Shown: positions 1-48,549 of the stretch, piece after piece
Numbering within the stretch: the stretch's first letter is position 1
Layout: each line of letters starts with the position of its first letter
NCBI GenBank assembly: GCA_947631045.1
Contig: CANRJV010000005.1
Location: 1 to 48,549, forward strand
Source of the DNA: an uncultured Bacilli bacterium
Lineage (GTDB): Bacteria; Bacillota_I; Bacilli_A; RF39; UBA660
DNA length: 48,549 nucleotides
Direction of reading: 5' to 3'
Translations under genes and position numbers: made by a program
The notes under the pieces: model-generated
Databases searched by the model: none
Seen by the model: the letters and a program-made list of their open reading frames with translations, nothing else
Told to the model about the DNA's origin: nothing

Positions 1-329
1 GTATCATATGTAGCACTACTTGGTGTACAATTAGATTTCTTTTCATTTACTTTATATCCTACTATTGGGATATTTTGAACTATTCGGTAAATATTATTAT
101 AATCTTGTTCTTTCATATATAGTATTACACTTATATCATAATTCCCTTTTAACATTTCTGTTTCTTCTACTTTTGAAAAATCGCCAATTGTAGCCTCCAT
201 TATTTTTAATTCATTACTATTTCCATAATAGGCATAGGTATCTTTAAAAAGCATTTTCATTAAACATGCTATTCCTAATATGAAAACAACGGCTAAAATA
301 GTTTTATTACTTATCTTCCTTTTTTTCAT
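1..329 (-). CDS. Partial membrane-anchored surface protein (N-terminal 109 residues)
   Basis: The gene runs off the left edge of the window; only the N-terminus is present, with no stop. The ATG at 329 follows an AGAGGGAAAG ribosome site. Residues about 10-27 form a hydrophobic membrane segment, followed by TYAYYG at 31-36. The next stretch (NSNELKIMEATIGDF) and a later SNCTPS closely resemble the protein at 26773-27468, so the two are paralogues of one secreted or anchored family. The function is not known. The TYAYYG signature after the membrane segment recalls TasA/camelysin-like secreted proteins, but that link is only a resemblance. It is divergent from the small HTH gene, with a palindrome between them. 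Confidence 0.75.
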   Translation of the reverse strand, partial: MKKRKISNKTILAVVFILGIACLMKMLFKDTYAYYGNSNELKIMEATIGDFSKVEETEMLKGNYDISVILYMKEQDYNNIYRIVQNIPIVGYKVNEKKSNCTPSSATYD

Positions 330-402
330 TCTTTCCCTCTTTATGTTGCTTTTACCGAAATTCTAAAGCAAACAAAAAATAAAATATAATGTTATACTAA
401 TT

Positions 403-418
403 GAGACAATGTTGTCTC
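403..418. promoter_or_regulatory. Perfect palindrome, candidate operator
   Basis: GAGACAA and TTGTCTC form 7-bp perfect arms separated by TG, centred between two divergent genes. On the plus strand TTGTCT (412-417) lies 16 bp from TATTAT (434-439), so the palindrome would overlap the -35 of the HTH gene. On the minus strand the mirrored TTGTCT lies 15 bp from TATATT, which faces the surface-protein gene. An autoregulatory site for the adjacent HTH protein is inferred. Confidence 0.5.
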
Positions 419-506
419 TATTATTATTATAAATATTATGGGGCAAGTTTGTCAATGTAAAGTTGAGGCATAGTTGCTACAATTTGATTGGAAAGTTGGA
501 CTATAT

Positions 507-705
507 ATGCTAAAAGAATATCGAGAAAGAAAAGGAATATCCCAAGAAAAATTAGAAGCATTAACCAATTTAGATCGTAAAACAATATTTAGAATTGAAA
601 ACGATGTAAACATGCCTCTTTTAGATACTTTTGCCAAAATGGCAATTGCCCTTAATTTAAGTGATGCCGAAATAGTGAAAGAAGTTAAAAAAAGTATTAA
701 ACAAG

Positions 706-719
<14 letters not shown>
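507..719 (+). CDS. Small XRE-family HTH transcriptional regulator
   Basis: About 70 residues from the ATG at 507. The protein is essentially one Cro/C1-type helix-turn-helix: LKEYRERKGISQEKLEAL gives the first helices and DRKTIFRIEN the recognition helix, followed by a lysine-rich tail. A TTG at 474, preceded by GAGG, could add 11 residues. The ATG is preferred because XRE proteins normally begin just before this first helix, although its own ribosome site is weak. It probably represses itself and/or the divergent surface-protein gene through the palindrome at 403-418. It converges on ligA, with only three bases between the two stops. Confidence 0.8.
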
Positions 720-2723
<2,004 letters not shown>

Positions 2724-3623
2724 TTACCCCCACAAATCTCTACTATATACTCCCTTGGTTATTTCGCTATTAATGCCTTTTTTTAGATTATCTAAATCTT
2801 CTTTATAAGTTATGCCATAATGACGACTTTTAGTTTTTAAAACTTTAATTGGTTTGCCATTAGCTTTAGCGCTTTCAAAAACGACATTAGGAAGGAGCCA
2901 CTCAACTTCTTTTAAATCTTTATCTTTAAAAAATTCTTCGATACTATTTTCGAGATAAGTAAATATTTTAGGAGTTAAACAAAATAAATTCATCGATACG
3001 GGAGTATCAGGAGAAATAGCAAATGGTTTATCACCATTTAAAGGACTTGCTATAATTTCATCATTTACTTTTTCAACTGAACTTTCTATTAAGCTAGTTA
3101 AATAGCCATTTTCTAAAACAACTATACCTCTTTTAACTGCTCCATTCTCACTCATCGTTTTTTCGACTTCATAACCTACCATTCCGTATTCATCTTCGGC
3201 ACAATTATTTAAAAATTTAGCCGCTTCTAAATAACCATCTCGGCCATAAAAGTCATCAGCATTAATAATAGCAAAATTTTCATGAACTAAATCTTTAACA
3301 GAATATAAAGCATGGGCGGTTCCTAAAGGTTTAACCCTTTCCTCAGGTATTTTAACGTTTTTGGGAACATTATCATTTTTTTGAAAAGCATATTCGACGA
3401 TAATTTTATCTTCAATATGTTTTCCAATCGTATTTTTAAATATTTCATAATTTTCTTCTTTAATGATAAAAACCACTTTATTAAATCCCGCCAAAATGGC
3501 ATCTTTGATAGAATAATCGATTATAAATTCTCCATTAGGTCCCACTGGTTCTATTTGTTTTAATCCACCAAAACGACTTCCCATGCCTGCTGCTAAAACA
3601 ACTAATGTTAAATCTTTTTTCAT
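2724..3623 (-). CDS. Sugar-phosphate nucleotidyltransferase family protein
   Basis: 299 residues of the NTP_transferase fold. The N-terminus LVVLAAGMGSRFGGLKQIEP is the G-x-G-x-R-x(6)-K nucleotide-binding signature, and FAIINADDFYGRDGY near residues 115-129 supplies the metal-binding aspartates. These enzymes join a nucleoside triphosphate to a sugar phosphate to give an activated sugar. The exact sugar or base cannot be read from the sequence, and annotation as UTP-glucose-1-phosphate uridylyltransferase would be over-specific. It is packed between pcrA and ligA with almost no spacing, so it is co-transcribed with repair genes despite its unrelated role. Confidence 0.85.
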   Translation of the reverse strand: MKKDLTLVVLAAGMGSRFGGLKQIEPVGPNGEFIIDYSIKDAILAGFNKVVFIIKEENYEIFKNTIGKHIEDKIIVEYAFQKNDNVPKNVKIPEERVKPLGTAHALYSVKDLVHENFAIINADDFYGRDGYLEAAKFLNNCAEDEYGMVGYEVEKTMSENGAVKRGIVVLENGYLTSLIESSVEKVNDEIIASPLNGDKPFAISPDTPVSMNLFCLTPKIFTYLENSIEEFFKDKDLKEVEWLLPNVVFESAKANGKPIKVLKTKSRHYGITYKEDLDNLKKGINSEITKGVYSRDLWG

Positions 3624-3624
3624 C

Positions 3625-5703
3625 TTATTTTCCTTTCTTTAATCCTTTATAATTTTTTAAAAATTTTTTAATTCCATATCTTTTATTAAAAGCAACACTA
3701 ACAAATCGGTCTTCTACGGCAATAACTACCCCTTTTCCAAAAGTTAAATGATTAACAATATCGCCACTTTTATATTCTTCATTAGTATCTTGATATAATT
3801 CATCTTTCGGAGTTTTCTTCTCTTCCATAACATTCGATTCAATATATTTAGGATCTATTTCCCCAATAAAACGAGATGGTGGATTAAGCATATCTTTACC
3901 ATAAAGCATTCTTAATTTGGCATTAGTAATATATAATCTTTCTTTCGCTCTGGTAATTCCGACATAACATAATCTTCTTTCTTCTTCGATACCTTTATCT
4001 TCCCCAAAAGAATTGATGTGCGGCATGATTCCTTCTTCCATTCCGACCATAAAGACTACTTTAAATTCCAAACCTTTAGCGGAATGGAAAGTCATTAAAG
4101 TTATTTCATCATCATCTTCCCGATGTTCCGTAACATCCGCAATTAAACTAACTTCATCTAAGAAATCTTGTAAATTAACACTACCCGTAATATTTTGATA
4201 ATTTTCGGTAATACTTCTAAATTCCATTAAGTTTTCTAAACGAATATCGGCTTCTAAAGTATGCATTTTAGTAAGTTCTTCTTTCATCCCACTACGCTCT
4301 AAAACTAAATCAATTAATTCCGTTAATGAAACATCTAAAGAGGCCTTAGTTAATTCTTCAATCATCTTTTTAAATTCTAATTCTTTACCTGAAGAAATGG
4401 CTTCGAACATTGAAGTATTATCTCTAGTAGCTTTGCCATTGATGCCTTCAATAGTCTTAAGGCCAATACCTCTTTTAGGTTCATTAATAATTCTTTCTAA
4501 AGAAACATCATCATCATGATTAGCAATTAATTTTAAATAACTGATTAAATCTTTAATTTCTTTTCTTTTGTAGAAATAAAAACTACCAACCACTTTATAG
4601 GCTAAACTATTCTTAAGAAGAGCCTCTTCATATATCCGGGACTGGGCATTAGTCCGATAAAAAATTGCTATATCCCTTTTATTATATCCAGAAGCTAGTA
4701 AATCTTTAATTTCATTTACTACAATATTAGCTTCTTGAAGGCCATCATTACTTCTTAAATATTTAACTTTAACACCTTCTCCTAGTTCACTAAATAAATT
4801 AACTTCTTTTCTTTCGGTATTATTTTTTATAACCGAATTTGCCACATTTAAAATAGTTGTTGTACTCCGATAATTTTGATTTAAAACAACTACCTCGGCA
4901 TCAGGATAATCTTTTTCAAAATTTAAAATATTTTTATAATTAGCTTGTCTAAAACCATAAATAGCTTGATTTTGATCGCCAACGACAAAAATATTACGAT
5001 ATTTACCCGCTAAAAGTTTAATTAATTTATATTGAACTTCATTAGTATCTTGATATTCGTCAACTAATATATATTGATATTTTTCTTGATATAAATTTAA
5101 AATATCTTTATTTTTTAAAAATAATTCAACGGGTAATTTTAATAAATCATCAAAGTCAATAACATTATTTTTACGTAAAGTTTTTTCATAATCAAAATAA
5201 ACTTCCGCCGCTTTTTTCTCCACATCACTTAAAAAGTAACGGGTAATTTCATTTTCATTTAACATTTCATTTTTAATAAAACTAATCCGATTACGAATAT
5301 AAGATGGCGCAATCTCTTTAGGATTCATACCAAGTTCCTTCATAATTTTTTTGATAATCGTAATAACATCATCAGAATCGATAATGGTAAAATTTTTGCT
5401 AAGTCCCATTTCAGCATAATTTTCTTTAATAATTCTTAACCCAAAAGAATGGAAAGTCCCTACAAAAGCATAAGAATTACTAACTAGCTTTCCCACTCTT
5501 TCTTTCATCTCTTTGGCGGCTTTATTGGTGAATGTTATAGCTAAAATATGACTACTATAAATGCCACTATCAATAAGATAAGCTATTCTCGTTGTCAGCA
5601 CTTTAGTTTTACCAGAGCCGGCTCCCGCAACAACAAGACATGGGCCATCAATATGCATAACAGCTTCTTTTTGTTCTTTATTTAAATTGTCTAAATATTC
5701 CAT
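3625..5703 (-). CDS. pcrA: ATP-dependent DNA helicase PcrA (UvrD/Rep family)
   Basis: 692 residues. A superfamily 1A 3'-5' helicase that unwinds DNA in repair and clears RecA filaments and replication obstacles. Walker A GAGSGKT is at 27-33. Motif II is VDEYQDTN, motif III GDQNQAIYGFRQA, and the C-terminal motifs TFHSAKGLEFKVVF and EERRLCYVGITRA are present. The tail (GDIVNHLTFGKGVVIAVED) is the PcrA-type C-terminal module that contacts RNA polymerase in Bacillus. The ATG at 5703 follows AGAGGTTAGAT. It is the first gene of the pcrA-nucleotidyltransferase-ligA operon. Confidence 0.97.
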   Translation of the reverse strand: MEYLDNLNKEQKEAVMHIDGPCLVVAGAGSGKTKVLTTRIAYLIDSGIYSSHILAITFTNKAAKEMKERVGKLVSNSYAFVGTFHSFGLRIIKENYAEMGLSKNFTIIDSDDVITIIKKIMKELGMNPKEIAPSYIRNRISFIKNEMLNENEITRYFLSDVEKKAAEVYFDYEKTLRKNNVIDFDDLLKLPVELFLKNKDILNLYQEKYQYILVDEYQDTNEVQYKLIKLLAGKYRNIFVVGDQNQAIYGFRQANYKNILNFEKDYPDAEVVVLNQNYRSTTTILNVANSVIKNNTERKEVNLFSELGEGVKVKYLRSNDGLQEANIVVNEIKDLLASGYNKRDIAIFYRTNAQSRIYEEALLKNSLAYKVVGSFYFYKRKEIKDLISYLKLIANHDDDVSLERIINEPKRGIGLKTIEGINGKATRDNTSMFEAISSGKELEFKKMIEELTKASLDVSLTELIDLVLERSGMKEELTKMHTLEADIRLENLMEFRSITENYQNITGSVNLQDFLDEVSLIADVTEHREDDDEITLMTFHSAKGLEFKVVFMVGMEEGIMPHINSFGEDKGIEEERRLCYVGITRAKERLYITNAKLRMLYGKDMLNPPSRFIGEIDPKYIESNVMEEKKTPKDELYQDTNEEYKSGDIVNHLTFGKGVVIAVEDRFVSVAFNKRYGIKKFLKNYKGLKKGK

Positions 5704-5720
5704 ATCTAACCTCTAAAACA

Positions 5721-5749
5721 ATTATACCATTTATAAATATTTTCGTCAT
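5721..5749 (-). promoter_or_regulatory. Sigma-A-type promoter for the pcrA operon
   Basis: Read on the minus strand: ATGACG, 17-bp spacer, TATAAT with an extended TGG before the -10. It lies 18 bases upstream of the pcrA start. Confidence 0.7.
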
Positions 5750-5884
5750 TAAAAAGGCTAACTTATTTTAGTTAATTTAACAATTTCTGGCTTATATTAT
5801 TTTACTAAATCAAGCCTATAATTATTATTTACTATTTTAACTATTTATACTATAATACTTGAAAACCAAAAAAGGAGATAGCTT

Positions 5885-6898
5885 ATGATAAATGATTTTT
5901 TCGAGTTAAACAATCCCGCTGCTTTTCAAAATGTTGCGAACTCTAAAATAATTAAAAAAGCTCAAGCAATCATTGTTAATGATGGGATTGATCCCTTTGT
6001 ATATAACGAAAAACCTTATCATGTCTCTACTCAAAACCAAAGATATTTACAAGCTGTTTTGCCAGATAATTTGCAAAATGCTTGTATTATTTTAGGAGCC
6101 GGTGATACTTTATTTGAACTTTTAAGAAGAGAAATACTTGATATAACGGCGATAGAAATTAATGAATTACAAGCCTTAGTTTATAAATTAAGACGGGCAT
6201 GTATTCTAACTTTAAGTCCCAGAGAATTTGATAAATTTATTGTTGATCCATCAGGTAGGCAATTTCTAGATAAAGAACTATTTAAAACAATTCTTAATGG
6301 TTTTGGCGATGATAAAGAAGCTATTAATTTTTGGAAAACTTTACTTACCATAAATCCTTCGATAGATATTAAAGAACATTTTTTCAAACCAACAGATTCC
6401 TATAATATAAGTGGTGTAAGGTATTCTTTACAATATTTAAAAAACAAATCTTATTATTATGAATTACGAAATTATCTTATGCAGGCAAAAATAAAAATTA
6501 TAATCGATGATGCTTTTAATTATTTTGCTCAAAATAAAGATATTCATTTTGATTATATCGATTTTAATAATATTTTATTATTCGTTTATCAAGCCGATTG
6601 CCGATGGGATATTGAACTTTTTAAAACCAAAATAAAAGCTTTACAAGAAATATATAATAACAATTTAAATATAGGTGGAACACTTACCCTCGATTATCAA
6701 TTTGGGATGGTTAAATCTCATGTTGAAAATTTATTAAGGCAATCTATTCCCGCAAATAGTCCAGCCGATATTATTTATTCTCAGTTATATGAATTATTAA
6801 ATAATGCTTTTATGTTAGAAAGTTATCAAGTAGAAAGAATTATAAAAAGTGGAGATAATCCAATGGATACAGTTTATTTTTCTCGAAAATTAAAATAA
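5885..6898 (+). CDS. Uncharacterised protein with a possible SAM-binding (DUF3419/BtaA-like) fold
   Basis: 337 residues with no signal peptide. Residues about 65-110 read CIILGAGDTLFELLRRE, then ITAIEINELQALVYKLRRA: a glycine-rich motif I and an acidic strand end (AIEIN) as in class I SAM-dependent enzymes. The run LQALVYKLRRACI resembles the LLELK-type segment of DUF3419 proteins (BtaA-like aminocarboxypropyl transferases that make betaine lipids). Most of the rest is unrecognised, so this is a hypothesis. AAGGAG 7 bases before the ATG and TATAAT at 5851-5856 support the start and a private promoter. It is a single-gene unit ending in a bidirectional terminator shared with the tRNA gene. Confidence 0.7.
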   Translation: MINDFFELNNPAAFQNVANSKIIKKAQAIIVNDGIDPFVYNEKPYHVSTQNQRYLQAVLPDNLQNACIILGAGDTLFELLRREILDITAIEINELQALVYKLRRACILTLSPREFDKFIVDPSGRQFLDKELFKTILNGFGDDKEAINFWKTLLTINPSIDIKEHFFKPTDSYNISGVRYSLQYLKNKSYYYELRNYLMQAKIKIIIDDAFNYFAQNKDIHFDYIDFNNILLFVYQADCRWDIELFKTKIKALQEIYNNNLNIGGTLTLDYQFGMVKSHVENLLRQSIPANSPADIIYSQLYELLNNAFMLESYQVERIIKSGDNPMDTVYFSRKLK

Positions 6899-6902
6899 TA
6901 GA

Positions 6903-6934
6903 AAAACTCGAACTTGTATAGGTCCGAGTTTTAA
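6903..6934. terminator. Bidirectional terminator
   Basis: AAAACTCG (6903-6910) pairs with CGAGTTTT (6925-6932). ACTT/AGGT extends the stem after one mismatch, closing on a GTAT loop. It has U-runs in both directions and serves the plus-strand gene ending at 6898 and the minus-strand tRNA. Confidence 0.85.
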
Positions 6935-6942
6935 TGTTAATC

Positions 6943-7019
6943 TGGTGTTCTTGAAGGGAATCGAACCCTTGGCCTTACGCGTCGGAGGCGTACGCTCTAT
7001 CCAACTGAGCTACAAGAAC
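6943..7019 (-). tRNA. tRNA-Arg (anticodon CCG)
   Basis: Read on the minus strand. The acceptor GTTCTTG pairs with CAAGAAC, the D-arm is GCTC...GAGC, the anticodon stem TACGC/GCGTA encloses loop CTCCGAC (anticodon CCG, decoding CGG), and the T-arm is AAGGG TTCGATT CCCTT. The 3' CCA is encoded (6943-6945). TATAAT at 7031-7026 with an extended TGT lies only six bases before the mature 5' end. Confidence 0.97.
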
Positions 7020-7054
7020 AACCTTATTATAACATTAATTTTTCATTTAGACTA

Positions 7055-9232
7055 TTATTTTCTTAATCTTAAAGAATTAAAAATAACCGTTAAACTACTT
7101 AAAACCATAGAAAGACTTGCTAACATAGGATTAATACTTAAACCAAATTCTTTAAACAAACCCATAGCAATAGGAATCATAAACAAATTATAGATAAAAG
7201 CCCAGAATAAATTTTCTTTAATGATTTTTATTGTTTTTTTACTTATATTAATTAAATCAATAATTTTTTCTAAATTATCATTCATTAAAATAACGGAAGC
7301 TGAATTAAGGGCAATATCAGTTCCCCCGCTTATAGAAACTCCCACCAGGGCACTTGCTAAAGATGGGGCATCATTAATACCATCACCAACCATCATAACT
7401 TTTTTACCCTTTTTATTTAAATCTTTAAGATAAATCACTTTATCTTGCGGAAGTAAATTAGCTTCCACATTATCTATTTTTAACTCTCTAGCAACTTTTT
7501 TCGCCACTTCTTCACTATCGCCACTTAAGATAACAACTTCTTTACCCATTTTTTGTAAAGAGCTAATAACTTCTTTAGCATTATTTCGAATAACATCTTT
7601 AACCCCAATTAAGGCTACTACTTCTTTATCGATAATAACATAAATGATACTGCACTCATTTTTGGTTAATGATTTTTCTTCTTTTTCATAAGTATTTTTT
7701 ATTTTTAATTTAGTTAGTAGTTTATTATTTCCAATATAAATTTGATGATTTTGAACTACCCCTTCTAAACCAATGCCCGCAATATTTTTAAATTTTTCGA
7801 CTTCTCTTTTAGTTTCATAATCTTTAAAAGCATAGGCAATGGGATGAGTAGAATTTTTTTCTAAATCAGAAACAAATTCAAGAATTTCTTGATCTTGGAA
7901 TTTACTATAATTAATTATTTTAAAAACTTTTAATTTACCATAAGTAAGGGTTCCTGTTTTATCAAATATAATGCTATCTACTTTATGAGCATTTTCTAAT
8001 ATTTCTCCACTTTTAATTAGAATTCCTTTTTTAGCAGAGGCACCTTCACTAACTACAATGGCTAAAGGAGTTGCAAGTCCTAAAGCACAAGGACAAGCTA
8101 CCACCAAAACAGTCACAAAAGCCGTCAAAGCTTCATTAAACGAAAAACCTAAAAGTAAATAACCGATAAAAGTTAAAATTGAAATTAGAAAAATGCCAGG
8201 AACAAAATAACCACTTATCGTATCAGCTAAATAACCAATCGGTGCTTTACTATTTGTAGCTTCCACTACTAACCGAACTACTTCCGAAATAGTTGAATCA
8301 GGCCCTATTTTATGAGCAACATATTCAACATAACCATCCATATTTAGGCTTCCCGCAATAACCTTATCATTTTTACCTTTACGCGATTTGGCTGTCTCAC
8401 CAGTAATAAAAGCTTCATCAAAATGGGCTTCTCCTTTACTTATAAATCCATCTACAGCTACTTTCATTCCGGGTTTACAAACCAAAATATCACCTTTTTT
8501 AACTTCATCAATGGTTACTTCTTTTATTTCTTCACCAACTTTTAGTAAAGCTACCTCAGGCGTAATTTGAACTAATTCTTTAATGGCTTCTTTCGTTTTT
8601 TCTTTCGATTTTTTATCAATAAAGCGGCCTAATTTAACAAAGTAAATAATCATAGCGCACGATTCAAAGTATAAATGATGAACAAGATGATGATGCCCAT
8701 TTATAACTAAAATTAAATTAACTAAACTATAGATAAAACTGGCAAGTAATCCAACAGTTACTAAAGAATCCATATTTGGAGATCTTTTCACTAGTTTTTT
8801 AAAACCACTTTTGAGAATATCAAAGCCATAAATTAGAAAAGGAATAGTTAAAATGACCAGACATAATCCATAATTAATAGGATATTTCATCATATCTAAA
8901 AAAGGAATTACGGGTAATTTTAACATGCTTCCCATGGAAACATACATTAGAAAAACACCAATAAAAGCTAAAATTATTAAATATATTTTATTATAATCTT
9001 TCTTCTCTTCTTCCATTGGATTATATTTTCCTAAACTTTTATAACCGGCTTCTTCAACAAATCTATTTAAATCATCTATTGTAAGTTTATCATCATATTC
9101 TATTGAAGCTTCCGCCATTACTAAATTAACTTTAGCCTCAATTACTCCCTCTTGTTTATTTAAATATTTTTCTAAAGTATTTTGACAAGCACTACAACTC
9201 ATACCTTCAATTTTTAAAATCACTTTAGCCAT
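7055..9232 (-). CDS. copA: Copper-translocating P1B-type ATPase
   Basis: 725 residues. It pumps Cu(I) out of the cytoplasm using ATP. One N-terminal heavy-metal-binding domain has GMSCSAC (Cys13, Cys16). Membrane segments follow, with the A-domain TGE (AFITGETAKSRKG), the transport motif CPC in VACPCALGLATPLA, the phosphorylated aspartate in FDKTGTLTYGK, the HP pair in STHPIAYAF, and GDGINDAPSLA near the C-terminus. A single metal-binding domain is typical of Bacillota CopA. No CopZ chaperone or CsoR/CopY regulator is adjacent. AGGAGG precedes the start. It shares a transcript with the remnant ORF at 9261-9383. Confidence 0.96.
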   Translation of the reverse strand: MAKVILKIEGMSCSACQNTLEKYLNKQEGVIEAKVNLVMAEASIEYDDKLTIDDLNRFVEEAGYKSLGKYNPMEEEKKDYNKIYLIILAFIGVFLMYVSMGSMLKLPVIPFLDMMKYPINYGLCLVILTIPFLIYGFDILKSGFKKLVKRSPNMDSLVTVGLLASFIYSLVNLILVINGHHHLVHHLYFESCAMIIYFVKLGRFIDKKSKEKTKEAIKELVQITPEVALLKVGEEIKEVTIDEVKKGDILVCKPGMKVAVDGFISKGEAHFDEAFITGETAKSRKGKNDKVIAGSLNMDGYVEYVAHKIGPDSTISEVVRLVVEATNSKAPIGYLADTISGYFVPGIFLISILTFIGYLLLGFSFNEALTAFVTVLVVACPCALGLATPLAIVVSEGASAKKGILIKSGEILENAHKVDSIIFDKTGTLTYGKLKVFKIINYSKFQDQEILEFVSDLEKNSTHPIAYAFKDYETKREVEKFKNIAGIGLEGVVQNHQIYIGNNKLLTKLKIKNTYEKEEKSLTKNECSIIYVIIDKEVVALIGVKDVIRNNAKEVISSLQKMGKEVVILSGDSEEVAKKVARELKIDNVEANLLPQDKVIYLKDLNKKGKKVMMVGDGINDAPSLASALVGVSISGGTDIALNSASVILMNDNLEKIIDLINISKKTIKIIKENLFWAFIYNLFMIPIAMGLFKEFGLSINPMLASLSMVLSSLTVIFNSLRLRK

Positions 9233-9260
9233 TATTTACCTCCTATCAGTAATTACTTCA

Positions 9261-9383
9261 TCAACTTTTTTGATCAAATTTTTCATTATTAATAACTTGG
9301 TTAAAAATATCTTGATTTTTAATATCTCTATTTAAAATATTTTCTCTAACTTTTAAATATTTCTCTCTTAACTTTTGTTTCAT
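9261..9383 (-). pseudogene. Truncated 5-formyltetrahydrofolate cyclo-ligase-like remnant
   Basis: A 40-residue ORF, MKQKLREKYLKVRENI followed by LNRDIKNQDIFNQVINNEKF, then a stop. The pattern (LRxxYLxxRxxI, later IFNxxIxxEKF) matches the N-terminus of 5-formyl-THF cyclo-ligase, normally about 180 residues. The bases after the stop, read in another frame, give KKVDEVITDR, compatible with decayed coding sequence. No Shine-Dalgarno precedes the ATG, and it lies almost at the predicted transcription start. It is either a relic now acting as the copA leader or a tiny ORF with chance resemblance. Confidence 0.45.
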
Positions 9384-9389
9384 AAGCAT

Positions 9390-9418
9390 ATTATAAAACT
9401 AAAAGAAAAAGTAAGCAA
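9390..9418 (-). promoter_or_regulatory. Promoter for the remnant ORF and copA
   Basis: TTGCTT, 17-bp spacer, TATAAT on the minus strand. The predicted start of transcription falls at or next to the ATG at 9383. The -35 lies inside the rseP terminator hairpin. Confidence 0.65.
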
Positions 9419-9430
9419 CCAGCTTACTTT
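9401..9430 (-). terminator. rseP terminator
   Basis: AAAGTAAGC and GCTTACTTT form a 9-bp perfect stem with a 5-nt loop. It overlaps the rseP stop codon and is followed on the minus strand by TTTTTCTTTT. Confidence 0.85.
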
Positions 9431-10481
9431 AAAATAATCTAATGATATCATTAATCGTCACTATCACAATTAATAACATGAGCAGAGCAAAGGTAATGCC
9501 AATAAACCAATTTTCAATTTTTTGATTAATTGGACTTCCTTTAATTTTTTCAATAATTAAGAATAATACGCGTCCACCATCAAAGGCGGGAATTGGAATA
9601 ATATTAATTACCCCGACATTGATTGATAGATAAGCGATTAAAAAGACTACATAATAAATTCCTAATTTAGCACTTTCATCAACAACGGAATAAATACCTA
9701 CTGGCCCTGACAAAGCTCCTAGAGAAATTTTACCGGTTACAAGGCCTACAATAGTTAACCACATTGATTGTACAAGGGAGCCAAATTTTGCAAATGGATA
9801 TTTAATTTTATTTAAAAATCCCGTTGTTTTTTCTTGATTAATATGGACTCCAAATATTTTAGTTATTTCACCATCTTCATCTTTTTCTTCTTTTGGAGTT
9901 ATCTTATAATTTTCAACTTTACCATCTTGATGTTTTATTTGAAAATCATAATAATCTTTATTCGTTTTATAGTATAAAATTATTTGAGCTTCATCCCATG
10001 TATTTACTTTATGATTATTAATTGCCACAATGGTATCGCCTTTAACAATTCCGGCTTCTGCCATGGGATAATTTTCTTCTACATCATAAATTTTCGGACT
10101 TAAATCAACACTACCCCAAATAAAGGAAATGATAAATAAAATTAAAATTGCCATAATAAAGTTATTCATTACACCAGCAACCATAACAATGACTCTTTGC
10201 CAAATTGGTTTATTGCATAAACATTTCTCTTTCGGAATTTTTTTATCATCTTCATAAACCTCTCCCGCCATGGAAACAAATCCACCAATTGGTAAGGCTC
10301 TAATATTATAGGTTATACCATCTTTTTTTCCTTTCCAAGAAAAAAGTACCGGTCCCATGCCAATCGAAAATTCATAAATATAAACGCCAAAAGCTTTAGC
10401 CCATAAAAAGTGGCCTAATTCATGAACTAATACAATAATTCCTAAAATAAAAATAAATAATAATAATGATAAAATCCACAT
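9429..10481 (-). CDS. rseP: Membrane-embedded site-2 zinc metalloprotease RseP (M50 family)
   Basis: 350 residues from the ATG at 10481, placed just after AGGAGAAGAAC. An upstream extension in the same frame would overlap cdsA and lacks a ribosome site. HELGH at 20-24 in the first membrane helix is the zinc site. A PDZ domain lies in the middle (NYPMAEAGIVKGDTIVAINNHKV), and the second catalytic motif NIIPIPAFDGGR is near the C-terminus. Such proteases cleave anti-sigma factors and signal peptides within the membrane. It follows cdsA as in most Bacillota, but dxr, often found between them, is absent, as is uppS upstream. Confidence 0.95.
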   Translation of the reverse strand: MWILSLLLFIFILGIIVLVHELGHFLWAKAFGVYIYEFSIGMGPVLFSWKGKKDGITYNIRALPIGGFVSMAGEVYEDDKKIPKEKCLCNKPIWQRVIVMVAGVMNNFIMAILILFIISFIWGSVDLSPKIYDVEENYPMAEAGIVKGDTIVAINNHKVNTWDEAQIILYYKTNKDYYDFQIKHQDGKVENYKITPKEEKDEDGEITKIFGVHINQEKTTGFLNKIKYPFAKFGSLVQSMWLTIVGLVTGKISLGALSGPVGIYSVVDESAKLGIYYVVFLIAYLSINVGVINIIPIPAFDGGRVLFLIIEKIKGSPINQKIENWFIGITFALLMLLIVIVTINDIIRLF

Positions 10482-10494
10482 GTTCTCTTCTCCT

Positions 10495-11283
10495 TTAAAA
10501 TAACCAATATAATAATATATACGTAAAAATAACAAATGATAAACTATCTACTCTATCTAATACGCCGCCATGACCAGGCATAATATTAGAAAAGTCTTTT
10601 ATATTATTCTCTCTTTTAATTTTACTATAAAATAAATCACCAATTTGACCTGTTAGAGATATTAAAATTGTTATAATTAATAATTTAAAACTAAAAGGAC
10701 CAACTAGATTAGTATAAATAATTAAGCCAGTAGCCACTCCTCCAATTAGGCCCCCAGCAAATCCTTCCCAAGACTTCTTTGGACTTATCTTCGTCATTTT
10801 ATGTTTACCAATAAGCATTCCAACCGCATAAGCAAAAGTATCTGTTAAAATGGTTACTCCTAGTAAATAAATTAATATTGTTACTTTAACATTTCTAATA
10901 GCAATTAAAATATTAAATAGAAAACCAATTAGATAAACAATTCCCAAAAGGGAAAAAGCATCTTTAGTTGGATATTTATCTTTTTTATAAAAGATAGTTG
11001 GAAGTAAAAGTAAAATAAGTGGTAAAAATAACCGAGCATAACCAATGGATAAATCCAAAGAATAACGACCATAATTACCTAAAACCAAATATAAAATACA
11101 TAAAAGCCCTAATAATTTTACGAAAGACGGAACTTTTAAATATGTTTCTCCTAAATCCATTATTTCTTTATAAGCTAAAATACTAAGGATTCCCATTGCT
11201 ATGGCAAAAGGATAACTACCAATCCATATTAAGGGAATAAAAATCAAAAAAGCTATTAAAGCACTAATTACTCTTACTTTCAT
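10495..11283 (-). CDS. cdsA: Phosphatidate cytidylyltransferase
   Basis: 262 residues from the ATG at 11283, which follows GGAGGT. It makes CDP-diacylglycerol from phosphatidic acid and CTP, the precursor of phosphatidylglycerol. It is a polytopic membrane protein with about seven hydrophobic segments. The C-terminal family signature is present: GDLFYSKIKRENNIKDFSNI, then PGHGGVLDRVDS. It is upstream of rseP with a 13-base gap. The product would feed the CDP-alcohol phosphatidyltransferase at 30212-30922. Confidence 0.96.
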   Translation of the reverse strand: MKVRVISALIAFLIFIPLIWIGSYPFAIAMGILSILAYKEIMDLGETYLKVPSFVKLLGLLCILYLVLGNYGRYSLDLSIGYARLFLPLILLLLPTIFYKKDKYPTKDAFSLLGIVYLIGFLFNILIAIRNVKVTILIYLLGVTILTDTFAYAVGMLIGKHKMTKISPKKSWEGFAGGLIGGVATGLIIYTNLVGPFSFKLLIITILISLTGQIGDLFYSKIKRENNIKDFSNIMPGHGGVLDRVDSLSFVIFTYILLYWLF

Positions 11284-11349
11284 AATACCTCCATATATCA
11301 ATTATATTCTAATTAAAGTATACTATTATTTAAGTTTTTAGTAAAGAAA

Positions 11350-11371
11350 AAAGTATAGTTTCCTATACTTT
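11350..11371 (-). terminator. divIVA terminator
   Basis: AAAGTATAG (11350-11358) and CTATACTTT (11363-11371) make a 9-bp perfect stem with a 4-nt loop over the divIVA stop codon. TTTTCTTTA follows on the minus strand. Confidence 0.85.
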
Positions 11372-11795
11372 AGTCATTAATATCTAATCTTTCAACTGCT
11401 TCTAATTCATCCTCTAATAAAGACTTATATTTAATTTTATATCTTTCCACGTGTCTTTTTAAGTCTTCCGCTTCTTTTTCAATTTTGTCAGCTTTAATCA
11501 AGGAATTATTAACAATTCGTGAAGCGTTTTTGCGAGCATTTTCGACTATAACTTTGGCTTCTTCAAAAGCCGATTTTTTGATATTTTGCGAAGATTCTTC
11601 CGCGATTAAAATAGCTCTATTTAAAGTGCCTTCTAATTCTTTATAATGAGTTAATTCTTTTTTTAAATTTTCAATTTCTTGATCTCTTGATTTTAAATTA
11701 TCAAGCATACTTTCATATTCAGTAGTTACGCTTTGAACAAAAGAATTAACTTCACTTTTTTTATATCCCGGAATGCTACTCGCAAATTTTCTCAT
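11370..11795 (-). CDS. DivIVA-domain cell division/polarity protein
   Basis: About 141 residues. The N-terminal FASSIPGYKKSEVNSFVQ matches the membrane-curvature-binding DivIVA segment. Nearly all the rest is a coiled coil (YESMLDNLKSRDQEIENLKKEL, then alanine/glutamate-rich heptads). DivIVA proteins mark division sites and poles and recruit other factors. A TTG at 11804 would add three residues; the ATG at 11795 gives the usual start of the family. It follows sepF closely, as in Bacillus (sepF...divIVA), so the two are probably co-transcribed. The missing YlmH and YggT neighbours shorten the usual cluster. Confidence 0.9.
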   Translation of the reverse strand: MRKFASSIPGYKKSEVNSFVQSVTTEYESMLDNLKSRDQEIENLKKELTHYKELEGTLNRAILIAEESSQNIKKSAFEEAKVIVENARKNASRIVNNSLIKADKIEKEAEDLKRHVERYKIKYKSLLEDELEAVERLDIND

Positions 11796-11812
11796 ATCAT
11801 TCAATCACTCTT

Positions 11813-12223
11813 TTACCACTCTAGTTCATCTTCATTAGTATTTTTTACTTTTTCACTATCGTCAGTTATTTTTCCTTGGACATTAACATTATTTGGTGTA
11901 CAAAGATAAATACCAACACCAATTTTTTGCATATTTCCCCCTATGGCATAAATACAACCGCTTAAAAAATCAATAATTCTTTTGGCTTGGGCTGAAGTAA
12001 CTCTTTTTAAATTAACAACCACACTATTACGATTCTTTAAATGATCAGCAATCGCTTGAGCTTCTGAAAAAGAACGAGGCTCAAGTAAAATCATTTTATT
12101 ACCGGCTTTATCAGCATCTTTTAAAGCTTCAGATTCTGAAATGGCATAATAATCATCTTCACCATTTACGCTTTCTATATCTTCATCATCTTTTAGCCAA
12201 CTTTTTAATTTATTAAATGCCAT
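11813..12223 (-). CDS. sepF: Cell division protein SepF
   Basis: 136 residues. SepF polymerises and bundles FtsZ, tethering the Z-ring to the membrane. An amphipathic N-terminal helix (MAFNKLKSWLK) is followed by an acidic linker, and then the conserved domain: PRSFSEAQAIADHLKNRNSV, VVNLKRVTSAQAKRIIDFLSG and CIYAIGGNMQKIGVGIYLC. GGAGG precedes the ATG. It starts the sepF-divIVA unit, with its own promoter overlapping the end of glyS. Confidence 0.95.
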   Translation of the reverse strand: MAFNKLKSWLKDDEDIESVNGEDDYYAISESEALKDADKAGNKMILLEPRSFSEAQAIADHLKNRNSVVVNLKRVTSAQAKRIIDFLSGCIYAIGGNMQKIGVGIYLCTPNNVNVQGKITDDSEKVKNTNEDELEW

Positions 12224-12257
12224 AATTTATCCTCCATATTATCTAATTTCCTATTTT

Positions 12258-12286
12258 ATTCTATCAAATAAATGGATTTTTTACAA
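12258..12286 (-). promoter_or_regulatory. Promoter for sepF-divIVA
   Basis: TTGTAA, 17-bp spacer, TAGAAT on the minus strand. The -35 overlaps the last codons of glyS. Confidence 0.6.
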
Positions 12287-13669
12287 GACTATTTTGCTCT
12301 CAATATAATCTTTTAATTCAGAAATTTTTAAAGTTGTTTGTTCCATTGTATCTCGGTCTCTTACCGTAACAGTATCATCCTCTAAAGTATTATCATCAAC
12401 TGTAATTGTAAAAGGTGTTCCTACAGCATCACATCTTCTGTATCTTTTACCAATACTACCAGCTTCATCATAACTACAATTAAAGTGCTTACTTAATTTA
12501 GCATAAATATCATTGGCTTTATCCGCATGCACTTTTTTAACTAATGGTAAAATAGTCGCTTTAATTGGAGCTAAAGCGGGATTAAGTTTTAAAACTAATC
12601 TGGTATCGCCATTTTCTAATTCTTCTTCCGTATAAGCATCACATAAAAGCGTTAATATTAGTCTTTCAACTCCCACTGATGGCTCAATAACATAAGGTAA
12701 ATATTTTTCGTTTGTTTCGGGATCTAAATATCTTAGATCTTCTCCCGAATGTTTCATATGCACTCCTAAATCGTAATCAGTACGATCAGCAATACCCCAT
12801 AATTCACCCCAACCAAATGGAAATTTATATTCAATATCCGTTGTGGCTTTACTATAGAAAGATAACTCTTCTTTAGAGTGATCGCGATATCTTAAATTTT
12901 CTTCTTTTAAACCTAGTAATTTCAAAAAATCAATACAATAATTTTTCCAAAAACCAAACCATTCTAAATCGGTATTAGGCTTGCAGAAAAATTCTAATTC
13001 CATTTGTTCAAATTCTCTTACTCTAAAAATAAAATTACCTGGCGTTATTTCATTCCGAAAACTTTTACCATATTGACCAATACCAAAAGGAATTTTAGCT
13101 CGCATACTTCTTTCAACATTTTTAAAATTAACAAATATACCTTGAGCTGTTTCTCCTCTTAAATAGATTGTACTTTTAGTGTCTTCGGTAACTCCTTGAC
13201 TAGTTTCAAATAATAAATTAAATTTTCTGATATCCGTAAATTCATCACTACCACATTTAGGACAAGTAATACCATGTTCTTTAATAAAGGCAATTAATTC
13301 TTCATTACTCATTCCATCGCCTGTAATCTCTCCATGGGTAAAATCTTCTACTAATTTATCAGCTCTATGACGAGACTTACAATGTTTACAATCAATTAAA
13401 GGGTCAGCAAAATTAGCCACATGACCAGAAGCTACCCAAACTTTAGGATTCATTAAAATAGCAGAATCAAGGCCATAGTTATAAGGACATTCTCTAATAA
13501 ATTTTTGCCACCAAGCATCCTTAACATTTTGTTTTAATAAAGCTCCTAAAGGTCCGTAATCCCATGAATTAGCTAGCCCTCCATATATTTCACTTCCGGC
13601 ATAAATAAATCCATATTGCTTAGAATAATTAACTAAGTCTTCCATTGTTACTTTTTTTTCACTCTCCAT
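12281..13669 (-). CDS. glyS: Glycyl-tRNA synthetase, single-chain dimeric type
   Basis: 462 residues. It charges tRNA-Gly and is the eukaryote/archaeal-like homodimeric enzyme (also called GlyQS), not the alpha2-beta2 GlyQ/GlyS form. Class II motifs include [21 protein letters not shown] (motif 2 region) and [13 protein letters not shown] (motif 3). A zinc-binding insert has [11 protein letters not shown] and [11 protein letters not shown]. The anticodon-binding domain is C-terminal. It is downstream of a T-box leader, so transcription should respond to uncharged tRNA-Gly. In Bacillus, glyQ-glyS follows recO; here a sorting-signal protein gene, the DinD-like gene and tdk intervene. Confidence 0.97.
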
Positions 13670-13681
13670 AAATAATCCTTT

Positions 13682-13812
13682 CTAAAATAAAGAAAACTTC
13701 TTTAGAATCATAAGGACGAAGATTAACTCCGCGGTTCCACCTTACTTATTCTAAAGAAGAATCACTCTTATTATATAGCTCGGGCTTTCCACACCGTCAT
13801 CACTTGTATGTA
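13682..13812 (-). ncRNA. Compact T-box riboswitch controlling glyS
   Basis: The conserved T-box AAGGTGGAACCGCGG reads on the minus strand at 13743-13729, with CGTCCTT closing the antiterminator bulge. Upstream, ATTCT/AGAAT around TCTTT makes stem III. A 12-bp helix, CTTCTTTAGAAT with ATTCTAAAGAAG, encloses the whole antiterminator and is followed by TTTTCTTTATTTT, an intrinsic terminator. Only about 50 bases are left for stem I, shorter than usual. The specifier cannot be assigned with certainty; GACGGTGTGG contains a GGU glycine codon. Confidence 0.9.
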
Positions 13813-13816
13813 CTAA

Positions 13817-13845
13817 ATTATATATTATTTATTTTATTTTATCAA
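13817..13845 (-). promoter_or_regulatory. Promoter for the glyS T-box leader
   Basis: TTGATA, 17-bp spacer, TATAAT on the minus strand, overlapping the last codons of tdk. It fixes the leader start near 13810. Confidence 0.75.
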
Positions 13846-14470
13846 CTAAATTTGCTAATTTTTTTGCTTCTTCACTGCCAATTTTAACATATTTAAGATA
13901 GCAATCAGAACATAAAGGCACATATTCAACCTCTTTTTGCGTACCATCATCTATAACTACTACCGGTCCTTCATCCGTAAATTCGTCATTTATTTTTCGC
14001 GCATTAAATATCGCTTTTTTACCGCATAAACATAAACTGGTACTTCCAACTTCTTCCACTATGTCCGCAATTGCAAATATTTGAGCAACACCTTCACCAA
14101 ATATCTCACCCTTAAAATTACTTTTTAAACCATAGCAAATAACTGGAATATTAATTAGATGGGCGATCATCCACAATTCTCTAATTTGAGAAGCATTTAA
14201 TAAATCAACTTCATCAACTAAAATAACTTTGGCAGTATAATATATTTTATAATTCTTTTCTGTTAATAAAGATTCATTTTCTTTAAGTAAAATATCTACC
14301 ACTCTATTCATCCCATTACGAGATATAATAGTGTTTTTCCCCTTTGTATCCTTGACAGATTTAATAATAACTATTTTAAAGTTATTTTCTTCATAACTAT
14401 AGGCAGTTTGCAAAATATTAAGAGTTTTGCCACCATTCATTGCACTATACTTATAAATCATATCAGCCAT
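13829..14470 (-). CDS. tdk: Thymidine kinase
   Basis: 213 residues from the ATG at 14470, which follows AGGGTGAGTATT; a GTG nine bases earlier is less well placed. It phosphorylates thymidine for DNA precursor salvage. The P-loop YSAMNGGKT is at the N-terminus. LVDEVDLLNASQI carries the metal/Walker B acidic residue. The structural zinc site uses CLCGKK and PLCSDC, and the lasso region is present, as in type II kinases. It has its own promoter (14489-14517) and is followed by the glyS promoter inside its 3' end. Confidence 0.95.
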   Translation of the reverse strand: MADMIYKYSAMNGGKTLNILQTAYSYEENNFKIVIIKSVKDTKGKNTIISRNGMNRVVDILLKENESLLTEKNYKIYYTAKVILVDEVDLLNASQIRELWMIAHLINIPVICYGLKSNFKGEIFGEGVAQIFAIADIVEEVGSTSLCLCGKKAIFNARKINDEFTDEGPVVVIDDGTQKEVEYVPLCSDCYLKYVKIGSEEAKKLANLVDKIK

Positions 14471-14488
14471 AATACTCACCCTATCTAT

Positions 14489-14517
14489 AGTATAAAATAA
14501 ATAACTTTATCTCGCAA
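14489..14517 (-). promoter_or_regulatory. Promoter for tdk
   Basis: TTGCGA, 17-bp spacer, TATACT on the minus strand, 19 bases ahead of the tdk start. Confidence 0.65.
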
Positions 14518-14528
14518 GAAAAATATTC

Positions 14529-15380
14529 TTAGTGTTCCATAAATGCGGACTCTAAAAAAGCATTCCTTCTTTCTTTTTCAATTTCTTTTAAACTTTTCTC
14601 TGGTGTAGGCATTTCTTCTGGCATCATTCCGCCAATATCCGCAATGGCTTTTCGCACTTTTTTACCAACTTCATAATGAACATTATTAGCGCTATTTTCT
14701 CCTCGAACATTATCTCTAATTAATCTTTGCTTCGTCTGATTTATTCTAAATAAATTAGCCACTAGTTCATCTTCATTCATATTATCTAATATATCTTCTC
14801 GATAACGAAGCCCTTTTCTTTTCGCTATATCATCTGCTGTCTCTCCATTATATAATCCTCTATAACCGGCATTATGAAATTTATCAAAATTTTTAACACC
14901 GGCTTCTTTAGCCGTTTGATTTAAAGAATAATTCCCTTTTCTAGTTAAATTTCTATTATATAGTCTTTTTTCATCTTCAGTTAATAAACTATACTCTTTT
15001 TCATTTATTTCTTGTTTTCTTGTTTGCACTGCGAAATATGTTTGAGCAAGAGCCACAACTCTTTTTCTACTATCCCCATTTTGAGCAATTAAATAGCACG
15101 CATATCTTGATAGTTTATAATCTTTAATTGTAACATTAGCTTTATTTGCTCTAATGGACAACTTGCCGACGTCGGCAAAATGTTCCTCTATCACATATTT
15201 ACTTAACTCACAAGCACTTTTGGCTTTTTCAATTACTAATTCAAAATTACTCCATTTAGAATAATTAAGAACTTTCATTAGTTCTCTTCCATACCAATAT
15301 TCATGACCATAGTCATCAAGATGTTTAATACTTTCAAAGACACTTTCATTGTATTTTTCTAAATTTTTTTCTTCTTTCAT
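14529..15380 (-). CDS. DinD-like DNA damage-inducible protein
   Basis: 283 residues. The BRO-N-like segment HEYWYGRELMKVLNYSKWSNF, the central DYKLSRYACYLIAQNGDSRK and the LAQTYFAVQTRKQEI helix are characteristic of DinD, an SOS-induced inhibitor of RecA strand exchange in E. coli. Residues 68-73 (FADVGK) are encoded by a perfect DNA palindrome with codons GCC GAC GTC GGC, unusually GC-rich for this gene. CAGGAGGG precedes the ATG. An 18-bp near-palindrome fills the spacer of its promoter, suggesting repressor control. It stands alone, inserted between the recO region and tdk/glyS, and is probably accessory. Confidence 0.88.
   Translation of the reverse strand: MKEEKNLEKYNESVFESIKHLDDYGHEYWYGRELMKVLNYSKWSNFELVIEKAKSACELSKYVIEEHFADVGKLSIRANKANVTIKDYKLSRYACYLIAQNGDSRKRVVALAQTYFAVQTRKQEINEKEYSLLTEDEKRLYNRNLTRKGNYSLNQTAKEAGVKNFDKFHNAGYRGLYNGETADDIAKRKGLRYREDILDNMNEDELVANLFRINQTKQRLIRDNVRGENSANNVHYEVGKKVRKAIADIGGMMPEEMPTPEKSLKEIEKERRNAFLESAFMEH
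15163..15178. repeat. Intragenic perfect palindrome in the DinD-like gene
   Basis: TTGCCGAC followed directly by GTCGGCAA: 16 bp, perfect, within the coding sequence. Looser outer arms (GGACA / TGTTCC) extend the symmetry. It shares the GCCGAC/GTCGGC core with the palindrome at 29535-29561. Confidence 0.9.
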
Positions 15381-15407
15381 TTTTTTACCCTCCTGAATTA
15401 TAAATTA

Positions 15408-15436
15408 ATATTATCATACATTAGTTTGATATGCAA
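15408..15436 (-). promoter_or_regulatory. Promoter with operator-like spacer for the DinD-like gene
   Basis: TTGCAT, 17-bp spacer, TAATAT on the minus strand. The spacer is filled by ATCAAAC-TAAT-GTATGAT (15413-15430), whose 7-bp arms differ at one position. It is unlike the CGAAC...GTTCG LexA box of Bacillus. Confidence 0.5.
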
Positions 15437-15460
15437 CCCTTTTATTAAAAAAAATTTCAA

Positions 15461-15486
15461 AAATAAAAAGTGAGTTGTTTCTCACC
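15461..15486 (-). terminator. Terminator of the sorting-signal protein gene
   Basis: GTGAG (15470-15474) and CTCAC (15481-15485) form the stem, followed on the minus strand by TTTTTATTTTT. Confidence 0.75.
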
Positions 15487-15487
15487 T

Positions 15488-16501
15488 TTATATCTTATAG
15501 AATTTTTGTTTATTTTTTAAAATATAACTTGTTAAAATAATTCCAGAAGCTCCTAAAGTTCCAAGAATAAGATAATCTTTAAATCCTGTTTGAGGACTCT
15601 CAGCTGGTTTATCAACATCATCTTTCTCAGCCGTTTTTTCTAAAGTAGTGGCACTTACGAAGTCACTAAATTTATTTGATTTAAGAACAATAGCTTTATA
15701 ATAATATTTAGTATTTGGCTTTAATCCAGAATCTATATTAGTAACACTTCCATCTTTCATTGCTGATACAGTTTGCCACCAAGTATAGTTTTCCCCATCT
15801 TCTGAACGATAAATTTCAACCATTGTTCCATCTTCTACTCCAGATAATTTAATACCAATTTGCGTATCAGTTATATCTACTAATTCAATTTTTGGGGGTT
15901 CTATTTCGGTATATTCTACATTTAAGACAAATTTATTAATATCAACTTTATAAGTATAAGTTGTTTCTTTTTGCTCTTGCTTTTCTTCAACTTTTAACTC
16001 ATAACCATCAGAGGCAAAAGTAGCCTTTTCAGTATCAACGAAATTTCGAATATCTCTTTCATTATATCCTCTTAATTCCCCAACTACATTAAGCAAATCA
16101 TCATAAATTAAAGCATCAAGTAAAACAATAGTAAAAGCATCAAATGCTTCAGAAAAATCAGCATCAGAATCAAGAACAATACTTGGATTTTCCCCAACAT
16201 TATCTCTTTCTTCTAATTCATTAATTTTAATAGTTCTCTCAAGACTTAAAGCATCACTCTCTCTTGTAAACTCAGCAAGTTCTTTTTCTTCTTCACCTTT
16301 TACTAGTTTAATAACCATTTTGCTTTCTTCTAAAACTACTTTTATTTCCATTTCAGAATCAACTAATTCCTCACTATTTAATTTCTCTTCTAGTTTAGTT
16401 CTAACTTCTTCCATTGTAGTAGTTTTAACCTCGGCTTTAATAAAATTTAAACCAATGGTTAAACTCATTAAAAACACCATCAACCACTTTATTATTTTCA
16501 T
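15488..16501 (-). CDS. Secreted surface protein with fibronectin type III-like domain and SPQTG sorting signal
   Basis: 337 residues. Residues 1-24 are a signal peptide (KWLMVFLMSLTIGLNF core). An acidic, lysine-rich region follows to about 205. The segment PPKIELVDITDTQIGIKLSG through NTKYYYKAIVLKSNKFSDFV looks like a fibronectin type III domain. The C-terminus has SPQTG at 302-306, then a hydrophobic span and a basic tail: a sortase signal of the (S/N)PxTG kind used by Clostridioides SrtB rather than LPxTG. No sortase gene is in the window. AGGTGATT precedes the ATG and TATAAT lies just upstream. The function is unknown; it is probably wall-anchored. Confidence 0.8.
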   Translation of the reverse strand: MKIIKWLMVFLMSLTIGLNFIKAEVKTTTMEEVRTKLEEKLNSEELVDSEMEIKVVLEESKMVIKLVKGEEEKELAEFTRESDALSLERTIKINELEERDNVGENPSIVLDSDADFSEAFDAFTIVLLDALIYDDLLNVVGELRGYNERDIRNFVDTEKATFASDGYELKVEEKQEQKETTYTYKVDINKFVLNVEYTEIEPPKIELVDITDTQIGIKLSGVEDGTMVEIYRSEDGENYTWWQTVSAMKDGSVTNIDSGLKPNTKYYYKAIVLKSNKFSDFVSATTLEKTAEKDDVDKPAESPQTGFKDYLILGTLGASGIILTSYILKNKQKFYKI

Positions 16502-16577
16502 CTTTAATCACCTATTATAATTAAAACAAAAAACGATTTACTAAACAATATCTATACATCTCTTTTACATTGCATAT

Positions 16578-17309
16578 TTACAGTTTTTCAATCGTTTTTA
16601 AAAAATCTTTGCTTTTTAAATAAAGACCGGTATAATCATCATAATAGTTAATTAAAAAATTATTGATTTCTTTAACAATATCTTCTTTTAAAGATAATTT
16701 ACTAATACTTTTAATATCGACTAAATAATACATATTCAAGGTTTTTATGATAGATAAGGGAACAATTCTTTCACCATGATAGCAATTCTTACAAATTAGT
16801 CCTCCCCGTTCGCTAGCTAGTGTTACAATTTCTTTTTTATTGCCACAACTGATACAACTTGTAAGATTTAACCCTACTCCTAAATATTCTAATAATTTAA
16901 CTTCAAGAATATTGGTAATTACCATTGGGTCTAATCCTTCTTCAATTTTTAGAAGAGAATTAATATAATCATCATAAATAGCGATATCATCCGTTTGTTT
17001 TAAAACTTGATGAATTAAATCTGTAAGGTAAGAAGCATAACTAATGAGTAAAATATCACTTCTTATGTTTTTAAAATTATTCTTAATATCGACTGATACC
17101 AAAGTTGATAATTTTCCTTTTTTATAATAAATATTAAAAATACCATATGATAATTTCATTGTTACACTTCGAAGACGACTTTTAATACTCATTGCGCCTT
17201 TACAAATAATTCCAATAATTCCATATTCTTTCGTAAGAACATTTATAATTTTCGAAGTATCACCATAAGGAGTTTCTGTTATAACTATTCCCTCAACACT
17301 ATCTAACAC
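16578..17309 (-). CDS. recO: DNA repair protein RecO
   Basis: 243 residues. RecO loads RecA on SSB-coated single-stranded DNA with RecR. The N-terminal OB-fold begins VEGIVITETPYGDTSKIINV. A zinc motif CISCG...GGLICKNC lies at about 154-178, and the helical C-terminus follows. It uses a GTG start with AGAGGT five bases before it. It is the last gene of the conserved era-yqzL-recO block. Confidence 0.93.
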   Translation of the reverse strand: MLDSVEGIVITETPYGDTSKIINVLTKEYGIIGIICKGAMSIKSRLRSVTMKLSYGIFNIYYKKGKLSTLVSVDIKNNFKNIRSDILLISYASYLTDLIHQVLKQTDDIAIYDDYINSLLKIEEGLDPMVITNILEVKLLEYLGVGLNLTSCISCGNKKEIVTLASERGGLICKNCYHGERIVPLSIIKTLNMYYLVDIKSISKLSLKEDIVKEINNFLINYYDDYTGLYLKSKDFLKTIEKL

Positions 17310-17327
17310 GCTAAACCTCTAATCTAA

Positions 17328-17411
17328 TTATTTATCACATTTTTTATAATTTAAATAATCTTCAATTTTGCCACTCTTTTTAAACTTATCCCAAGCTTCT
17401 TTTTTATTCAT
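17328..17411 (-). CDS. yqzL: YqzL-like small protein
   Basis: 27 residues (MNKKEAWDKFKKSGKIEDYL, then NYKKCDK). B. subtilis YqzL, a 47-residue protein of unknown function encoded between era and recO, has the same W-x3-F-x2-[ST]-G-x-[IV]-x2-YL pattern and the same position. AAGGTGAAATA precedes the ATG, so it looks translated. It is shorter than the usual family member at both ends. Confidence 0.7.
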   Translation of the reverse strand: MNKKEAWDKFKKSGKIEDYLNYKKCDK

Positions 17412-17455
17412 TTATTTCACCTTCCTACTAATATAATGGGAAGAATGAAATATTT

Positions 17456-18337
17456 TTATTCATAATCAAAGAAACCTAATTCTTTTAAGTATCTTTCTTT
17501 ATCTTTCCAATCTTCTACAACTTTCACATATAAATCTAAATAAACCTTCTTCTCAAGCATTTCTTCTAAATCTTTCCGAGCCAAAGTGCCAACTTTTTTA
17601 ATCATTTCGCCCCCAGAGCCAATAATGATTTTTTTAATATTCGGTTTATCAACGATAATATCGACACTAATTTTTATTAAGTCTTTTTTCTCTTCAATAT
17701 GGTGAGCATGACAAGTAATTGAATGAGGAATTTCGTCTTCCGTATTTTGTAAAAGTTTTTCTCTCACTATTTCTCCCGCCATAAAACTTAAAGAACTACT
17801 AGTTATAGTTTCATCATCATAATATTTAACATTATCTTTTAAATATTTTTTAATAACCTCAATTAAATGAGCAACATTATCATTTTCTTTCGCAGATACG
17901 GGAACAATCTCCGAAAAGTTATAATCTTTATATTCATTAATCGCCATGATTAAAGTTTCATTAGAAACTTTATCAATTTTATTAATGACTAAGATAACCG
18001 GTATCTTATTTTGAAATAAAGAATCCATTAAAAATTTATCGCCTTTGCCAATTCCAGCTTCAATATCGACTACTAGTAAAACTAAATCAACATCTTTCGT
18101 TAAAGATAAAGCTTGTTTATTTAAGACTTTTCCTAATTTATTTAAAGGCTTCGAAATACCAGGTGTATCCACAAAGATTATTTGATAGCCATCTTCATGA
18201 TAAATTCCCTCAATAATATTTCTAGTAGTACCTGAAACATTACTCGTAATGGCAATTTTATGCTCTAAGAGGCTATTTAATAAAGTGCTTTTCCCAACAT
18301 TAGGTCTTCCAATAATACTTACAAATCCACTTTTCAT
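17456..18337 (-). CDS. era: GTPase Era
   Basis: 293 residues. Era binds the 3' end of 16S rRNA and assists 30S maturation. G1 GRPNVGKST is at 10-18, G3 is DTPG in IIFVDTPGISKP, G4 is NKID, and G5 is VSAKENDN. The C-terminal KH domain carries KKIIIGSGGEMIKKVGTLAR. It is nine bases downstream of dgkA and 44 upstream of yqzL, in the order conserved from Bacillus. Confidence 0.98.
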   Translation of the reverse strand: MKSGFVSIIGRPNVGKSTLLNSLLEHKIAITSNVSGTTRNIIEGIYHEDGYQIIFVDTPGISKPLNKLGKVLNKQALSLTKDVDLVLLVVDIEAGIGKGDKFLMDSLFQNKIPVILVINKIDKVSNETLIMAINEYKDYNFSEIVPVSAKENDNVAHLIEVIKKYLKDNVKYYDDETITSSSLSFMAGEIVREKLLQNTEDEIPHSITCHAHHIEEKKDLIKISVDIIVDKPNIKKIIIGSGGEMIKKVGTLARKDLEEMLEKKVYLDLYVKVVEDWKDKERYLKELGFFDYE

Positions 18338-18345
18338 GCTTTCTC

Positions 18346-18753
18346 CTAAAATATAGTCATAAACAACTTAATAAAGTAGGGAACAAAAATAATCAAATTA
18401 ACAATTAAAGCTAAAACAGTCATTATCCCCGTCGCTGCCGAACCACAATCTTTCGCCACTTTAATATATTCATTATAATCTAAAGTAACCGCATCACAAA
18501 CCGCTTCAATAGCGGTATTTAATAATTCAATAATCGTTATTAGACAAAGGCTCCCAAAAGAAATAACCCATTCTAAAAAACTAATGTCAAAACAAACACC
18601 CATAATAATAACTAAACAAGCACAAATAGCTTCAATTAAAAATGAAGATTCATTTTTAAAACAATAAGCTAAACCTTGGGAGGTATACTTACACTTATTT
18701 AAAACATTTCTTACTAAACTAACTTCTTTCTTTTCTGTTTTTTTCGTCTTCAT
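18346..18753 (-). CDS. dgkA: Diacylglycerol/undecaprenol kinase family protein
   Basis: 135 residues with three membrane helices. The catalytic signature ELLNTAIEAVCDAVTLDYNEYIKVAKDCGSAA is split here as ELLNTAIEAVCDAVT and AKDCGSAA. In Bacillota this family phosphorylates undecaprenol to return lipid carrier to wall synthesis. The N-terminal 20 residues are unusually lysine-rich. The start overlaps the last 35 bases of ybeY, indicating coupled translation. The usual cdd between dgkA and era is missing. Confidence 0.92.
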   Translation of the reverse strand: MKTKKTEKKEVSLVRNVLNKCKYTSQGLAYCFKNESSFLIEAICACLVIIMGVCFDISFLEWVISFGSLCLITIIELLNTAIEAVCDAVTLDYNEYIKVAKDCGSAATGIMTVLALIVNLIIFVPYFIKLFMTIF

Positions 18754-19174
18754 CTAACATCTTCTCCTGCAACGTAAACATAACCTTTTCGTCTTCTTTT
18801 TCCATATGATCATAACCAAGCAAATGAAGTAAGCCATGGCAAACGAGAAAGGCAAGTTCCCTTGTTTCACTATGACCATAACTATTTGCTTGTTCAATCA
18901 TCCGAGGAATACATACATAAATTTCCCCCAAAAAACGTATCTTATTATACTCTAATATCCCATTATCTTCAAATGCAAATGATATAACATCCGTAATACT
19001 ATCTTTACCCCGATAATTTTTATTAATTTCTCTAATTGTTTCATTATCAACAAAGACAATACTTAAAGTAGCATTTTTAACATTCTCGTGTTTTAAAACT
19101 CGTTTAATTAAACTATCTAAATAACTATAATCTTTATTATAACCAAACTCATCTGTAATCTTATAATCTATCAT
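18719..19174 (-). CDS. ybeY: Endoribonuclease YbeY
   Basis: 151 residues from the ATG at 19174, which shares its A with the TAA of the VanZ-like gene (TAATG) and follows GGGGAG. YbeY is a zinc-dependent RNase involved in 16S rRNA 3' processing and ribosome quality control. The family signature H-x3-H-x5-H is HGLLHLLGYDH, preceded by DVISFAFED. The 21-residue upstream extension would lie inside the neighbouring gene and is rejected. Confidence 0.96.
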   Translation of the reverse strand: MIDYKITDEFGYNKDYSYLDSLIKRVLKHENVKNATLSIVFVDNETIREINKNYRGKDSITDVISFAFEDNGILEYNKIRFLGEIYVCIPRMIEQANSYGHSETRELAFLVCHGLLHLLGYDHMEKEDEKVMFTLQEKMLDEDEKNRKERS

Positions 19175-19788
19175 TAAAATATAACTCCCCAATAACCAAA
19201 TATATAAATGCCAAATAAAACAATCACTATTATCCACAAAACATTATAAAACAAATCGCTTTTAAAGAAATCAGGTAAATGTCTACCAATGGCAGTTAAA
19301 CCAATATATAAAAAATAACCAATTATACCACCAACTACATTTAATAAAATATCATCAATATCAAAACTTCGTCCTATTTGTAATTGCACAAATTCAATAG
19401 TTAAACTCGTCACTAAAGTCGTTATTAAAACGGGCCAAATTTTTTGGGGGTTAACATACTCCCCAACTAAATAACCAAATGGAATAAAAATGAGGATATT
19501 ACCAAAAATACTATAATTAAACATAGCCGTTCCAAATTCATAACGCGTTATTTCTGAAAAAGGAATTAAATTTATGCCACTACCACTATTGAGTTCCGTC
19601 ATCGTTAATATTTCAAATAGAAGCCAAATATAAATTATCGAAAATAAATAACTTAATTCTTTATGAAGACAAAATCTTTCGCGATGATTGCGTAAATAAA
19701 AGAATCTAATCATCGCAATAGCAACGATAAAAACTACTAACATTGGCCAAATATTATTGATTATTTTCATTATTAGGTTTTGAATCAT
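19174..19788 (-). CDS. VanZ-like family membrane protein
   Basis: 204 residues from the ATG at 19788, behind GGAGGTAGTGAAA. There are five or six hydrophobic helices. The VanZ signature is clear: NLIPFSEI, FGNILIFIPFGYLVGE, then TIEFVQLQIGRSFDIDDILL with NVVGGIIGY. VanZ proteins confer low-level teicoplanin resistance in some enterococci, but most homologues have no known role. The start lies inside yqfD and the stop overlaps ybeY, so the gene is translationally coupled within the cluster. It occupies the place of phoH in Bacillus and Clostridium. Confidence 0.9.
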   Translation of the reverse strand: MIQNLIMKIINNIWPMLVVFIVAIAMIRFFYLRNHRERFCLHKELSYLFSIIYIWLLFEILTMTELNSGSGINLIPFSEITRYEFGTAMFNYSIFGNILIFIPFGYLVGEYVNPQKIWPVLITTLVTSLTIEFVQLQIGRSFDIDDILLNVVGGIIGYFLYIGLTAIGRHLPDFFKSDLFYNVLWIIVIVLFGIYIFGYWGVIF

Positions 19789-20932
19789 TTTCACTACCTC
19801 CTAAAATTTGTGATACTTCACCAATGTTCTCTTTGGTTACTATAAATACTTCTACATATATTGTACTATCATTTACCTCTTTTTTCAAAACTTTTTTATA
19901 TAAAATAGCTTCATTTTCTCTTAATTTTAACTTAACCTTATCTTCCGCTAATTTTAAGGCTTTATTATAGGCCTCTTTTTCGCTTAGTTTTCTCACACTT
20001 TCTTCATATTCTTTTTCTTCCACAAAATTAATAGCAAAATCATTTAATTTATATAAAATGGTTTTTTTAACCCTTTTATTTTTAATCCGACTTTTAAAAA
20101 TGTCATATTCATCATCCCCAATTTTAACACTAATATTAAATCTCTTTTTACCCGTATATTTAGAATAATATTCGTTATAAGGAACAGTTACTTTAACTTT
20201 ATACCAGACTTCGCCATAAACTTCGCCACTCGCACAGACCGTATTTTTAACTTCTTCATTATGGGTAATTTCTCCCGTTATAATAACCTCGCCTTTGGTA
20301 ACATAATCATTAATTTCTTTTAAGGCGACACCCCGATATAAATTGAGGCTTGTTATTTTGGCATCCGTCCTACTAATAATGTTACATTTATCATAACTTT
20401 CTTCCTCTTTAGGAATCGTTTTTTCCGTAACATAAACATTCATTATTAACCCATCATATTTTATTTCTAACCATTCTAAAGTATCCTTATTATTATCTAA
20501 AATAGTATTCACTATTTCTTCAATTTGGGAATGACTCTTTTTTAAAGTTAAAGTTTTTAGACCATTACTTGCGAGTTCTTTTTCCAAAATATTTTGAATT
20601 TTTTTATTTGGACTTTTAATATCTATTTTAAAAATAACACTATTAATCAAAAATAAAATAACAATGCTTAAAATACTACTTAGAAAAAAGACAATATATT
20701 TTTGCATTAATTCTTTTATTTTTAAAAGACCACTAGAAGTAACTATTTCGGTTTTATAACTAACTAAATATTTTTTTATTCTCTCATAATCTTTTAAACT
20801 AGTCTTAATTAATATGCCATCATCATTTTTCTTATTATCATAAATAGTAATTCCAAGTTCACTAAGTTTAGTTAAAATATTATAATAACTTTTTGCCTCT
20901 ATTTTAATCCAAACTATTTCTTTTTTAATCAT
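19754..20932 (-). CDS. yqfD: Sporulation protein YqfD
   Basis: 392 residues, close to B. subtilis YqfD. There is a cytoplasmic N-terminal domain, one membrane helix at about 82-103, and a large outer-face domain with two conserved stretches: ISRTDAKITSLNLYRGVALK followed by YVTKGEVIITGEI. YqfD is a sigma-E regulon member needed for sporulation in B. subtilis, acting near the forespore engulfment membranes; its biochemical role is unclear. It overlaps yqfC by 8 bases and the VanZ-like gene by 35. Confidence 0.92.
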   Translation of the reverse strand: MIKKEIVWIKIEAKSYYNILTKLSELGITIYDNKKNDDGILIKTSLKDYERIKKYLVSYKTEIVTSSGLLKIKELMQKYIVFFLSSILSIVILFLINSVIFKIDIKSPNKKIQNILEKELASNGLKTLTLKKSHSQIEEIVNTILDNNKDTLEWLEIKYDGLIMNVYVTEKTIPKEEESYDKCNIISRTDAKITSLNLYRGVALKEINDYVTKGEVIITGEITHNEEVKNTVCASGEVYGEVWYKVKVTVPYNEYYSKYTGKKRFNISVKIGDDEYDIFKSRIKNKRVKKTILYKLNDFAINFVEEKEYEESVRKLSEKEAYNKALKLAEDKVKLKLRENEAILYKKVLKKEVNDSTIYVEVFIVTKENIGEVSQILGGSENDSKPNNENNQ

Positions 20933-21179
20933 AGTTAAACTCTACTTTCTCTAATTTACCCTTAATTAATAATTCTTGTTTCGTCATTTGTTTAATTTTT
21001 AAATTTTCCCCATTTATATAAACAACTTTATTATTAATTCTTAAAACTATTTCTGTATCACTTAATTTATTTAATTTTGTAAAATTAAAGACATGCAAAG
21101 TATCATCATAGATTGTTATGAAGTTATCTAAATCAAATAAAAAATTTTTAAAAGAATCTTTAAAATGTAAATTATTCAT
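20925..21179 (-). CDS. yqfC: Sporulation protein YqfC
   Basis: 84 residues, a YabP/YqfC-type small soluble protein: FITIYDDTLHVFNFTKLNKL, then LRINNKVVYINGENLKIKQM. It is always paired with yqfD in spore formers. TATAAT ends six bases before the ATG and no Shine-Dalgarno is visible, so the message may be leaderless. The yqeY terminator just upstream separates it from the growth-phase genes. Confidence 0.88.
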   Translation of the reverse strand: MNNLHFKDSFKNFLFDLDNFITIYDDTLHVFNFTKLNKLSDTEIVLRINNKVVYINGENLKIKQMTKQELLIKGKLEKVEFNYD

Positions 21180-21221
21180 CTTTAAATTATATTTTCTTAT
21201 TTATAAAAAAAGACTAAGCCA

Positions 21222-21250
21222 TGAAAAAAGAGCTATAATAATATAACTCT
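21222..21250 (-). terminator. yqeY terminator
   Basis: AGAGTTATA and TATAGCTCT (one G-U pair) around TTAT, overlapping the yqeY stop. TTTTTT follows on the minus strand. Confidence 0.85.
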
Positions 21251-21683
21251 AATTTAATTTTTCTTTAACTATCGCGCTTACTTTAGACATATCAGCATTA
21301 CTTAAATGGTCAGATACATATTTCATAATTCTTCCCATATCTTTCATACTACTAGGATTAATTTCAGAAAAAGCATTATCTACACATTTAGTTATTTCTT
21401 CTTCGCTTGCTTCTTCTGGTAAATAGCAAGATAAAATTTCAATTTCTTTTTGTAAATCTTCCGCTGTTTCTTTCTTACCTAAGTCTAAATACTCTTTAAC
21501 AGAATCATTTCTTTGTTTAACTTGTTTTTTTAAAACACTAATGACAACTTCATCTGTAAGTTCACATTTTTTATTAATCGCTTCTAATTGTAAAGCGCTC
21601 TTTAACATTCTTAAGACTGATAATTTAAATTTATCGCCACTTTTTAAAGCATCTTTTAAATCATTATTAATTTGTTCAACCAT
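21249..21683 (-). CDS. yqeY: YqeY/GatB-like domain protein
   Basis: 144 residues. It corresponds to the free-standing tail domain of GatB: LKDALKSGDKFKLSVLRMLK, EIEILSCYLPEEASEEEI, then MKDMGRIMKYVSDHLSNADM. The domain is thought to contact tRNA, but its role as a separate protein is not established. AAGGTAAC precedes the ATG. It follows rpsU with 14 bases between, the near-universal rpsU-yqeY pair of Bacillota. Confidence 0.94.
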   Translation of the reverse strand: MVEQINNDLKDALKSGDKFKLSVLRMLKSALQLEAINKKCELTDEVVISVLKKQVKQRNDSVKEYLDLGKKETAEDLQKEIEILSCYLPEEASEEEITKCVDNAFSEINPSSMKDMGRIMKYVSDHLSNADMSKVSAIVKEKLN

Positions 21684-21697
21684 TTTGTTACCTTTCC

Positions 21698-21883
21698 TTA
21701 ATTATGATTTCTTTTATGAGAATTTTTAATGCCTTCTTCTTTTTTGATTCTTCTTTCAACTCCAGGTTTAATATGGAATTTTCTCTTCTTAAGTTCTGAA
21801 GGGACACCGCTTCTGGCAACTTTAACTTTAAATTTTTTTAAAGCTCCATCAATGTTACCATTTTGCACTACAACCTTTGTCAT
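21698..21883 (-). CDS. rpsU: 30S ribosomal protein S21
   Basis: 61 residues, a strongly basic small-subunit protein. VVVQNGNIDGALKKFKVKVA and the SGVPSELKKRKFHIKPGVER motifs are typical of S21. GGGAGG precedes the ATG. It is the first gene of the rpsU-yqeY unit and lies immediately downstream of the peptide export operon on the same strand, but has its own promoter. Confidence 0.98.
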   Translation of the reverse strand: MTKVVVQNGNIDGALKKFKVKVARSGVPSELKKRKFHIKPGVERRIKKEEGIKNSHKRNHN

Positions 21884-21916
21884 ATTTTCGCCCTCCCTTC
21901 GCTTTTTCTACAAGAT

Positions 21917-21945
21917 ATTATAACACCTAGAAAGATATTTGACAA
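21917..21945 (-). promoter_or_regulatory. Promoter for rpsU-yqeY
   Basis: TTGTCA, 17-bp spacer, TATAAT on the minus strand; close to consensus. Confidence 0.85.
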
Positions 21946-21980
21946 CAGCAAAGTGCCAAATGAACGTTAATTTAAATTCC

Positions 21981-22151
21981 TTATTTAATTGTTACTCGAA
22001 CGCATTTTCTTTTTGTAAAAAGTTTGGATAAGGAATCACCAATGGAAGTTCCTATTTCATAAATTTTATCCATGATTTTAATAAGGCCTTCGATAACAGG
22101 TCCGGATAGGGAACCACCTTTAACTTTTAATAACTCTTCATTACTTAACAT
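21981..22151 (-). CDS. Double-glycine leader peptide B, candidate bacteriocin precursor
   Basis: 56 residues. The leader MLSNEELLKVKGG matches the double-glycine consensus (acidic pair, L-x3-GG). The predicted mature 43-residue peptide starts SLSGPVIEGLIKIMDKIYEI, contains GTSIG (a GxxxG motif) and ends KLFTKRKCVRVTIK with one cysteine and a basic tail. It could form an amphipathic helix. AGGTGA is placed four bases before the ATG, and the gap to peptide A is eight bases. Together with peptide A and the C39 transporter it looks like one half of a two-peptide class IIb bacteriocin. A quorum-sensing peptide is an alternative reading. Confidence 0.8.
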   Translation of the reverse strand: MLSNEELLKVKGGSLSGPVIEGLIKIMDKIYEIGTSIGDSLSKLFTKRKCVRVTIK

Positions 22152-22159
22152 AAGTTCAC

Positions 22160-22312
22160 CTACTTACAAGCCTTTGAGTTAACCGTTCCATTTAAAATAC
22201 CGGCAAAAAACACAATAACTCCGGAGACAATTCCCGTAATTAAAGTGGCCATACTAGCACTCATTGCTCCTCCATTTAACTTTAACATTTCTTCATTATT
22301 TAATTTAATCAT
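22160..22312 (-). CDS. Double-glycine leader peptide A, candidate bacteriocin precursor
   Basis: 50 residues. The leader MIKLNNEEMLKLNGG is a textbook double-glycine leader. The predicted mature peptide is 35 residues: AMSASMATLITGIVSGVIVF, then FAGILNGTVNSKACK. It is very hydrophobic, with GIVSG (a GxxxG motif), and has one cysteine near the end. GAGGAGGTAAT makes a strong ribosome site. It is nine bases after the small membrane protein gene and eight before peptide B. GxxxG in both peptides is a hallmark of class IIb pairs, whose helices pack together in the target membrane. No modification enzyme is encoded nearby. Confidence 0.82.
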   Translation of the reverse strand: MIKLNNEEMLKLNGGAMSASMATLITGIVSGVIVFFAGILNGTVNSKACK

Positions 22313-22321
22313 ATTACCTCC

Positions 22322-22735
22322 TCATTTAAATAATTTTAAAATAAATGTTATGATTTTTTCTTTATCATAATAAAGAGTAATTGTTCCTGCTTCATTATCA
22401 TATAGTTCTTTATCTATATTAAGGTCTATTTGTTGATAAATTATTTCATTAATAATTTCATATTCGCCATACTCATCTATTTCATAATTTAATTTTTCCT
22501 TGTTAAAATATAAGGTTTTATTAGCACTTAATGCATCAGAGAGTGTCTCATTAGCCATAACTTTTAAGACTAAACCATCATATATTCCATAACAAGTTAT
22601 TTTCTTCGTTATATAATGGGTACACGAATAGATTACTAAGAAGATAATTAATAAAACAAATAAGACGTCTAGAAAAACATATCTAGGAATTTTCAAATGC
22701 AATAGTTTCTGATAATTTATTTTTAAATAATCCAT
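22322..22735 (-). CDS. Small single-pass membrane protein of the peptide export operon
   Basis: 137 residues. A basic cytoplasmic N-terminus is followed by one membrane helix at about 19-42 (VFLDVLFVLLIIFLVIYSC), and then a mostly beta outer domain of about 95 residues. The C-terminal NEAGTITLYYDKEKIITFIL resembles the last strands of HlyD-type membrane fusion proteins, but the coiled coil and lipoyl domains are absent. It could be a minimal exporter accessory or the bacteriocin immunity protein; the sequence does not decide. It starts inside the transporter gene (53-base overlap) behind GAGGATAGC, so the two are translationally coupled. Confidence 0.6.
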   Translation of the reverse strand: MDYLKINYQKLLHLKIPRYVFLDVLFVLLIIFLVIYSCTHYITKKITCYGIYDGLVLKVMANETLSDALSANKTLYFNKEKLNYEIDEYGEYEIINEIIYQQIDLNIDKELYDNEAGTITLYYDKEKIITFILKLFK

Positions 22736-24776
22736 TGCTATCCTCTACTTCAATAATATTTTCAAATAATCTTTTTTGATTTTTATGAGATATATAAATA
22801 ATTGTTTTATTTTTAAAATAAGTTTTAATATTCTTAATTATTTTACTTTCTAATTTTTTATCAACTTCACTTAAGGCCTCATCTAAAATAATAATATTGG
22901 CATTTTTAAGTAGTCCTCTTGCCAAAATTATTCTTTGTCTTTCACCTCCTGATATGTTTTTCGATGCTGGCTCTACTAAAGATTCATATCTTAATCCCTT
23001 TTTGGAAACAATATCTTCAATTTCACATATTTTACAAATGTCTAAAAAATAACTATTAGCAATATCTCTATTTGCTAAAATATTTTCCCGAATAGTTCCA
23101 GTAAATAATTCTTCATTTTGTCCAATGTATAAGATATTATTTCTAATTGTCACAATATCCATATCCTTAATATTTTCTTTACCTATGAGTATTTCACCTT
23201 TTTTTATTTGGTAATCTTTATTAAGTAAATGACAAATGGTACTTTTTCCTGAACCACTAGGGCCATTTAATAAAACATGAGTATTTTCTTTTATTGTAAA
23301 ACTAACATCATTTAAAACATTAAAATAATTATTGTAAGAGTAACTAACATTTTGAAAGACAATATCACCATTTAAACTAGTTTGGCTCTGATTAGTTTTT
23401 TCTTCTTCAATACTTAAAAACTCAGCAATTTTGCCAAAAGATGCTTTAATATAGTTGAATTTAGGAATACCCTCAATTAAATTTTTAAAGGGGTCTATTC
23501 CATAAGATAAAATAATATTAAAAGTAAATAAATTAATAAGGTCTAATTTTTTACTAATTACTAAATATAATCCAACTGAATTTTGAAGAAAAAAACACAG
23601 TTCTAATAAAAAATCTTTTCCTAAATTAGTTAAGTTTAAATAATTATTAAACTTATAGCTATTCCAAAAATATTTAGCTAAAACTTTTTCAATCTTTTCT
23701 AAAGCAATATTTTTAATATTCAAATTTTTAATACTTTCTAAATTAGTAATATTTTCATATATTACACTATTAAAATCTGTTTCATAATTAAGATTTTCTA
23801 AAACTTTATAGTAAATACTTTTACTAATAATTATCCCATAAAAACTATAGACAATAATAAATAATATTAAAATAATTGTTAATGTTTTATTTAATATAAA
23901 TAAAATCACTAATGATAATATCATCAAGAGCATATCCAGGAAAGATGAAACAAATAAATCGGTAAAAAGTTTTTTAATGAAAGAAAGTTCCGTTATTCTA
24001 GTTACTATCTCTCCTGGCATTCTACTCTTTATATTTTTTAAAGGAAGGTTAAATAAATGATTTAAAAAACTGGGATAGATTATAGTATCAACACGATTAC
24101 TTAAATGATTTTCATAATAACTTCTGGCAAAAATAGTTAATATCTTCGCCATAGTTAATATGCCAAAAGCTATAATTAAATACTTTAAATAGTTTTGATC
24201 ATAACTAATTAAATTACTACCTACTTTTAAGTAAAAAGAAGTAATAATCGCTAAGATGATCCAAATAAAACTTAGATAAATTATTTTACTAATAAGAAAC
24301 TTTTCCCTCTTCAGTATATTAATAAATAATTTTTTTATAGTTAGAGATTCATCCATTTTAATTAAATTATCTCTTAATTTTGAAAGGATGATATGACCAG
24401 TAAATAATTTATTAAATTCTGCTAAAGACATTTTCTTATATCCAATGCTTGGATCCATGAGATATATATTATTTTTGAAAACGTCTTTAACAACGACAAA
24501 ATGCTCTAAACCATTTTCTAGTTTTAAATGAGCAATAAATGGAAAATTTAAATCTTTATTTGTTAAATCATGCTCCAAAACCCCTTCTGAATCAAAGCCC
24601 CATTTATTGAACGCCTGCACTATTTGATAAGCATTAGTTCCCTTATAATCAGTTAAGGTATCTTCTCTTAACTTTTCTAAGGTAATATAACCACCATAAT
24701 AAATGATAATCCATTGCATACAACAAACGCCACAGTCTTTAAAATCATGTTGCAAAATCGGTTTTAAATTTTGCAT
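22683..24776 (-). CDS. Peptidase-containing ABC transporter (C39, bacteriocin/GG-peptide processing and export)
   Basis: 697 residues in three parts. The N-terminal C39 cysteine protease has Gln9, Cys15 in DFKDCGVCCM, His92 in LEHFVVV and Asp108 in MDPS, and would cut after double glycines. A six-helix membrane domain spans about 150-450. The nucleotide-binding domain has Walker A GPSGSGKST at 505-513, signature ISGGERQ near 608, Walker B IIILDE near 630, and an H-loop in YISHKNQ. Substrates are presumably the two peptides encoded downstream. GGGAGGAAAAAT precedes the ATG. It is the first gene of a four-gene minus-strand operon. Confidence 0.95.
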   Translation of the reverse strand: MQNLKPILQHDFKDCGVCCMQWIIIYYGGYITLEKLREDTLTDYKGTNAYQIVQAFNKWGFDSEGVLEHDLTNKDLNFPFIAHLKLENGLEHFVVVKDVFKNNIYLMDPSIGYKKMSLAEFNKLFTGHIILSKLRDNLIKMDESLTIKKLFINILKREKFLISKIIYLSFIWIILAIITSFYLKVGSNLISYDQNYLKYLIIAFGILTMAKILTIFARSYYENHLSNRVDTIIYPSFLNHLFNLPLKNIKSRMPGEIVTRITELSFIKKLFTDLFVSSFLDMLLMILSLVILFILNKTLTIILILFIIVYSFYGIIISKSIYYKVLENLNYETDFNSVIYENITNLESIKNLNIKNIALEKIEKVLAKYFWNSYKFNNYLNLTNLGKDFLLELCFFLQNSVGLYLVISKKLDLINLFTFNIILSYGIDPFKNLIEGIPKFNYIKASFGKIAEFLSIEEEKTNQSQTSLNGDIVFQNVSYSYNNYFNVLNDVSFTIKENTHVLLNGPSGSGKSTICHLLNKDYQIKKGEILIGKENIKDMDIVTIRNNILYIGQNEELFTGTIRENILANRDIANSYFLDICKICEIEDIVSKKGLRYESLVEPASKNISGGERQRIILARGLLKNANIIILDEALSEVDKKLESKIIKNIKTYFKNKTIIYISHKNQKRLFENIIEVEDSNGLFKNKLSETIAFENS

Positions 24777-24844
24777 ATTTTTCCTCCCTTCACTATTATT
24801 ATTCGTCGCTCATAGCCCGATTTCCTTTTTTTTAAAGAAAGTTT

Positions 24845-24903
24845 TTGGCAAAAATTGCAACTTTTTTGCCAATTCTTATATATTTGGCATCAAATGTGGT
24901 AAA
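24845..24903 (-). promoter_or_regulatory. Promoter and TTGGCA repeat array of the peptide export operon
   Basis: TTTACC (24903-24898), 17-bp spacer, TATAAG (24880-24875) on the minus strand. Three half-sites flank it: TTGGCA at 24884-24889, TGCCAA at 24867-24872 and TTGGCA at 24845-24850. The outer pair at 24845-24872 is a 10-bp perfect inverted repeat (TTGGCAAAAA/TTTTTGCCAA) around an 8-nt loop. The inner pair brackets the -10. It could be a regulator-binding array or a 5' leader hairpin. Confidence 0.5.
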
Positions 24904-24997
24904 TTCAACCAAAATTTTCTCTTTTAAGAAAATTAATATTTAAACATAAAAAAATCATCCTCGCATAAAATATAATGAGTTTATTTTAGGAGGATAT

Positions 24998-25492
24998 ATG
25001 ATTAATAAACAAAATTTATGGTTTGTTACCTTATTTTCTTTAATTTTAATATTAGGAATTTATTATGTTAGTATCGATGATGAAGTAGCCTCCGTTTTAA
25101 AAGCGGAAGATAATAATCAAAATAGGGATGTCGTCGAAATAACCGAATCTGATGTTTTAGTGGCTTTAGAAGTTGAAAACGATGAAGAAAAACAAGCTCT
25201 AATGGAAGAATATCAAAATGTTTTATTAGATAGTGATAGTACGATTGAAGAAAAAAATGTCGCCTACGAAAATATGCAAAAGTTAAATAATTCCAAAACA
25301 GAAGAAGAAAAAATTAAAAATTTAATCAAAGAAAAATTTTCATTAAATTCTTTTGTCAAAATAAAAGATACTTCTATAAGTATAGTCGTATCTTCTAAAG
25401 ACCATAATAATGAGAAAGCTAATAAAATTATTAGAGCTGTTCAAGAATTATACGAAGATGAAAAATATATAACAGTTAAGTTCAATTCATAA
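24998..25492 (+). CDS. spoIIIAH: Stage III sporulation protein AH-like
   Basis: 164 residues. An N-terminal membrane anchor (FVTLFSLILILGIYYVS) is followed by an acidic, coiled-coil-prone linker and a C-terminal ring-building domain (IKNLIKEKFSLNSFVKIKDTSISIVVSSK, given here in part as SLNSFVKIKDTSISIVV). SpoIIIAH in the mother cell pairs with SpoIIQ in the forespore to form the feeding-tube channel. The other spoIIIA genes are not adjacent, which is unusual because spoIIIAA-AH normally form one operon. TAGGAGGATAT precedes the ATG; CATAAAAT at 24964-24971 resembles a sigma-E -10, with no clear -35. Confidence 0.82.
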   Translation: MINKQNLWFVTLFSLILILGIYYVSIDDEVASVLKAEDNNQNRDVVEITESDVLVALEVENDEEKQALMEEYQNVLLDSDSTIEEKNVAYENMQKLNNSKTEEEKIKNLIKEKFSLNSFVKIKDTSISIVVSSKDHNNEKANKIIRAVQELYEDEKYITVKFNS

Positions 25493-25517
25493 ATGGTTAA
25501 CACCATTTATTTTTTAT
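25491..25517 (+). terminator. spoIIIAH terminator
   Basis: AAATGGT (25491-25497) and ACCATTT (25502-25508) with a TAAC loop, overlapping the stop codon and followed by ATTTTTTAT. Confidence 0.85.
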
Positions 25518-26764
25518 GATAGGGATGAGCTAGAAATTATATATGGTTGTTCAATAGTACCAAGCCCAGCAATTCTTATATCGGATTTCAGATAGAAGAC
25601 TGGACGAACCACACTCCCAGCATTCACATTGTTGTTGTGCACAGTCCCGCTACTATTCACAAGCCACGCACTGCTAGTGCCGTACCAGCCGTCGTAACTA
25701 TACCTTGTCATTGTCCATTCTCCTTTTGCTGCTGGAGCAGTCGCTCCGTTTCCTAAACCCTCAGTCTTTCCGTTTAATCCATTTTGGATAAATAACCAAT
25801 TGCTTGTATCTGCTGCTCCATCAATAGCATATAAATAATCACTTAGATACATTAATCCTATTTTTGCACTATTAAAACTTCCCCCTCTTTCATTTTGAAA
25901 TAATGTTGGATTAGCGTTTGCAGTTGAATCTCCAATGTAATATGTGGCTGTGGTATTTATTAAATTTGTCCATTGAGGTTGTTGCATATAACCATATTTT
26001 GTATTTGACATAAAGTAACCATTATTTAATCCACTATATAAACTTGATTCATCCCACTTTGTATTTCTAGAATTACTATGCCATTGAAATGTAGTTGTTC
26101 CACTACTATTAATTCCTGTTGCTTTGATTAATTTTAATCTACCACTTGTGTCCACACCGATTATTCGATACATATAGGTATCCATGTTATTTTTACATGT
26201 ATCTTGCTCTGTTGTTCCAAAGCATATAAAATTGTCATTTACTGTTGTATATGGCCCTACAAATCTTCTTAAATCATCTGGTACATCGCCTGTTATTGTT
26301 TGATTTCTAGCTTGTAAAGCAGAATCTTCTTCTAATGTTCCGGAACCATTTACTCCAGAATTTTTTTGCAATATATCAAGTGGCGTACCTGTTTTAATAA
26401 AATACACATTACAATACATACTTGTCGCTGTACTTACATTAGCGGTAAAAGTATTTCCATCAAATGTTACTACATCTGTTGATAATACATCATTACCATT
26501 ACCATCATGACATACTGATTTTATATAGGTATAATCATTAGAATCTGGCCACTCTGTCCGGTCTGTCTCTTCAGTATATTCTCCATTTCCATTATCAATA
26601 TAATAAGCAAACATATTACTAGTATCTATTTCTTTTGCATCATTATAATTTACTTGTTCTATTTCTTTTCCTTTATTAACAAATGATTTAATAGATAAAT
26701 TTACAAATATCACTTCTACTATTATTAAAGTAATTACTCCTAATCTATATAACTTTCTTTTCAT
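25514..26764 (-). CDS. Large membrane-anchored surface protein with lectin-like C-terminal domain
   Basis: 416 residues. A membrane anchor lies at about 7-29. A cysteine module YTYIKSVC (Cys85)...YCNVYFIK (Cys118) is shared with the upstream gene. A long outer region is rich in Asn, Ser, Thr, Tyr and Gly. Near the end, SSAWLVNSSGTVHNNN followed by VRPVFYL (about 386-392) resembles the C-type-lectin-like/FGE-type fold found in many diversity-generating retroelement targets. The coding DNA for residues about 328-401 is clearly richer in G+C than its surroundings. It is eight bases downstream of the paralogous gene at 26773. Function unknown; adhesion or ligand binding is inferred. Confidence 0.7.
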   Translation of the reverse strand: MKRKLYRLGVITLIIVEVIFVNLSIKSFVNKGKEIEQVNYNDAKEIDTSNMFAYYIDNGNGEYTEETDRTEWPDSNDYTYIKSVCHDGNGNDVLSTDVVTFDGNTFTANVSTATSMYCNVYFIKTGTPLDILQKNSGVNGSGTLEEDSALQARNQTITGDVPDDLRRFVGPYTTVNDNFICFGTTEQDTCKNNMDTYMYRIIGVDTSGRLKLIKATGINSSGTTTFQWHSNSRNTKWDESSLYSGLNNGYFMSNTKYGYMQQPQWTNLINTTATYYIGDSTANANPTLFQNERGGSFNSAKIGLMYLSDYLYAIDGAADTSNWLFIQNGLNGKTEGLGNGATAPAAKGEWTMTRYSYDGWYGTSSAWLVNSSGTVHNNNVNAGSVVRPVFYLKSDIRIAGLGTIEQPYIISSSSLS

Positions 26765-26772
26765 ATTTCCTC

Positions 26773-27468
26773 CTATTTATTAAAGTAAGCATAGCAAACG
26801 GTTGGTTTATTTGACTGAAAATTAAATTTACCATTACTAAATCCCTTTATTTGGGCTTCTTTATTACTACATTCAGCACTATTATATGTATAACCACTAG
26901 TAGCAGTAGTTATATCATCGACACTGCCTAAAAAGCGATAATGTTTATTATTAAACTCTTTTATTCCATATTCTTCGTCTTCAACTAAAACATAAATTGT
27001 TATATCTGAATGAAAATCTTTATCATAATATATATGGCATACTATTTGCTTTGGACCCTTACTTCCATTTTCATCTTGAACCGTAAATTTAATTTTGCCA
27101 TCAGTGATACTATAATTGGTATATTTTAATTCTCCTTGAGAAGGTGTACAATTACTCATCTCTTCATTTAAATGATAACCATACGTTGGCATATTATTAA
27201 CTAAATTATATTTTTCGCTATCTGCTTGATCTTGCAAGTATAATTGAATATTTAAATCTGCTTCTTTGGCATTAGTGGGCAGATCTTCACTTTTTTTAGC
27301 AAAATTACCTATCGTAGCCCTTAAAATTTCTAATTCATCAGTTGTTCCATAAAAAGCATAAGAGTCTGCTGATGAAATAAGCCAAATAATTTCAACCAAA
27401 ATTAATAAAGCAATAACTAATAAGCTTTTATGTTCTTTAAATATTTTTAATATTTTATTCCCTTGCAT
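26773..27468 (-). CDS. Membrane-anchored surface protein with two cysteine modules
   Basis: 231 residues. A membrane helix at about 16-33 is followed by SYAFYG at 36-41. Two cysteine pairs, Cys107/Cys144 and Cys200/Cys225, probably close disulfide-bonded beta modules ending in VCHIYYDK and VCYAYFNK. The N-terminal half aligns with the partial protein at 1-329, sharing the YA[FY]YG, ATIG[ND]F and SNCTPS features. It is co-transcribed with the 416-residue protein downstream. Both belong to an expanded, uncharacterised family of this lineage. A pilin-like or adhesin role is speculative. Confidence 0.7.
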   Translation of the reverse strand: MQGNKILKIFKEHKSLLVIALLILVEIIWLISSADSYAFYGTTDELEILRATIGNFAKKSEDLPTNAKEADLNIQLYLQDQADSEKYNLVNNMPTYGYHLNEEMSNCTPSQGELKYTNYSITDGKIKFTVQDENGSKGPKQIVCHIYYDKDFHSDITIYVLVEDEEYGIKEFNNKHYRFLGSVDDITTATSGYTYNSAECSNKEAQIKGFSNGKFNFQSNKPTVCYAYFNK

Positions 27469-27674
27469 ATTCTTTATCCTTCTCTATTTTTATCATGCAT
27501 TATTTTTTATACTTTTATACAAATTATCAAAATGTTGCAAATACCGAATTTTTCGAATATAAAAAATATTTTTCTACTCTATACTAATATTTTAACACAT
27601 GTTGTCGTATTTTTGTACCTTTAAATTAAATATAACGATAAAAAGTTTACAATTTAGAAAAAGGGATGGGCAAA

Positions 27675-28118
27675 ATGCTAGAAGAATTTTTATTAGAAAA
27701 TCTAAGAGAATTAAGAGAATATAAAGGTTTAAAGCAAAAAGATATGGCCAAAATATTAAATGTTTCACGTCCTAATTATACAAGATGGGAAACCCGAGCA
27801 GAAATTATTCCTTTAAGAAAACTTAATGAGTTATGTAATTATTTTAAAGTTGATATGGATTATATTATTGGATTTAAAAGAAAAGCTAAAATTATGCATG
27901 ATGATAATGTTTTAGATAAAAAAGCTATTGGCGAAAATATTCGAAAATTAAGACATAAATATAATTTAAGTCAAAATGATTTAGCGGACATTTTAAATAC
28001 TACTCATTCCGTTATAAGCGCTTATGAAAATGGGAAAACTTTAATTCTCACCGCTTTCTTAATTGAAATATGTGAAAAATATCACGAGTCAATGGATGAA
28101 ATATGTAATCGAAAATAA
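27675..28118 (+). CDS. Double XRE-type HTH regulator
   Basis: 147 residues from the ATG at 27675 (GGG about ten bases before); an ATG at 27666 has the same G-run directly abutting it. Two Cro/C1 helix-turn-helix domains are joined in tandem: LRELREYKGLKQKDMAKILN with VSRPNYTRWET, and IRKLRHKYNLSQNDLADILN with TTHSVISAYENG. Two DNA-binding domains in one chain suggest recognition of a long or bipartite operator. It sits directly ahead of the two nuclease genes on the same strand and may regulate them. Their shared upstream boxes (CGACAAAAAC) resemble CGACAACATG on the minus strand of its own promoter region. Confidence 0.85.
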   Translation: MLEEFLLENLRELREYKGLKQKDMAKILNVSRPNYTRWETRAEIIPLRKLNELCNYFKVDMDYIIGFKRKAKIMHDDNVLDKKAIGENIRKLRHKYNLSQNDLADILNTTHSVISAYENGKTLILTAFLIEICEKYHESMDEICNRK

Positions 28119-28130
28119 TTAATTTTTTAA

Positions 28131-28196
28131 CATATTCGACAAAAACCAACAAAATAAATATATCATGTTTGTTATAATACATCCTCAATTGGAGGA
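28131..28196 (+). promoter_or_regulatory. Promoter and 5' hairpin of the first DUF1016 nuclease
   Basis: Extended -10 TGTTATAAT (-10 hexamer 28173-28178) with no good -35. Upstream direct ACAAAA boxes are shared almost base for base with 29192-29255. TCCTC (28182-28186) pairs with GAGGA (28192-28196), placing the Shine-Dalgarno in a stem at or near the 5' end of the transcript. Confidence 0.6.
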
Positions 28197-28202
28197 ATTA
28201 TT

Positions 28203-29150
28203 ATGCATGAACAAGATTATTTTAATGAAATAAAAGAAATAATAGAAAATACCGAAGTAAATAAAAGAGTTAGAGAATATAAAAATAATTATGATGATTT
28301 AATGGCTAAGTGGAATATTGGAAAATTATTAGTTGAGGCCCAAGGTGGAGAAAAAAGAGCTAAATATGGCGATGGATTAATTAAGAAGTGGTCAGAAATA
28401 TTTTCTAAAGAGTATGGAAAACAATATAGTCGAAGTAACATGTTTTATATGCGCCAATTTTTTATGAATTTTCCAATTGTCCAACCACTGGTTGGACAAT
28501 TAACATGGTCTCATATCATTAAATTATTACCAATTAAAAATGAAAATGAAAGGAATTATTATATTAATCAAGTTATTTTAAATAATTTGTCTAAAAGAGA
28601 ATTAATTAATGAAATTAAAAGCCACACTTTTGATAGGCTTTCTTATGCTGATAAAGAAAATATTAAATTAATAACTAATAAAAAAGATAAATATAATTTA
28701 ACTCTATCAGATATGATTAAAGATCCTATAATTATTAAAACTGATAAAGATATTAATAACTTAAATGAAAAAGCTATTCATAAATTGCTTATCGAAATGT
28801 TAGAGCAAAGATTTCTAGAGTTAGGCTTGGGATTCACACTTGCAGGCCATGAATATCCTTTAAAAATAAATAATGAAACTTATCATGCGGATTTATTATT
28901 TTTTAATTATGAAATAAATGCTTTTGTCGTTGTAGAGGTTAAAAACAAAGAATATAAACCATCACAAATAGGTCAAGTAAGATTTTATATGGATTATATA
29001 GATAAGAATATCAAAAAAGAACATCATGATAAAACAGAAGGAATACTAATAGTTAAAGAAAAAGATAAATATGTTATGAAATATATAAATGACAAAGGAA
29101 TATATATAACATCATTCAAATTATTAAATAATATCAAAGAAAAAATATAA
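28203..29150 (+). CDS. DUF1016/PDDEXK nuclease family protein (YhcG-like), copy 1
   Basis: 315 residues. The N-terminal DUF1016 domain (NIGKLLVEAQGGEKRAKYGD, then LTWSHIIKLLP) is followed by a C-terminal PD-(D/E)XK nuclease domain with Asp230 in YHADLLFF and Glu245-x-Lys247 in VVVEVKNK. YhcG-type proteins are linked to mobile-element defence and DNA processing; the target is unknown. The gene is a tandem duplicate of 29263-30198: the first 75 residues are nearly identical, and the middle and nuclease domain diverge. Codons for residues 92-100 form a perfect 27-bp palindrome. Confidence 0.88.
   Translation: MHEQDYFNEIKEIIENTEVNKRVREYKNNYDDLMAKWNIGKLLVEAQGGEKRAKYGDGLIKKWSEIFSKEYGKQYSRSNMFYMRQFFMNFPIVQPLVGQLTWSHIIKLLPIKNENERNYYINQVILNNLSKRELINEIKSHTFDRLSYADKENIKLITNKKDKYNLTLSDMIKDPIIIKTDKDINNLNEKAIHKLLIEMLEQRFLELGLGFTLAGHEYPLKINNETYHADLLFFNYEINAFVVVEVKNKEYKPSQIGQVRFYMDYIDKNIKKEHHDKTEGILIVKEKDKYVMKYINDKGIYITSFKLLNNIKEKI
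28475..28501. repeat. Intragenic perfect 27-bp palindrome, nuclease copy 1
   Basis: Arms aattgtccaacca and tggttggacaatt (13 bp each) around a single c. It encodes I-V-Q-P-L-V-G-Q-L in the DUF1016 domain. Confidence 0.97.
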
Positions 29151-29191
29151 TAGTTTAGAATATGTTTAGTGAAAATTTCTTCTTTTTTGAC

Positions 29192-29255
29192 ATCTTCGAC
29201 AAAAACTGACAAAATAAACATATCATGTTTGCTATAATACATCCTCATCGGAGGA
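29192..29255 (+). promoter_or_regulatory. Promoter and 5' hairpin of the second DUF1016 nuclease
   Basis: Extended -10 TGCTATAAT (hexamer 29233-29238), nearly identical to the copy before the first nuclease gene. TCCTC (29242-29246), loop ATCG, GAGGA (29251-29255) hides the Shine-Dalgarno. Confidence 0.6.
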
Positions 29256-29262
29256 AATATTT

Positions 29263-30198
29263 ATGCATGAACAAGATTATTTTAATGAAATAAAAAGTAT
29301 TATTGAAAATACCGAAGTAAATAAAAGAGTTAGAGAATATAAAAATAATTATGAAGATTTAATGTCTAAATGGAATATTGGAAAATTATTAGTTGAGGCT
29401 CAAGGTGGCGAAAAAAGAGCTAAGTATGGTGATGGATTAATTAAAAAATGGGCCGAAATATTTTCTAAAGAATATGGAAAACAATATAGTAACAGAGAGT
29501 TAAGAAAAATGCGACAATTTTATCGGTTATTTCCAATTTGGCCGACACTGTCGGCCAAATTAAGTTGGTCACATATAATAGAGTTATTGACACTCCAAAA
29601 TGAAAACGAAAGAAACTATTACATTAATCAAACTATCTTAAATAATTTATCGATAAGAGAACTAAGAAAAGAAATTAAAAACCAAGCTTTTGAAAGGCTT
29701 TCCTATGCTGATAAAGAGAATATTAAATTAATAACTAATGAAGAAAAAAATTATAGTTTAACATTATCTGATATGATTAAAGATCCCATTATTATTAAGA
29801 CAGATAAAGATATTAATAGCTTAAATGAGAAGGCTATTCATAAATTATTAATTGAAATGATTGAAGATGGATTTTTAGAATTAGGTACGGGATTCGCTCT
29901 TGTTGGTCATGAATATAAAATAATTAAAGATAATATAACTTATAAAATTGATTTATTATTTTTTAATGTTAAATTAAATTGTTATATACCTATAGAAGTT
30001 AAAAATCGTAATATAACGGCAGAAGATATTGGTCAAATAGAATTTTATACTCATTTAATAGATAACAATGTTAAAGAAAAATATCACAATCCCACTATTG
30101 GTCTTATTTTAGTTAAAAAGAAAAATCAATATGTCTTAGAATATGCTACGGGAAAAAATAATATTTTTGTCTCTAGTTATTTATTAGAAAAAATTTAA
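29263..30198 (+). CDS. DUF1016/PDDEXK nuclease family protein (YhcG-like), copy 2
   Basis: 311 residues, paralogue of the preceding gene. The catalytic set is conserved: Asp230 in YKIDLLFF, Glu245 and Lys247 in IPIEVKN. The specificity-like middle differs (SNRELRKMRQFYRLFPIWPT versus SRSNMFYMRQFFMNFPIVQP), while DPIIIKTDKDIN and LNEKAIHKLLIEM are kept, so selection appears to retain both. Its palindrome lies at the same codons (residues 92-100) but with a different sequence. Each copy has its own promoter cassette, so they can be expressed independently. A defence or addiction role is inferred from the family. Confidence 0.88.
   Translation: MHEQDYFNEIKSIIENTEVNKRVREYKNNYEDLMSKWNIGKLLVEAQGGEKRAKYGDGLIKKWAEIFSKEYGKQYSNRELRKMRQFYRLFPIWPTLSAKLSWSHIIELLTLQNENERNYYINQTILNNLSIRELRKEIKNQAFERLSYADKENIKLITNEEKNYSLTLSDMIKDPIIIKTDKDINSLNEKAIHKLLIEMIEDGFLELGTGFALVGHEYKIIKDNITYKIDLLFFNVKLNCYIPIEVKNRNITAEDIGQIEFYTHLIDNNVKEKYHNPTIGLILVKKKNQYVLEYATGKNNIFVSSYLLEKI
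29535..29561. repeat. Intragenic perfect 27-bp palindrome, nuclease copy 2
   Basis: Arms aatttggccgaca and tgtcggccaaatt (13 bp each) around a single c. It encodes I-W-P-T-L-S-A-K-L at the same codons as in copy 1. Confidence 0.97.
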
Positions 30199-30200
30199 AA

Positions 30201-30229
30201 AATACCTAAGACTATTTCTTAGATATTTT
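30201..30229. terminator. Convergent bidirectional terminator
   Basis: AATA-c-CTAAG pairs with CTTAG-a-TATT between nuclease copy 2 and the CDP-alcohol phosphatidyltransferase gene, overlapping the latter's stop. Confidence 0.7.
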
Positions 30230-30922
30230 AGTAACATTTTTAATATTAACATCATTTTTATGTTTATCATAATATTCCGGATTTAACCAAACGTTTTTAA
30301 AATCAGACCAGCTAACTTTAGAACTAGATGATTTGTTATTATTTTCTCCTTTACTTTGATTATTTTCGGTAAATATTTCCCTTATATAACTTATTAAAGT
30401 TAAAAATTCCATGACAATGGCTGGAGTTAAAAGCCAGAAATATAAACTACCACTTGAGGCCTTAATAATCCAATCTCTTAATTCGAAAGGAAGAAAAGTT
30501 GCTTTTGTTATATCACTTACGAAAAAAGTTAAAATAACACATATGGCTAAAATCCAAGTCTTAACTTTTCCTACCATATTAGATTGCACATTATAATTAT
30601 AGTTATATTTCATTATTTGGACTAAAACAATTAATAGTTCAATTACAATAGGAATAATGGCATAAGGCGTAATTAAATATAAAACAATAAAATTCATGAT
30701 GGTAAATAGTTTATCCGCTGCCCCATCAAAAAGAGAACCAAAGAAAGTACAAGCTTTAAACTTTCTGGCTAAAATTCCATCAATACTATCAGTTAAATAA
30801 CATACTAAAGCAAGGAGGCTAACATAATAACCACCATAAGCACTATAAATAGGTACTAAAATAATAGTTCCGATAACTCGAATTAAAGTTAATAAATTAA
30901 TAATTAATAACTTGATAACCAT
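30212..30922 (-). CDS. CDP-alcohol phosphatidyltransferase family protein
   Basis: 236 residues, polytopic. The catalytic signature D-x2-D-G-x2-A-R-x8-G-x3-D-x3-D is complete in DSIDGILARKFKACTFFGSL followed by FDGAADK. The family transfers a phosphatidyl group from CDP-diacylglycerol to an alcohol; phosphatidylglycerophosphate synthase (PgsA) or a cardiolipin-type enzyme are the likeliest, and the exact acceptor is not readable. The C-terminal 50 residues are hydrophilic (NNKSSSSKVSWSDFKNVWLN) and unusual for PgsA. GGAGG precedes the ATG. It is eight bases downstream of fmt. Confidence 0.88.
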   Translation of the reverse strand: MVIKLLIINLLTLIRVIGTIILVPIYSAYGGYYVSLLALVCYLTDSIDGILARKFKACTFFGSLFDGAADKLFTIMNFIVLYLITPYAIIPIVIELLIVLVQIMKYNYNYNVQSNMVGKVKTWILAICVILTFFVSDITKATFLPFELRDWIIKASSGSLYFWLLTPAIVMEFLTLISYIREIFTENNQSKGENNNKSSSSKVSWSDFKNVWLNPEYYDKHKNDVNIKNVTKISKK

Positions 30923-30930
30923 ATAACCTC

Positions 30931-31833
30931 CTACTTATTTTTTTTACCATTAAGGTAACTTTTAACATCCATAATTTTTTTCCCAATCGGTTTTAAATAA
31001 TCAAAATAAATTATCCCATCTTGGCAACCAATACCTAAACTATTTTTATCTTGATAAACCTTACCTACTTCACTCTTCCCTTTTTCATAATGAGCTTTAA
31101 CTATTTTAACTTCTTCTTTAAATATCGTAGTCTTTGATAAGGGCCAAGGACTAAAAGCTCTTATTTTATTATAAACATTTTTAACCGGTAAATTGAAATC
31201 TAATTCTTCCATCTCTCTTTCAATCATCGGGGCCATTGTAGCTTCTTCATTATTTTGTTTTTTCCTTTTAATATTACCCCTTACAATATTATCTAAATTA
31301 TTAAGTAAGATTTCCGCACCCAACTTACTTAATTTATCATGAAGAGTACCAATATCATCACTATCTAAAATGGGACACTCATAAATATCAATAATATCCC
31401 CGGTATCCATTCCTTCATCCATATACATTAGAGTAACACCAGTTTTATCTTCCCCATTTAATAAAGCCCATTGAATCGGAGCACTACCCCGATACTTAGG
31501 CAAAATAGAAGCATGAATATTAAGACAGCCAAACTTGGGATAATCAAGAATAACTTTCGGTAAAATTTTTCCATAAGCACAAGTAACAATTAAATCGGGT
31601 TGATATTTTAAAATATCTTCGTATTCTAATTTTAATTTATCGGGAGTTAACACGGGAATATGATGCTCTAAAGCATAAGCTTTAACGGGTGAGGGGGTCA
31701 ATACTTTTTTTCTTCCTACTTCCGCATCTTTTTTGGTTACCACTAAAACTAAATTAGTCTTCTCTTCTAAAACCTTCAAAGGGGCTAAAGAAAATTCGGG
31801 AGTTCCCATAAATACTACTCTAATGTCTTTCAT
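30931..31833 (-). CDS. fmt: Methionyl-tRNA formyltransferase
   Basis: 300 residues from the ATG at 31833 (AGGTGAAAATA before it); a GTG at 31842 is less well spaced. It formylates initiator Met-tRNA with 10-formyl-THF. N-terminal RVVFMGTPEFSLAPLKVL and the formyl-transfer signature LNIHASILPKYRGSAPIQWA (with Asn-x-His and the later Asp of GVTLMYMDEGMDTGDI) are intact, and the C-terminal OB-like domain is present. def, its usual neighbour, is absent. TATAAT just upstream gives it a private promoter after the ileS terminator. Confidence 0.96.
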   Translation of the reverse strand: MKDIRVVFMGTPEFSLAPLKVLEEKTNLVLVVTKKDAEVGRKKVLTPSPVKAYALEHHIPVLTPDKLKLEYEDILKYQPDLIVTCAYGKILPKVILDYPKFGCLNIHASILPKYRGSAPIQWALLNGEDKTGVTLMYMDEGMDTGDIIDIYECPILDSDDIGTLHDKLSKLGAEILLNNLDNIVRGNIKRKKQNNEEATMAPMIEREMEELDFNLPVKNVYNKIRAFSPWPLSKTTIFKEEVKIVKAHYEKGKSEVGKVYQDKNSLGIGCQDGIIYFDYLKPIGKKIMDVKSYLNGKKNK

Positions 31834-31860
31834 TATTTTCACCTACTTATATTATAAAGG

Positions 31861-31895
31861 AAAAAAAACAAAATAACTAGTCTCCTAGTCATTTT
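31861..31895 (-). terminator. ileS terminator
   Basis: AAAAT-a-ACTAG, loop TCTC, CTAGT-c-ATTTT, followed on the minus strand by GTTTTTTTT. Confidence 0.85.
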
Positions 31896-31903
31896 GTCTA
31901 ATT

Positions 31904-34900
31904 TTAAGCTTTAGTTATTTCGACTAAAACTTTAATACCATTGACATTAATTTCTTCTTGATCTAAATGTTTAGAAATAATTTCTTTAGCTAAAGTTTCA
32001 TTTTGAATATATTCACTAAACTTAGCAATTACCTCGGAAAATTCTTCGCTATCATAATAGATAATAATCCGATCACTTATATCTAAACCAATAGTTTTTC
32101 GCATGTTTTGAATTTTAGAAATAAATTCCCTGGCATGGCCTTCTAAAATTAAATCTTCTGTTAAGTTAGTATTTAGAATAATGAATAGATTATCGATTAC
32201 TCCAACATTAAAACCTTCTTTAGAAGCAATTTTAATTTCATACATATCTTTAGTAATAACCGTCTCATTAAATTTCATTTCTTTATGAGTTAAATCATCT
32301 AAAGAAGTATGTTGTAAAAATTCTTCATATTCTTTAATTTTAGCCCCAAAGATTTTACCAACTTCTTTATAATTTGGTTTTAGAGAAATATTCATATATT
32401 TCGATAATTCATCTTCATGATTAATCACTTTAACATTTAATTCTTCTTCAATTAAAGGAACTAAATCAGTAATTTTATCATAAATTGCACTTTCAATAAT
32501 CGCTTCTTTAAGAGGAGTTCTTACTTTAATCTTCGCATCTTCTCTAACCATCCGACCTAGAGAAATTAAATTACGAACTAAATCCATCTTTTCTTCTAAA
32601 GCTTCATTAATTAAACTTTCATCATATTTTGGAAAATCTTCTAGATGAACAGAATAATTACCTGTTAAATGTGTATAAACCTCTTCACTAATATAAGGAA
32701 CAACCGGAGCAATTATTTTAGATAATCCAACTAAAACTTCATAAGTCGTTTTATAAACAGCTTTTTTTGAATTGTCTAAAGCACTACCCCAGAACCGATT
32801 ACGGCATCTTCTTATGTACCAATTAGATAAATCTTCAGAAACAAAATTGGTAATAATTCTCACAACTTTATTTAAATCATATTCCTCATAACCATTAGTT
32901 ACTTCTTTTAACATACTATTATATTTGGAAAGAAGCCATTTATCGATTTCTTCTCGGTCTTCTACTTTTACATCACATTTATCAATATCGATATTATCGG
33001 TAGTCGCATACATACTGAAGAAATTATAAGTATTTTTTAAAGGGTTAAAGAATTTCGAATAAACTTCTTTTAAACCATCTTCATCAAATTTTAATGGAGT
33101 CCAAACGGGAGATACATAAGGAAGATACCATCTAACCGTATCAGCTCCATACTTCTCCATTATCGTAAATGGTTCAATGGCATTACCTTTAGATTTATGC
33201 ATCTTTTGTCCATTTTTATCGAGTAATAATTCATTAACCAAAACATTCTTATAAGGAGATACTCCTTTCACAAAAGTGGAAATTACTAAAAGTGAATAAA
33301 ACCATCCTCTTGTTTGGTCAATTCCCTCACAAATGAAATCGGCTGGGAATTGACTTTCAAATAATTCTTGATTTTCAAAAGGATAATGATATTGAGCAAA
33401 AGGCATTGAACCAGAATCAAACCAACAATCAATAACGTCTTTACATCTACTCATCGTTTTACCACATTTAGGACAAGTAATATGAATATCATCGACATAA
33501 GGGCGGTGAAGTTCAATAGATTCATCAATATCTTCAATCGCTCTTTCCACAAGTTCACTCCTAGAACCAATCATCTCATCATGGCCACATTCACATCGCC
33601 ATAAAGGAAGCGGTGTTCCCCAATAACGAGAACGAGAAATAGCCCAATCGTTTAAATTTTCTAACCAATTGCCAAATCTTTTTTCCCCAACATAAGCCGG
33701 ATACCAATTAACGGTATTATTATTTTCAATAATTTTATCTTTTATCTTAGTAATTTCTAAATAAAATGATGGCTTAGAATAATAGATAAGGGGTGATTTA
33801 CAACGCCAACAATGCGGATAATTATGGACCATTTTTTGTTTTTTAAATAATTTATCATTTTCTTTTAAATATTTAATAACTTCTTTATCCGCATCAAAAA
33901 CAAGCATGCCTTTCCATGGGCCTTCCGTATAACAACCATCTTCTCCCACCGGATTTAAATAAGGTAAATTATAATTTTTACCAACATTGGCATCATCTGC
34001 CCCATAAGCGGGAGCAATATGAACAATACCAGTTCCATCTTCCATCGTAACATAATCATCACAAGTAACAAAGAAAGCTTTTTTATTAACTTTTAATTCG
34101 GGAATTAATTGTTCATATTCCGTATATTCTAAATCTTTGCCTTTATAAGTTTCTAAAACTTCATAAGAATCGCCTAAAACTTTAGAGGCCAATTTTTCCG
34201 CAATAATAAACTTATAATCCATGCTTTTAACTAAAACATAGTTTTCGTGAGGATTAACACAAATAGCCACATTGGCAAGAAGAGTCCATGGAGTTGTGGT
34301 CCAAACTAAGAAATAGACATCTTCATCTTTTTTCTTCATTGGAACAATAACCGTTTCTACTGATACTTCTTTATAACCTTGGGCTACTTCATGGGAAGCA
34401 AGTCCTGTGCCACACCTAGGACAATATGGAAGAATTTTACTTCCTTCATAAAATAATCCCTCATCAAAGAATTTCTTTAAAATCCACCATTCGGTCTCAA
34501 TATAATCATTTTTATAGGTTATATAAGGATTCTTTAAATCAATAAATTGACCCATTTTATTAGTTAAATCAGCAAAGGCTTTTTCATTTTCCCAAACGGC
34601 TTTCCGACATTCTTCATTAAATTTTTCAATACCATAATTTTCAATGTCACCTTTAGAAGAAAAACCTAATTTTTTTTCGACTTGAACTTCTACCGGAAGC
34701 CCATGCGTATCCCAACCAATTTTTCTTAAAACTTTATAACCTTGCATCGTTTTATATTTACAAAAAGTATCTTTTAAAAATTTGGCTAACATATGATGAA
34801 GTCCTGGCATACCATTGGCTGTTGCTGGTCCATCATGAAAAACCCAATAAGGACTCTTATCCCGATTTTTAATACACTTATCTAATATATCATCTTTAAG

Positions 34901-34969
34901 CCATTTTTCTCTAATTTCTTCTTCTACTTTAGATACTTCTCGGTTATCTAAACTTTCAAATTTTCGCAT
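31904..34969 (-). CDS. ileS: Isoleucyl-tRNA synthetase
   Basis: 1021 residues from the ATG at 34969 (MRKFESLDNREV), which follows AAGGAGATG. An in-frame extension to 35050 only translates the T-box. It charges tRNA-Ile. The class I HIGH region is GPATANGMPGLHH, the PG[IL]HH variant seen in a subset of IleRS, and the KMSKS motif is QKMHKSKGN. The editing domain contains WTTTPWTLLANVA and the T-rich pocket. Zinc-like CPRCG, CWRCK and CPKCG motifs lie along the chain, and the tail is long, as in type 2 IleRS, many of which tolerate mupirocin. Control is by the T-box leader upstream. Confidence 0.96.
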   Translation of the reverse strand: MRKFESLDNREVSKVEEEIREKWLKDDILDKCIKNRDKSPYWVFHDGPATANGMPGLHHMLAKFLKDTFCKYKTMQGYKVLRKIGWDTHGLPVEVQVEKKLGFSSKGDIENYGIEKFNEECRKAVWENEKAFADLTNKMGQFIDLKNPYITYKNDYIETEWWILKKFFDEGLFYEGSKILPYCPRCGTGLASHEVAQGYKEVSVETVIVPMKKKDEDVYFLVWTTTPWTLLANVAICVNPHENYVLVKSMDYKFIIAEKLASKVLGDSYEVLETYKGKDLEYTEYEQLIPELKVNKKAFFVTCDDYVTMEDGTGIVHIAPAYGADDANVGKNYNLPYLNPVGEDGCYTEGPWKGMLVFDADKEVIKYLKENDKLFKKQKMVHNYPHCWRCKSPLIYYSKPSFYLEITKIKDKIIENNNTVNWYPAYVGEKRFGNWLENLNDWAISRSRYWGTPLPLWRCECGHDEMIGSRSELVERAIEDIDESIELHRPYVDDIHITCPKCGKTMSRCKDVIDCWFDSGSMPFAQYHYPFENQELFESQFPADFICEGIDQTRGWFYSLLVISTFVKGVSPYKNVLVNELLLDKNGQKMHKSKGNAIEPFTIMEKYGADTVRWYLPYVSPVWTPLKFDEDGLKEVYSKFFNPLKNTYNFFSMYATTDNIDIDKCDVKVEDREEIDKWLLSKYNSMLKEVTNGYEEYDLNKVVRIITNFVSEDLSNWYIRRCRNRFWGSALDNSKKAVYKTTYEVLVGLSKIIAPVVPYISEEVYTHLTGNYSVHLEDFPKYDESLINEALEEKMDLVRNLISLGRMVREDAKIKVRTPLKEAIIESAIYDKITDLVPLIEEELNVKVINHEDELSKYMNISLKPNYKEVGKIFGAKIKEYEEFLQHTSLDDLTHKEMKFNETVITKDMYEIKIASKEGFNVGVIDNLFIILNTNLTEDLILEGHAREFISKIQNMRKTIGLDISDRIIIYYDSEEFSEVIAKFSEYIQNETLAKEIISKHLDQEEINVNGIKVLVEITKA

Positions 34970-34982
34970 AAAAACATCTCCT

Positions 34983-35219
34983 TCTTTAAAAAAAATCCAT
35001 AAACAAAAGGGCGAAATTACCGCGGTACCACCTTTATTTATGAATTTCATTCATCTTCCTATTTTAACGCATCGCTGCGAGGCCAAAGTACTCTTCTTTC
35101 CTTTGGTTAGCTCCTAAGGGATATAAATTAAATCCTTTTTATTAGTTTGCACCAACCACTAATTCTCTTTAAAAAGTCCTTTAATTTACGTGTCTTATTC
35201 ATCGCCTTTAAATTTATAC
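34983..35219 (-). ncRNA. T-box riboswitch controlling ileS
   Basis: T-box AAAGGTGGTACCGCGG with TTTCGCCCTTT reads on the minus strand near 35037-35000. Stem I is long, with AGTGGTTGGTGCAAACTAAT and a specifier-loop sequence TTTATATCCC giving AUC (Ile). ATAAATAAAGG and CCTTTTGTTTAT enclose the antiterminator, followed by ATTTTTTTT. Uncharged tRNA-Ile should promote read-through. Confidence 0.95.
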
Positions 35220-35224
35220 TTTAA

Positions 35225-35253
35225 ATTATATGCAAAAACCCTCTTTTAGTCAA
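35225..35253 (-). promoter_or_regulatory. Promoter for the ileS T-box leader
   Basis: TTGACT, 17-bp spacer, TATAAT on the minus strand; near consensus. Confidence 0.9.
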
Positions 35254-35341
35254 CATCAAAATTTAAAAATAGCTATTCTTTACTCTATAATTTTTTTCTC
35301 TTTTATGATAAAATTATGAATAGTAGAAAAGGGGCTTAAAG

Positions 35342-36697
35342 ATGAATGATAATATATTTAGAGAATATGATATAAGAGGAAAATATCCCGCTGATTTAAA
35401 TGAAGATGTCGCTTATAAAATTGGCTTAGGCTATGGTTCTTTTTTACAAGAACATTTAAATATGAAAGCATGCATTGTTTCTCATGATAATAGACTTTCT
35501 AGTCCAAATCTTCATGATAGTCTAATTAAAGGTCTTATAGAAACGGGATTAAATGTTTACGATTATGGCCTTACGACTACCCCAATGCATTATTACGCAA
35601 GGCATGTGAATAATCTTTATGGCATTATGATTACGGCAAGCCACAATCCAAGCGATGAAAATGGCTTTAAATTCTCTTTTGACGAATACGCTAATGCCCG
35701 TGGCACCATGATTAAAGATTTTCAAAAATATATTGAAGAAGGAAAATTTTTAAAAGGCCAAGGAGAAATAATAAAAAAAGATATTAAAGATGAATATATT
35801 GATTATGTTATTAGTCATTTAAAATTTGGTAAAAGAAAAATCAAAGTTGTTCTAGACCCCGCGAATGGTGTAACTACAACTATCGCTAGAGAAATATTTT
35901 CCAAACTTAATATTGATTTAACTATTATTAACGAAGAAAATGATGGGCATTTTCCTAATCATCATCCAGACCCTTCGATTGAAGAAAATCTCCAAATGTT
36001 AAAAGACAAAGTCAAAGAAATTAAAGCCGATATTGGGATTGGCTTTGATGGTGATGGCGACCGGATTGGAATTGTTGATGAACTAGGTAACCGAGTTTCT
36101 ATTGAAGATTATGCCATTATTATTTTAAGAAATATTATTGATAAAGTTGATAACAAAAAATTCTTATATGATCCCAAATGTTCCGATTCTTTTAAAGATG
36201 AAATTGAAAGATTAGGAGCCACTCCTGTTATTTGCAGGACCGGTACTAGTTATACTCAAGAAAAAATTTTAAGAGAAAATATTCCTTTTGGTATTCAATA
36301 TGTCGGCCATATTTCTCTAAATGACCGATTATTTAGTACCGAAAGTGCTATGTATTCTTCTTTAAGATTAATTGAAGTCTTAAGTAAAACCGATAAATCT
36401 TTAAGTGAACTTGTTAACACTATTCCGCATTACCCAAATACCCCCGAAGAAAAATTTGCTTCTAAAGATAATATCAAACACGAAGTTATAGAAAAAATCC
36501 AAAAATATTGTGATAACAAACATTGGCAATATTTAGAAATTGATGGCTTAAAAGTTTTATTTAAAGATGCCTGGGCTTATGTTAGATGCAGTAATACAGG
36601 TCCTAACTTAACATTAAGATGCGAAGCCAAAAAAAAGGAAGATTTAGAAAATCTTCATCAAATATTCTTAGCTTTAATTAATATGTATAATAAGTAA
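35342..36697 (+). CDS. Phosphohexomutase (phosphomannomutase/phosphoglucomutase family), divergent
   Basis: 451 residues of the alpha-D-phosphohexomutase fold. The phosphoserine loop TASHNPSDENGFK and metal loop GFDGDGDRIG are intact, so phosphoryl transfer should work. The sugar-binding loop, normally GE-x-SGH, reads GIQYVGHISL, and the phosphate-binding RxSNTEP reads RCSNTGP; both conserved glutamates are lost. Substrate is therefore uncertain. Hexose-1,6 interconversion feeding the nucleotidyltransferase at 2724-3623 is possible. AAAGGGG precedes the ATG. It is divergent from ileS and ends in a terminator shared with deoD. Confidence 0.88.
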   Translation: MNDNIFREYDIRGKYPADLNEDVAYKIGLGYGSFLQEHLNMKACIVSHDNRLSSPNLHDSLIKGLIETGLNVYDYGLTTTPMHYYARHVNNLYGIMITASHNPSDENGFKFSFDEYANARGTMIKDFQKYIEEGKFLKGQGEIIKKDIKDEYIDYVISHLKFGKRKIKVVLDPANGVTTTIAREIFSKLNIDLTIINEENDGHFPNHHPDPSIEENLQMLKDKVKEIKADIGIGFDGDGDRIGIVDELGNRVSIEDYAIIILRNIIDKVDNKKFLYDPKCSDSFKDEIERLGATPVICRTGTSYTQEKILRENIPFGIQYVGHISLNDRLFSTESAMYSSLRLIEVLSKTDKSLSELVNTIPHYPNTPEEKFASKDNIKHEVIEKIQKYCDNKHWQYLEIDGLKVLFKDAWAYVRCSNTGPNLTLRCEAKKKEDLENLHQIFLALINMYNK

Positions 36698-36717
36698 CTA
36701 AATGGTTACTTTTTTAT
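36693..36717 (+). terminator. Terminator of the phosphohexomutase gene
   Basis: AGTAAC (36693-36698) pairs with GTTACT (36705-36710) and is followed by TTTTTTATTTT. It overlaps the stop codons of both convergent genes. Confidence 0.8.
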
Positions 36718-37469
36718 TTTATGATAGATTCTAAAGCTAAAGTAATCATTTCGTTTAAACTAGTTTGTCTTTCTTCCCCACTTAAAACGGTTTTGCTAAA
36801 TTTAGAATCCACGGCCGTTAAAATACAAGATGCTTCTTTTTGAAAATGATTAGCAATATGGAATAAAGCAAAAGCTTCCATTTCTTCACCCATAATATCT
36901 AATTCTTTCGGAATCCGATTTAAAACCCGATCATAATCAATATAAGGTCCAAAAACATCCATTGTCGTGACATCGCCCACATGAATTTTATAATTTAATT
37001 CTTCCGCTGTTTCGATAATTGTATTATTTAAAGTATTAGATGGATAAGTAATATGTTTATCATAATCATCAAAAGTATAAGCAAAATTACTTTCCGAATA
37101 AGCACTTTTAGCTAAAATTAATTCGGGAACTTTAACAGTTGGTTTAACGGCTCCACAAGTTCCAATCCGAATAATTTTTTCAACATCAAAATAATGGAAT
37201 AACTCCCAAGCATATATCCCCATACTAGGCATACCCATGCCAGAAGCCATAACCGTTACTCTTACTCCTTTATAAAATCCCGTATAGCCTAACATATTTC
37301 TTAAATTAGCCACATTTTTCTCTTCAATAACAAATTCATCATGAATAGCATTATCTAAAAAATGCTCGGCAATATATTTCGCTCTTAAAGGATCTCCCGG
37401 CATTAATACTAATGGCGCAATACTTCCCTTTTCAGCATTAATATGAATTGGTTCATCTCCAATAAACAT
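36714..37469 (-). CDS. deoD: Purine nucleoside phosphorylase, DeoD type
   Basis: 251 residues. It splits purine (deoxy)ribonucleosides with phosphate for salvage. MPGDPLRAKYIAEHFL carries the phosphate site, RIGTCGAVKPTVKVPELILA the central sheet, and DIMGEEMEAFALF the ribose-contacting Met-Glu. The catalytic Asp is in LTAVDSKF (usually TVSD). The length is close to E. coli DeoD plus a few residues. AGGAGATGATAA precedes the ATG. It is a single-gene unit. Confidence 0.96.
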   Translation of the reverse strand: MFIGDEPIHINAEKGSIAPLVLMPGDPLRAKYIAEHFLDNAIHDEFVIEEKNVANLRNMLGYTGFYKGVRVTVMASGMGMPSMGIYAWELFHYFDVEKIIRIGTCGAVKPTVKVPELILAKSAYSESNFAYTFDDYDKHITYPSNTLNNTIIETAEELNYKIHVGDVTTMDVFGPYIDYDRVLNRIPKELDIMGEEMEAFALFHIANHFQKEASCILTAVDSKFSKTVLSGEERQTSLNEMITLALESIIK

Positions 37470-37496
37470 TATTTATCATCTCCTAATTTAATAATA

Positions 37497-37538
37497 AAGA
37501 AAAAAAAGAATTAAGAAAATATCTTTCTTAGTTCTTTT
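37497..37538 (-). terminator. Terminator of the 38014-39531/37548-38021 operon
   Basis: AAAGAAtTAAGAAA, loop ATATC, TTTCTTAgTTCTTT (one T-G wobble) with TTTTTTTTCTTTATT following on the minus strand. Confidence 0.85.
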
Positions 37539-37547
37539 GACGCTTAT

Positions 37548-38021
37548 TTACATAATAATTTGATTAGCATTTTTAAAATCTAAAGCCGCAACCTCCACAA
37601 AGTCTTCACTTCCGATAATCGTTACTAAATCATTTAAATAGGCATTATAATTAGTGGCATAATCTAATTTCAAAGTAATATTTAAATTATAACTTTGATA
37701 AATTTTATTGGCTCTTTTGACTAAATAAGTATTAACTCCCACATTACTTTCATTTATATGTATGGTAAATTCACCTTCATAAAATATAACATCATGAATA
37801 ATTCTTAAAGTAGTTAAAACGTCCCCTTCCGTTAAAATTATCTTCCCTACAATGGGACCATCTAAAGTTTTATCACTACTCGAAAACTCTAAAAAATTAA
37901 TGATATCATCACTAGTGGGACTAAGCCCTAAAGAATTATCGGCATTAACTAAAATATCAAAAGCCTCTTTATCATCTTTAATATAATCTAGTAATTTTCG
38001 ATAAATAAAGATATTATTCAT
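37548..38021 (-). CDS. Uncharacterised protein (157 aa)
   Basis: Not recognised. 157 residues, no signal peptide or membrane segment, mixed alpha/beta in appearance (VGKIILTEGDVLTTLRIIHD, then YEGEFTIHINESNVGVNTYL). The start overlaps the end of the 505-residue gene by eight bases, so the two are translationally coupled and probably act together. A strong terminator follows it. Confidence 0.7.
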   Translation of the reverse strand: MNNIFIYRKLLDYIKDDKEAFDILVNADNSLGLSPTSDDIINFLEFSSSDKTLDGPIVGKIILTEGDVLTTLRIIHDVIFYEGEFTIHINESNVGVNTYLVKRANKIYQSYNLNITLKLDYATNYNAYLNDLVTIIGSEDFVEVAALDFKNANQIIM

Positions 38022-39531
38022 AACTTAAAGTCTCACTTTCTAAATTATTCATAAAATCTACCACCGTATTAATCTTTTCACTCATTTGCTCATTATTAAT
38101 GGCATCATAAAGAGTTGTTTGCCAGCTTTCAAAAGAAGTATGATATAATCTTTTACTATTTGGAATAGTTTTGATATAACTAATTAAATCAGCCTTAGGC
38201 ATTTTACTCATTTCTAAAAAATTATCAATATTCATGACGTAAGTCGCCGCATATTTAACTGGTATTTGCCGTTCTTCATTGTCCCAAAATTTTTCTAAAA
38301 TAACAACCCCGTTAGCATAGAAAAAAGCATAATAACCGCCAAAACTTTGGCTTAACCCTTTAAAAGGACGCCCAATAAAATTGGAATTTTCTAAAGTTGT
38401 TATTCTTTCGTTTACTTCTCTTACTAATGTATCATAATCTTTAGTTTTACTTGGTTTATTATTTACTCCTGTACTTTTACCTTGCGGAATACTATTTCCT
38501 TCTGGTAGTAACTCCCAATTTAAAGTAATTTCTTGATCATATAAGTGATTAAACTTTTCCATAAAATTGATATCCCGATAAATATTTTCTTCGCCCTCTT
38601 TAATCGGAGGCATATTAATCTCTTTAATTTCCGGATGCATAATTCTTAAGGCATGATACTCTTCATGAAAATTCCACCGCGAATATCTCCGCAATTTTGC
38701 CATACTTGGTAAAATATAAGTTATTCTTGGGTCATATCTTTTATTAGTTTTAATCATCTCTTCAATGGCTTTTTTATAAAACATTAAGTATTGATAACAA
38801 TTGGGTAAAGGCCCTTCTTTTTTACTTACACAATATTCATAAATTATTTTAGCAAACATTAAAGAGAATGTATCATCATCAAAACAACTAGCAAGTTCAT
38901 GATAATCAACTGACTGGTCAAAAAAATCTCCTAAGCGTGGCATTCCTGCAATTAAATCTTGAAATATTTTATAACTTTTTTCAATATATTCCCGAAATTC
39001 TTCGCCTTTTCCATATATTTCATAATCTTCTCTTGCTACTTCGAAATACTCGGAATTTATCTCTTTATCAATAACATCTTTTAACTTCAAAGCCTTAGTT
39101 TTAAAGGCCTCTACTAAAGCTAAATTTATTGCTTCTCTTCCCTTTGAATATTCTTCAATTAAACCATTAATAAAATTTCTTTGTTCTTCTTTTGTTTTGC
39201 CATAACGGTCTAAATGATGATTAACTAATTCAATTAAGGAAATATAAAAATGATGTTCGGAATATTTAAGCATTCTTCCTATTTTATTTTCATTAGGTAA
39301 TGAAACCATGAAAGCTAAATTTTTTAAAATGGCTTCATTGTGAAAAATGGCCAATAAAGGTTCTTGATAGGTTTTAAGATAAAATTGGGCAAATTTATTT
39401 TGACCATTTTCTTTTAAAGAATTTTCAAAAAGATTATCAAGTGAAAAAGTCCAATAACCATCATAAGAAGGAATTGGATTAAAAACTGCCTCAACATAAT
39501 TCATTTGTTTAAAGCACTCCGATATGGCCAT
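38014..39531 (-). CDS. Uncharacterised protein (505 aa)
   Basis: Not recognised. 505 residues, soluble, largely helical and rich in Tyr, Phe and Glu. It contains FHEEYHALRIMHPE near residue 295, which includes an H-E-x2-H, but the flanks are polar and there is no convincing third zinc ligand. A Ser/Lys-rich linker (GNSIPQGKSTGVNNKPSKTK) near 350 separates a C-terminal segment beginning ITTLENSNFIGRPFKGLSQS. It is translationally coupled to the 157-residue protein. The ribosome site (AAGTGATT) is weak. Confidence 0.7.
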   Translation of the reverse strand: MAISECFKQMNYVEAVFNPIPSYDGYWTFSLDNLFENSLKENGQNKFAQFYLKTYQEPLLAIFHNEAILKNLAFMVSLPNENKIGRMLKYSEHHFYISLIELVNHHLDRYGKTKEEQRNFINGLIEEYSKGREAINLALVEAFKTKALKLKDVIDKEINSEYFEVAREDYEIYGKGEEFREYIEKSYKIFQDLIAGMPRLGDFFDQSVDYHELASCFDDDTFSLMFAKIIYEYCVSKKEGPLPNCYQYLMFYKKAIEEMIKTNKRYDPRITYILPSMAKLRRYSRWNFHEEYHALRIMHPEIKEINMPPIKEGEENIYRDINFMEKFNHLYDQEITLNWELLPEGNSIPQGKSTGVNNKPSKTKDYDTLVREVNERITTLENSNFIGRPFKGLSQSFGGYYAFFYANGVVILEKFWDNEERQIPVKYAATYVMNIDNFLEMSKMPKADLISYIKTIPNSKRLYHTSFESWQTTLYDAINNEQMSEKINTVVDFMNNLESETLSYE

Positions 39532-39674
39532 ACAATCACTTTCTATTCTAAACTTATTATAGCATTATTTTAACTTTTATAAAACAATTAGAATTTTACT
39601 TTACAGATGTTTAAGAATACAAAAACTTTCAACGCAGCTAGTACGTACAGTAGGAATATATCAAACATAACTTT

Positions 39675-40526
39675 TTATATAGTAACTTCCTCTTCGCTTA
39701 AAATATTGGTTATGTATTCTAACGAATCTAATAAATTTTCAAAAGATATATTACTAGAATATGGAGCAGTAATCTGATAATTTTTCCACAATTTAATAAG
39801 TTGCTCATTTGATTTCATATTATTTAATTGTTCTTTAATATTTTCTACATTTAATTCAGTTTCTCTATAATTGAAAGTATTTTTTATTGCTAAAACAAGA
39901 TTTTTAAAATTTATTTTTTCTTTATTATCATTTATCAAAACATAAATATCATAAAAATCTTTCATTCTAGTATTATATATATCTCTTTCTATAATAGTTT
40001 GATATTTTTCAGCAATTAAAGTTTCCAATGTATAAGCCAGAATTGGTATTTTCTTATCTTCAAAATGGGAATTATACATATAGAGAATTTCTCTTGGAGT
40101 TATTCTATCCCCTGTTGTAAGTTCTATAGCAAGATAAACTTTTAAATTATCCATTGTTGCTAATATGTTTATCTTAAATCCACCATACTCATTATCTTCT
40201 CTTATATCTTTAATATTTTCAATTTTAAATTTTATGCCATCATCAACTTTGGTATTTAATATTTCTGTTATTATTTCTATTACATTATCTTTCTCAAGTG
40301 GCAAACTCTTTAATGTTGCGTCCATATCCTTTGTTGTTCTTTCGTCATCACCAATAATAGAAGAAAGTAATAATCCACCTTTTAAAATAATATTATGTTT
40401 ATATTTGCTTTCTGAAAGTCTTTCTAAAATATGCTCAAAAAAATACATTTGATATAGTTGGGCTGATACATTACTATTTCCTTTGGCTTTCTTTGAAATA
40501 ATACTTCTTAATTTGTCTTTATCCAC
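39675..40526 (-). CDS. AbiEii-type nucleotidyltransferase toxin
   Basis: 283 residues. N-terminal NIILKGGLLLSSIIGDDERT then TKDMDATLK carries the nucleotidyltransferase signature (KGG, and T-K-D-x-D metal aspartates), as in the type IV toxin AbiEii/MenT class, which transfers nucleotides to tRNA and blocks growth during phage attack. The C-terminal helical region has YTLETLIAEKYQTIIER and MKDFYDIYVL. It starts with GTG, sharing the G of the antitoxin's TAG (TAGTG), behind GGAGG. It is the second gene of the abiE pair. Carriage of a defence cassette between housekeeping genes suggests acquisition. Confidence 0.92.
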   Translation of the reverse strand: MDKDKLRSIISKKAKGNSNVSAQLYQMYFFEHILERLSESKYKHNIILKGGLLLSSIIGDDERTTKDMDATLKSLPLEKDNVIEIITEILNTKVDDGIKFKIENIKDIREDNEYGGFKINILATMDNLKVYLAIELTTGDRITPREILYMYNSHFEDKKIPILAYTLETLIAEKYQTIIERDIYNTRMKDFYDIYVLINDNKEKINFKNLVLAIKNTFNYRETELNVENIKEQLNNMKSNEQLIKLWKNYQITAPYSSNISFENLLDSLEYITNILSEEEVTI

Positions 40527-41116
40527 TATATCAATACCTCCATATATTCACTTACTTTCTTTTCAATTTTCATAATTTTGGCATACTTGGTAAGTTTGCT
40601 TAAATTTTTATTTTTACTTCTAGCGTACTCTTTTAGGGCTTTTGAAAATATTTCACCATCAATTTTATTTCTATTTTTAATAATATCACAAATTGTTCTC
40701 TCAATATCATATACTTTAATTTTCATACCAAAAGGAGATGTCATTTCTATTGCACCTAAATCTAAAATATTTCTATTTACAAAGCTAATAATTACATTTT
40801 TATCTTTTTGTAAAACTCCACTATAATCATTAGGCAAAGTGATATTGTATAAAAGAGGTGTACGATCTGATAAATTATGCAAATATAAAGCAGTAGCCAA
40901 TGAAAATCTGGCATTTTTACTTTTAGAGGCTATTTTATAATATTCATCTTCTATATAATTAGGAAGTCCATAATAGCCTTTTGAAATTCTTATTAATGTT
41001 CCTTTCTTTACCATGTTTGTCAAAAATTTTTTATCAATGCCATTATTTACAACTTCTTTGGTTGTAATATAACCATTATTTTTTTCAACAATTTTTAAAA
41101 TTTTATCATAATTCAT
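40526..41116 (-). CDS. AbiEi-type antitoxin/transcriptional repressor
   Basis: 196 residues from the ATG at 41116 (GGTG eight bases before); the 13-residue upstream extension would cross the operator and is rejected. The N-terminal winged helix (YDKILKIVEKNNGYITTKEV, then RISKGYYGLP) is followed by the AbiEi C-terminal domain (SFVNRNILDLGAIEMTSPFG and YDIERTICDIIKNR). In characterised AbiE systems this protein represses its own promoter by binding inverted repeats and counters the toxin without a stable complex. The stop overlaps the toxin start by one base. Confidence 0.92.
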   Translation of the reverse strand: MNYDKILKIVEKNNGYITTKEVVNNGIDKKFLTNMVKKGTLIRISKGYYGLPNYIEDEYYKIASKSKNARFSLATALYLHNLSDRTPLLYNITLPNDYSGVLQKDKNVIISFVNRNILDLGAIEMTSPFGMKIKVYDIERTICDIIKNRNKIDGEIFSKALKEYARSKNKNLSKLTKYAKIMKIEKKVSEYMEVLI

Positions 41117-41138
41117 AATTTTACACCGTTCTCTTTCT

Positions 41139-41164
41139 AACTGAAATTTTATCATTTATCAGTT
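41139..41164 (-). promoter_or_regulatory. Inverted repeat upstream of the abiE pair
   Basis: AACTGA (41139-41144) and TCAGTT (41159-41164) lie just upstream of the antitoxin start, where AbiEi operators are expected. The -10 is probably within the A/T-rich interval between the arms. Confidence 0.5.
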
Positions 41165-41238
41165 TAAAAGTGAATGGTTTTTTAAAAATTTTTTATTTTT
41201 TTGTTCTTTTTAATACGACTAAATAGTTGATTTTTCCT

Positions 41239-42441
41239 TTATTTATATTGCATTTTTAGAACACAAAAACTTTCTATATGTTCCGTATTAGGAAACATAT
41301 CTAAAAGAATAAATTCTTTAATTTCATATTTATCTAAAAATAAATTTAAATCTCTTCCTAAAGTTTGAGGATTACAAGAAATATAAATAATTTTTGGGAT
41401 ATTTTCTTCCTTTATTTTTTGAATTATGTCTTTATTAACCCCACTCCTTGGTGGGTCTAAAATAATTGTATCAAAATATGAAGTTATCTTATCTTTAACT
41501 TCTTTAGTATCCGACGCGATAAATTCTAAATTTTCACGCTTATTAATTACTTTATTTAAATTAGCATCTCTAACCGCATTAGGAATTATTTCGACTCCTA
41601 AAGTCTTTTGAACATTTTTACTTGTTGCTATACTAAGAGTTCCTACCCCACAGTAAAAATCTAAAACATGAAGACTATCCCTAGTATTATTGGAGATTAA
41701 ATTAAATAACTCAGAACAAATATAAGGATTTACTTGAAAGAAAGAATCATAACTAATTTTAAATAAATAATCATTAATTTGATCCATTAAATATTCTTCT
41801 CCATAAAGACACTTCCCATTATGAATAATTCCCACGATAGGATAATTATGAATTAGCCATTCTTTATTTTCTAATTCTCGCTTGCTTTCACAAATTAATA
41901 AAATTTCACCCTTATAATTAATTCTAATGGTAACATTGCCATTTTGAATATTTAATTTATTTAAATCTTTTAATAAATTATTAATTTTTTCATTGGCTAA
42001 ATAACAATAATCAATTTTTAAAGGTAAATGGGTTTCAGGTTCATAAAAACAAACTTCATTATTTATTATTTTTAATGTTAATTTATTACGATAATGATAT
42101 TGTTCTTTACTTTTAATAATTTTCTTTACTTCATAAGGGATTTTATTTTTTCTTAAAATAGCATTTACCTTATCTAACTTGTAAGATAGAGCTTCGCTAA
42201 GAGATATGTGCATTAAATCACAGCCGCCACACCTCGTAAAATAAGGGCAAATAGGTTTTATTCTCTTTTTAGAAGGAACCACTAATTTTCTAATCTTTCC
42301 TTCTAAATAATTTTTCTTTTCTAAAGTAATTGCCACTTCAACTATATCCCCAGGAAAAGTTTTAGGCACAAAAATAATCTTGTTATTTAAATAACCAATG
42401 CCTCTTCCTAAATTGTCCATTTTTATAATTTCTACTTCCAT
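41239..42441 (-). CDS. 23S rRNA (uracil-5-)-methyltransferase, TrmA/RlmD family
   Basis: 400 residues. It methylates C5 of a uridine in RNA using SAM. A short TRAM-like N-terminus (GDIVEVAITLEKKNYLEGKI) is followed by a 4Fe-4S cluster site with Cys65, Cys71 and Cys74 (CPYFTRCGGC) and a later Cys in DYCYLA. The Rossmann core has LDFYCGVGTLSIA and ILDPPRSG, and the catalytic cysteine is in YISCNPQTLGRDL. In Bacillus, RlmCD modifies both U747 and U1939; which sites are modified here is unknown. It is a single-gene unit between abiE and the 637-residue gene. Confidence 0.93.
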   Translation of the reverse strand: MEVEIIKMDNLGRGIGYLNNKIIFVPKTFPGDIVEVAITLEKKNYLEGKIRKLVVPSKKRIKPICPYFTRCGGCDLMHISLSEALSYKLDKVNAILRKNKIPYEVKKIIKSKEQYHYRNKLTLKIINNEVCFYEPETHLPLKIDYCYLANEKINNLLKDLNKLNIQNGNVTIRINYKGEILLICESKRELENKEWLIHNYPIVGIIHNGKCLYGEEYLMDQINDYLFKISYDSFFQVNPYICSELFNLISNNTRDSLHVLDFYCGVGTLSIATSKNVQKTLGVEIIPNAVRDANLNKVINKRENLEFIASDTKEVKDKITSYFDTIILDPPRSGVNKDIIQKIKEENIPKIIYISCNPQTLGRDLNLFLDKYEIKEFILLDMFPNTEHIESFCVLKMQYK

Positions 42442-42459
42442 AAATATAAATATAGCATA

Positions 42460-42493
42460 ATTTAAGAAAAGAAAAAAGAGGCAACTACCTCTT
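42460..42493 (-). terminator. Terminator of the 637-residue protein gene
   Basis: AAGAGG (42476-42481) pairs with CCTCTT (42488-42493), followed on the minus strand by TTTTTTCTTTTCTT. Confidence 0.8.
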
Positions 42494-44398
42494 ATTCGCT
42501 TCCTCTATTTCATAACTGAAATTACCTTCAGTCATTTTTGCAAAATCCCCTAATTCCATTGTTAAATATTCTTTCAAAAATTCATAATCATCCGGACTAC
42601 ATAACATAATTTTACTAAAAGCACATTGCAGTTCATTCCAAATGTTAATAACTCTTTCATCAGATGGATACATTTCTAAGAAATATTGTATTTTAGCATA
42701 CATATCCTTATATTTTATTAAAGCATTGGCATCTCTTTCGACATTTTCTTTTAAAGTTGTTTCTAAAAATCTTGCTACTACTTCGTCAGAAAAATTAAGA
42801 TATCTTAATTTATGTACACAACCAATAATTTCTTCTTCACTTAAATAACGAATAGGAAACATATTATCAAAGTTATAACATTCATTTAATTCTGTCCAAA
42901 TACGATTATACTCTTTTTTACTAATAAGAGGTCTTAACGTAATATTTTGTCTTTCTCTTACAATTGGTTCTACCTTGGGTTCTTTTTCTTTTCTTAAATT
43001 TCTTTTAATTAAAGTTGTTTCTATCGTTTGTAAATATGGCTTAGCAAGGCCTAAATTATTTAAAGCTAAAATTATAATCTCAATATCCTCTTTAGTTAAT
43101 TTTTCTTTGGCAAAATAATGTCTATTTATTGCCATTAGATTTTCTTTAAAATGATCAAAATTAATATTTTCAATACTAGCACAATCCATAGCAATATATT
43201 GATGAGCTGGGGTTATCGTATCATGACCCAAACGTTCCAACATAGTTTCCAAAAATAAACCTTTGGCGCAAATTATATCAGTTTGAATATCTTTCATATT
43301 AATATAGTCCGCTATAAATTCTCCTCTTTCGTCAAAATTCCATGCTTCTATATTTCTTTTTAAGCACCAGAATACAAAATCGGTTATTTCACTTTTGGTA
43401 AAAGAAGCCGCACTCATTGCCATATTTAATCCCGTAAAATTAACAATTAAAGCTTGACTAAAATAAGCTCTCTCGGGATATCTCAAATAATTATAAATGG
43501 AAGCGCCAGCGACAATTTTTATTAAATTATCAAACTCATTTGACGATAATGTTTCTACAAAAGTATCCGTATCTATAATCTTTTTCTCTTGTTTAGTTAA
43601 ACGTCTACCTAGTTTAGCTTTATTTAATAATTCTTCATTATCAATTTGGGTAGAAATAATATCATAGTTAACTACACTACGCTCATAAAGACGAGAAAGT
43701 TTTTTTATACCCTCATATAATTTGGCTAATAAACTCTCTTCATAAGTTGGCTTGGCTTTCTTCAGCTTCTCTAAGTCATCCTCTAAATAACGGGCAAAGC
43801 CATTTCTAATCTCGACATTTATTCCTATAACTTTTAAATCTTTTAAAAAGATATCAATATCTTCTCTTTCTAAATATGGATATTTATCAAAAAAATGTTT
43901 TTTAATTTCGGCATACACTGCAATAGGATTATCGGTTTCCGTTAAAATTTCTTTAACGGCTTTTATTAATTCGTCTTGGACTTTTTGCTCTTTTGGACTT
44001 AAAAGAGCTCTATCCTTAACAAAAAAATCTGCTAATGTATCGTCTTTAATCATTTTTTTAATTTTAGCTTTCGTAGTATATTTAAAAGGATAATTGATGA
44101 TACTTTCAACATTAACATCTAAACTTTCTTTATCAACTTCCCAATTATAAACATTTAAACGCAATAAATGTAAAATTATTTGGATTTTTTCTTTTAAAGT
44201 TAAATCTTCGGATTCTAAATTAACCATCATATTCTCAAAGTTAATCAAAATTTTAAAATTTTTGGAATAACTGCTTTTATCACTTTTTAATATTTTTTGG
44301 ATTACTTCAATAGTTTTTATAAAATCAGGATTCTCTTTTTTAGCCTTTTCTAAAATTAGATAGTATTTTTCTAAGGCCTTTTCCGTATCTGCAAACAT
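42485..44398 (-). CDS. Uncharacterised large helical protein (637 aa)
   Basis: Not recognised. 637 residues, soluble, almost entirely alpha-helical, with no signal peptide. A charged central linker (RNLRKEKEPKVEPIVRERQN) divides the chain at about 470. The most conserved-looking stretch is VNFTGLNMAMSAASFTKSEI at about 315. Its Shine-Dalgarno lies in a run of eight G residues, unusual for this AT-rich DNA. It is a single-gene unit with its own terminator, divergent from the germination operon. The size and solitary position give no clue to function. Confidence 0.75.
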   Translation of the reverse strand: MFADTEKALEKYYLILEKAKKENPDFIKTIEVIQKILKSDKSSYSKNFKILINFENMMVNLESEDLTLKEKIQIILHLLRLNVYNWEVDKESLDVNVESIINYPFKYTTKAKIKKMIKDDTLADFFVKDRALLSPKEQKVQDELIKAVKEILTETDNPIAVYAEIKKHFFDKYPYLEREDIDIFLKDLKVIGINVEIRNGFARYLEDDLEKLKKAKPTYEESLLAKLYEGIKKLSRLYERSVVNYDIISTQIDNEELLNKAKLGRRLTKQEKKIIDTDTFVETLSSNEFDNLIKIVAGASIYNYLRYPERAYFSQALIVNFTGLNMAMSAASFTKSEITDFVFWCLKRNIEAWNFDERGEFIADYINMKDIQTDIICAKGLFLETMLERLGHDTITPAHQYIAMDCASIENINFDHFKENLMAINRHYFAKEKLTKEDIEIIILALNNLGLAKPYLQTIETTLIKRNLRKEKEPKVEPIVRERQNITLRPLISKKEYNRIWTELNECYNFDNMFPIRYLSEEEIIGCVHKLRYLNFSDEVVARFLETTLKENVERDANALIKYKDMYAKIQYFLEMYPSDERVINIWNELQCAFSKIMLCSPDDYEFLKEYLTMELGDFAKMTEGNFSYEIEEANKR

Positions 44399-44530
44399 AA
44401 ATGTTTCCCCCCCCTTTAAAAAGCAAAGAATATTATAGTTAATTTCAAGACTTAAGTCAACAAAATTTATGCCTTTTAGGTATTAATTGGTTAATTTTGC
44501 CAATAATAATTTTAAGCAAGGATGATTATT

Positions 44531-45940
44531 ATGAATAAGATTGTGGAAAGAATCAAAAAGGAATTTACCAATACTCCAGATTTAAAAATAAAAGAAGTAA
44601 AAATAAACCCTTTTAAGGCGGTTTATGTTATTTTTATTGAAACAGTATGTTCTTCAGATAAAGTAAATGATTATATTTTAAAAAATTTAACTTTAAAAAA
44701 AGATGCTGATATTGAAAGTTCTATTCCGGGACCTAATACCGTTCCTTTAGACAATTATGATCAAATTGAATTTTATTTAACTAATGGCTTTGCCATTGTT
44801 ATTTATAATAAGGATATTATTGCAATTGAAGTAAGGGGCGATTTAAATCGCAGCATTACTCAGTCTTTAAGAGAGCCTTCTTTACTAGGGCCAGAAGATT
44901 CTTTTAATGAAAATTATCAAACTAATATCGGCCTTATTAAAAGAAGAATTAAGAGTCATACTTTAAAAGCGGAAGAAATAGTGATGGGGAGAATTACTAA
45001 AACAACACTTAGTATTAATTATATTGATACAATTGCAGATGAAAAAAATGTCAAAGTTATTAAAGAAAAACTCCAAAAAATTGATGTTGATGGTGTCATT
45101 GATCAAGGAACTATTATTAACTATTTAGAAAGTGAAAATAAAACAGTATTTCCAACCATTAAAAGAACTGAAAGACCCGACTTAGCTGTGACTGCTCTTT
45201 TAGAAGGCAAGATTGTTATCATGATGGATACTTCCCCATTTGCGATTATTTTACCCACCTTTTTAATTGATTTTATCAATCCTGTTAATGATAATTATGT
45301 TAAAAGCATTAATGTCGGATTCATTAAATTATTACGCTTCTTCTCTTTCGTCATGTCCATGGTTACTCCGGGTATTTATATCGCCATTATTAATTACAAC
45401 CAGGAAACCATTCCTTCTAGTTTGCTCATTAACTTTAGCACCCAAAGATCTGGGGTTCCATTTCCTAGTATCGTCGAACTCATTATGCTCTTATTTATTT
45501 GTGATGTTTTAAGAGAAAGTGATTTACGCTTCCCTTCTAATTTTGGTTCAGCAATCTCTATCTTAGGAGCTCTTATCATTGGGGATGCGGCGGTTAATGC
45601 AGGTTTAGTTTCTCCCATTGCCATCATTATTGCCTCATTCACTTTTATCACTAGCTTAATTTTTACCGAACTGGAAATTAATAATGCCTTAAGATATTAT
45701 CGTTACTTATTCTTATTCTTCGCCGCTTTCTTTGGTTTATATGGCATTTTCCTTTGCTCTATTCTTCTTTTAATCAATTTAATTTCTCTAAAATCTTTAA
45801 ATGCGCCTTTCTTTGCCCCGATTGCTCCTTATAATAAAGAGTATTTCTTTAAAACTTTTCTCAAAAGAAAAGATATTAAAAATACCAAACGGAGTCAATT
45901 AATTACGGAAAAGAATTTAACGAGAGGAAAATTTTCATGA
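44531..45940 (+). CDS. gerA: Spore germination receptor subunit A (GerA family)
   Basis: 469 residues from the ATG at 44531 (AAGGATG before it). It is the A subunit of a germinant receptor in the spore inner membrane. The cytoplasmic N-terminal domain ends in RTERPDLAVTALLEGKIVIM, the diagnostic GerA motif. Membrane helices follow with SMVTPGIYIAIINYNQETIP and FPSNFGSAISILGALIIGDA, and the C-terminus is basic. The order here is A-C-B rather than A-B-C. The stop overlaps gerC by four bases (ATGA). A single receptor operon is visible; the germinant cannot be inferred. Confidence 0.95.
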   Translation: MNKIVERIKKEFTNTPDLKIKEVKINPFKAVYVIFIETVCSSDKVNDYILKNLTLKKDADIESSIPGPNTVPLDNYDQIEFYLTNGFAIVIYNKDIIAIEVRGDLNRSITQSLREPSLLGPEDSFNENYQTNIGLIKRRIKSHTLKAEEIVMGRITKTTLSINYIDTIADEKNVKVIKEKLQKIDVDGVIDQGTIINYLESENKTVFPTIKRTERPDLAVTALLEGKIVIMMDTSPFAIILPTFLIDFINPVNDNYVKSINVGFIKLLRFFSFVMSMVTPGIYIAIINYNQETIPSSLLINFSTQRSGVPFPSIVELIMLLFICDVLRESDLRFPSNFGSAISILGALIIGDAAVNAGLVSPIAIIIASFTFITSLIFTELEINNALRYYRYLFLFFAAFFGLYGIFLCSILLLINLISLKSLNAPFFAPIAPYNKEYFFKTFLKRKDIKNTKRSQLITEKNLTRGKFS

Positions 45941-47016
45941 AAAAAATATTAATATTAATTTTATGTTCCTTATTTTTAGGAGGATGTTATGATAACATTG
46001 AACTTAATAATTTAGCTATCATAAGTGGCATTGGAATTGACTTTGAAGATGATAATTTTATTCTTACGTATGAGGTATTAAATGATACTAAAACGGAAGA
46101 AAATACCGCTATGCTTAGTTATACCGAAGAAGGAAAAGGGAAATCGATTGTCGAAGCTTTTACCAATACCAATTATAAAATTGGCAAAAAACCTTATTTT
46201 GCTCATTTACGAATAGTCTTATTAAGTGAAAGCATTATTAAAGATCATCTGGATGAAATCAGTGATTATTTAATAAGAGATACTGATATTCGAGATGAAT
46301 TTATTAGTGTCGTTGTAAAAGATACCACCCCTAAAGAAGTACTTACCCATAATAGTAAAAATATCCCGGTAGTTAGTGATTTAATTATTAATCTTTTAGA
46401 CAATGAAAAATATAATAATAATCTTTCTATTACCGATACTTTTCAAAAAGTTTTAGCTAAATTCATTAGTAGTAATCAAGATGTTGCTTTAAGTTCTATT
46501 ACTATAAATGAAAATAATGACATAACTTTAAGCAATTTTTATATTTTTAAAGGCTACTACTATCAAAATACTTTAACCGAAGAAGAATCAGCATTATATA
46601 ATTTATTAACTAAAGATGTTTTTGGTTTAAAACTAGAGAATAAATATGAAAAAGGAAATGTAGCCATAAATATAAGTCACTCTAATCCTAAAATAGAAGT
46701 TACAAGTGATAAAATAAAAATTAATTTAAAATTAGATGGTAAAATATTAGATAATAATGCCGACTTTGATTTAAAAGATGAAAAATCATATCAAGAATTA
46801 AATGAAGATTTTACTTTAATTATTAAAGATAAAATTACTAATTTTATTAAAAAATTGCAAAAAAATAAAACTGATATTTTAGGACTCCAAGAAATATATT
46901 TTAAAAAATGGCGGAAAGAAAATCATAATTTATGGGAGACAGCCGATATTCTTGTTAATGTTGATTTAAAAATTAATACTAAAGGATTTATATTTGAGGT
47001 GGAAAATGAAAAATAA
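45937..47016 (+). CDS. gerC: Spore germination lipoprotein, GerC family
   Basis: 359 residues. It has a lipoprotein signal peptide with lipobox LGGC (Cys17). The GerAC-type signature follows: YDNIELNNLAIISGIGIDFE, and FAHLRIVLLSESIIKDHLDE in the first domain, with three alpha/beta domains along the chain. GerC is the lipid-anchored outer component of the receptor and is needed for germinant response. It is coupled to gerA by an ATGA overlap and to gerB by an 11-base overlap. Confidence 0.95.
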   Translation: MKKILILILCSLFLGGCYDNIELNNLAIISGIGIDFEDDNFILTYEVLNDTKTEENTAMLSYTEEGKGKSIVEAFTNTNYKIGKKPYFAHLRIVLLSESIIKDHLDEISDYLIRDTDIRDEFISVVVKDTTPKEVLTHNSKNIPVVSDLIINLLDNEKYNNNLSITDTFQKVLAKFISSNQDVALSSITINENNDITLSNFYIFKGYYYQNTLTEEESALYNLLTKDVFGLKLENKYEKGNVAINISHSNPKIEVTSDKIKINLKLDGKILDNNADFDLKDEKSYQELNEDFTLIIKDKITNFIKKLQKNKTDILGLQEIYFKKWRKENHNLWETADILVNVDLKINTKGFIFEVENEK

Positions 47017-48022
47017 ATTAACTTATTTTATTTCTAGTTCTTCAATGTTTGGGATTGGCTTCTTTCTTCTTTTTAAAAATGCTGGTAAAGATGCATGGAT
47101 TTCTCTTCTTTTAGGAACTCTTTTAGGAATTATGATAATATATCTTTATAGTAAAATTAAAATGTATTTAAAAAATAACAATCTAAAAGAAACTTTAAAA
47201 AATACTTTTATTGGTAAAATATATTTAGGCATATTCTTTGTTTTTTATCTTTATCTCATAACCATTATTTTAATTTTACTACCAATGTTTGTTAATTCTT
47301 TTTATTTATTATATACTCCTAAAATTGTTGTCATTATTCCTTTTTTACTTTTAGCAATTTATATAACATATAAAGAAAAAAGAGTTTTAGAAACGCTCAG
47401 TAATCTTCTTTTTACCATTAGTATAGTTGTCATAATTATTTATATAGTTGCTCTATTTAAATATATTGATTTTAATAATTTAAAGCCTATTTTTTCAGAA
47501 AGCACCTGGGGAATTATGAAAGCTTCTTTAATTTATGCCTCAATTACAACTATTCCTAATATAATAACTATTAATTTTAATAATAATGATTTTAAATATG
47601 AACTTAAAATTTATTTAAGTTCATGCTTAATGCTATTTTTAATTTTATTTGCTACTATTCTATGTTTAGGAGAACCTTTAATTAAAATTTATAGTTTTCC
47701 GGAATATGCAGTTTTAAAACAAATTAAAATTTTAGATTTTATTGAAAACATTGAAAATTTATCGACCTTTATTTGGTACTTTGATATGTTTATAACTCTT
47801 TCTGTTCTTACTACTAATGTTAAAGAAATACTTCCCCAAAAAAGAAATTTTATTTATTATTTACTAGCTATATTTCTAACTATTATTTTAAGTATCTTTA
47901 TAATTGGTAGCAATTACCGCTATATAATAACTGTTTTTTATACTTATCCTTTTATATTATTTGGCTTTTTATTCCTATTTATATTGCTCTTATTATATTT
48001 AAAAAAAAGAAGAAAAGATTAA
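47006..48022 (+). CDS. gerB: Spore germination receptor subunit B (GerB, amino-acid permease family)
   Basis: 338 residues from the ATG at 47006, behind GAGGTGG inside gerC; a TTG 12 bases earlier is less likely. It has ten hydrophobic helices of the APC transporter fold (LTYFISSSSMFGIGFFLLFK in helix 1). GerB subunits bind the germinant. It is the last gene of the operon. AAGAAGAAAAG and CTTTTCTCTTTTT over the stop form the likely terminator. Confidence 0.94.
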   Translation: MKNKLTYFISSSSMFGIGFFLLFKNAGKDAWISLLLGTLLGIMIIYLYSKIKMYLKNNNLKETLKNTFIGKIYLGIFFVFYLYLITIILILLPMFVNSFYLLYTPKIVVIIPFLLLAIYITYKEKRVLETLSNLLFTISIVVIIIYIVALFKYIDFNNLKPIFSESTWGIMKASLIYASITTIPNIITINFNNNDFKYELKIYLSSCLMLFLILFATILCLGEPLIKIYSFPEYAVLKQIKILDFIENIENLSTFIWYFDMFITLSVLTTNVKEILPQKRNFIYYLLAIFLTIILSIFIIGSNYRYIITVFYTYPFILFGFLFLFILLLLYLKKRRKD

Positions 48023-48036
48023 CTTTTCTCTTTTTA
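48003..48036 (+). terminator. ger operon terminator
   Basis: A/G-rich arm ending AGAAGAAAAG, loop ATTAA, arm CTTTTCTCTTTTT. Imperfect stem overlapping the gerB stop, and close to the stop of the convergent gene. Confidence 0.55.
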
Positions 48037-48390
48037 AATCCATTTACTTATATATATCTTACGAGTAGTATATTCTTCATAATTAGTAAATATTCTTATA
48101 ATAATATCTACCAAAGATTTTAAAATATTGTTATCTTTTCTAACCTGAACAGTAACAATTTCTTTTTGAAGAGTGCTTCTAAATAAATAATCTTTAATAT
48201 AATTAGCTAAAACATTATCTAACTCTTGAACTCGTTGGATATCTTCCCTATTATTTTCATCGATAGAAAAAATATAACTTTTATAAACTTTTATGAGTCT
48301 ATCGCTTATCATATCTGTTTCTTTAAAATCAAAATTGATAATCGTATAATAATTGGGACAATATTTTAAGATATCTTTGTTTCTATTCAT
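48034..48390 (-). CDS. Uncharacterised small protein (118 aa)
   Basis: Not recognised. 118 residues, no signal peptide, mixed helical (DRLIKVYKSYIFSIDENNRE, then VQELDNVLANYIKDYLFRST). GAGTGGTAGTAA precedes the ATG, giving a plausible ribosome site, and codon use fits its neighbours. It converges on gerB with an 11-base gap; the position does not suggest a function. Confidence 0.6.
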   Translation of the reverse strand: MNRNKDILKYCPNYYTIINFDFKETDMISDRLIKVYKSYIFSIDENNREDIQRVQELDNVLANYIKDYLFRSTLQKEIVTVQVRKDNNILKSLVDIIIRIFTNYEEYTTRKIYISKWI

Positions 48391-48491
48391 TTACTACCAC
48401 TCTCTATTTAATAAAATAATACTACATGTTTTTTAATGGGTCAAGATATATAGATAATTTTTTTAAAATTTATGTTACAATTCACAGCTAA

Positions 48492-48526
48492 AATAAGAAG
48501 ATAATAAAATGCTTCTTATTTTTTTG
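48492..48526. terminator. Bidirectional hairpin at the right edge
   Basis: AATAAGAAG (48492-48500) pairs with CTTCTTATT (48512-48520), with T-runs on both sides. A second hairpin, GCTGTT-GAA-AACAGC, follows at 48525-48539. It probably terminates a minus-strand gene lying beyond the window. Confidence 0.6.
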
Positions 48527-48549
48527 CTGTTGAAAACAGCCATAAATTT

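Follow-up and report, generated by a model that had tools for sequence, protein, structure and literature searches.

The initiator nucleases encoded by gene A of phiX174 and gene A of P2 have their origin inside their own gene. The operators lac O2 and gal OI lie inside coding sequence, and the regulator binds both upstream of and within the gene. Noc, a relative of ParB, reads position 6 of its half-site with residue 201 (Jalal et al., on ParB/Noc, PMC7383237). YhcG was described as a PD-(D/E)XK protein whose helical N-terminal domain was of unknown type (Kosinski et al. 2005, PMC1189080). Rickettsia palindromic elements are 100-150 nt long and dispersed over many genes (PMC4316617).

The genes analysed here are YhcG family members by plain membership (PF17761 followed by PF06250, PMC1189080), the nuclease being a PDDEXK enzyme with a Holliday-resolvase/NucS-like core. 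The family literature treats the N-domain as an unknown helical domain without a DNA site. In contrast, we consider it probable, on sequence grounds, that DUF1016/YhcG proteins are PDDEXK nucleases in which a ParB/Noc-like HTH N-domain binds one palindromic site carried by their own gene, with autoregulation as the likeliest function. The site, the residue-to-base code and the ParB-like fold that we propose are new for the family. No earlier report of the palindromic site was found in a search of non-subscription literature on DUF1016, YhcG, PDC-S02 and palindromes. The models of PDC-S02, a PADLOC candidate defence gene, were matched by all five members tested, but this is an HMM match only and defence is only a candidate annotation. 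As in the phiX174 and P2 initiators, the gene of the enzyme would contain the enzyme's DNA site. However, the enzyme class is different, the initiators have a single fixed site and DUF1016 genes many co-evolving ones, and no origin function is shown for DUF1016. The combination of upstream and in-gene binding that we propose for a gene on an Arthrobacter plasmid resembles that at lac O2 and gal OI, but these operators lie in the gene of a regulated enzyme, whereas the DUF1016 sites lie in the gene of the regulator and nuclease itself, where its own DNA-binding domain is encoded. Rickettsia palindromic elements likewise form palindromes within ORFs without disrupting them. Unlike these elements, DUF1016 palindromes are mostly 17-33 bp long, at one site and of varied sequence.

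The window, the whole stretch of 48,549 nucleotides that was analysed, contains two tandem DUF1016 genes on the plus strand. In both, Pfam detected PF17761 (DUF1016_N) followed by PF06250 (YhcG_C), above the gathering scores. Copy 1 (28203..29150, 315 aa; 111.7 bits for PF17761 and 101.6 bits for PF06250) is predicted from these matches and an AlphaFold2 model to combine a ParB-like N-terminal DNA-binding domain with a YhcG_C PDDEXK nuclease. Copy 2 (29263..30198, 311 aa) is 68% identical to it. The closest named homologues of the window genes were from uncultured Bacilli MAGs. Each copy has a perfect 13-1-13 palindrome, a feature of the DNA that belongs to neither strand: AATTGTCCAACCA-C-TGGTTGGACAATT in copy 1 (28475..28501) and AATTTGGCCGACA-C-TGTCGGCCAAATT in copy 2 (29535..29561). 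Both run from the third base of codon 91 to the second base of codon 100 and are the proposed cognate sites. The preliminary description had reported both 27-bp palindromes at identical codons, with six arm positions that differ between the copies and are each compensated in the opposite arm, and its coordinates, sequences and count were exact. The two are the longest palindromes within the window, and at least one arm of 13 bp or more arose in only 2 of 60 simulations of the whole window under a first-order Markov model.

On either side of the palindrome lie codons for a helix. The predicted recognition helix of copy 1, RSNMFYMRQFFMN (codons 77-89, 28431..28469, plus strand), is a helix in the model and co-varies with arm positions 5-9 through residues S78 (x), F81 (z) and Y82 (z'). 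Its second helix, WSHIIKL (codons 102-108, 28506..28526, plus strand), would pair with arm positions 2-4 through S103 (W+1) and I106 (W+4), judging from the model and from covariation. In copy 2, covariation places the predicted recognition helix at codons 77-89 (29491..29529, plus strand), with R78 (x), R81 (z) and K82 (z'), and the proposed inner-base-reading helix WSHIIEL at codons 102-108 (29566..29586, plus strand).

We found eleven DUF1016_N places in the window's own genome, an assembly of 1.3 Mb in 81 contigs. Eight had a perfect 27-bp palindrome of the form AATT-N7-CA[C/G]TG-N7-AATT, two further members had palindromes of 17 and 19 bp at the same codons, and one divergent member had none. 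Perfect palindromes of this form, and near-copies of the copy-1 site, were confined to DUF1016 genes: the pattern AATT-N7-CASTG-N7-AATT had nine matches genome-wide, of which eight were these genes and the ninth was not palindromic, and the copy-1 site at up to 3 mismatches occurred only in the two genes sharing it.

Homologues were sampled from genomes of the same genus, the phylum, a second Bacillota set and Elusimicrobiota (presumed phylum), together with plasmids, one phage and E. coli. After duplicate removal 298 genes were scored over the segment from the helix to WSH. Arms of at least 8 bp were present in 67.1% of them, against 1.7% under a synonymous-codon null (20 rounds that kept the protein unchanged and drew on the codon usage of the gene) and 0.7% in other parts of these ORFs. 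For arms of at least 11 bp the values were 34.6%, 0.18% and, in other ORF segments, 0.06%. The excess of palindromes in homologues under protein constraint, on which the preliminary description had made its case depend, is thus present. That paralogues carry palindromes was borne out, but the feature is not limited to two paralogues or to gut Bacillota and extends to much of the family across several phyla. Arm lengths elsewhere included 15 bp in Acidisarcina, 14 in Rhodococcus and Burkholderia, 13 in Glaesserella and Citrobacter, 11 in Curtobacterium and 21 in Adhaeribacter. The palindrome of E. coli K-12 yhcG is AAAGATTTGGCAGACGCTGTCTGCCAAATCTTT; a search with this site gave 7053 places, all chromosomal, and among the matches listed every one was in yhcG/DUF1016. 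In Elusimicrobiota too there was no dispersal of such palindromes, which occurred as single copies in 5 of 150 genomes. The family was rare in viral contigs (profile scans, two of three of them without any relative), where the pattern TTGTCCAACANNTGTTGGACAA had no match.

The position of the palindrome is nearly constant, with its centre at codon position 1 in 196 of 198 cases, and 191 of 202 palindromes have C (111) or G (80) at the centre. Its sequence is not: 90 distinct 7-base half-sites were counted across the family, so no single DNA element explains the palindromes. Sites were identical in 1 of 79 pairs of paralogues within a genome, compared with 13 of 1146 pairs between genomes. As this gives no signal of avoidance, we do not claim orthogonality beyond general diversity.

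The bases of the arm followed residues of the protein. Genes were anchored on the helix motif x-N-L-z-z'-M and on W-[STG]-H, and clade-weighted mutual information between residues and arm positions gave a diagonal code, with Z-scores of 9-21. In this code x (N-1) corresponds to arm position 7, z (N+2) to 8/9, z' (N+3) to 5/6, W+1 to 3/2 and W+4 to 4. G7 was found in 63 of 64 genes with R at x and in 8 of 138 with other residues. All 74 genes with an aromatic z had T8, and 45 of the 63 with K or R at z had G8. A3 accompanied WSH in 104 of 112 genes and WTH in none of 53, and C3 accompanied WGH in 25 of 25. These combinations, G read by arginine at x or by K or R at z and T next to an aromatic residue, are unremarkable in direct readout. 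After collapsing the genes into 18 clusters at 45% identity, Fisher tests still gave p=8e-5 for R with G7 and 3e-5 for aromatic with T8. When bases were predicted from clades less than 40% identical, the fraction correct was 0.79 at position 3, 0.82 at position 4, 0.71 at position 7 and 0.87 at position 8, compared with 0.20, 0.14, 0.27 and 0.65 for the commonest base. Half-sites were also more alike where the helix immediately preceding the palindrome was more alike, with a partial r of up to 0.32 in protein pairs less than 45% identical; the maximum r in 300 permutations was 0.10, against 0.27 for the tested helix block. This helix was the only segment outside the palindrome that was clearly predictive, the rest of the N-domain and the downstream segments predicting little.

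The window genes mostly conform to the code. Copy 1 has C7 and T8 with S78 and F81, and copy 2 has G7, G8 and A3 with R78, R81 and S103, all as predicted. Copy 1 departs from the position-3 rule in having C3 with S103, one of the 8 exceptions among the 112 WSH genes. The arm changes that co-vary between the two copies obey the code and are therefore matched by changes in helix codons just outside the palindrome.

The AlphaFold2 model, made from copy 1 and 40 homologues, had an overall pLDDT of 72. Helices were modelled at residues 59-71 and 77-89, with a pLDDT of about 90, and at 102-108; the palindrome codons encode the modelled loop 90-101. The best structural matches of the modelled N-domain were the DNA-binding domains of ParB and Noc, among them the DNA complexes Spo0J-parS (4umk, Z 9.3 over 111 residues) and Noc-NBS (6y93, Z 9.2), a moderate resemblance to be read with caution since a Z under 13 is weak for helical domains. 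Spo0J was also the sole PDB sequence match of two profiles, with non-significant E-values of 0.012 and 0.31. Its alignment places the DUF1016 helix over the ParB HTH helix and W[S]H over the ParB SMGH. If the alignment holds, Noc residue 201 would correspond to W+1 and position 6 of its half-site to the third base from the dyad. The predicted DUF1016 binding would then share with ParB/Spo0J-parS and Noc-NBS a palindromic site, a recognition helix and the reading of the third base from the dyad by the residue before a conserved H (cf. Noc R201 and position 6, PMC7383237). There are also clear differences. The Pfam scan found no ParB family and hence no ParB N-terminal CTP-binding domain, the HTH-like part beginning near the N terminus of the protein and a PDDEXK nuclease following it. 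Every DUF1016 gene comes with a site of its own, located within it or beside it and not at oriC, and most DUF1016 sites are odd-length with one central base. The C-domain model resembled the PDDEXK enzymes BpuSI, NucS/EndoMS and Hjc, and the catalytic D-(D/E)xK was intact in all 271 genes with a complete C-domain. On a Nostoc plasmid (L204) and on the Arthrobacter plasmid (L358) the DUF1016 gene has a ParA-family gene a short distance upstream, which is suggestive beside a ParB-like domain.

Not all sites were within the gene. In 22 of 303 genes an upstream palindrome was found in place of one in the gene, starting 41-47 nt before the predicted start codon in one clade and several singletons. 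Some genes had a palindrome in both places, such as the Arthrobacter plasmid gene, in which the two are the same palindrome (CAATTGTCCAGACACCGTCTGGACAATTG in the gene and CGTCAATTGTCCAGACACTGTCTGGACAATTGACG just upstream), and about one tenth of the genes had neither. A clade with the helix S[VIM]SNLKYM (loci such as L001, L029, L135 and L138) lacked the in-gene palindrome; some of its members had one upstream and in others none was found. Ten palindromes off the canonical codon site, nine non-coding and one near the N terminus of L346, agreed with 28 of 29 code predictions. These ten were picked by eye, leaving out low-complexity and promoter-like palindromes, and even-length upstream palindromes were scored as if the central base were missing. 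The preliminary description had offered selection on a DNA self-recognition site as one reading, and this now has strong support: arm bases can be predicted from helix residues in clades unrelated to one another and for palindromes in non-coding flanks, and the modelled fold resembles that of ParB/Noc on DNA. We conclude that the palindrome is probably the protein's own cognate double-stranded site, which the gene itself appears to contain.

From the palindrome, its fixed place, the code and the non-coding copies that obey it, all of which can be read in the DNA, we infer physical binding, dimerisation and function as follows. A presumed dimer would bind one palindromic double-stranded site through the ParB/Noc-like HTH N-domain. 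In most members the site would occupy fixed codons between those for the recognition helix, which it follows directly, and those for the W[S/T/G]H helix; a minority would have it about 45-20 bp ahead of the start codon, and some would have it at both positions. When the reading residues change the site would change along with them, and both arms at once because the two halves of the dimer have to read one arm apiece, which would explain the co-varying arms of the paralogues. The bound protein may repress or limit its own nuclease gene, the upstream site acting as an operator and the in-gene site as a roadblock or auxiliary operator. As the site would be inseparable from the codons that determine specificity, any gene moved by transfer or recombination would always bring a matching operator. 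An operator-like site upstream, a site in the gene, sometimes both, and an intact nuclease make autoregulation of a dangerous nuclease our first choice of function, although all other functions taken together are about equally likely.

Among these other functions, we tentatively keep self-targeting or exclusion as the leading one, in which the binding is the same but the palindrome is also a cleavage or nicking target and its purpose is not regulation. This could take the form of a nick in cis, of the kind made by phage initiators with the origin in their gene, of conversion of one paralogue by another, or of an attack on incoming elements that carry the gene as well. A role as recombination target, which the preliminary description had also suggested, is conceivable. 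The active-site residues intact in 271 of 271 genes are consistent with it, as are a site that lies within the gene and is single-copy in the genome, the frequent location of the genes on plasmids or beside integrases, and the occurrence of paralogue families. However, an unconditional activity would damage the host's own gene by cutting its single chromosomal site, and no protective methylase was consistently found in the neighbourhood. A mobile palindromic element inserted in the gene, of the Rickettsia or REP-like kind, might account for the in-frame strings of palindromes in some genes and for the copies that four viral contigs and a Rhizobium plasmid have outside DUF1016 genes. It is nevertheless improbable, as the codon phase is constant in 196 of 198 cases, there are 90 different half-sites, the window sites are not dispersed in the genome, and the palindrome sequence tracks the helix.

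An mRNA structure was among the earlier suggestions, and as a hairpin it could be selected for control of translation or for stability of the RNA; the palindrome does lie in the transcribed strand and its upstream variants are near the start codon. Among near-perfect palindromes, collapsed by clade, arm mismatches were 27 A-C against 14 G-T, although an RNA stem, in which G-U is tolerated, should give the opposite bias. Without a G-U excess the RNA hairpin was rejected on mismatch types; the centre base, moreover, is mostly C (111) or G (80), and a stem would not explain the helix code. An Rfam scan detected no family at the palindrome site, no intrinsic terminator (stem and T run) was called at either window palindrome, and no promoter that matters was found there. 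We regard the hairpin as very unlikely, and the same holds for hairpin-templated repair or template switching, which would keep the arms identical without selection. Such repair is a known mutational process for quasi-palindromes, and the persistence of perfect palindromes in decayed gene remnants agrees with it. Put forward earlier as the alternative to selection, repair alone is not supported because it gives the arms no reason to track a helix encoded elsewhere, and it predicts neither a preference for this site (other segments, 0.7%) nor a code between residues and bases. Finally, the helix residues might co-vary with the palindrome-encoded loop through protein packing, palindromy being a separate matter. 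Although the arm positions do fall in codons, position 7 of the code is a third-codon base on the left arm, and palindromes off the canonical site agree with the same code in 28 of 29 predictions, which mostly removes this objection. We give packing hardly any credence.

Several loci had more palindromes than the proposed mechanism calls for. Locus L066 (G031 contig C29, bases 5700-9100) has an intact DUF1016 gene preceded, over a distance of 1.1 kb, by about ten orphan palindromes at positions 351-1345, spaced about 40-200 bp apart. Their specificities differed and are ones seen in-gene in relatives, and they stay perfect while their surroundings are decayed DUF1016 fragments or have no homology left. 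Smaller arrays were found at L042, L064, L075, L324 and L269. E. coli K-12 yhcG (L216, 5828-6955) had three in-frame palindromes 39 nt apart and a further one, ATTCTGCAGACASTGTCTGCAGAAT, centred 28 nt after the stop codon. Its helix-adjacent site has one mismatch, and a perfect but non-cognate palindrome lies 78 nt downstream. Other E. coli alleles (L352, L353 and L354) had one or two. The in-frame palindromes of these yhcG alleles all fall between the helix and the conserved helix that follows it, at a spacing of 36-39 nt. In 11 genes with several in-frame palindromes the code fitted 84% of checks at the helix-adjacent palindrome, compared with 54% at the later ones. Many E. coli yhcG alleles (H161-H175 and L354-L357) are IS-interrupted or truncated, and the gene is often lost.

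Autoregulation does not need perfect palindromes of other specificities. The orphan palindromes are either leftovers of earlier specificities or kept for a reason. One such reason, which we find doubtful, is that the palindrome might be a DNA identity tag: the nuclease would act on, spare or be switched by DNA according to a matching tag, and the orphans would be a repertoire of tags kept against sister nucleases, much like the orphan immunity genes of polymorphic toxins. If true, tag reading would be a system of self and non-self recognition in which one short stretch of DNA serves as part of the coding sequence of an enzyme and also as its recognition mark. DUF1016-class palindromes (TTCCAGACASTGTCTGGAA or close to it, with arms of 12-13 bp) were also seen with no DUF1016 gene in the stretch examined, in the viral contigs L342 (5566), L343 (8092), L344 (5376) and L345 (3210) and in a Rhizobium plasmid (L360, 2514).

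For the DUF1016/YhcG family, which is widespread, represented in E. coli K-12 and so far without a known function, the analysis predicts a type of DNA-binding domain. Most members now have a concrete candidate DNA site, and the amino-acid-to-base code lends itself to tests with oligonucleotides. The arrangement is unusual in that part of the DNA-binding domain is encoded by the sequence that it seems to recognise, which forces protein and site to co-evolve. The hundreds of natural protein-site pairs are a ready data set on the evolution of DNA-binding specificity. In three loci (L206, L207 and L209) the end of an integrase gene coincides with the DUF1016 start codon or lies just ahead of it, and the two genes may form an operon on mobile DNA. 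Elsewhere in the window, a T-box leader lies on the minus strand at 35004-35211, upstream of a 1048-aa ORF (31904-35050), an ordinary arrangement of the aminoacyl-tRNA-synthetase type.
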